Part shown: positions 1-32,903 of the stretch, one piece after another
How positions within the stretch are numbered: position 1 is the first letter of the stretch
Layout of the letters: each line of letters starts with the position of its first letter
Source: Eubacteriales bacterium
GTDB lineage: Bacteria; Bacillota; Clostridia; Lachnospirales; Lachnospiraceae
Assembly (NCBI GenBank): GCA_030526265.1
Contig: JAUNDE010000021.1
Span: forward strand, 1-32,903
Reading direction: 5' to 3'
DNA length: 32,903 bases
Made by a program: the position numbers and the translations under genes
Notes under the pieces: model-generated
Databases searched by the model: none
What the model saw: the letters and a program-made list of their open reading frames with translations, nothing else
Told to the model about the DNA's origin: nothing

Positions 1-84
1 AAGGAACAGAAATTCAGTATTTTCAAGCTTTTGACTATTAATCAGCAGACACTAATTAATATAATTATCACATTAACATAATTG

Positions 85-137
85 AAAAAAGTATTATCCG
101 GCATACAGATTATATTTACCGGATAATACTTTTCTTT
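85..137 (-). terminator. Bidirectional intrinsic terminator after rsfS
   Basis: A perfect 15-bp stem (87-101 with 119-133, AAAAGTATTATCCGG and its complement) encloses a 17-nt loop and has T-rich tracts on both sides, so it can stop transcription from either direction. It lies about 45 bases past the rsfS stop and closes the ribosome-assembly operon. Bases 1-84 beyond it are A/T-rich and show no gene or clear promoter. Confidence 0.85.
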
Positions 138-180
138 TATTTCTTTATTTCAGTTAAGAAGTCAATAATGTAATCAAACT

Positions 181-531
181 CTAAATCTCTTCTCTGGATA
201 CTTCTTTGCCATCATGCCAGATATGCTCCAGATTGTAAAAGCTTCTGTTTTCTTTATCAAATACGTGGACAATAACATCTGTATAGTCTAAAAGAACCCA
301 AGGACAGTTGTTTCCTCCTTCTCGCTGTTTCAACTCATATCCTGCAGTATGCATCTTCTCTTCCACGTTATCTACAAGAGCACTGACCTGGCTGTTGCTA
401 CTGCCCGTAGCAATAATAAAATAGTCTGCGATAGGAGAAACATCTGAGATATCAATAATTGAAATATTCAATCCCTTTTTTTCGTCTAAAGCATCATATG
501 CAATCGCTGCCATTTTCTTTGCATCGTTCAT
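181..531 (-). CDS. rsfS: Ribosomal silencing factor RsfS
   Basis: RsfS (YbeB/Iojap family) binds L14 on the 50S subunit and blocks subunit joining when nutrients are short. The 116 residues match the usual compact single-domain size. The family motif DYFIIATGSS lies near residues 36-45, and the C-terminal half carries the typical WVLLDYTDVIVHVF strand pair followed by the YNLEHIW end. It is the last gene of the rplU...rsfS cluster and follows yqeK by 21 bases, the order expected in Firmicutes (nadD-yqeK-rsfS). Recognition is by family memory; the motif match is strong. Confidence 0.95.
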   Translation of the reverse strand: MNDAKKMAAIAYDALDEKKGLNISIIDISDVSPIADYFIIATGSSNSQVSALVDNVEEKMHTAGYELKQREGGNNCPWVLLDYTDVIVHVFDKENRSFYNLEHIWHDGKEVSREEI

Positions 532-552
532 CTTATTTCCTCCAAAATAGGT

Positions 553-1134
553 TTATTTGAGTTCCATTTTATTTTTATAAAAATTATACGTCTCTTCTGT
601 TTGTGGGTCAATTGGAATTTTTCTTGATTTCAAATACGAAAGCGAGTCTTCCAACAAACGATAAATACATTTATCCAAGTCCTCAAATGCAAGTTTTCGA
701 ACAACAGGCATATTTGGGAGTGGTCTTCTGTTAGGTTCAATAAAATCAGCAATATAAACAATCTTCTGAATATCTGTCATGTCTGGTTGCCCTGTTGTAT
801 GAGATCTGATTGCATCTAAAATCTCAGTATCAGATATATGATATTTTGTTTCTGCAAAATATGCTCCTAACTTTGCATGAAGCAGTCCTGGATTAGCCAT
901 TTCTACTTCTTTAATTGGAATATTATTCTTTTTGCATATTCTTATTTTCTTATCACCTGGAATGCATTTTGCGCAATCATGCAATAGACCACCGATCATG
1001 GCTTTTTCGATATTAGCCCCATGACACATAGCAAGTGAACCTGCTGTATACATAACACCAAGTGTATGATTATATCGATTCTCATCCAAATATCTTTTTA
1101 CTTTTCTCTGTATTTTTTCAATTCTTTCGTTCAT
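553..1134 (-). CDS. yqeK: YqeK-type HD-domain hydrolase (diadenosine tetraphosphatase)
   Basis: This 193-residue HD-superfamily protein belongs to the YqeK family, whose studied members cleave Ap4A symmetrically into two ADP and use a metal centre. Visible ligands are His23 (YNHTLGV), the HD pair His52-Asp53 (GLLHDCAK), and further His residues in LLHAKLGAYFA and RSHTTGQP in the middle. A late Asp in YIADFIEP completes the usual set. It sits between nadD and rsfS, the standard Firmicute arrangement, about 20 bases from each, so it is almost certainly cotranscribed. The family is clear; the Ap4A activity is inferred from homologues. Confidence 0.93.
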   Translation of the reverse strand: MNERIEKIQRKVKRYLDENRYNHTLGVMYTAGSLAMCHGANIEKAMIGGLLHDCAKCIPGDKKIRICKKNNIPIKEVEMANPGLLHAKLGAYFAETKYHISDTEILDAIRSHTTGQPDMTDIQKIVYIADFIEPNRRPLPNMPVVRKLAFEDLDKCIYRLLEDSLSYLKSRKIPIDPQTEETYNFYKNKMELK

Positions 1135-1154
1135 TGCAATTTACGCTCCATATT

Positions 1155-1760
1155 TTAACAATACAGTTGATGTTTTTTAATATAGTCTATCACATTTTCA
1201 TGAATTTTGTCCCCTACAGGACGATTATTCTTAATATCTTCACGCAACTGGCTGGATGAAACATCCACAAGCGGCGTGTTCAATAGTCTGATATCTGCAT
1301 TATATTTCTGATTTAATTCCTCAATTTGTTTTTTCATAACAGATTGACAATTCATTTCATCACGAAATGCCGCAAGCATTGTACATGTTTTTAATAAACG
1401 TTCCGGCTTCATCCAAGATTCAATTGAAGACAAAGAATCGGCACCAATAATAAAATAAAACTCATGTTCCGGATATTTATTATGAAAATATTCCATCGTC
1501 TGGTAAGAATATGAAATCTCTTTTCTGTTTATTTCATGCTCCTGCAATTTAAATTGTGGATAATCTTTAATTGCAAGAGCTACCATCTCACTTCTTATTT
1601 TTGCATCTGTTCGATTCAAATTATCTTGTTTATGAGGTGGATTGCCGTTTGGCATGAACCATACCTCGTCCAGATCAAACTGTCGGTATGCATATTCTCC
1701 CAACATAATATGTCCATTATGAATCGGATCAAACGTTCCGCCCATTATACCTATTCTCAT
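1155..1760 (-). CDS. nadD: Nicotinate-mononucleotide adenylyltransferase NadD
   Basis: NadD joins ATP and nicotinate mononucleotide to form deamido-NAD in cytosolic NAD synthesis. The N-terminal nucleotidyltransferase signature GGTFDPIHNGH is intact (about residues 7-17), with WFMPNGNPPHK and FIIGADS in the middle. The C-terminal SSSQLRE segment corresponds to the ISSTxIR phosphate-binding motif. I chose the second of two adjacent ATG codons (1760 rather than 1763), because GGAG then lies 5 instead of 2 bases ahead; this gives 201 residues. It is flanked by yhbY and yqeK in the same operon. Confidence 0.94.
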   Translation of the reverse strand: MRIGIMGGTFDPIHNGHIMLGEYAYRQFDLDEVWFMPNGNPPHKQDNLNRTDAKIRSEMVALAIKDYPQFKLQEHEINRKEISYSYQTMEYFHNKYPEHEFYFIIGADSLSSIESWMKPERLLKTCTMLAAFRDEMNCQSVMKKQIEELNQKYNADIRLLNTPLVDVSSSQLREDIKNNRPVGDKIHENVIDYIKKHQLYC

Positions 1761-1801
1761 CATTTCTCCAATAATTCGCAGATTTTGTTTACATATTATT
1801 T

Positions 1802-2092
1802 TTATGGTAACTGAATCTTTTTCTTGTCGTCTTTTCCTTCTTTGTAAAGAACAATTTTCTTTCCAATCACCTGTACGACCTGAGATCTTGTTCTCTCTGC
1901 GAGCATTACTGCAAGTTCTTTCGGATCGTCAAGACAGTTCTGAAGAACACTGATCTTGATCAATTCTCTTGCTTCCAAAGCTTCAGAAATTGCATTTGTA
2001 AATTCAGGTGTCATACTGTTTTTACCAATCTGAAAGATTGGATCCATTGTCATTGCAAGACTTTTTAAATATGCTCTCTGTTTTGTTGTCAT
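1802..2092 (-). CDS. yhbY: YhbY-family CRM-domain RNA-binding protein
   Basis: This small protein of about 96 residues is made of a single CRM domain. Homologues associate with pre-50S particles and are thought to help assembly. Typical features are the MTTKQRAYLKSLAM start, the QIGKNSMTPEF segment, the LKISVLQN-like strand region (LIKISVLQN), and VVQVIGKKIVLY towards the end. The third codon ATG (2092) is preferred over 2098, because GAGG then lies at a normal distance and the family usually begins MTxKQRA. It follows obgE directly and fits a ribosome-assembly cluster. Confidence 0.9.
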   Translation of the reverse strand: MTTKQRAYLKSLAMTMDPIFQIGKNSMTPEFTNAISEALEARELIKISVLQNCLDDPKELAVMLAERTRSQVVQVIGKKIVLYKEGKDDKKKIQLP

Positions 2093-2106
2093 ATTCATAT
2101 TCCTCT

Positions 2107-3408
<1,302 letters not shown>

Positions 3409-3410
3409 TT

Positions 3411-3459
3411 AAAAAACAAAGTGCTGTTCAACAACTGTATTCAGTCGTCGCGCAGCACT
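3411..3459 (-). terminator. Hairpin terminator between rpmA and obgE
   Basis: Arms AGTGCTG/CAGCACT enclose a second stem, CGACGACTG against CAGTTGTTG with AATA loop, and the minus strand continues TTTGTTTTTT. It is a strong intrinsic-terminator shape placed inside the rplU-to-rsfS operon, 20 bases past the rpmA stop. It probably lowers expression of obgE and downstream genes relative to the ribosomal proteins. Confidence 0.85.
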
Positions 3460-3478
3460 CCGCAGTCATTACATCATA

Positions 3479-3763
3479 TTACTCTGCTACTGGATAGATA
3501 GAAACCTGTTTCTTATCTCTTCCTTTTCTTTCAAAGCGTACTACACCGTCAACCAGTGCGAACAATGTATCATCTCCACCACGTCCAACATTTGTACCTG
3601 GGTGAATCTTTGTTCCACGCTGTCTGTAAAGGATATTACCAGCTTTAACGAACTGTCCGTCAGCTCTCTTGGCACCTAATCTCTTAGACTCAGAGTCACG
3701 ACCGTTCTTTGTAGAACCTACTCCTTTTTTATGAGCGAAATACTGAAGGTTTAATTTCATCAT
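3479..3763 (-). CDS. rpmA: 50S ribosomal protein L27 with cleavable N-terminus
   Basis: L27 lies at the peptidyl-transferase centre of the 50S subunit. This 94-residue form starts MMKLNLQYF and then [15 protein letters not shown], which is the Firmicute pattern in which the first residues up to Tyr-Phe are removed by the protease Prp before the mature N-terminus (AHKKG) can reach the catalytic centre. The prp gene is directly upstream (gap 5 bases), matching that dependence. GGAGGTG lies 8 bases ahead of the first ATG. A strong terminator follows at 3411-3459. Confidence 0.97.
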
Positions 3764-3768
3764 GGTTG

Positions 3769-4098
3769 TTACACCTCCTCGATTATTAACTGAATATATT
3801 TTGCATAATTTTCATCTTCAACCATACTGTTTATTCCGAGTATCATTGAAGATATCAACAGCTCGGTTTTATCATTGATCTCGTTCAATCGAAAATCAAT
3901 CAGACCTTCCTCTTCGTCTGTTACCAGACTTGACTCTGCGCCGGCAAATGCATCGATCGAATTGATCGTATTAATGATCAACACCGAAAGTGCTGCACAG
4001 ACAATGTCTTCGCCTTCCTCTGCATAACCCGCATGTCCGATCGTCGTAAAACCGATATTTTCATTCTTTTTGTTACGATAAATCGTTACAGTAGTCAA
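3769..4098 (-). CDS. prp: Ribosomal-processing cysteine protease Prp
   Basis: Prp trims the N-terminal extension of L27 in Firmicutes and related groups. The catalytic dyad is visible: His in [17 protein letters not shown] (GHAGYA) and Cys in DIVCAALS, with the conserved acidic segment between them. The 109-residue length is normal for the family. The start codon is TTG (minus strand GGAG, 8 bases, TTG ACT ACT); no ATG lies near the family's usual N-terminus. It is encoded between its substrate rpmA and rplU, the classical L21-Prp-L27 arrangement. Confidence 0.94.
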
Positions 4099-4113
4099 TG
4101 TAAAATCTCCGGA

Positions 4114-4422
4114 TTAAGCGTTGATTTTCTCGATCTTAACAGCTGTGTACTGCTGTCTGTGACCATTTTTCTTATGGTATCCAGATTTTCTCTTATACTT
4201 GTAAACGATCACTTTTTTAGCTTTTCCGTTCTCGATTACGGAAGCTTCAACAGTTGCTCCTGCTACTGTTGGGTTTCCAACCTTTAACTCGCTGTCGCTA
4301 ACTGCAAGCACCTGGTCAAATGTATAAGTCTCACCAGCTTCGACACCAAGTTTCTCTACTCTAATGATATCGCCTTCAGCTACTTTGTACTGTTTACCAC
4401 CTGTTGCTATAATTGCGTACAT
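4114..4422 (-). CDS. rplU: 50S ribosomal protein L21
   Basis: L21 binds 23S rRNA in the large subunit. The start [14 protein letters not shown] and the C-terminal [18 protein letters not shown] are diagnostic. The start chosen is the ATG at 4422 (102 residues), because AGGAGGT precedes it at ideal spacing and L21 begins MYAII; a longer reading frame to 4452 would include the ribosome binding site as codons. It is the first gene of the rplU-prp-rpmA-obgE-yhbY-nadD-yqeK-rsfS series, with a promoter at 4513-4541 and a structured leader. Confidence 0.97.
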
Positions 4423-4512
4423 ATGGCACCTCCTATTATCATTACTCGCCAATTACGGTGATTGTAAATCATTTTACAATACTTTTTACCTCATTGTGCG
4501 GCATACTGGACT
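4423..4512 (-). promoter_or_regulatory. rplU 5' leader with hairpin, possible L21 leader element
   Basis: The leader between the predicted start site and L21 is about 85 bases and contains an uninterrupted 8-bp stem (4461-4468 with 4473-4480, ATTGTAAA, loop ATGA on the minus strand) without a following T tract, so it is not a terminator. Clostridia and bacilli often carry an L21 leader RNA at this position. I cannot confirm the covariance-model match by eye. Confidence 0.45.
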
Positions 4513-4541
4513 ATAATATCATAAGAAACCTCTTAACGCAA
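4513..4541 (-). promoter_or_regulatory. Candidate sigma-A promoter for rplU operon
   Basis: The minus strand reads TTGCGT, 17 bases, TATTAT (4536-4541 and 4513-4518). The -10 matches 5 of 6 consensus bases. The -35 lies in the loop and 3' arm of the hairpin that follows asnA, so terminator and promoter overlap. Confidence 0.6.
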
Positions 4542-4549
4542 GAGGTTTC
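4525..4549 (-). terminator. Hairpin after asnA, probable terminator
   Basis: A perfect 10-bp stem, GAAACCTCTT with AAGAGGTTTC around a 5-base loop, lies about 65 bases past the asnA stop. On the minus strand it is followed by TTATGATATTAT, which is only moderately T-rich, so termination may be partial. Confidence 0.5.
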
Positions 4550-4613
4550 CTGAAATTTCTTGATTTTTATTTTTATTTACATAAATATTTTATGTATATC
4601 AGTTTGCGGTTTT

Positions 4614-5624
4614 TTACAATAACTGAATTCCATGTTCTTCTGCTTCACACATCATTTCTTCCGGCCAGATCGATGACTGTACCTCTCCAATATGCGCTTT
4701 TCTCAGATAATACATACAGATACGTGACTGACCGATTCCTCCACCGATCGTATATGGAAGCTCGCCATTTAACAGTGATTTCTGGAATGTAAGTTCTTTT
4801 CTTTCTTCACATCCCGCAAGCTTTAACTGTCTCATAAGAGACTCCTCATCCACGCGGATACCCATGGAAGAAAGTTCAAGTGCAATATCAAGAACCGGAT
4901 AATACACAATAATATCTCCGTTCAATTCCCAGTCATCATAATCCGGTGCTCTGCCGTCGTGTTTTTCTCCGGATGCAAGAATCTTTCCGATCTGTGAAAT
5001 AAACACTGCGCCTTTTGCTTTTGCAATCTCATGTTCTCTTTCCTTCGCTGTAAGATCCGGATACATGTATTCCAGTTCCTGAGATGTAATAAAGTAAATA
5101 TCATCCGGAAGCATTGGCTCAATGTAGTTGTATCTTCTTGCCATGTATTCTTCTGTATCCTTTAAGGCTGCATATACTTTGCGAACTGTATACTGCAATG
5201 TCTCTGTATTTCTCTCTTCTTTGGAGATTACTTTTTCCCAGTCCCACTGATCCACATAAATGGAGTGAATGTTGTCTGTGTCTTCATCTCTTCTAATCGC
5301 ACTCATATCAGTATAAAGACCTTCTCCGGAATGGAAACCGTATTTTTTCAGTGCATACCGCTTCCATTTTGCGAGCGAATGCACGATCTCAGCGACATCA
5401 TCATTCTGTTCCTTGATTCCGAATGCAACCGGGCGCTCAACTCCATTCAGGTTGTCATTCAGTCCTGTCTCCGGTTTTACAAAAAGCGGAGCAGATACAC
5501 GGGTCAAATGAAGATTTTTTGCCAACGAAGTCTGAAAATGATCCTTTACTTCTTTGATGGCAACTTCTGTTTCACGGATCGTAAGTGGTGAGGAATACAC
5601 CTTTGGTATAATCATATTTGACAT
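4614..5624 (-). CDS. asnA: Aspartate--ammonia ligase (asparagine synthetase A)
   Basis: AsnA makes asparagine from aspartate, ammonia and ATP; it is related to class II aminoacyl-tRNA synthetases. Diagnostic stretches are [50 protein letters not shown] and the C-terminal [15 protein letters not shown]. At 336 residues it is full length. GGAG lies 8 bases before ATG. It is the last gene of a ybaK-lysC-amidohydrolase-asnA series with small gaps, which places an aspartate-using enzyme next to aspartate kinase. Confidence 0.97.
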
Positions 5625-5645
5625 CTTTGACTCTCCTATCTGTTA

Positions 5646-6494
5646 TTATTTATTCTGATGACTTTCCTGCATAACTTTAATTCCAAGCAGATTTTCTGCA
5701 TTTGTATGGAAAATCATTTGTTTTTCTTCCTCTTTCATATCAAGCGCACGGACATGAGCAATGAATTCCTTCTGGCTTGCCCATGGACAATCCGATGCGA
5801 ACAGGATCTTTTCGATACCATGTTTTCTCGAAATACGAATAAACTGTTCGTCAGAAATACACGTCATACTTTCTTTGGAAGCCTGATCGTCATTTCTGAA
5901 AATCACTCCCGTATCAAACCATACCGGAAGACCTGTCAGATATTTTTCGACATCATCCCACATCCGGTATCCACCCATGTGAGCCAATACAAGTTTTTCC
6001 GGTTTAACATCTTCATATAAGTCTAAAACCAACTCCGGAGAACAGTAACGAATATCCGGAGAACTCGGATCATATCCCGCATGCACGCTGACGATCAGTC
6101 CAAGTTCCGACGCACAGGAAATGATTCTTTTATAATGGATATCATTGATAAATGTGGACTGATAATCCGGGTGAAGCTTGATTCCCAGGAATCCATTTGC
6201 TTTTAAGTATTGTAATTTTTCATTATAATCTTCTGTATCCGGATGAATTCCGCCAAATGAAAGAAGATGATCTCCTCTGAATTGCATTGCATAATGATTG
6301 ATCGACTCAAACTGCTCCGGTTTCGTGGCAACCGGAAGTACAATCGCACAGTCAATTCCCGCTTCTATGGTAGATGCCCGAAGTCCCTGTGCTGTTCCGT
6401 CTGTGTAAGCTGATGCCTTGTTATATTCCGTAAGCTTTGCAATTGTTTTGTGAGCAATTTTATCCGGAAACATATGCGTGTGAAAATCAATCAT
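5646..6494 (-). CDS. Amidohydrolase-2 family metal-dependent hydrolase
   Basis: This is a 282-residue TIM-barrel metallohydrolase of the PF04909 type. Visible metal or catalytic residues are His5 and His7 (DFHTH), the KLHPDYQ strand, VHAGYD (His), LAHMGG (His) and FASDCPW (Asp) near the C-terminus, so the active site appears complete. No signal peptide is seen, so it is cytosolic. The substrate is unknown; relatives include decarboxylases and hydrolases of small ring compounds or amides. It begins 4 bases after lysC ends and is followed by asnA, which hints at a role around aspartate metabolism, but that is only context. Confidence 0.85.
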   Translation of the reverse strand: MIDFHTHMFPDKIAHKTIAKLTEYNKASAYTDGTAQGLRASTIEAGIDCAIVLPVATKPEQFESINHYAMQFRGDHLLSFGGIHPDTEDYNEKLQYLKANGFLGIKLHPDYQSTFINDIHYKRIISCASELGLIVSVHAGYDPSSPDIRYCSPELVLDLYEDVKPEKLVLAHMGGYRMWDDVEKYLTGLPVWFDTGVIFRNDDQASKESMTCISDEQFIRISRKHGIEKILFASDCPWASQKEFIAHVRALDMKEEEKQMIFHTNAENLLGIKVMQESHQNK

Positions 6495-6498
6495 GGTT

Positions 6499-7818
6499 CT
6501 ACACCTGCGTCACTACAAAAATATCGTAAATCGCTTTGATCGCTGTCTCAAAGTCGCGGTTACGGACTCCGATGATAATATTCAGCTCACTTGATCCCTG
6601 ATCAATCATTCTGACATTTACATTTGCATGTGCAAGTGCTGAGAATATTCTTCCTGAAGTACCTCTTGCAGACTTCATACCACGTCCAACAACTGCAATC
6701 AATGCAAGATCGGATTCCATTTCCACGAAATCAGGTTCAACCGCACGGTGGATCCCGGCAACAACCTTCTGCTCCTTGTCAACGAAGTCGTCCTGGTGAG
6801 CAAGAATGGTCATGGTATCAATTCCTGAAGGCATATGCTCGATGGAAACGCCATTCTCTGCAAATACCTGCAGAACCTTCATACAGAAACCAACCTGTGA
6901 GTTCATCATAGCTTTTTCGATGGTTACAGATGCAAAATCTTTCTTTCCGGCAATACCGGTGATCACAAAACGAGGCTTTCTGCATGTGGCCTCAACGATC
7001 AATGTACCTTTTTCTTCCGGTGCATTTGTGTTGCGGATATTGATCGGGATTCCTTCTTTGCGAACCGGGAAAATGGCATCTTCATGAAGAACCGATGCAC
7101 CCATGTAAGAAAGCTCACGAAGCTCTTTGTATGTAATGACATCAATCGATTTCGGATTTTTTACAATGCGTGGATCCGCGATCATAAAGCCGGATACATC
7201 TGTCCAGTTCTCGTATACATCTGCATGGACGGCTCTCGCAACGATCGAACCGGTAACGTCCGATCCTCCTCTGGAAAATGTCTTGACTTTTCCGTCAGCA
7301 CCCTGTCCATAGAATCCTGGAACAACTGCTTTACCCGCTTTCATCAGACGTTCTGATAAGACTGTATTTGTCTTTTCAGCATCTAGATTTCCATTCTCAT
7401 CAAAAAATATCACTTCCGCAGAATCAATGAACTCATATCCAAGATAATTTGCCATAATGATTCCATTCAGATACTCTCCACGTGAAGCAGCGTAATCTCT
7501 GCCTTCTTTTTTTGCGAATTTTTCACGAATCACACTGAATTCATCATCCAGACTGAGATCAAGTCCCAGTCCGTCAATGATTTCCTGATAACGATCTTTG
7601 ATTTTCTGAAGCTGTTCTTCAAACTTTTTCCCTTTTACAGCAAGATGATAACAGCTGTAAAGCATATCTGTAACTTTTGTGTCTTCGGAAAATCTCTTGC
7701 CGGGAGCAGATGGTACAACAAAACGTCTGGCTTCATCCTGACGGATAATTTTGCCGACTTTCTGAAACTGTTCTGCACTTGCCAATGAGCTTCCACCAAA
7801 TTTTACAACCTTTTTCAT
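6499..7818 (-). CDS. lysC: Aspartate kinase (aspartokinase)
   Basis: The enzyme phosphorylates aspartate, the first step to lysine, threonine, methionine and diaminopimelate. The kinase domain opens with VVKFGGSSLAS and contains SRGEYLNG, FSRGGSDVTGS and the ADPRIV motif. Two regulatory ACT domains occupy about residues 300-439 (VTIEKAMMN..., LIAVVGRGM...), so feedback control by an end product is likely. It is monofunctional, with no homoserine dehydrogenase part. GGAGG lies about 10 bases upstream of ATG. It is cotranscribed with an amidohydrolase and asnA. The isozyme type cannot be told from sequence alone. Confidence 0.95.
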   Translation of the reverse strand: MKKVVKFGGSSLASAEQFQKVGKIIRQDEARRFVVPSAPGKRFSEDTKVTDMLYSCYHLAVKGKKFEEQLQKIKDRYQEIIDGLGLDLSLDDEFSVIREKFAKKEGRDYAASRGEYLNGIIMANYLGYEFIDSAEVIFFDENGNLDAEKTNTVLSERLMKAGKAVVPGFYGQGADGKVKTFSRGGSDVTGSIVARAVHADVYENWTDVSGFMIADPRIVKNPKSIDVITYKELRELSYMGASVLHEDAIFPVRKEGIPINIRNTNAPEEKGTLIVEATCRKPRFVITGIAGKKDFASVTIEKAMMNSQVGFCMKVLQVFAENGVSIEHMPSGIDTMTILAHQDDFVDKEQKVVAGIHRAVEPDFVEMESDLALIAVVGRGMKSARGTSGRIFSALAHANVNVRMIDQGSSELNIIIGVRNRDFETAIKAIYDIFVVTQV

Positions 7819-7869
7819 TTATGGTATTCCTCCACTTTATCTTTATTCCTTTTAGATTTGAATATCAGT

Positions 7870-8352
7870 TTAATCACGAGTCACATCACCGAATCGTGCA
7901 TCTGCCGCCCTACAAAGATCAAACGGAGAAAGCTCGATCTGCATTCCGATCTTTCCCCCGCTCACAAAAATTGTAGCGAAGTCTTTGGCACTTTCGTGAA
8001 TAACCGTCGGAAAGGCTTTTTTCATCCCGATCGAGGTACATCCTCCCCTGACATATCCCGTCACCTTTGTGAGGTCTTTCAGCGGCAGCATCTCCAGCGA
8101 TTTCTCACCGACAATCTTTGCTGCTTTCTTAAAATCAATCTCTGCTTCGATCGGAATGACAAAAACATAATTGGCACGGCTCTTACCCGTTGTCACAATC
8201 GTCTTAAACACCTTTTCATGTGCCAGACCTAACGTATCTGCCGTCTGTATTCCATCTGTAAATTCATCACATTCATACGTCTGATACGAGTATTTTATTT
8301 TCATACGATCCAATATACGCATCGCATTTGTTTTCAATTCTTTTTTCGCCAT
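7870..8352 (-). CDS. ybaK: YbaK/EbsC-type Cys-tRNA(Pro) deacylase
   Basis: Proteins of this family clear Cys mischarged on tRNA-Pro, acting in trans with prolyl-tRNA synthetase. The 160 residues match family length. Recognisable segments are YVFVIPIEAEIDFKKAAK, the glycine-rich GYVRGGCTSIGMKK (the family's GYxxGGxSPxG loop, with Thr-Ser-Ile in place of Ser-Pro) and IFVSGGKIGMQIEL. It is the first gene of the aspartate operon and has a promoter at 8392-8421. The deacylase activity is inferred from the family. Confidence 0.88.
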   Translation of the reverse strand: MAKKELKTNAMRILDRMKIKYSYQTYECDEFTDGIQTADTLGLAHEKVFKTIVTTGKSRANYVFVIPIEAEIDFKKAAKIVGEKSLEMLPLKDLTKVTGYVRGGCTSIGMKKAFPTVIHESAKDFATIFVSGGKIGMQIELSPFDLCRAADARFGDVTRD

Positions 8353-8391
8353 AATGTTCTACCATTTTATATAAAACTTTTACAGTTTAAT

Positions 8392-8421
8392 ATGATAACA
8401 TGCTAATAAGTAATTATGCAA
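8392..8421 (-). promoter_or_regulatory. Candidate promoter for ybaK-lysC-asnA operon
   Basis: The minus strand reads TTGCAT, 18 bases, TATCAT, with TG one base before the -10 (extended -10). It starts just beyond the terminator of the preceding gene, and the predicted transcript begins about 35-40 bases before ybaK. Confidence 0.55.
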
Positions 8422-8422
8422 G

Positions 8423-8467
8423 AAAAAAGACACCATGAACGACAATTTTATCTGATATATGGTATCT
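8423..8467 (-). terminator. Intrinsic terminator after the DUF2344 gene
   Basis: Arms 8459-8467 and 8428-8436 (AGATACCAT against ATGGTGTCT, one G-T pair) form a 9-bp stem followed on the minus strand by TTTTTT. It lies about 10 bases past the stop of the DUF2344 gene and separates it from the ybaK operon. Confidence 0.75.
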
Positions 8468-8477
8468 TACTTTCCGG

Positions 8478-9221
8478 TTATATAATTTCATGCCCAAGTG
8501 ATTCGAGCGAAACATACTTTGGTTCTTCTGAATCCGGGTTCTTTGCAAACACTTCCACTCTGTGATAATGAAACGGCATTTCACTCTTTTGAACCTTCAG
8601 ATAATCTAAAAATGTGTCCATGACAAGATCCGGTTTCAGGTTGGATTCACTTCCAGTCGCAAGAAATAATCGAATTCCAGCTTCTTCCATGTGGAAACCA
8701 TAGATCATCGGTTTGATATCTACTTCTTTTTCGCTTTTCTTCGTTTTTTTCAAAACAACGATCTCATCCTGGCTCATAAAATCACAAATTGCAGATTCCC
8801 ACTCCTTTGGGAAAACAGGTGTCTTGCTGTGATGACCCGAAAGAGCATTTGTCTCCATCTCTTTTGGAACGATCAGATACTCTGCAGCTGCAACGATCGT
8901 CATGCCGCTGTATTTCTTATCTTCTGAGATTTCTTTGAAACTCACAACATCGATTCCGTCGACCATTGTCGCATTCAGCTGTTTTACTGCGTCGAAAGAA
9001 GCGATCGGTTCTTTCAGTTCAATGTCCAGATATTCGCCTTCACTTGTAATTCCAAGACCAAGCGGCTGTGCAAAAGACATGATCATATGCGGACTGTAGC
9101 CACCGGTAAATGCGATCGGGATATCCGCTCTTCGCATTGCCTTCTGAAAATATCTCATCACGTCAAGATGGCCTATAAATTTCAGTACTCCATATTTTCG
9201 AAATTTAATTCTTGCTTTCAA
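8478..9221 (-). CDS. TIGR03936/DUF2344 radical SAM-associated protein
   Basis: This protein of about 247 residues accompanies TIGR03960-type radical SAM enzymes in many bacteria; its biochemical role is not established. The family signature is the N-terminal KARIKFRKYGVLKFIGHLDVMRYFQ and the later GGYSPHMIMSFAQPLGLG. I place the start at TTG (9219-9221): GGAGGTG lies 6 bases ahead and the family begins with (M)KxRIKF. An ATG at 9317 would add 32 residues that are only another frame of the upstream gene. The TTG start gives a 17-base overlap with the radical SAM gene, implying translational coupling. A terminator follows. Confidence 0.88.
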   Translation of the reverse strand: MKARIKFRKYGVLKFIGHLDVMRYFQKAMRRADIPIAFTGGYSPHMIMSFAQPLGLGITSEGEYLDIELKEPIASFDAVKQLNATMVDGIDVVSFKEISEDKKYSGMTIVAAAEYLIVPKEMETNALSGHHSKTPVFPKEWESAICDFMSQDEIVVLKKTKKSEKEVDIKPMIYGFHMEEAGIRLFLATGSESNLKPDLVMDTFLDYLKVQKSEMPFHYHRVEVFAKNPDSEEPKYVSLESLGHEII

Positions 9222-11070
9222 AGCAGACACCTCCTCCCCATCCTGCGGCTCCGCATCCGGAACATTTTTCGCGGCAATTTGGCGTAACCTCGCCATCCAT
9301 TGCACGCTTCCACTCACGTTTCAGGAATTCCTTTGTGACACCGATATCGATGAAATCCCACGGAAATACTTCATCTATATCCCTCTCTCTGAGATTATAA
9401 AACGCGAGATCAATACCTGTATTTTTAAATGCCTTCATCCATTTTTCATTGTCAAATGACTCCGTCCAGGAATCATAAATACAGCCTAGACGGTATGCTT
9501 CCTCGATCACCCTTGCCGTCTTTCTGTCCCCTCTTGCAAACACGCCTTCCAGAACAGTCACTTCCGCATCATGCCAGTTATATCTCAGACTCTTTCTGTT
9601 TAGCTGCTCCATAAATGCATGCTTTACGATCGCTGCCCTGGATATATACTCCTCATTCGTGTACATTCTCGCCCACTGGAACGGTGTGAACGGCTTCGGA
9701 ATAAAGAACGATGAGCTGGCTGTAATCTGACATTTACCATTTCTCTGATCTTTCGGGATCTCGTAATACCTTCTCGCAACTTTGTCAGCCAATACGGCAA
9801 TCGCCTCCATGTCTTCTTCTGTCTCTTCTGGAAGACCAAGCATAAAATAGAGTTTCACCTTGTTCCATCCGCCTTCAAATGCCTGTCCTGCTCCATTTAT
9901 GATATCTTCTTCTGTGAGTCCTTTATTGATCACATTTCGCATTCTCTGTGATCCGGCTTCCGGAGCGAAGGTAAGACTGCTCTTTCTGATATCCTGCACT
10001 TTACTCATTACATCCAGAGAAAATGCATCAATTCGAAGGGATGGCAGTGAGATATTAATGCCTTTTCCCCTGAATTCCTCGATCAGAAAACTCACGAGCT
10101 CTTTCAGTTCGCTGTAATCGCTTGTGCTCAGCGAGCTGAGTGAGATTTCTTCATGTCCGGTGCTTTTTAGCATTTTATAAGCGTATTCTTTTAATGTTTC
10201 CACGCTGCGTTCTCTTGTCGGGCGATAAAGCTGACCGGCCTGACAGAATCTGCATCCACGGATACATCCGCGCTGTACTTCAAGCACGACCCTGTCCTGT
10301 GTTACTTTTATATATGGAACAACCGGCGCTTCCGGATAAGGAGCATTCGTCACATCCATGACAACCTGTTTCTTCACTTTCACCGGCGCATGTTCATTGG
10401 TCGGATACATTTCATGAATGGTTCCATCTTCATTGTATGTCACATCGTAGAATGCAGGGACATAGATTCCTTCGATCTGACATGCTTTCTCCAGAAAGTC
10501 TTTTCGACTGCCCGAAGAAGCTTTATTTGCTTTGTAAACGTCCAGAAGTTCATCGTAAACGGTTTCGCCTTCTCCGATATAAAACAGGTCAAAGAATTCG
10601 GCAATCGGTTCCGGATTGTATGCACAAGGCCCTCCTCCGATCACGATCGGATCATCCTCTGTTCGGTCACATGCGTGCAGAGGGATTCCTGACAGATCAA
10701 TGACCTGAAGAATATTTGTATAACACATTTCATACTGGATCGTAATACCGAGAAAATCAAAATCTCTGATCGGATCCTGAGACTCAAGTGCAAATAATGG
10801 AATCTTCTGTTCACGCATGATCTTGTCAAGATCGATCCAGGGAGAGTAAACACGCTCACACCATACATCTTTTCTTCTGTTGAACATGTCATAAAGAATC
10901 TGAATTCCAAGATGCGACATTCCGATTTCGTAGACATCAGGGAAGCACATCGCAAATCGTATGTCGATCTCATCTTTATTCTTCATAACCGAATTCAGCT
11001 CGTTACCAATGTAACGAGCCGGTTTTTCAATCTTCATTAATATTTCATCGCTCAGAGCAAGTTTTCTCAA
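9205..11070 (-). CDS. TIGR03960-family B12-binding radical SAM protein
   Basis: This 621-residue protein has a cobalamin-binding-like N-terminal region (about 1-200, with ALESQDPIRDFDFLGIT and IGGGPCAYNPEPI) and a radical SAM core whose iron-sulfur cluster ligands are Cys269, Cys273 and Cys276 (CIRGCRFC). The C-terminus ends in a Cys-rich tail (NCREKCSGCG...GGVC). The reaction is unknown, although the gene is widely found beside the DUF2344 gene and ribosomal loci. The start is TTG at 11068-11070, with GAGGT 7-8 bases ahead and a family-like MRKLALSDEILMKIEKPARY N-terminus. A good promoter lies at 11118-11146. Confidence 0.9.
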   Translation of the reverse strand: MRKLALSDEILMKIEKPARYIGNELNSVMKNKDEIDIRFAMCFPDVYEIGMSHLGIQILYDMFNRRKDVWCERVYSPWIDLDKIMREQKIPLFALESQDPIRDFDFLGITIQYEMCYTNILQVIDLSGIPLHACDRTEDDPIVIGGGPCAYNPEPIAEFFDLFYIGEGETVYDELLDVYKANKASSGSRKDFLEKACQIEGIYVPAFYDVTYNEDGTIHEMYPTNEHAPVKVKKQVVMDVTNAPYPEAPVVPYIKVTQDRVVLEVQRGCIRGCRFCQAGQLYRPTRERSVETLKEYAYKMLKSTGHEEISLSSLSTSDYSELKELVSFLIEEFRGKGINISLPSLRIDAFSLDVMSKVQDIRKSSLTFAPEAGSQRMRNVINKGLTEEDIINGAGQAFEGGWNKVKLYFMLGLPEETEEDMEAIAVLADKVARRYYEIPKDQRNGKCQITASSSFFIPKPFTPFQWARMYTNEEYISRAAIVKHAFMEQLNRKSLRYNWHDAEVTVLEGVFARGDRKTARVIEEAYRLGCIYDSWTESFDNEKWMKAFKNTGIDLAFYNLRERDIDEVFPWDFIDIGVTKEFLKREWKRAMDGEVTPNCREKCSGCGAAGWGGGVCFESKN

Positions 11071-11117
11071 TGATTTTACCTCATTTCCTGTATATTAAAA
11101 TCAAATTCTTAATCTAG

Positions 11118-11146
11118 ATAATACTATATTATACGTTTTAATGCAA
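11118..11146 (-). promoter_or_regulatory. Candidate promoter for the radical SAM pair
   Basis: The minus strand reads TTGCAT, 17 bases, TATTAT (11141-11146 and 11118-11123). It lies between the pilus terminator and the TTG start of the radical SAM gene, giving a leader of roughly 40 bases. Confidence 0.65.
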
Positions 11147-11187
11147 ATCATTAAATTATGTTTCATTTACTCTATAAATGCAAACAT

Positions 11188-11223
11188 CCAAAAATCACTG
11201 AATTTTATTTCAGTGATTTTTGG
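11188..11223 (-). terminator. Pilus operon terminator overlapping the last stop codon
   Basis: A perfect 15-bp inverted repeat (11188-11202 with 11209-11223, CCAAAAATCACTGAA) has a 6-base loop. The TAA stop of the minor pilin (11205-11207) sits in this loop, so the last codons form the 5' arm. The T-rich part is within the 3' arm (GATTTTTGG). Confidence 0.7.
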
Positions 11224-11834
11224 ATTGTAAAAGAATTCAAGCATCGAATGCCAATTACAACAAGAAAAAGCAGGATTCCCATCACATAAAGCCCTGTTTC
11301 TGACGTATCTCCTGTTCTTGGGGTATATTTCTCCATTTTTCCGTTCCCTGCGCTCTCATATCGGTTCTCAAAAATGAGTTCCTCCTGTTTTTCTGACATT
11401 TCTTCATCATACAATGCGTAGGAAACTGCAAATCCGTCCGGATCAGCCTCGCTGTTCATTACCGTAACCAGAAGATTGTACTTGATATCATCATAGGAAC
11501 AGTTTTGATTCGTCCCCTGTTTCTGACGAATGATATAATGGTATACTCCAAGTTCAGAATAAGTGATGTCCGGGAAATTCTTTTCACCGGCACCTGTAAT
11601 GGAAAGACAGCAGACTCCGTCTTCGCTTCCGGCAGGCATAGGAGTATCCTCGTTTTCAGCTTCCATTTCTATGATATATGTTTCGTCCTGTTGAGGTATT
11701 GTTCCGGAAAGAACGACTTTCGCCCTGATTCCTGCTCCGCTTACTTCGGCAGCTTCTGCATCGTTTGTAAAAATCCAAAAACACATTGCCAGTGCACAGA
11801 TTCCTGTCACAATGACTGTCTTATATTTATTCAT
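11205..11834 (-). CDS. Minor/basal pilin, FctB-like, TPRTG sorting signal
   Basis: This 209-residue surface protein has a signal peptide (VIVTGICALAMCFWIF, cleavage likely near AEA-AE at about 29). It has one FctA-type pilin domain (about 35-160) with Lys39 and Asn157 at isopeptide positions and a C-terminal sorting signal: TPRTG at 171-175, a hydrophobic helix and a short tail. The Glu expected in the GxYxYxIxE strand is Gln104. The position after the sortase gene matches streptococcal fctB, the basal subunit that anchors pili to the wall, and an LPXTG-like TPRTG motif fits anchoring by a housekeeping sortase. The start at 11834 has AGGAGA 7 bases ahead; an upstream ATG at 11864 lacks this. 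Confidence 0.8.
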   Translation of the reverse strand: MNKYKTVIVTGICALAMCFWIFTNDAEAAEVSGAGIRAKVVLSGTIPQQDETYIIEMEAENEDTPMPAGSEDGVCCLSITGAGEKNFPDITYSELGVYHYIIRQKQGTNQNCSYDDIKYNLLVTVMNSEADPDGFAVSYALYDEEMSEKQEELIFENRYESAGNGKMEKYTPRTGDTSETGLYVMGILLFLVVIGIRCLNSFTIQKSLK

Positions 11835-11851
11835 AGTACATTCTCCTGATT

Positions 11852-12610
11852 TCATATTTCGCATAATTTCATAACCGCAATGACAACCGTCCTTGCATCC
11901 GTATATTCGGAAGAACAGGTAGACATTGCAAGAAACTGAATGTTCTGATCCTTTTGTCCGGAAAGGCTGCTCAATTGCTCTTTTCTAATATTTTGCGCAT
12001 TATGTTCCAAATACGATACAAAAGCATCTATTTCAGACTGTCCCTTATTTACTTCAAAAATAATCTCATCTGAAGATGCCGCTGTGAGACAGGCAACTAT
12101 TTCCAGATTATAGACTCTGTCCGGTAAGAGCAGCTTTCCTGTCCTGTTTTTTCGGAAAAATTTTTCTTTCTTATAGAGATCCAGATCACCAAACATACTT
12201 CCATTTTCCATGTGATGACCATAAATAAGAGAATAAGCATCCTGAAAAGATCTGTCACAGCGGGCATCCAGAAATATACTGCCTGACAGCGAAAACTCTC
12301 CATAGACGTCCATATTCAGATACTGAAGATTCGAATCTCCCTGCAGCACCGGATCATCGATATTTGTATGATCCAGTGTAAGCCATGCAACAACATCTGA
12401 ATTAATTTCCATTAATTGTTCGAAAGATTCTTTCTCCCCTTCCGGCTTCAGCTCCAGCATATCCTCCCGCACATTTTCTGCAGCTTCATACACCTGATGG
12501 TTATCCCATAAGGCATACATGGAATAACCACCGGCGACAAATATGATAATAATTACAAATAGATTGATCAGAAAATCTGCTGCTCTAATGATATATCTGT
12601 GTATCAACAC
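11852..12610 (-). CDS. Class B sortase, probable pilin polymerase
   Basis: This 252-residue sortase has an N-terminal membrane anchor (about 13-32) and a class B catalytic domain. Active-site residues are His132 in YGHHMENGSMFG, Cys232 in STCSSEY and Arg240 in TDARTVV. Class B sortases usually anchor haem-uptake proteins, but in pilus regions of the streptococcal FCT kind one polymerises FctA. Here it lies between the major pilin (1-base gap) and the minor pilin (17-base gap), the same order, so pilin polymerisation through the ISTG motif is the likely job. No other sortase is in the window. Confidence 0.92.
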   Translation of the reverse strand: MLIHRYIIRAADFLINLFVIIIIFVAGGYSMYALWDNHQVYEAAENVREDMLELKPEGEKESFEQLMEINSDVVAWLTLDHTNIDDPVLQGDSNLQYLNMDVYGEFSLSGSIFLDARCDRSFQDAYSLIYGHHMENGSMFGDLDLYKKEKFFRKNRTGKLLLPDRVYNLEIVACLTAASSDEIIFEVNKGQSEIDAFVSYLEHNAQNIRKEQLSSLSGQKDQNIQFLAMSTCSSEYTDARTVVIAVMKLCEI

Positions 12611-12611
12611 C

Positions 12612-13622
12612 TTAAGAATTGCTTCCGAAGATTCGTTTTCTGTTCAGGAATACGATCAGTCCGGCCGCTGCGGCGAAGAGAACGATGATATATGGAGCAA
12701 TGTCCATGACGATACCGGTTGAGATTCCGATCTCTTTGTTATTCGTAATCTTTACACTGTCTGATGCTGCCTGAATGGTGCCGTTTCCATCATTTGCGGT
12801 TCCGTTACTCTCCGTGTAAACAGCTGCATCATATTCTGTTGAAGTGTAATCGTCCTCAACAACTGAATAGGTTACCCCATAAGGAATATTTTCAAATGTT
12901 ACCGTTTCGCTGTCCTTCAGGTCAATTGTCACTGTGCATGAACCATTGCTCCAGTCATCCGCAGTGATGCTGTATTCTTCATTGTCATCCACGTAAGAAA
13001 TTGTGCTCTTTACCACTTCCCCCTGCGGTGCATGGAACGTAACATCTACGGAGAAATCTTTATTCTTTTCTCCCATGTTACCTGTTACTTCTTTTGTTAC
13101 TGCAAGAGAGCCTGCACAATACAGGTTTGTAAACGCTGTCTTTTTCTCAGAAGAGCTGTTTGCGTCATAGAATGTGACCTGCACCGGCTTTCTCACACCA
13201 TTCACAAATTCCACGAGTACATCCATTTTATACACATTGCTGTCGTAAGTAACTCCGGCAGTACTTCCCTTGACTTCAGCAATATCATATGTATAAATTC
13301 CTACACTTGGCCAGTTTACACTCTCCAGACCAAGAGCAAACGATTTGCTGAGACCTGACGTTGTTGCCGAACCTTCTGAGAACGATTTACTGACCTGAGA
13401 CAGTGTCGGAACTGTCACGCTGCTGTCTTCTCCATATGTGAGTGTTCCGTTCGTGAACGTGAACGCGAATGTCTCTGCAGGATTTTCCGTACTACCGTTT
13501 TGGATTTTATATTCTTTGTTAAAACAAAGCGATGCTGGTTGCTGTCCTGTAGCAAATGCTGTAGCACTCATACTGACAGTCATGGCACATACGGCCAGGG
13601 TTGAAATGATTTTTCTTTTCAT
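12612..13622 (-). CDS. Major pilin subunit, FctA/Spy0128-like
   Basis: This 336-residue pilin has a signal peptide (cleavage likely after AFA, residue 24) and two Ig-like pilin domains (about 30-168 and 172-297). It ends in the sorting sequence GISTGIVMDIAPY with a hydrophobic helix and basic tail (NRKR). Each domain has a Lys-Glu-Asn set for a self-formed isopeptide bond: Lys36/Glu116/Asn166 and Lys177/Glu256/Asn294 or Asn295. These spacings closely follow the streptococcal T-antigen pilin Spy0128, as does Lys160/161 for the intersubunit link. Sortase cleavage would be at Thr302 in ISTG. It lies upstream of the class B sortase. The family call is strong; polymer formation is inferred. Confidence 0.88.
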   Translation of the reverse strand: MKRKIISTLAVCAMTVSMSATAFATGQQPASLCFNKEYKIQNGSTENPAETFAFTFTNGTLTYGEDSSVTVPTLSQVSKSFSEGSATTSGLSKSFALGLESVNWPSVGIYTYDIAEVKGSTAGVTYDSNVYKMDVLVEFVNGVRKPVQVTFYDANSSSEKKTAFTNLYCAGSLAVTKEVTGNMGEKNKDFSVDVTFHAPQGEVVKSTISYVDDNEEYSITADDWSNGSCTVTIDLKDSETVTFENIPYGVTYSVVEDDYTSTEYDAAVYTESNGTANDGNGTIQAASDSVKITNNKEIGISTGIVMDIAPYIIVLFAAAAGLIVFLNRKRIFGSNS

Positions 13623-13679
13623 ATTTTTTCCTCCTTTTTTATATGAACTCTATGTGAGTTACATATCGGTCTAAAATCC

Positions 13680-14234
13680 CTATAAACTTCTTCTTCGAAG
13701 GAGCGTAATTACTTTCCCCTCCAGGTCATCTTCTGCAATCACTCCAAATTCTCTGCTGTCTTCTGTCTGAGTTCTGTAGTCGCCAAGAACATAAACACAC
13801 CCTTTCGGTACATGAAACGGATAGTTCATTTCTCCGGCCGGATACGTTGGAAACAGTATCTCGCCCGCTTCTGCCCCTCCGTTAATATACAGTTTCCCAT
13901 TTTCATCCATATTCACCATGTCTGTCCCTATTGCGACGATCCTTCCTGTAAATCGTTCTCCATTCTTTTGATAAGTCACAATATCATTCTTCTGATAATC
14001 TTTCTGCATCCGGTAAATAATAAGCAAGTCCCCATCCTTTACAGCGGGAAACATTCCCTGCCCGGATGCCTGCGTGATCAGAAATACTTTTGTAAAAATC
14101 AGCCATCCGGCTGCAAGCAGCAGTACGATTTTGAGAACGAGGCTTACGTATTGTCTCCGGATACGTCTACATTGATACTGGTCATCACTGTCCATGATTT
14201 TCTGCCCGTATTCTTCCATAACCCCACCTGTCAT
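13680..14234 (-). CDS. SipA-like signal-peptidase-fold protein, catalytic residues missing
   Basis: This 184-residue protein has a single N-terminal transmembrane helix (about 29-53) and the S26 signal peptidase fold: GxxMxP box, GDLLII, KNDIVTY, GRIVAIGTD, NGKLYING and VLGDYRTQTEDSREFG. The catalytic Ser of GxSM is Gly60 (SGQGMFP) and the general-base Lys of (V)KRIIG is Gly97 (FTGRIVA), so peptidase activity is unlikely. Streptococcal SipA, encoded beside fctA and needed for pilus polymerisation, has likewise lost both residues. The gene lies between adhesin and major pilin, as sipA does. Its start overlaps the adhesin stop (ATGA); an internal ATG at 14219 is a possible alternative, with AGGTGG ahead. 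Confidence 0.88.
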   Translation of the reverse strand: MTGGVMEEYGQKIMDSDDQYQCRRIRRQYVSLVLKIVLLLAAGWLIFTKVFLITQASGQGMFPAVKDGDLLIIYRMQKDYQKNDIVTYQKNGERFTGRIVAIGTDMVNMDENGKLYINGGAEAGEILFPTYPAGEMNYPFHVPKGCVYVLGDYRTQTEDSREFGVIAEDDLEGKVITLLRRRSL

Positions 14235-15601
14235 ACATATCTGTGACGGCGGGTAACCGTAAATACAGCGATGCAGACTGCTGTAACTGCAAGGATCAAA
14301 ACAAACGGAAACGAATCCAGCTGCACACTTGTGTTGATCACACCATTTTTTTCATTTGTTACCTGAAATATCAGATCCTGATCAATGGTGCAGGAATTTC
14401 CTTCTGTCCAGTTTGTGTCGTCTGCAGACCATTCGTAAATGGATACGTATCCGTCTGCATCCGCATCTTCCTCAGTAACAGTAAATACTGCACCATCCGG
14501 TATTCCCGTGACCGATACAGCTTCTTCATTTTTCAGCCTGAATGAAATCGTTCCATCCGCATTTACAGTGTATGAATGGTCTTCAGGATCCGTCAGAAAA
14601 AGAATATTTCCGTCAGCATCTTTTACAGTTGCGCCAAATGCAAATGCTTTACTGAGATCACCGAGATTTCCATTCACGATTTTTCGAATGATTACAGCAT
14701 GGCTGACAGAAATCATAACATCTGCTGAAGCCGTTTTCGGGATAACACTCCCGCCAATTACAGCTATGTTAGTCAAAAGTCCGGCAGATGCAGCGTCTGT
14801 CACTTCCGCAATAATGGAATATCTTCTTGTCTCTGAAACATTAAGAGTGATTCCCCTGTCTAAATACAGCACCTGATCCGGAGTCTTCCAGTTCAGGTCA
14901 GACGATCCGTTTACAGATACAATGTTCAGTCCCGATGGAACTTCATCTGTAATATCCACTCCCTGAAGCGGGATTTCACTGTTGTTTGTGATTTCGATGT
15001 CGTACGTAAGCTTATCCCCAATCTTTGCGTTCTCCTGCCCTGCCGTCTTTCGAATCGAATAGTCAATGTCTACTGTAACACTCAGACCGGTGATATCCCA
15101 GCCTCCTGCTGTCGTCTTAATGTCTATCAGAAACTGTTCCTGCAGATTCGTTACAGAACCGGCTTCAATCACAAGCATTCCATACTCAGACTGTAACGTT
15201 TTGTTGCTTCCATCCGGCAGATTTACCGTGATCTCATGCTCCCAGTGATCGGTAGCAGGCATATCGACCTTTGTTCCGTTTACCACCATATACACGATTT
15301 CTTTCAGGTTCGAATTCTTTTGCAGAAAAAGAATCAGATATGCCTGATTATTTTCATCTACAAAGATCCCTCTTACATCAAAATGTGCATTTGTACTCGT
15401 CCCACTGGCATCAAAATAATTTTCAGCCGTATATGTATGAGTATCTCCTTCTGCATACATTTCTACCTGGTTATCCTGCGGCTCCTCTGAAACATCCGAT
15501 GCAAATGCAGCAGATGGATAGATGACGCCAAACAGCGTTATCATCAAAAGCAAGAATGCAACGGATTTTCCAAATCTTTTTTTCTCTTTTTTATTGTTCA
15601 T
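14231..15601 (-). CDS. Pilus-tip adhesin/ancillary pilin
   Basis: This 456-residue surface protein has a signal peptide (cleavage after SAAFA, about residue 35) and an unrecognised N-terminal beta-rich region (about 45-180). A DUF11-like repeat domain follows (about 183-300, TYDIEITNNSEIPLQGVDITDEVP), then a pilin-type domain (about 302-418) with Lys307/Glu377/Asn416 for an isopeptide bond. The C-terminal helix and RRHR tail come after INTSVQLDSFPF, which aligns with the major pilin's ISTGIVMDIAPY but has Ser for the sorting Gly. First-gene position matches streptococcal cpa. The binding target is unknown, and no thioester Cys is seen. The start at 15601 has AGGAGG 6 bases ahead. Confidence 0.82.
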   Translation of the reverse strand: MNNKKEKKRFGKSVAFLLLMITLFGVIYPSAAFASDVSEEPQDNQVEMYAEGDTHTYTAENYFDASGTSTNAHFDVRGIFVDENNQAYLILFLQKNSNLKEIVYMVVNGTKVDMPATDHWEHEITVNLPDGSNKTLQSEYGMLVIEAGSVTNLQEQFLIDIKTTAGGWDITGLSVTVDIDYSIRKTAGQENAKIGDKLTYDIEITNNSEIPLQGVDITDEVPSGLNIVSVNGSSDLNWKTPDQVLYLDRGITLNVSETRRYSIIAEVTDAASAGLLTNIAVIGGSVIPKTASADVMISVSHAVIIRKIVNGNLGDLSKAFAFGATVKDADGNILFLTDPEDHSYTVNADGTISFRLKNEEAVSVTGIPDGAVFTVTEEDADADGYVSIYEWSADDTNWTEGNSCTIDQDLIFQVTNEKNGVINTSVQLDSFPFVLILAVTAVCIAVFTVTRRHRYV

Positions 15602-15658
15602 ACCACTCCTCCTGCCCTGCATATTTTATATATATGCGATCGTATCAAGTGATATGTA

Positions 15659-15687
15659 TAAAAAAGATTGCGCTCAACGCGCAATCT
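15659..15687 (-). terminator. Strong hairpin terminator in the pilus operon leader
   Basis: A perfect 9-bp GC-rich stem (AGATTGCGC with GCGCAATCT, 5-base loop) is followed on the minus strand by TTTTTT. It lies only about 58 bases ahead of the first pilus gene and 110 bases past the previous gene's own terminator, so it could act as an attenuator or end a small RNA. Confidence 0.75.
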
Positions 15688-15800
15688 CCGCGCGCGAGCG
15701 GGCTACATTGCAGCACCTTCCATTCCGCGAGCTGCGCATCGTCACACGTAGTGTGTTTTATGTAACAGGGATATTCCAGAGGAATTTCCTGTTACATAAA
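15688..15800. repeat. GC-rich intergenic segment with nested inverted repeats
   Basis: The segment is GC-rich amid A/T-rich flanks (CGCGCGCGAGCGGGC, CCGCGAGCTGCGC). It contains a palindrome CACACGTAGTGTG (15743-15755) and a 13-bp inverted repeat TTTATGTAACAGG (15757-15769 with 15788-15800) whose 18-base interior is itself nearly palindromic (ATTCC-AGA-GGAAT). It may be a dispersed repeat element or a structured leader; no gene is seen in it. Confidence 0.5.
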
Positions 15801-15829
15801 AAAAGTACCAACTATTAAAGTTGATACCT
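15798..15829 (-). terminator. Terminator after the thioesterase gene
   Basis: The minus strand forms GGTATCAACT, loop TTAAT, AGTTGGTACT (two wobble pairs), followed by seven T. It lies about 25 bases past the thioesterase stop and closes the his-proximal transcription unit. Confidence 0.85.
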
Positions 15830-15853
15830 TTTATTTGATCGTTCATGAATGAA

Positions 15854-16342
15854 TTAAAAGCCTTCTTTTCTGCGTTTTTTTCTAAATTGTGCCCGCAGAA
15901 CAGCTGCCTCCCATTCAACCTTCTGTTCTTCATTGTCAAGAATCACCGGCGGAATCTGCTTCGGACGTTTTGTATCATCATCTAAAGCAACCATTACAAG
16001 ATAAGCACGATTAATATGAATTTTTATACCATCTCTTTTTTCCTTGTAAGTGTCTACTCGCACTTCCATTGATGTATTGCCAGTATAGGTAACTTCACCG
16101 ATCAGCGTCACAATATCTGATTTTTCAGCGCTGTCTTTAAAATTTAAATGATCAATTGCAACCGTAACAACATTAGAAGATGTATGACGCATTGCAACAA
16201 TTCCGGCAGTCATATCAATCCAGGAAAGCAACTGACCTCCAAACAGACGTCCTGCTGAATTGAGATGCTGAGGCATAAGCAAATGTGTCTGCTCAGTTCT
16301 TGACTCTGAAACATGCACTCCATTTATTCTTCGTTCGTTCAT
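15854..16342 (-). CDS. Acyl-CoA thioesterase, hotdog fold
   Basis: This 162-residue single hotdog-domain enzyme is expected to cleave acyl-CoA to free acid and CoA in the cytosol. The signature is HLNSAGRLFGGQLLSWIDMTAGIVAMRH, with the catalytic Asp in SWIDM and the following long helix. A second strand set, VVTVAIDHLNFKD, is typical of the BACH/YciA group. Substrate chain length cannot be read from sequence. It begins 3 bases after the small membrane-protein gene and ends before a strong terminator. Basic residues (RKKRRK) fill the C-terminus. Confidence 0.88.
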   Translation of the reverse strand: MNERRINGVHVSESRTEQTHLLMPQHLNSAGRLFGGQLLSWIDMTAGIVAMRHTSSNVVTVAIDHLNFKDSAEKSDIVTLIGEVTYTGNTSMEVRVDTYKEKRDGIKIHINRAYLVMVALDDDTKRPKQIPPVILDNEEQKVEWEAAVLRAQFRKKRRKEGF

Positions 16343-16345
16343 TTT

Positions 16346-16639
16346 CTACAAATCCTTCCATACTTCCAACAAATCCGAATTCTCAACTGCATTTATGATC
16401 TGTTCGCTATTTACATGCATAATTTCCAGATCTTTGTATTCTGCAATAATAAATGCTGTTAAAATAATACAACACAAAAGAGCTCTCAATCCAAATGTCC
16501 CACTTTGCTCTTCCTTCTCGTCCTCTCTAAGACAAACATTTTTGTACCTTGGATGAACCAAAGGAGGACAGTATTTGTCACTGTATGCTGATCTTGCAGA
16601 TTCAAGCAGTTCTTTTCTTCGAAGTTCTGTATCATTCAC
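16346..16639 (-). CDS. Hypothetical small membrane protein
   Basis: I do not recognise this 97-residue protein. It has a charged N-terminal half (1-49, with the CPPLVHPRYKN segment), one hydrophobic helix at about 50-66 (LRALLCCIILTAFIIAEY), and a C-terminal part of about 30 residues likely outside the membrane. It lies between the histidine operon and the thioesterase, 3 bases before the latter, in a plausible transcription unit. A weak GGAG is 12 bases ahead of the start. It is real by position and composition rather than homology. Confidence 0.65.
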   Translation of the reverse strand: MNDTELRRKELLESARSAYSDKYCPPLVHPRYKNVCLREDEKEEQSGTFGLRALLCCIILTAFIIAEYKDLEIMHVNSEQIINAVENSDLLEVWKDL

Positions 16640-16699
16640 TGCATATTCTCCATTTTTTCTTTATATATATGTATGCAGTTCTCATGATTTTAAAAACAT

Positions 16700-17983
16700 T
16701 TATCTATCTGCCAGTTCTTCAACAATGTCTGTCCAGGTCACACCACGCTCAACCATAAGCACCATAGCGTGATATAAGAAATCTGATATCTCATATTTTA
16801 TCTCTTCTGGATTTGGATTTTTTGCAGCAATAATAATCTCTGCAGCTTCCTCTCCAACTTTTTTCAATATCTTATCAATTCCCTTATCAAACAGATAATT
16901 CGTATAGGATCCCTCTTTTGGATGTTTCTTTCTGTCTACGATCGTATCATAGACAGATTCAAAAACCTGAAGCGGATTCTTATCATCTCCATCACTGCCT
17001 GCCAAAGGTGTAAAAAAGCATGTTTCATTGCCTGTGTGACACGCAGCGCCGACCTGATCCACTTTCGCGAGTAAAGTATCATAATCGCAGTCAATCGTAA
17101 GAGATTTCACATACTGAAAATGGCCACTCGTTTCACCTTTTACCCACAAACATTTTCTGCTTCGACTATAATATGTCATTTTACCCGTTTTGACCGTTGT
17201 ATCAAATGCTTCCTCATTCATATATGCAACCATCAAAACTTCTTGAGTTTTATAATGCTGTACAACAACTGGAAGTAATCCATCCGAATTGAGTTTAAAC
17301 TGTGAAAACTCCATGATGCTTTCAAAAGAGGTCATTTTGATATCGCGCTCTTCACATTTTTCTTTAAATGCGAACAGATTAAGCTCTGGCTGACTGACAT
17401 ATTTCCCGGAAATCCCCTTCACGCCCGGACATTTCAAAATACGATACATTTCAGATTCTTCCAGCGTATCGGTTACAATTACACAAGGAATATCTGTAAT
17501 ATTCATAACAGAATCAAGATCCAGTCTATGCATAAAAATTATCTCTGTACAATGATCTATTATCTTGTGCTGATTTTTAAACAGACCATCAAAATCATGG
17601 AAAGCAAATGCGATCTTTTCTTTGCCAAAACGCAGCGAAGCTTCCTGCATCATACGAATACTGTCATTCATAGAGTAATCGATCAATGCTCTTTTCGCAC
17701 CTGCATACAAGATTTTTTTGATATCCTCCTGTCGTCTGATATTCCCGCCCGCAACCATAGGAACTCGAATCACACGATTGATTTTTTTCATTAAATTGAT
17801 TGTTTCTTCATGTTCTTCATCTGTGTCTGACAAATCAAATACAAGTAATTCATCAGCGCCACAATCGCTGTAATGCTTTGCAAGTCCGATTACATCCTCA
17901 TTTATTATTGATGTATCATCAAACCATCTCACAGCTTTTCCTTTTGAGATAAAGATACACGGAATTACTCTTTTATAACTCAT
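16700..17983 (-). CDS. hisIE: HisF-like/HisI/HisE fusion (phosphoribosyl-AMP cyclohydrolase and phosphoribosyl-ATP pyrophosphatase)
   Basis: This 427-residue fusion carries histidine steps 2 and 3. HisI spans about 235-330: [25 protein letters not shown], metal-binding DCDYD (Asp298/300/302) and zinc Cys299, Cys315, Cys322. HisE spans about 345-427 with [14 protein letters not shown] and EISDFLYH. The first 225 residues are a HisF-like barrel ([25 protein letters not shown]), but the catalytic Asp11 of HisF is Phe11 and the second phosphate-binding glycine pair is absent (CVIVTDTL). The barrel is therefore probably not an imidazole-glycerol phosphate cyclase. It follows hisB by 12 bases; hisH, hisA and true hisF are not in this window. 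Confidence 0.92.
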
Positions 17984-17995
17984 TCATCTATCCTC

Positions 17996-18583
17996 TTACA
18001 GCGTACCTTTCGTAGTCCACGCTTCTTTCATTCTAGGTTCTTCACTCGTTGCGATATCCAACGCTTTTCCAAATGCCTTAAACATAGCCTCTGACATATG
18101 GTGATTATTTCCTTCATCTAATATTTTAACATGAAGATTCATCATTGCACTATAGGAAATTGCATAAAAAAATTCTTTTATCATTTCCGTATCCAATGTA
18201 CCAAGTCGTTCACATGTAAAATTCGCTTTATAATTCAGATATGGTCTGCCGGACAAATCAATCGCGCACAATGCTAATACCTCATCCATAGGAAGAATAA
18301 AGCTTCCATAACGCTTGATTCCTTTTTTATCTCCTATTGCTTTTCTAATTGCTTCACCGAGCACGATTCCGGTATCTTCAATTGTATGATGACAATCCAC
18401 ATCCAGATCACCGTTTACTTTTACTGTAAGATCAAACAGTCCATGTCTGGCAAAACCATTCAGCATATGATCAAAAAAGCCAATACCTGTACTGATATCA
18501 TTTTTCCCTTGTCCATCTAAATTAATCGTAACAGTAATATCTGTTTCCTTAGTTTTTCTTTTTACGGTCGCTATTCTATTCAT
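17996..18583 (-). CDS. hisB: Imidazoleglycerol-phosphate dehydratase
   Basis: HisB removes water from imidazole-glycerol phosphate in histidine synthesis. This is the monofunctional 195-residue form. Manganese-binding His motifs are visible in both repeats: FFDHMLNGFARHG, DCHHTIEDTGI and NNHHMSEAMFKAFGKAL. The start at 18583 has AAAGGAG 8 bases upstream; a longer frame to 18628 would run into hisD. It lies 13 bases after hisD and 12 before the HisIE fusion, so it is within the his operon. No HisN phosphatase domain is fused. Confidence 0.97.
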   Translation of the reverse strand: MNRIATVKRKTKETDITVTINLDGQGKNDISTGIGFFDHMLNGFARHGLFDLTVKVNGDLDVDCHHTIEDTGIVLGEAIRKAIGDKKGIKRYGSFILPMDEVLALCAIDLSGRPYLNYKANFTCERLGTLDTEMIKEFFYAISYSAMMNLHVKILDEGNNHHMSEAMFKAFGKALDIATSEEPRMKEAWTTKGTL

Positions 18584-18596
18584 AAACGTTTCTCCT

Positions 18597-19886
18597 TTAC
18601 TCAAATCTGACCTTGATTGAATTTGCATGAGCAGTCAAATATTCTGTCTCTGCAAACTTTTCAATATCTTCATGAATCAATTCCAATGCCTCTTTTGAAT
18701 AACTGATAATACTTGATTTTTTTATAAAATCATCCACAGACAAAGCGGAGAAAAACTTTGCAGTTCCATTTGTAGGAAGCACGTGATTTGGCCCGGCGAA
18801 ATAATCACCAAGTGGTTCACTAGAATATTCTCCTATAAAAATTGCTCCTGCATTTCTTATCTTTGTCATGATATCATATGGATTTTTTGTCATGATCTCA
18901 AGATGTTCTGATGCAATTTCATTAGCAATATCAATGACATCTTCCATCGAGTCAGCAATCAGTATATACCCATAATTTTCAAGCGATTTGAGGATAATCT
19001 CGCTTCTGGACAATTCCTTTGTAAACAGCTCGATTTCTTGTTCCACTTCTTTTGCAAGCTTCTCGCTTGTTGTCACGAGAATTGCAGATGCAAGCTCATC
19101 ATGTTCAGCCTGTGACAAAAGATCTGCGGCAACGTATCTGGCATTTGCCGTCTCATCTGCAATCACAAGAATTTCACTAGGTCCTGCAATAGAGTCTATG
19201 CTGACATGCCCATATACAGCCTTTTTTGCAAGTGCTACAAAGATATTACCAGGTCCGACAATTTTATCCACTTTCGGCACACTCTCTGTTCCATATGCAA
19301 GAGCTCCAATTGCCTGCGCTCCGCCAATCTTAAATATTTTCGATGCGCCTGCCTCACATGCTGCAACCAGTGTATTCGGACTGACTTTTCCATCTTTCCC
19401 AGGTGGTGTGACCATAATGATTTCATCAACCCCTGCAACTCTCGCGGGAATGATATTCATAAGAACTGATGAAGGATATGCCGCCTTGCCTCCCGGAACA
19501 TACACGCCCACTCTCTGCAGCGAAGTCACTTTCTGTCCAAGAATCGTTCCATCCGGTTTGCTGTCAAACCAACTGTATTGTCTTTGCTTTTCATGATAAC
19601 ATTTTATATTGTCAAGCGCCTTACGTATTATTCTCAGAAAATCATCTCCAACCATCTCATAGGCTTCTTTGATTTCCTCATAAGAAACGATCATATTATC
19701 TGCACTCAATCGAAAATGATCAAATTTTTCTGTATAATCAAATAATGCTTTATCTCCTTCAGCTTTCATATGTTCTAATATGTCTGATACGACAGATTCA
19801 TACTCACCATAATTATTTGGACTTCTTTTCAAGAGATTTTCAAGAAGATTCGTTTTTGTATTTGAATCCAGTTTAAATACTTTCAT
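18597..19886 (-). CDS. hisD: Histidinol dehydrogenase
   Basis: HisD oxidises histidinol twice with NAD to give histidine and uses a zinc ion. The 429 residues are full length. Typical stretches are RVGVYVPGGKAAYPSSVLMN, GPGNIFVALAKKAVYGHV, DSIAGPSEILVIAD, LLSQAEHDELASAIL (catalytic Glu-His) and FAGPNHVLPTNGTAKF. The true start is the ATG at 19886, with AAAGGAG 7 bases ahead; the reading frame extends to a TTG at 19907, which contains that ribosome binding site. It lies between hisG and hisB. Confidence 0.97.
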   Translation of the reverse strand: MKVFKLDSNTKTNLLENLLKRSPNNYGEYESVVSDILEHMKAEGDKALFDYTEKFDHFRLSADNMIVSYEEIKEAYEMVGDDFLRIIRKALDNIKCYHEKQRQYSWFDSKPDGTILGQKVTSLQRVGVYVPGGKAAYPSSVLMNIIPARVAGVDEIIMVTPPGKDGKVSPNTLVAACEAGASKIFKIGGAQAIGALAYGTESVPKVDKIVGPGNIFVALAKKAVYGHVSIDSIAGPSEILVIADETANARYVAADLLSQAEHDELASAILVTTSEKLAKEVEQEIELFTKELSRSEIILKSLENYGYILIADSMEDVIDIANEIASEHLEIMTKNPYDIMTKIRNAGAIFIGEYSSEPLGDYFAGPNHVLPTNGTAKFFSALSVDDFIKKSSIISYSKEALELIHEDIEKFAETEYLTAHANSIKVRFE

Positions 19887-19918
19887 GATAATTCTCCTTT
19901 CGGTCAAAAAGAATTCAT

Positions 19919-20554
19919 CTAAATTACTGTGCGTAATCGATTGATCAATTCTTTAATTCGATCACTTTCCATTCTCATACTAACAGGGTTTACGATCATG
20001 CGCGCAGAAAGTGAACATACTTCTTCGAGTACTGCAAGCCCATTTTCACGAAGCGTAGAACCCGTCTCAACAATATCGCAGATTACTTCTGAAAGACCTA
20101 CGATCGGTGCCAACTCGATCGAACCATTTAATTTGATGATCTCAACCGTCTGGTGTTTTGTATTATAGAAATAATCTTTTGCGATATTTGGATACTTTGT
20201 TGCAACACGGATCAGCTCGTGATGTTTTAAAAGACCCGATGCTTCCTTCGGTCCACAGATACACATCTTACATTTCCCGTAACCAAGATCTAAAACCTCA
20301 TATACATTTCTTTCTTCCTCCAGAATCGTATCCCTTCCGACGATACCGATATCTGCTGCGCCATATTCCACATAGGTAGGAACATCGGGTCCCTTTGCAA
20401 GGAAAAACTTTAATTTCAGTTCTTCGTTAACAAATATCAGTTTTCTGGACTTTTTATCTTTCATTTCTTCACAGGTTATTCCAATTTTCTCAAACAGTTC
20501 CAATGTCTGATTGGCAAGTCTACCTTTTCCAAGTGCAAAAGTTAAATATCTCAT
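19919..20554 (-). CDS. hisG: ATP phosphoribosyltransferase, short form
   Basis: HisG joins ATP and PRPP in the first step of histidine synthesis. At 211 residues it lacks the C-terminal regulatory ACT-like domain, so it is the short form that needs HisZ as partner; hisZ is directly upstream (12-base gap). Recognisable segments are [36 protein letters not shown] and the PRPP-loop region [14 protein letters not shown]. Feedback by histidine would act through HisZ. Confidence 0.97.
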
Positions 20555-20566
20555 TGTTACAAACTC

Positions 20567-21817
20567 CTATTTTTTAGATTGTATCGTTTTCTGTTCACCG
20601 GATACAAGATTGATCATTAAGATTTCTCCATTATTTCTCAGATACAATAAGCTGCCGGCATACGATTCTTTTCCATAGCGGATATAATCGTCTAATGATT
20701 TCGAAGGCATTTTTTTAATCAGCTCTGTATTTTTACATTTTTCACGAAAATCTCGTACAATCTTTATCGCATCATTTCTTCTATTTTCATCATATAAAAT
20801 AAGTGTGTTCTTTTTTGTAAATGAAATACGTATTCGTTGTCTCATAAGGGCATTCATCAACTGATCAATGATAAACGCAAAACCAATAGATGGTGCTGGT
20901 TTTCCGAACTTTTCAAGCAAATGATCATATCGCCCACCTTTTACGATAGCATCACCTGTACCAAACGTATATCCTCTGAAAATAATTCCGGTGTAGTAAC
21001 CATAGATATCACTCATACTGAAATCAAAATTGATATATTTTTCCACGCCGTAAAGTTTCAAGATTTCAAAAATCTGTTCCAGGCGACGAACTGCCATGAT
21101 TGCATTCGAATTCGGTGCGAGATTAGATGCAAGCGCCAGAATCTCTACACCACCGTAGAGATCTCCTAAAGACACAATTCTTTCTTTCGCACTTCTGCGA
21201 ATATTAGTCTTATCTAAATACTCCTCAACACCAAGAAAATTACGATTACTGATCAGATCAAGAACTCTTTTTTCTTCATCTTCTGTTAAATTTGCATCTT
21301 CCATCAGACTTCGAAAATATTCAATATTTCCAACAGAAATCTGAAAATTCTTAAGTCCGACCGTCCTGAGACAATCCACAACCATAACAAGCATTTCTGC
21401 ATCTGCCTCAACTGAATCAAGACCGATCAATTCTGCTCCCATCTGTGTATTTTCTCTCATTCTGCCCTGATAGCTCTTCGTATAATTCACAAATGTATTT
21501 CCTGAATAGCATAATCTGATCGGCATATCATTATCCGGAAATAATGTTGCCACAGCTCTCGCTATCGATGGAGTAAAGTCAGGTCGTAATACAAGAGTAT
21601 TTCCTTCTTTGTCAAAAAATTTATATAATTCTTTTGATGGTATTGTACCAATCTCTTTACGAAATACATCAAAATACTCAAATGTTGGTGTTTGTATATC
21701 ATGATAACCGTACATCTGCAAAATCTTATGAAGTCTTCCCTCCAGTGAAAGTTTCTTTTCGCATTCAATATTATAAATATCTCTTACACCTTCCGGAGTA
21801 TGCTGTAACTGTTTCAT
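20567..21817 (-). CDS. hisZ: ATP phosphoribosyltransferase regulatory subunit HisZ
   Basis: HisZ is a catalytically inactive homologue of histidyl-tRNA synthetase that forms a complex with short HisG and confers histidine control. The 416 residues show class II motifs: HDIQTPTFEYFDVF (motif 1 region), TLVLRPDFTPSIARAVA (motif 2) and PSIGFAFIIDQLMNA (motif 3). It is the first gene of the his operon, with AAAGGAG ahead of the ATG and a perfect consensus promoter 50 bases upstream. Full HisS is excluded by the direct linkage to short hisG and the lack of an anticodon-binding signature. Confidence 0.93.
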   Translation of the reverse strand: MKQLQHTPEGVRDIYNIECEKKLSLEGRLHKILQMYGYHDIQTPTFEYFDVFRKEIGTIPSKELYKFFDKEGNTLVLRPDFTPSIARAVATLFPDNDMPIRLCYSGNTFVNYTKSYQGRMRENTQMGAELIGLDSVEADAEMLVMVVDCLRTVGLKNFQISVGNIEYFRSLMEDANLTEDEEKRVLDLISNRNFLGVEEYLDKTNIRRSAKERIVSLGDLYGGVEILALASNLAPNSNAIMAVRRLEQIFEILKLYGVEKYINFDFSMSDIYGYYTGIIFRGYTFGTGDAIVKGGRYDHLLEKFGKPAPSIGFAFIIDQLMNALMRQRIRISFTKKNTLILYDENRRNDAIKIVRDFREKCKNTELIKKMPSKSLDDYIRYGKESYAGSLLYLRNNGEILMINLVSGEQKTIQSKK

Positions 21818-21867
21818 ATCTTCTCCTTTACCATATTAGCACTCTACTGCACTAAATCACTCTTGAA

Positions 21868-21896
21868 ATTATAAAAAGTAAAACAGGCTCTGTCAA
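21868..21896 (-). promoter_or_regulatory. Perfect consensus promoter of the his operon
   Basis: The minus strand reads TTGACA, 17 bases, TATAAT (21891-21896 and 21868-21873), a full match to the sigma-A consensus. It starts 2 bases after the recU stop. The leader of about 44 bases is too short for a T-box or leader-peptide attenuator. Confidence 0.85.
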
Positions 21897-21897
21897 G

Positions 21898-22434
21898 TTA
21901 TTCATCACGTTGTTCCAAATCAAGATTAATTTTATCAAGATATGGGACAAAAAATAATTCCTTTAACTGTATAAAAAATTTTGGATCCAGTTCTTCAATT
22001 CGAAAGCTTTTTCTGCCACCTTCCTGTGATCTTTTCCAGAATTTTTTCACTTCATCAAATCTCATATAATAGATTTCGTTTCTTGTTGAATAATAGATCA
22101 GCAAAAAGGAAATTCCATTCTGTTCCTCCATGTGTTCCATAAAACGGACCTGATGTTCATGGATATTTTGAATTGGAAAAGTGTCTGTATTACATTCTTT
22201 CGCGTCGAAACAAACCGGAATACCCTGAACTGCTCCAATATAATCTACAGTACTCTGCTTTTCGAAATAGGCAAGTGTAATATGCCTGTTCTCCTTATCA
22301 ATCCTTACAGGTGTGATCGGTGTCGGAATTTTCTGGATCAAAGCCAGTCTCTGTTCCAAATATCGTTCATTTGTCCGGTTAATCATGTCCTCAAGAGTTG
22401 ATCCTCTTAATCCTCTGCTGTTCCATGTGGCCAT
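21898..22434 (-). CDS. recU: Holliday junction resolvase RecU
   Basis: RecU cuts four-way DNA junctions in Gram-positive bacteria, in place of RuvC. The 178 residues carry SRGLRGSTLEDMINRTNERY, the catalytic core with VDYIG (Asp) and FDAKE (Glu and Lys), FPIQNIHEHQVRFM, ISFLLIYY and the C-terminal FWKRSQEGGRKSF. It is shorter at the N-terminus than the Bacillus protein (about 206 residues). It ends an operon of RNA-modification genes and is not next to a penicillin-binding protein gene, its usual neighbour in bacilli. Confidence 0.93.
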   Translation of the reverse strand: MATWNSRGLRGSTLEDMINRTNERYLEQRLALIQKIPTPITPVRIDKENRHITLAYFEKQSTVDYIGAVQGIPVCFDAKECNTDTFPIQNIHEHQVRFMEHMEEQNGISFLLIYYSTRNEIYYMRFDEVKKFWKRSQEGGRKSFRIEELDPKFFIQLKELFFVPYLDKINLDLEQRDE

Positions 22435-22436
22435 CC

Positions 22437-23408
22437 TTAACCCCCTACGCTTTCCTCAATGATCTTTTTAAACAGATCTGGCAATTTTGCATATACCGTT
22501 TTCCCTGACAATCCAGATAAATCTCCATTCGTTTCAGGAAATTCTAACCTATAAGCATGCAATATCTGAGATTTCAGCTGATACTTATCTTTAAATCTAT
22601 CGTTTGTTCTTCGATCACCATATTTATAATCTCCTATGATCGGGTGACCGGCAGATGCCAAATGTGCTCGAATCTGATGTGTTTTTCCTGTGATCAGGTG
22701 AACTTCCAGTAAAGTATATCCGTTTCTACTGATAATCGGATTATATTCTGTCTCGATACGACTTGCGAGAGGAGTTGGTTTATCTGTTATAATGACCTGA
22801 TTTTTCTTTTCATCCTTGATCAGATATCCGTTAATATAAGCCGCCTCTTTCACCTCACCTTTCACAAGACAGCGATAATACTTTTTCATTGTTCTTTCTT
22901 TGAACGCAAGACTTAGTTCCTGAAGTGCAGACAATGATTTTCCGGCAGTGACAAGTCCTGATGTATTTCGATCTAATCGATTGCATACCCCCGGCTTAAA
23001 TGTACGCAATTCTTCATTTTGTAATTGACCTGATTTCAAAAGATAATCGATGATCAGCTCAACGACAGAAATATCGTTCTTTTCTGCTTTCTGAGATAGC
23101 ATGCCAACCGGCTTATTCACGATCAGAACATAATTATCTTCATAGACAATATCCAAATTATTATCTTTTACAACATCGATTTTCGTTTCGCCAATAAATT
23201 TCTCAATTGTCTCTTCCGCCAGGAAAAGTTTTACCGAGTCTCCGATTGATAATTTCTCACTCCCCGTGACTTTCTTGCCGTTTAGTGTGATGTTCTTTTT
23301 CCTCATCATCTTGTAAAAGAAGCTTTTGGGAGCCTGATTCATGTATTTAGCGAGAAATTTGTCAAATCTCTGATTCGCTTCATTCTCTGAAATAATTATT
23401 TCTCTCAT
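22437..23408 (-). CDS. RluA-family 23S rRNA pseudouridine synthase
   Basis: This 323-residue enzyme has an N-terminal S4 RNA-binding domain (about 12-65, RFDKFLAKYMNQ) and an RluA-type catalytic domain. The catalytic Asp lies in CNRLDRNTSGL (the HRLDxxTSG motif, with Asn replacing the usual His), followed by KYYRCLVKG and TGKTHQIRAHLASAGHPIIGD. It is close to RluC/RluD, but the target uridine cannot be told from sequence. It lies 2 bases from recU and 18 from the unknown membrane gene, so it is in the same operon. Confidence 0.92.
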   Translation of the reverse strand: MREIIISENEANQRFDKFLAKYMNQAPKSFFYKMMRKKNITLNGKKVTGSEKLSIGDSVKLFLAEETIEKFIGETKIDVVKDNNLDIVYEDNYVLIVNKPVGMLSQKAEKNDISVVELIIDYLLKSGQLQNEELRTFKPGVCNRLDRNTSGLVTAGKSLSALQELSLAFKERTMKKYYRCLVKGEVKEAAYINGYLIKDEKKNQVIITDKPTPLASRIETEYNPIISRNGYTLLEVHLITGKTHQIRAHLASAGHPIIGDYKYGDRRTNDRFKDKYQLKSQILHAYRLEFPETNGDLSGLSGKTVYAKLPDLFKKIIEESVGG

Positions 23409-23426
23409 AAATTCTATCCATCTGCC

Positions 23427-23996
23427 TTACATTGATAAAGTCAATATAATATCTCTGATTTTTTCTTCGTGATCCAGATCATCAGTACGGTCGATCTGAA
23501 CCATGCTGTTTAATCCTTCTGCCCTCGAAATAAACGGAATGAATTCTCCAACAATTTTGACTGTCATTTTAGCGTATCCATTCGCAGATAATGTTCGCTT
23601 TATATAATCTGCCAGCAGAACCGGATCTGTCTTTGAATTACTTGCATAGCCAAATACCGTCTTTCCGGATATAACGATTGCATCAATAGGCATAACACAT
23701 TCTTTACTTGTGATCACCATATCATATGCTGCAGTAAGAAGCGGTGCCTTCTCCTGAATTTCACGAACAATTTTTCTGTCGACAGAACGGTATGGAAACA
23801 TTGTGATAAACTCTACCAGCTGCTTCGATGCAGGAAGACATCCAAGTACTGCAATTACTGTAAAAAGATTTAATCTCGTATGTGTTTTCCATATACCAAA
23901 TGCCAGAATCATCGCAACAATCCCGAACCCCAGCAAAGCCTGTAATCCATATTTTTTCTTACGGGCATCTAAATACCCGGCTTGTCCCTTTTGCAT
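23427..23996 (-). CDS. Hypothetical two-helix membrane protein
   Basis: I do not recognise this family. The 189 residues begin with a basic stretch (LDARKKKYG), then two hydrophobic helices (about 17-36 and 42-62, with LPASKQLVEF at the end of the second). A soluble domain of about 120 residues follows, containing ECVMPIDAIVISGKTVFGYA and ADYIKRTLSANGY. It lies 3 bases after the YgiQ stop and 18 before the RluA-type gene, so it is operonic. No catalytic motif is visible. The helices suggest a membrane anchor with a cytosolic domain. Confidence 0.75.
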   Translation of the reverse strand: MQKGQAGYLDARKKKYGLQALLGFGIVAMILAFGIWKTHTRLNLFTVIAVLGCLPASKQLVEFITMFPYRSVDRKIVREIQEKAPLLTAAYDMVITSKECVMPIDAIVISGKTVFGYASNSKTDPVLLADYIKRTLSANGYAKMTVKIVGEFIPFISRAEGLNSMVQIDRTDDLDHEEKIRDIILTLSM

Positions 23997-23999
23997 TTA

Positions 24000-25961
24000 T
24001 TATTTTCTCCCCTGTCCTTTTTTACTGTGAACATTTCGAATCGTCTTCTTTTTAGATGATTTTATATGCTCACTGTTTTTTCTTTTATCCTGAAAGCTGT
24101 TTTTCTTTCTTGAACTGTTTCTGCTTGCTTTCCCATCAAAAGACTGATATCTATTCCCGGTCATCTTTCTTGGTCTGATAAGACATTCCCGGCCAAACCC
24201 GACCAGATCCATTCTTCCTTCTTGTTTTAGTGCCTCCATGACAAGATCATAATTCTTTGGATCTCTATATTGGATCAGCGCTCGCTGCATTGCTTTCTCA
24301 TGAGGATTTTTCGGTACATAAACAGGTTTCATATCCCTTGGATCGACACCTGTATAATACATACAGGTCGAAAGTGTCGACGGTGTTGGATAAAAATCCT
24401 GCACCTGTTCCGGCATATATCCATATTCGCGAATGTGCTCAGCTAATTCGATTGCTTCTTTCATTGTTGAACCAGGATGCGATGACATAAGATAAGGAAC
24501 GAGATATTGTTCTTTTCCTAATTTCTGATTCATTTTCACATACTCGTTTACAAACTTTCGGTACACAGCATTTTCCGGTTTCCCCATCTTTGAAAGCACT
24601 TTATCAGAAATGTGTTCCGGTGCAACTTTCAGCTGTCCACTTACATGGTGTTCACACAACTCTCTTAAAAATGTCCTGTCATGATCTGCCAGAACATAAT
24701 CAAATCGTATTCCTGATCGAATAAATACTTTTTTCACACCTTTTATTCCGCGCAGTTTGCGCAGCAGCATAATATAATCAGTATGATCAGTCTTCAGATT
24801 TTTACATGGCTGAGGAAATAAGCACTGTTTGTTTTTACATACCCCTTTTGTCAATTGTTTCTGACATGACGGTAATCTGAAATTTGCTGTAGGACCTCCG
24901 ACATCATGAATATATCCTTTAAAATCCGGATCTTTTGTCATATTCTCAGCTTCTTCTAACAGAGATTCATGGCTTCTTGTCTGAATGATGCGTCCCTGAT
25001 GGAATGTCAATGCACAGAAGCTGCACCCTCCAAAACATCCGCGATTACTGATCAGGCTGAATTTCACCTCATTCAGTGCCGGTACACCACCTAATGGCTC
25101 ATAATCCGGATGATAGTTTCTTGTATATGGATAACTGTAGACGCGGTCCATCTCCTCGGTAGTCAGCGGTTTTGACGGAGGATTCTGTACAAGATATAAA
25201 TGATCGTTATAAGGCTCAATCAACCTCTTTCCTGTATACGGATCTGTGTTGCAATACTGCTTATAAAAGCTCTGCGCATACATCATTTTGTCTTCCTTCA
25301 TCTGTTCAAACGAAGGTAAGACAACTCCATCGTACACACTGTCTAAGTTCTTTACTTTACAGACTGTTCCATCAATGTATGTAATATCTTTGACATCCAT
25401 GCCCGAATCAAGTGCCTCTGCTATCGCGATAATAGAACGTTCACCCATACCATACGAAATTATATCTGCACCAGAGTCCAGCAATACAGACCGTTTTAAT
25501 TTATTTGACCAATAGTCATAATGTGCAAATCTTCTAAGACTTGCTTCAATTCCTCCGAGAATGATAGGAATATTTTTGTACACCTGCCTGATCAGATTTC
25601 CATATACAACAACAGCATAATCTGGTCGTTTACCAATGACACCACCAGGCGTATAAGCATCCGATTGCCTTCTCTTTTTAGAAATCGAATAATGATTCAC
25701 CATAGAATCCATATTTCCTGCTGACACAAGAAATCCAAGTCTTGGTTCACCAAATACTGTAATACTATTCTTATCCTTCCAATCTGGTTGGGCAATAATT
25801 CCAACCTTATATCCATAGGCTTCCAGCATTCTGGTGATGATCGCATGTCCAAAAGATGGATGGTCTACATACGCGTCTCCGGACACATAGACGAAATCTA
25901 CCTGATCCCATCCGCGTTCTTCCATATCTTTTCTACTTACCGGTAAAAAATGTCTTCTCAT
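24000..25961 (-). CDS. YgiQ-family radical SAM protein
   Basis: This UPF0313-type radical SAM protein of about 653 residues has an unknown reaction. The iron-sulfur Cys ligands are Cys309, Cys313 and Cys316 (RGCFGGCSFCAL), with the N-terminal signature LPVSRKDMEERGWDQVDFVYVSGDAYVDHPSFG and the later KVAPEHISDKVL. The C-terminal 60 residues form a strongly basic, lysine/serine-rich tail that may bind RNA. The start is taken at the ATG at 25961 (family start (M)xxFLPV); the frame also opens at a TTG at 25982. It overlaps the upstream HAD gene by 29 bases, implying translational coupling. Confidence 0.9.
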   Translation of the reverse strand: MRRHFLPVSRKDMEERGWDQVDFVYVSGDAYVDHPSFGHAIITRMLEAYGYKVGIIAQPDWKDKNSITVFGEPRLGFLVSAGNMDSMVNHYSISKKRRQSDAYTPGGVIGKRPDYAVVVYGNLIRQVYKNIPIILGGIEASLRRFAHYDYWSNKLKRSVLLDSGADIISYGMGERSIIAIAEALDSGMDVKDITYIDGTVCKVKNLDSVYDGVVLPSFEQMKEDKMMYAQSFYKQYCNTDPYTGKRLIEPYNDHLYLVQNPPSKPLTTEEMDRVYSYPYTRNYHPDYEPLGGVPALNEVKFSLISNRGCFGGCSFCALTFHQGRIIQTRSHESLLEEAENMTKDPDFKGYIHDVGGPTANFRLPSCQKQLTKGVCKNKQCLFPQPCKNLKTDHTDYIMLLRKLRGIKGVKKVFIRSGIRFDYVLADHDRTFLRELCEHHVSGQLKVAPEHISDKVLSKMGKPENAVYRKFVNEYVKMNQKLGKEQYLVPYLMSSHPGSTMKEAIELAEHIREYGYMPEQVQDFYPTPSTLSTCMYYTGVDPRDMKPVYVPKNPHEKAMQRALIQYRDPKNYDLVMEALKQEGRMDLVGFGRECLIRPRKMTGNRYQSFDGKASRNSSRKKNSFQDKRKNSEHIKSSKKKTIRNVHSKKGQGRK

Positions 25962-26637
25962 AATCTCCATTCTCAATTTCAAAATAATTATGTATATAAT
26001 AATCTGCCAGCTGTCTCTTTGTCTCTGCCTGATTCATTGAAGCCTCATCTTCAACAGCACACACTCTCATTCCGGCATTCTTCCCTGCCAGAATTCCCTG
26101 TGGAACATCTTCAAACACGAGACAATTCTGTGACTCCACGCCAAGATCGTCTGCCACGAGAAGATAGATGTCCGGTGCCGGCTTCCCTGTTTTTACTTCA
26201 CAGGAAGTATGAATGGAATCAAAGTATTTTTCAATATCAAGTGCTTTCAGTGTCGCATCAACGAGCTCTCTTCCATTACTTGTCGCAATCCCAAGTTTCA
26301 GCCCTTTTGAAGAAGCAAACTTCAGAAAGTCAAGAACTCCATCCTTTAGCATAACCTGCGTTGTATATCGTTCGTATGCCAGACGTGTCCATTCAGCCTT
26401 TAATTCGTCCAGACTAAAAGGTAGTTCCGGAAAGGTCTGCAAAAACAGTTCAGCGACTTCCGTAAAGCTTTTCCCTTCCATTTGATCATTAAAATCATCC
26501 GGTGCAGTCAGGTGATATTTCCCGTAAAAACAAACATCAATATCCCTCCAGACCCACATGGAATCAATCAGCGTTCCATCCATATCAAAAATAATCGCTT
26601 TTATATTACGCAGCATTTCTATTTGATTCTCAATCAT
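25933..26637 (-). CDS. HAD-superfamily hydrolase, beta-phosphoglucomutase-like
   Basis: This cytosolic phosphatase of 234 residues has a Rossmann core and a helical cap. Motif I is FDMDGTLIDS (nucleophile Asp and acid Asp), motif II ATSNG, motif III lysine in KTGKPAPDIY, and motif IV FEDVPQG. Residues of the cap follow motif I (WVWRDIDVCFYGKY...). It resembles sugar-phosphate phosphatases or phosphoglucomutases; the substrate is not clear. The start overlaps the preceding pseudouridine synthase stop by ATGA, with GGAG 8 bases ahead, and its end overlaps ygiQ, so it is embedded in the operon. Confidence 0.9.
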   Translation of the reverse strand: MIENQIEMLRNIKAIIFDMDGTLIDSMWVWRDIDVCFYGKYHLTAPDDFNDQMEGKSFTEVAELFLQTFPELPFSLDELKAEWTRLAYERYTTQVMLKDGVLDFLKFASSKGLKLGIATSNGRELVDATLKALDIEKYFDSIHTSCEVKTGKPAPDIYLLVADDLGVESQNCLVFEDVPQGILAGKNAGMRVCAVEDEASMNQAETKRQLADYYIHNYFEIENGDYEKTFFTGK

Positions 26638-27347
26638 TTCAAGCTCTCCAGTTCTTCTTTCGTCAACGTACGGTATTCCCCAATGTTCAGTGTCGGATCC
26701 AGCTTAAGATTTCCCATCGACTCACGCTTCAGGTAAGCCACTTCCATCCCGACTGCCTGAAACATTCTTTTCACCTGATGATATTTTCCTTCCTGAATTG
26801 TCAATCTGATCTCCGATTGATCTCCGGAAGCAAGAATCTCCAGAACGCCTGGTTTTGTGATCTCCGGGTCTTCATCCGTCCCGATATTAACTCCTCTTTG
26901 GAATTGTTCAACTGTATATGATGTCACCTTTCCGTTTATTTTTGCATAATACGTTTTATCAACATGTTTTTTCGGCGACAATAACCGATGACTCAATGCG
27001 CCGTCATTTGTAATGATCAGCAATCCTTCTGTATCTTTATCAAGTCTTCCGACAGGGAACAAATCCTTTCGTTTCTTCGAATCGATCAGATCGATCACCG
27101 TGCGGTGCAGCATATCTTCTGTCGCAGAGACAACACCAGCGGGCTTATTTAACATATAATACTCTTCTTTCACATAGGAAATCTGTTTTTCTCCAATGTG
27201 AACAATATCTTTAGTCTCATCGATCTTATACTCTGCTTTCCTGACCACTTCATCTCCGACACGGACCATACCGTTTTTGATCAGGCGCTTTACTTCACTT
27301 CTTGTTCCAACACTCATATCAGCCAGATATTTATCTAATCGGATCAT
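26634..27347 (-). CDS. RsuA/RluB-family pseudouridine synthase
   Basis: This 237-residue enzyme has an N-terminal S4 domain (MIRLDKYLADMSVGTRSEVKRLIK) and the catalytic Asp in GRLDKDTEGLLIITNDG, followed by KTYYAKINGKV and the C-terminal EGKYHQVKRMFQAVGMEV. It is expected to modify one uridine in 16S (RsuA) or 23S (RluB/E/F) rRNA. The start at 27347 shares one base with the rsmF stop (TAATG) and has GGAG 9 bases ahead, which is why I prefer it over ATG 27362. Confidence 0.92.
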   Translation of the reverse strand: MIRLDKYLADMSVGTRSEVKRLIKNGMVRVGDEVVRKAEYKIDETKDIVHIGEKQISYVKEEYYMLNKPAGVVSATEDMLHRTVIDLIDSKKRKDLFPVGRLDKDTEGLLIITNDGALSHRLLSPKKHVDKTYYAKINGKVTSYTVEQFQRGVNIGTDEDPEITKPGVLEILASGDQSEIRLTIQEGKYHQVKRMFQAVGMEVAYLKRESMGNLKLDPTLNIGEYRTLTKEELESLK

Positions 27348-28744
27348 TATTGCCATCTCCATCCAGGAAGATATTTATTCTTCAATTGTCCGTTGGACAG
27401 TTTTCCCCATCCGAGCGGATATTTGTCGACGCAAAACAAATACCATCCCTTTGCTTTCGGCGAAACGATGTCTTCAACATCTATCGTTTCGCCTTTTAAA
27501 TATCGAACAATTCTTTCATCATTCACATCTATTTTAACTACATTTGGATACGAACCGGCGTCCAGACACATTGCAAGCGCCTGGCTCGGTTCAAATCGAT
27601 TCTTCTTCAATTCTCCCATTAAAAGACCAGTTCTTAGAAAGCGAATTCCTGAAACATCCGGAAGTCCTTCCGGCATATAATAAACACGTTCACCATGTAT
27701 ATCGATCCGTCTCGAATCAAATTGACCGCCAATACAGCTCCAATCGATCATAGAAACAAATTGCTCCAATTCTTCCGGAAGTTTTTTCCCTTTACGTTTC
27801 GCTTTTGCTTTCGATGGTTCCTCTTTTATTCCATTCTTTTTCAGTAATGTAATAAAATGCCCTTCTCCGCGCATCTTGTGCGGGAAGATGCGGACAGAAT
27901 CCACCAGCCCGGCATATCTTCCATTCTCGTATGCAGATGGAATTCCAGGATCGAATCCTTCATAAGGAAGAATCTGTTCGATCTCAAACTCAGGATGATG
28001 GTCCAGAAGATACCCGATCGTACCTTCGTTCTCTAATGGATCAAATGTACACGTTGAATACAGCAGTAATCCGCCCGGCCTTAACATATCTGCAGCCTGC
28101 ATGATAATACTTCTCTGCAGCTTACTGAAAGACTCCGGTCCATGCTCCTCCCATGCTTTAACCATCTTTTTATCTTTTCGGAACATTCCTTCACCGGAAC
28201 ACGGTGCATCGATCAGGATTTTATCAAAATATTCTTTGAAATATCCCGTAAGCTTCCCCGGTTCCTCACTTAACACAAGAACATTGCCGATTCCGAATAC
28301 TTCTATATTTTTCAAAAGACCTTTTGCTCTGGAACTGCTGATATCATTCGCGATCAAAACACCTTCCCCCCGGAGCTTCGCTCCAAGCTCAGTTGCCTTT
28401 CCTCCCGGCGCTGCACAAACATCCAATACTCGATCACCCGGTTCTACAGGAAGTCTGTTTGCCGGAGTCATTGCACTTGGCTCCTGCAGATAATAAAGTC
28501 CAGCAAAGTAATATGGATGCTTGGCAGGCGATATTTTATCTCCATCGTAATAATATCCATTCTCAATCCAGGGTATCTTTTTTATTTCAAAAGGACAGAT
28601 CTTCTCGAATTCTTCTGTTGTGATCTTTTTTGTATTAACTCGAAGTCCATAATATCTTGGTTCATCATAACACGAAATATACGCGTCATATTCACCTCCA
28701 AGAATCGTCTTCATTTTATATTCAAAAGCCTCTGGCAAATACAT
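27347..28744 (-). CDS. RsmF-type rRNA (cytosine-C5) methyltransferase
   Basis: This 465-residue SAM-dependent enzyme methylates cytosine in rRNA. SAM-binding VLDVCAAPGGKATELGA, the catalytic Cys pairs in IDAPCSGEGMFRKD and YSTCTFDPLENEGT, and a C-terminal PUA-like region (about 330-465, RIDIHGERVYYMP... GWYLFCVD) are visible. It resembles RsmF/YebU in domain order. The start is the ATG at 28744, with GGGGG about 9 bases upstream; the frame also begins at a TTG at 28750. It is the first gene of the operon down to recU and has a promoter at 28803-28831. Confidence 0.9.
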   Translation of the reverse strand: MYLPEAFEYKMKTILGGEYDAYISCYDEPRYYGLRVNTKKITTEEFEKICPFEIKKIPWIENGYYYDGDKISPAKHPYYFAGLYYLQEPSAMTPANRLPVEPGDRVLDVCAAPGGKATELGAKLRGEGVLIANDISSSRAKGLLKNIEVFGIGNVLVLSEEPGKLTGYFKEYFDKILIDAPCSGEGMFRKDKKMVKAWEEHGPESFSKLQRSIIMQAADMLRPGGLLLYSTCTFDPLENEGTIGYLLDHHPEFEIEQILPYEGFDPGIPSAYENGRYAGLVDSVRIFPHKMRGEGHFITLLKKNGIKEEPSKAKAKRKGKKLPEELEQFVSMIDWSCIGGQFDSRRIDIHGERVYYMPEGLPDVSGIRFLRTGLLMGELKKNRFEPSQALAMCLDAGSYPNVVKIDVNDERIVRYLKGETIDVEDIVSPKAKGWYLFCVDKYPLGWGKLSNGQLKNKYLPGWRWQ

Positions 28745-28802
28745 ACTCAAAATCCCCCAAATATGTGCATTTTGTACAGTAATCCCATTTTCACAATTTA
28801 GT

Positions 28803-28831
28803 ATTATACCTTATTTCATACAATAATTCAA
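28803..28831 (-). promoter_or_regulatory. Promoter of the rsmF-recU operon
   Basis: The minus strand reads TTGAAT, 17 bases, TATAAT (28826-28831 and 28803-28808). It is the only good promoter between the upp terminator and rsmF; the leader is about 55 bases and shows no strong fold. Confidence 0.75.
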
Positions 28832-28911
28832 CTTATTGTAACTACCTGCAAACTTTTAATTGAAAAGCAATGAATTGAAATCAAGAAACGATAAATACAA
28901 TTCATTCTATC

Positions 28912-28949
28912 AAAAAAGGAGATGTAAAACTCTCTCATTTTACATCTCC
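28912..28949 (-). terminator. Terminator of the uraA-upp operon
   Basis: A perfect 12-bp stem (GGAGATGTAAAA, 28918-28929 with 28938-28949) with an 8-base loop is followed on the minus strand by six T. It lies 24 bases past the upp stop. Confidence 0.9.
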
Positions 28950-28972
28950 TGATATTTCATAAATCACTTCTG

Positions 28973-29620
28973 CTATTTTGTTCCGAAAATACGATCACCC
29001 GCATCACCTAATCCAGGACAGATGTAAGCATTTGCATTCAATTCACGATCAAGATGTCCAACATAAATCTGAACATCCGGATGTTCCTCATGTACTTTTA
29101 CAAGCCCTTCCGGTGCAGCAATTATACACATAAATTTGATTGTCTTTCCACCATGTTTCTTGATCTGATTGATCGCATCAATCGCAGAGCCTCCGGTCGC
29201 AAGCATTGGATCAACCACGACAATTGTTCGCTCATCAATTGGTCTTGGAAGTTTACAGTAGTATTCCATTGGCTCAAATGTCTCTTCATTGCGGTACATT
29301 CCGATATGTCCGATTTTTGCAGTTGGAACAAGCGCCGTAACTCCTGAAACCATTCCAAGTCCTGCACGAAGTATTGGAACGATTGCCAGCTTTCTACCCG
29401 AAATCATTGGTGTCATGCAAGTCTCAATCGGGGTTTCCACTTCTACATCCTCCAACGGGAGATCTCCAAGTGCCACAAATCCTTCCAGCATCGCAATCTC
29501 TTCTACAAGTTTACGGAACTCATTCGTTCCGGTGTTCTTATCTCTGAGAAGTGAAATCTTATGCTGAATTAAAGGGTGTGTCATTATTGTTACATTCTTT
29601 TCATTATAAAGATCCATCAT
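28973..29620 (-). CDS. upp: Uracil phosphoribosyltransferase
   Basis: Upp converts uracil and PRPP to UMP in pyrimidine salvage. The 215-residue protein has the family start [31 protein letters not shown], the PRPP-binding loop [17 protein letters not shown] and the uracil-binding end [21 protein letters not shown] lies 6 bases before the first ATG. It follows the uracil transporter gene by 17 bases, so uptake and conversion are made together. Confidence 0.97.
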
Positions 29621-29637
29621 ACAACTCCTCCATTCGA

Positions 29638-31041
29638 TTACTTGTTATCTTTATTTGAAACATAAATTCCGCGGCTCTGATCACCTTCCGGATTTTTACC
29701 AAATTCATAATCGTTGCCCGGAAGGATTGCATTGAGTGCAATACCCGCGATCGCTGCAATCGCAAGTGCAGTAAGTGTGATCGATGTTCCTGCAACTTCA
29801 AATGTAAGTCCACCTGAAAATCCAAGTCCACAGACAAAAATCACTCCGGCAATAATAAGATTTCTTGATTTTGTAAGATCCACATGATTTTCCACGACGT
29901 TTCGCACACCAATAGCAGAGATCATTCCATAAAGCATAAATGATACACCACCTATAATAGCTGAAGGCATTGTAGAAATAACTGCTGAAAATTTGGGGAT
30001 AAACGACAAAATAATCGCAAATACTGCAGCAATTCTGATCACGCGAGGGTCATATACTTTTGAAAGCTCCAATACTCCTGTATTTTCTCCGTAAGTTGTA
30101 TTTGCAGGTCCTCCGGTAATTCCGGCAAATGCAGTAGCAAGTCCATCACCTAGCAGTGTCCTGTGAAGTCCAGGATCTCCAATAAAGTTCTCACCAACGG
30201 TAGCTGAAATTGCTGACATATCGCCAACATGCTCCATCATACTTGCAACTGCGATCGGTGCCATCACAAGAATGGATGTAAGATCGAATTTACAGATCTG
30301 AAAATTTGGAATTCCCACAAATTTTGCAGCCGCAATAGATGTAAAATCAAAAATCGCACTTCCATCCGGATTTGTTACTCCAACCGCATTTAAAATCAAT
30401 GCAAATATATATGCGATTACAACACCCATAAGAATTGGAATGATTTTAAACATTCCTTTTCCCCATATATTGAAGATAATGATCACACCTAAAGCTACTA
30501 TCGCCAACAGCCAGTTTGTAGAGGCATTAGAAATCGCTGATCCTGCAAGAGATAATCCAATACAGATAATGATTGGTCCTGTAACGACAGGAGGAAGGAA
30601 TTTCATCACACGATTTACTCCTACAATACGTACCAAAAATGCCATAACCAGGTACAATACTCCGGCAATTACAATACCGCCACATGCATAAGCTGCCTTG
30701 TCATTCACCGGCATATCTGCATATATTCCATTATTCAGATTTGCCACTGTGTAAAATCCGCCTAAGAATGCAAATGACGAACCTAAAAATGCAGGAACTT
30801 TCATTCTCGAACAAACATGAAAGATCAAGGTGCCAACTCCTGCACAAAACAGAGTAACAGAAACGGAAAGCCCTCTCGTTAATGGTTCTCCACATGCTTC
30901 CTGGAAATAGCCACTCACAAGGATCGGAACAAGGATCGTTGCGCCAAACATTGCAAACATATGCTGTAATCCAAGAATAAGCATTTTCGCGGTTCCCAGC
31001 TTTCTGGCATCTCGAATTGGTTCTAAATTCGTACTGTTCAT
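29638..31041 (-). CDS. uraA: Uracil/xanthine permease (NCS2 family)
   Basis: This 467-residue integral membrane protein imports uracil by proton symport. It has about 12-14 hydrophobic segments, the family signatures [19 protein letters not shown] near the N-terminus, [24 protein letters not shown] in the middle (the conserved substrate-binding stretch) and the late [17 protein letters not shown] lies 7 bases before the ATG. Coupling with upp identifies uracil, rather than xanthine, as the likely substrate. The upstream region lacks an obvious PyrR-type attenuator and shows only weak promoter-like boxes. Confidence 0.93.
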
Positions 31042-31130
31042 AACTTTTCTCCTTTATGTTTTTTTCAGAAACAAGTATATCACAATTATAAGTTTTTTGA
31101 GATTAATATGAAGATTTTTATAATAGAATT

Positions 31131-31158
31131 GCCAGAACCGATCTAAGTCGGAACTGGC
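31131..31158 (-). terminator. Hairpin between pepD and uraA
   Basis: Arms GCCAG-AA-CCGA and TCGG-AA-CTGGC form a symmetric stem around a 6-base loop. It lies about 45 bases past the pepD stop and is followed on the minus strand by AATTCTATTAT, so termination is plausible but the T tract is broken. Confidence 0.55.
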
Positions 31159-31203
31159 CACTCTGTTTTGAAGTCTTATACAACCTCTGTTGATATACAA
31201 TTC

Positions 31204-32646
31204 TTATTTTAATTCTCTTAAAACCTCAAGTAAGTACTTATAAGATCTTGTGACCGAATCAATATTAATATGTTCATTTGTTGAATGTACATCAAACATA
31301 TCCGGGCCAAACGATACACAGTCAAGTTCCGGTCTCTTTCCAAGGAAAAGACCGCATTCAAGACCTGCATGAATCGTCATGATCTCAGCTTTTCTTCCGT
31401 ATACTCTTTCAAAAACAGCTTCCATAGTATCTCTTAATTTTGATTCAGCACGATAAGCCCATGCAGGATAATCTCCCTGAGCATCAGAGGTTCCTCCACA
31501 GAGCTCTGCTAATGCAGCAAGCTGTTCTTTGAGCATTGTTTTCTTTGATTCAATTGAAGAACGAATCATATGTGAAATAATAAAAGAATCATTTTCTGTT
31601 TTTACGATACCTGCATTCAAAGATGTTTCAACCTGACCTTCAATTGCACGCTCAAATCCAAATACTCCGTTTGGCATGAGTCTCAAATATCTGATCACCA
31701 TTCCGGATGTTTCAAGCGTTGCCATCTTATCAGAGTCATCTTCTGATACAGTCACTTCTAACTCCGGCTCATCATCCAGAAATTCATTTTTCCATGCATC
31801 AGCCATTTCATTTATCATCGCAAGACAATTATCTTTATCAGCCTCAGCAATACAAATTCTTGTAGTATTTGCCCGTGAAATCACATTGTCTTTACTTCCA
31901 CCTACAACATCAATCAAGTGCACAGGCATCGCATTATTCAAATAGTTCAGAAGTCTTCCCATAAGAACATGTGCATTTCCTCTCTGTTTATGAGCTTCAA
32001 TTCCAGAATGTCCTCCCAGGAGCCCCCTGATCTTAATACTAAGAACAACACCCTCTTTCTCAACATACTCGAAAGGTAACGTCGAAGTAACCCGAAGACC
32101 GCCGGCACAGCCAACAGTAAAGATTCCTTCTTCTTCTGAATCGATGTTGATCAGCGTTTTTCCTTTTAGCGGAGTAAAGTCCAAAGCCTCCGCTCCATCC
32201 ATTCCGATTTCTTCTTCTGTTGTAAAAACAGCTTCAATCGGAGGATGCTCAATCGTCTGATCTTCAAGAATTGCCAGTGTCATTGCAACGGCAATCCCAT
32301 CATCTCCGCCAAGTGTTGTGTTATCTGCGTAGATATCTCCGTCTTTAATTATTAATGATAATGGATCCTTCTCAAAATCATGTTTCGATTCATCCGTTTT
32401 TTCACAAACCATATCAAGATGTCCCTGAAGCATGACAGGCTCACTGGTTTCATATCCAGCTGTTCCTGGTTTCTTAATAATCACATTGTTCAAACGATCC
32501 TGAATATATTCAAGGTTATGATTTTTCGCAAATTCCACACAAAAATCACTGATTGCTTTTGTATTATATGTACCATGTGGAATCTTTGTAATCTCCTCAA
32601 AATAATAAAAGACTCTCTCTGGTTCTAATCCGCTTAATACACCCAT
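31204..32646 (-). CDS. pepD: Aminoacyl-histidine dipeptidase (M20C, PepD)
   Basis: PepD is a zinc dipeptidase that cleaves Xaa-His and related dipeptides in the cytosol. The 480 residues show M20 metal ligands: QGHLDMVCEK (His, Asp), NTTLGGDDGIAV (Asp), FTTEEEIGMDGAEAL (catalytic Glu and ligand), the dimerisation lid with GGHSGIEAHKQRGNA, and HSTNEHIN with the last His. GGAG lies 9 bases before ATG. It is likely monocistronic, being followed by a hairpin at 31131-31158. Confidence 0.95.
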   Translation of the reverse strand: MGVLSGLEPERVFYYFEEITKIPHGTYNTKAISDFCVEFAKNHNLEYIQDRLNNVIIKKPGTAGYETSEPVMLQGHLDMVCEKTDESKHDFEKDPLSLIIKDGDIYADNTTLGGDDGIAVAMTLAILEDQTIEHPPIEAVFTTEEEIGMDGAEALDFTPLKGKTLINIDSEEEGIFTVGCAGGLRVTSTLPFEYVEKEGVVLSIKIRGLLGGHSGIEAHKQRGNAHVLMGRLLNYLNNAMPVHLIDVVGGSKDNVISRANTTRICIAEADKDNCLAMINEMADAWKNEFLDDEPELEVTVSEDDSDKMATLETSGMVIRYLRLMPNGVFGFERAIEGQVETSLNAGIVKTENDSFIISHMIRSSIESKKTMLKEQLAALAELCGGTSDAQGDYPAWAYRAESKLRDTMEAVFERVYGRKAEIMTIHAGLECGLFLGKRPELDCVSFGPDMFDVHSTNEHINIDSVTRSYKYLLEVLRELK

Positions 32647-32903
32647 TTATTATCACTCCTTACTTATCATTCTGATTTTATTTTTGCATATCTGTCATAA
32701 AAAAGCAATCATTGTCGTATAATTATCAAAACGTGGATTTATTTAAAATATATCATCATACATTTTCCTCTTACTCACCATTTATAGAAGTGGGAGTCTT
32801 CTTTGACTGTAAAAATAAAAAAGAAACCTCACATCCCGCCAATTGAAAATGATATGCTCCCTTTTAGGTAGACAAGTATAATAATAAAAACTTGTTGCCT
32901 AGA
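32647..32903. other. Non-coding right edge with two hairpins
   Basis: The 257 bases upstream of pepD hold its ribosome binding site but no clear promoter. A short hairpin (32774-32796, CTCACCA with TGGGAG) is followed by TCTTCTTTGAC. A larger one (32865-32901, TAGGtagACAAGT against ACTTGTtgCCTA) ends at the window border. Both have the look of mobile-element termini, but no transposase frame is present inside the window, so the identity is open. Confidence 0.4.

What the first reader, a model, noticed from the sequence alone, without database searches (positions are those of the whole stretch)
13680..14234. Signal peptidase homologue with both catalytic residues changed to Gly inside a pilus operon
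In S26 signal peptidases the nucleophile is Ser in GxSMxP and the base is Lys in (V)KRxxG. Here the codons at 14055-14057 and 13944-13946 encode Gly60 and Gly97, while the rest of the fold motifs are kept (NGKLYING, LGDYRTQTEDSREFG). Streptococcal SipA, needed for pilus polymerisation, is known to have lost the same two residues. A dead peptidase that acts as a pilin chaperone or sortase partner in a gut Clostridium would be worth describing.
Basis: partly seen in the sequence, partly recalled or inferred. Interest (0 to 1): 0.72.

Follow-up and report, generated by a model that had tools for sequence, protein, structure and literature searches.

The report
Dead signal peptidase in pilus operon
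A gut bacterium carries a signal-peptidase look-alike that has lost its cutting residues and sits in a pilus-building gene cluster; it belongs to the known SipA family of pilus-assembly helpers, here seen as a widespread neighbour of class B sortases.

Summary
The ORF at 13680-14234 (-) is an S26 signal peptidase homologue with Gly in place of Ser (codon 14057-14055) and of Lys (13946-13944). It is the second gene of an operon ordered tip candidate - this gene - FctA-type pilin - class B sortase - small FctA-type pilin, the order published for S. pyogenes cpa-sipA-fctA-srtC-fctB. Its nearest solved structure is S. pyogenes SipA (E 3e-22; best active peptidase 1e-9). In a tree built without the two catalytic columns, 64 dyad-less proteins, S. 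pyogenes SipA included, form one clade (SH-aLRT 98). Dyad loss goes with a class B sortase: 60 of 64 dyad-less S26 genes have one within 3.5 kb, against 1 of 61 Ser/Lys ones. The dyad positions drift and other active-site positions relax, while the scaffold is kept. The protein is most likely a membrane-anchored, non-proteolytic helper that presents pilins to the class B sortase. That mechanism is inferred; no binding step is shown, and a dyad-intact streptococcal homologue is also reported as required for a pilus. Novelty: new member of a known kind. Added here: breadth, a conserved C-terminal Arg, an orphan sipA that may act in trans, and mis-naming as 'signal peptidase I'.

The parts
13680..14234 (-). 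sipA-like gene: S26 signal peptidase homologue without the Ser/Lys dyad, with an N-terminal hydrophobic stretch (alternative start at 14219)
14055..14057 (-). Gly60 codon at the nucleophile (Ser) position
13944..13946 (-). Gly97 codon at the general-base (Lys) position
14231..15622 (-). putative tip pilin/adhesin, 463 aa, DUF11 + DUF7601 domains; C-terminal sorting signal VINTS-V...PF; role inferred (match to NF033396 pilus ancillary protein 1 is 60 bits, under its cut-off of 600)
12612..13622 (-). putative major pilin, 336 aa, FctA (Spy0128-like) + DUF7601 domains; sorting signal GISTG...PY
11852..12610 (-). class B sortase (GTG start), putative pilin polymerase
   Evidence: TIGR03064 171.2 bits, cut-off 153.75
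11205..11864 (-). small FctA-domain protein with TPRTG signal, putative basal pilin

Best explanation
The gene encodes a SipA-family protein: a signal peptidase fold, probably anchored by one N-terminal membrane helix, whose catalytic site has decayed but whose scaffold is kept. Housekeeping signal peptidases (two Ser/Lys S26 genes exist elsewhere in this genome) remove the pilin signal peptides. The SipA-like protein works outside the membrane as a non-proteolytic helper: it holds the pilin, probably near its C-terminal sorting signal, so that the class B sortase of the same operon can cut it and join it to the next pilin. The small TPRTG pilin would then be handed to the genome's only other detected sortase for wall anchoring. 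Shown here: homology, dyad loss, operon, sortase class, clade membership, co-inheritance with the class B sortase. Inferred: topology, pilus formation, peptide holding, sortase partnership.
For: Nearest PDB sequence is SipA 4n31 (3.3e-22), active peptidases 1.1e-9 or worse. Gene order tip candidate-sipA-FctA pilin-class B sortase-small FctA pilin equals the published cpa-sipA-fctA-srtC-fctB order (PMC4049620). Class B sortase within 3.5 kb in 60 of 64 dyad-less S26 against 1 of 61 Ser/Lys S26. Matched control from the same call: among genes with a sorting-signal-like ORF within 3.5 kb, 57 of 58 dyad-less against 0 of 16 Ser/Lys. Stricter count (same strand, 3 kb): 47 of 51 against 0 of 54 in the first sample; class sample 12 of 13 against 0 of 7. 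One clade with SipA, SH-aLRT 98, dyad columns left out. SipA and sortase trees correlate, r = 0.84 over 59 pairs, 0 of 2000 permutations as high. Positions 58, 60, 97, 151 and 157 are Gly, Ser, Lys, Gly, Ser in 62, 62, 62, 62 and 61 of 62 Ser/Lys proteins but in only 29, 14, 0, 33 and 6 of 65 SipA-clade proteins, while Arg98, Asp152, Asp159, Arg161 stay at 64-65 of 65 (60 and 97 define the groups, the other three do not). Own genome: two further S26, both Ser/Lys, and one further sortase. In S. pyogenes SipA is required for polymerisation and its Asp48/Lys83 equivalents are not (PMC4049620). In S. suis a dyad-intact SipF beside a class C sortase is not essential for polymerisation (PMC2797073, passages).
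Against: No binding between SipA and pilin, sortase or peptides was detected in S. pyogenes (PMC4049620). The published picture outside Clostridia is not a clean split: PMC4049620 says the S. agalactiae homologue appears to have an intact dyad, and PMC7900414 (passages) says the S. agalactiae PI-2b homologue is required for pilus assembly; deletion of S. suis sipF lowered the high-molecular-weight polymers (PMC2797073). SrtB does not require a neighbouring SipA: none of 20 further SrtB loci has a SipA-like S26 (one, L155, has a 21.9-bit S26-like ORF); six of the 20 score 216 bits or more, and two of those six are cut by a contig edge. One operon outside the class (L185, genome G923) holds both a Ser/Lys S26 and a dyad-less SipA. 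L080 lost Lys outside the SipA clade and has no SrtB. The S26 sample was picked by similarity to this SipA, and most Ser/Lys genes in it are not in pilus loci. Co-inheritance of operon neighbours alone gives tree correlation without contact. No structure could be predicted.
Confidence: 0.8

Rival explanations
1. The protein is still a protease that uses other residues, for instance on pilin signal peptides.
For: Box B and the Asp-Ser-Arg box around the old active site are kept; some clade members keep Ser (14 of 65) and Thr130 is a clade-enriched hydroxyl (61 of 65 against 25 of 62).
Against: The Lys is gone in 65 of 65 and no other Lys is conserved at 85% or more. Three further active-site positions relax with the dyad. 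In S. pyogenes no peptidase activity was seen and the Asp48/Lys83 equivalents can be changed without effect (PMC4049620).
Confidence: 0.06
2. A decaying pseudo-enzyme carried along by the operon without function.
For: Free drift at the dyad positions (ten residues at one, seven at the other).
Against: Scaffold residues kept in 63-65 of 65; identity to the nearest same-family genome G140 is 57%, similar to the 53% of the sortase next door to the same genome; no in-frame stop reported for the clade members fetched.
Confidence: 0.04
3. A scaffold that acts on the sortase or on membrane placement of the assembly site rather than on pilins.
For: SipA and SrtB trees match closely. The most clade-specific conserved residue, Arg180, lies at the C-terminus, 64 of 65 against 9 of 62.
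Against: Not separable from the pilin-presenting model with these data; pull-downs with sortase were negative in S. pyogenes (PMC4049620).
Confidence: 0.3

Closest known systems
Streptococcus pyogenes SipA/LepA (FCT-2, -3, -4 pili; PDB 4n31, 4k8w)
   Same: S26 homologue, no Ser/Lys dyad (Asp/Gly there, Gly/Gly here), same operon order, class B sortase, same clade
   Different: Host is a gut Lachnospiraceae relative; the highest identity of 4n31 to any row of the tree is 45%; pilus and function untested here
Clostridium perfringens VR-10B (NE pilus) signal peptidase
   Different: Its dyad state is not mentioned in the passages read; its sequence was not compared here
Streptococcus suis SipF (srtF cluster)
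   Same: Signal peptidase gene in a pilus cluster
   Different: Dyad reported intact, class C sortase, not essential for polymerisation though polymers were fewer without it (PMC2797073, passages)
Housekeeping signal peptidase I (own genome C26, two genes)
   Same: S26 family
   Different: Ser/Lys kept, outside the SipA clade, on another contig than either detected sortase

Membership tests
SipA (pilus signal-peptidase-like protein) | Sequence homology to S26 signal peptidases | tested here: met
   PF10502 68.3 bits, TIGR02227 96.4 bits
SipA (pilus signal-peptidase-like protein) | Catalytic Ser and Lys replaced | tested here: met
   Gly60, Gly97
SipA (pilus signal-peptidase-like protein) | Gene between tip pilin and FctA pilin in a pilus operon | tested here: met
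   the tip role of the upstream gene is inferred from domains and place
SipA (pilus signal-peptidase-like protein) | Pilus sortase of class B | tested here: met
   TIGR03064 171.2 bits over cut-off 153.75
SipA (pilus signal-peptidase-like protein) | Groups with S. pyogenes SipA in a tree without the dyad columns | tested here: met
   64-row clade, SH-aLRT 98 (quick method, no bootstrap, no AU test)
SipA (pilus signal-peptidase-like protein) | Single N-terminal membrane anchor, domain outside | tested here: inconclusive
   Hydrophobic stretch at about residues 31-53 read by eye; no topology program run
SipA (pilus signal-peptidase-like protein) | SPase fold with a peptide-binding cleft | tested here: inconclusive
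   Sequence alignment to 4n31 over residues 55-183; structure prediction not available
SipA (pilus signal-peptidase-like protein) | Required for pilin polymerisation, no peptidase activity | not testable with these tools
   needs experiment
Signal peptidase I (active enzyme, S26A) | Ser-Lys catalytic dyad | tested here: not met
   although TIGR02227 would name it so

The most novel reading that the evidence does not exclude
SipA is an old, broadly used cofactor of class B pilin polymerases: a decayed protease domesticated once as a substrate holder, inherited with its sortase across Clostridia and Streptococcus, able to serve several pilus loci from elsewhere in the genome (G178), with its working surface marked by Arg180, Thr130 and Asp69 rather than the old active site.
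Probability: 0.45. Interest if true: 0.55.

Novelty: new member of a known kind. Interest (0 to 1): 0.36.

Why it matters
What SipA does has been open since 2008 (date of the first SipA paper, Zahner and Scott, seen only as a reference entry). A clade of 65 dyad-less proteins with a strong link to class B sortases turns a streptococcal curiosity into a rule that can be tested in gut commensals, and points to specific residues (Arg180, Thr130, Asp69) and to a natural trans arrangement. It also shows that a standard annotation model scores these proteins as signal peptidase I (10 of 10 tested), so such pilus operons are easily overlooked.

Tried and rejected
Alternative dyad: Lys90 is kept in 0 of 4 and Ser57 in 2 of 4 close relatives; no conserved Lys in the clade; Thr130 left open. 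Pseudogene: rejected on scaffold conservation. Housekeeping peptidase: rejected, two Ser/Lys copies lie elsewhere. Plasmid or phage origin: plasmid matches listed are 25-33% identical and mostly annotated lepB, their dyads unchecked; the one close 'phage' hit (54.7%) looks like a bacterial contig. Class C sortase loci as a contrast: class C sortases over the model's cut-off stand near Ser/Lys S26 in L095 and L066, but my motif filter also gave false positives (L175 a glycerol-3-phosphate dehydrogenase, L177 a response regulator), so I made no count from it. The sorting-signal pattern and the 'CWSS' filter are heuristics of my own. Sampling limits: S26 loci were chosen by similarity to this SipA, mostly in rank order with listed rows skipped; L098 was dropped as a duplicate of L007. 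The rank cut between SipA-like and ordinary S26 is not clean (L170, Ser/Lys, outranks L171, dyad-less). The tree was built by the quick method only; no AU test was run.

Full report
Observation. The protein is an S26 signal peptidase homologue by Pfam and NCBIfam. NCBIfam's TIGR02227 'signal peptidase I' scores it 96.4 over a cut-off of 47, so automatic annotation would call it an active enzyme.

Operon. On the minus strand the genes run: 15622-14231 (DUF11 + DUF7601, tip candidate), 14234-13680 (this gene), 13622-12612 (FctA + DUF7601 pilin), 12610-11852 (class B sortase, TIGR03064 171.2 bits, cut-off 153.75), 11864-11205 (small FctA protein with TPRTG). [quoted passage not shown] pyogenes FCT-2 to FCT-4. 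PMC3019223 (passages) and PMC7900414 (passages) describe the S. pyogenes polymerase of these pili as class B. The order here is the same. The genome has two other S26 genes, both Ser/Lys, and one other Pfam sortase.

Nearest known protein. Among PDB sequences the best matches are SipA 4n31 (3.3e-22) and the chain named LepA, 4k8w (4.3e-22), which aligns as the same sequence; signal peptidases follow at 1.1e-9 and worse. S. pyogenes SipA has Asp and Gly at the two positions, no detectable peptidase activity, and is essential for polymerisation of the S. pyogenes pilins expressed in L. lactis (PMC4049620: abstract, passages and whole Discussion read).

Relatives. P0001 matched 169 of 397 family genomes at 1e-10. 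I fetched 100 stretches (one is the own genome's C26), added four loci and the window, and dropped one duplicate, which left 105 S26 proteins. Of these 54 are Ser/Lys and 51 lack one or both residues. A class B sortase on the same strand within 3 kb occurs at 47 of 51 dyad-less and 0 of 54 Ser/Lys genes. The four exceptions: L005 (contig ends after 168 bases), L079 (pilin and sortase lie on the opposite strand next to it), L119 (an orphan gene, see below), L080 (an S26 outside the SipA clade that lost only Lys). A search of 391 genomes of the class gave 13 SipA-like proteins in 12 genomes of 8 other families, all of which I fetched: 13 of 13 are dyad-less and 12 of 13 have a class B sortase in the locus (the 13th, L168, ends at a contig edge). 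Seven further S26 taken from the ranks around and below them are Ser/Lys and 0 of 7 have one. Pooled, within 3.5 kb on either strand: 60 of 64 against 1 of 61. Restricted to genes with a sorting-signal-like ORF within 3.5 kb, a fairer contrast: 57 of 58 against 0 of 16. Fourteen sortases from dyad-less loci, the window's included, were checked with NCBIfam: TIGR03064 (class B) is the best model in 14 of 14, over its cut-off in 9 (window, L099, L109, L120, L042, L060, L162, L165, L106) and under it in 5 (L077, L046, L169, L124, L166).

Tree. With the two catalytic columns blanked, 126 rows gave one clade of 64 dyad-less proteins including S. pyogenes SipA, SH-aLRT 98; of the dyad-less rows only L080 lies elsewhere. 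With three further rows the labels still need just two changes. The Ser/Lys proteins L068, L091 and six copies of genome G149 branch beside the clade at support 81 in the first, midpoint-rooted tree. Arg180 occurs in 64 of 65 SipA-clade proteins (the other row has a gap there) and in 9 of 62 Ser/Lys proteins; of those nine I checked five by name (L185, L068, L091, L072, L047), all from this neighbouring set or L185. My reading, not tested by a rooted analysis: a dyad-intact peptidase with this C-terminus was the ancestor, and the Lys was lost once.

What changed and what did not. In the clade (65 proteins, S. pyogenes row not counted) the Lys position is Gly 45, Arg 9, Ser 4, Ala 4, others 3; the Ser position is Asp 24, Ser 14, Gly 9, Glu 6, others 12. 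Other active-site positions (58, 151, 157) are relaxed too. Arg98, Asp152, Arg154, Asp159, Ser160, Arg161 and Gly164 are kept in 63-65 of 65. That is the pattern of a kept scaffold with a dispensable active site. It agrees with the published finding that the Asp48 and Lys83 equivalents of SipA can be changed without visible effect (PMC4049620).

Co-inheritance. For 59 loci with both genes on one strand, SipA and SrtB tree distances correlate at r = 0.84; the highest of 2000 permutations was 0.14. Operon neighbours would show this without touching each other. It does show the pair moving as a unit: genome G323 carries two such loci that fall in different subclades (L038, L101).

Results against a strict rule. 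Twenty further SrtB loci, chosen because no SipA had been found beside them, hold no SipA-like S26 (L155 has a 21.9-bit S26-like ORF); six score 216 bits or more, two of which are cut by contig ends. In G178 two class B sortase-pilin loci (L140, L141) have no sipA, while a D/G sipA (L119) sits alone among housekeeping genes elsewhere, an arrangement that suggests action in trans. In G923, outside the class, one operon holds a Ser/Lys S26 ahead of the tip gene as well as an S/R SipA. At phylum scale 3 of 398 genomes matched at 1e-37, own genome included. Outside Clostridia the papers are mixed: PMC4049620 says the S. suis and S. agalactiae homologues appear to keep the dyad; in S. suis, beside a class C sortase, deletion did not stop polymerisation but lowered it (PMC2797073); in S. 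agalactiae PI-2b the homologue is said to be required for assembly (PMC7900414).

Mechanism. Housekeeping peptidases process pilin signal peptides; SipA, anchored in the membrane, holds the pilin or its sorting signal for the class B sortase, which lacks the lid of class C enzymes (idea of PMC4049620). A pattern of my own, T(G/S/A) followed by (D/N)..P(Y/F), found a downstream pilin signal in 27 of the 64 loci; all 27 read TG. Such a signal is a plausible ligand. Every binding step remains unproven.

Novelty. Searches of an open-licence library showed SipA described in streptococci and a C. perfringens operon with signal peptidase and class B sortase (PMC8088525, passages), but in their listings I saw no survey of dyad-less signal peptidases across gut Clostridia. 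Most subscription papers are not in that library. The finding is a new member of a known kind; the breadth, the Arg180 mark and the orphan are the parts I did not see in print.

Change on checking. Confidence in the best explanation went from 0.82 to 0.80 after adding the S. agalactiae report and the unresolved Thr130; the other odds moved by 0.01 at most.

Noticed in passing
L119 (G178:C1) with L140, L141: An orphan dyad-less sipA among housekeeping genes, while two class B sortase-pilin loci in the same genome lack sipA: possible action in trans.
   Followed up: partly
L185 7902-8468 and 11443-11997 (G923): One class B pilus operon with both a Ser/Lys signal peptidase and a dyad-less SipA, plus two class B sortases.
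   Followed up: partly
window 14231-15622: The tip protein's sorting signal reads VINTS where 12 of 13 upstream proteins found by the pattern have TG; the upstream protein in L180 also lacks TG.
   Followed up: partly
L180 (MT836522.1): A record labelled Bacteriophage sp. from human faeces carries the whole pilus operon with an S/G SipA; it looks like a mislabelled bacterial contig.
   Followed up: partly
L053, L077, L082, L117, L123: SrtB proteins with 190-245 aa after the catalytic Cys motif, placed 3-43 bases after sipA (in L117 the ORFs overlap); L077's matches the FILTED surface-protein domain model.
   Followed up: no
TIGR02227 on window and L099, L109, L120, L042, L162, L165, L054, L171, L119: NCBIfam's signal peptidase I equivalog scores 10 of 10 dyad-less SipA-clade proteins tested over its cut-off, so they would be named as active enzymes.
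   Followed up: yes
L080 6017-6556: An S26 protein outside the SipA clade with Ser/Arg instead of Ser/Lys and an intact GDNR...DSR box, beside a sortase-like gene with the motif LFTC.
   Followed up: no
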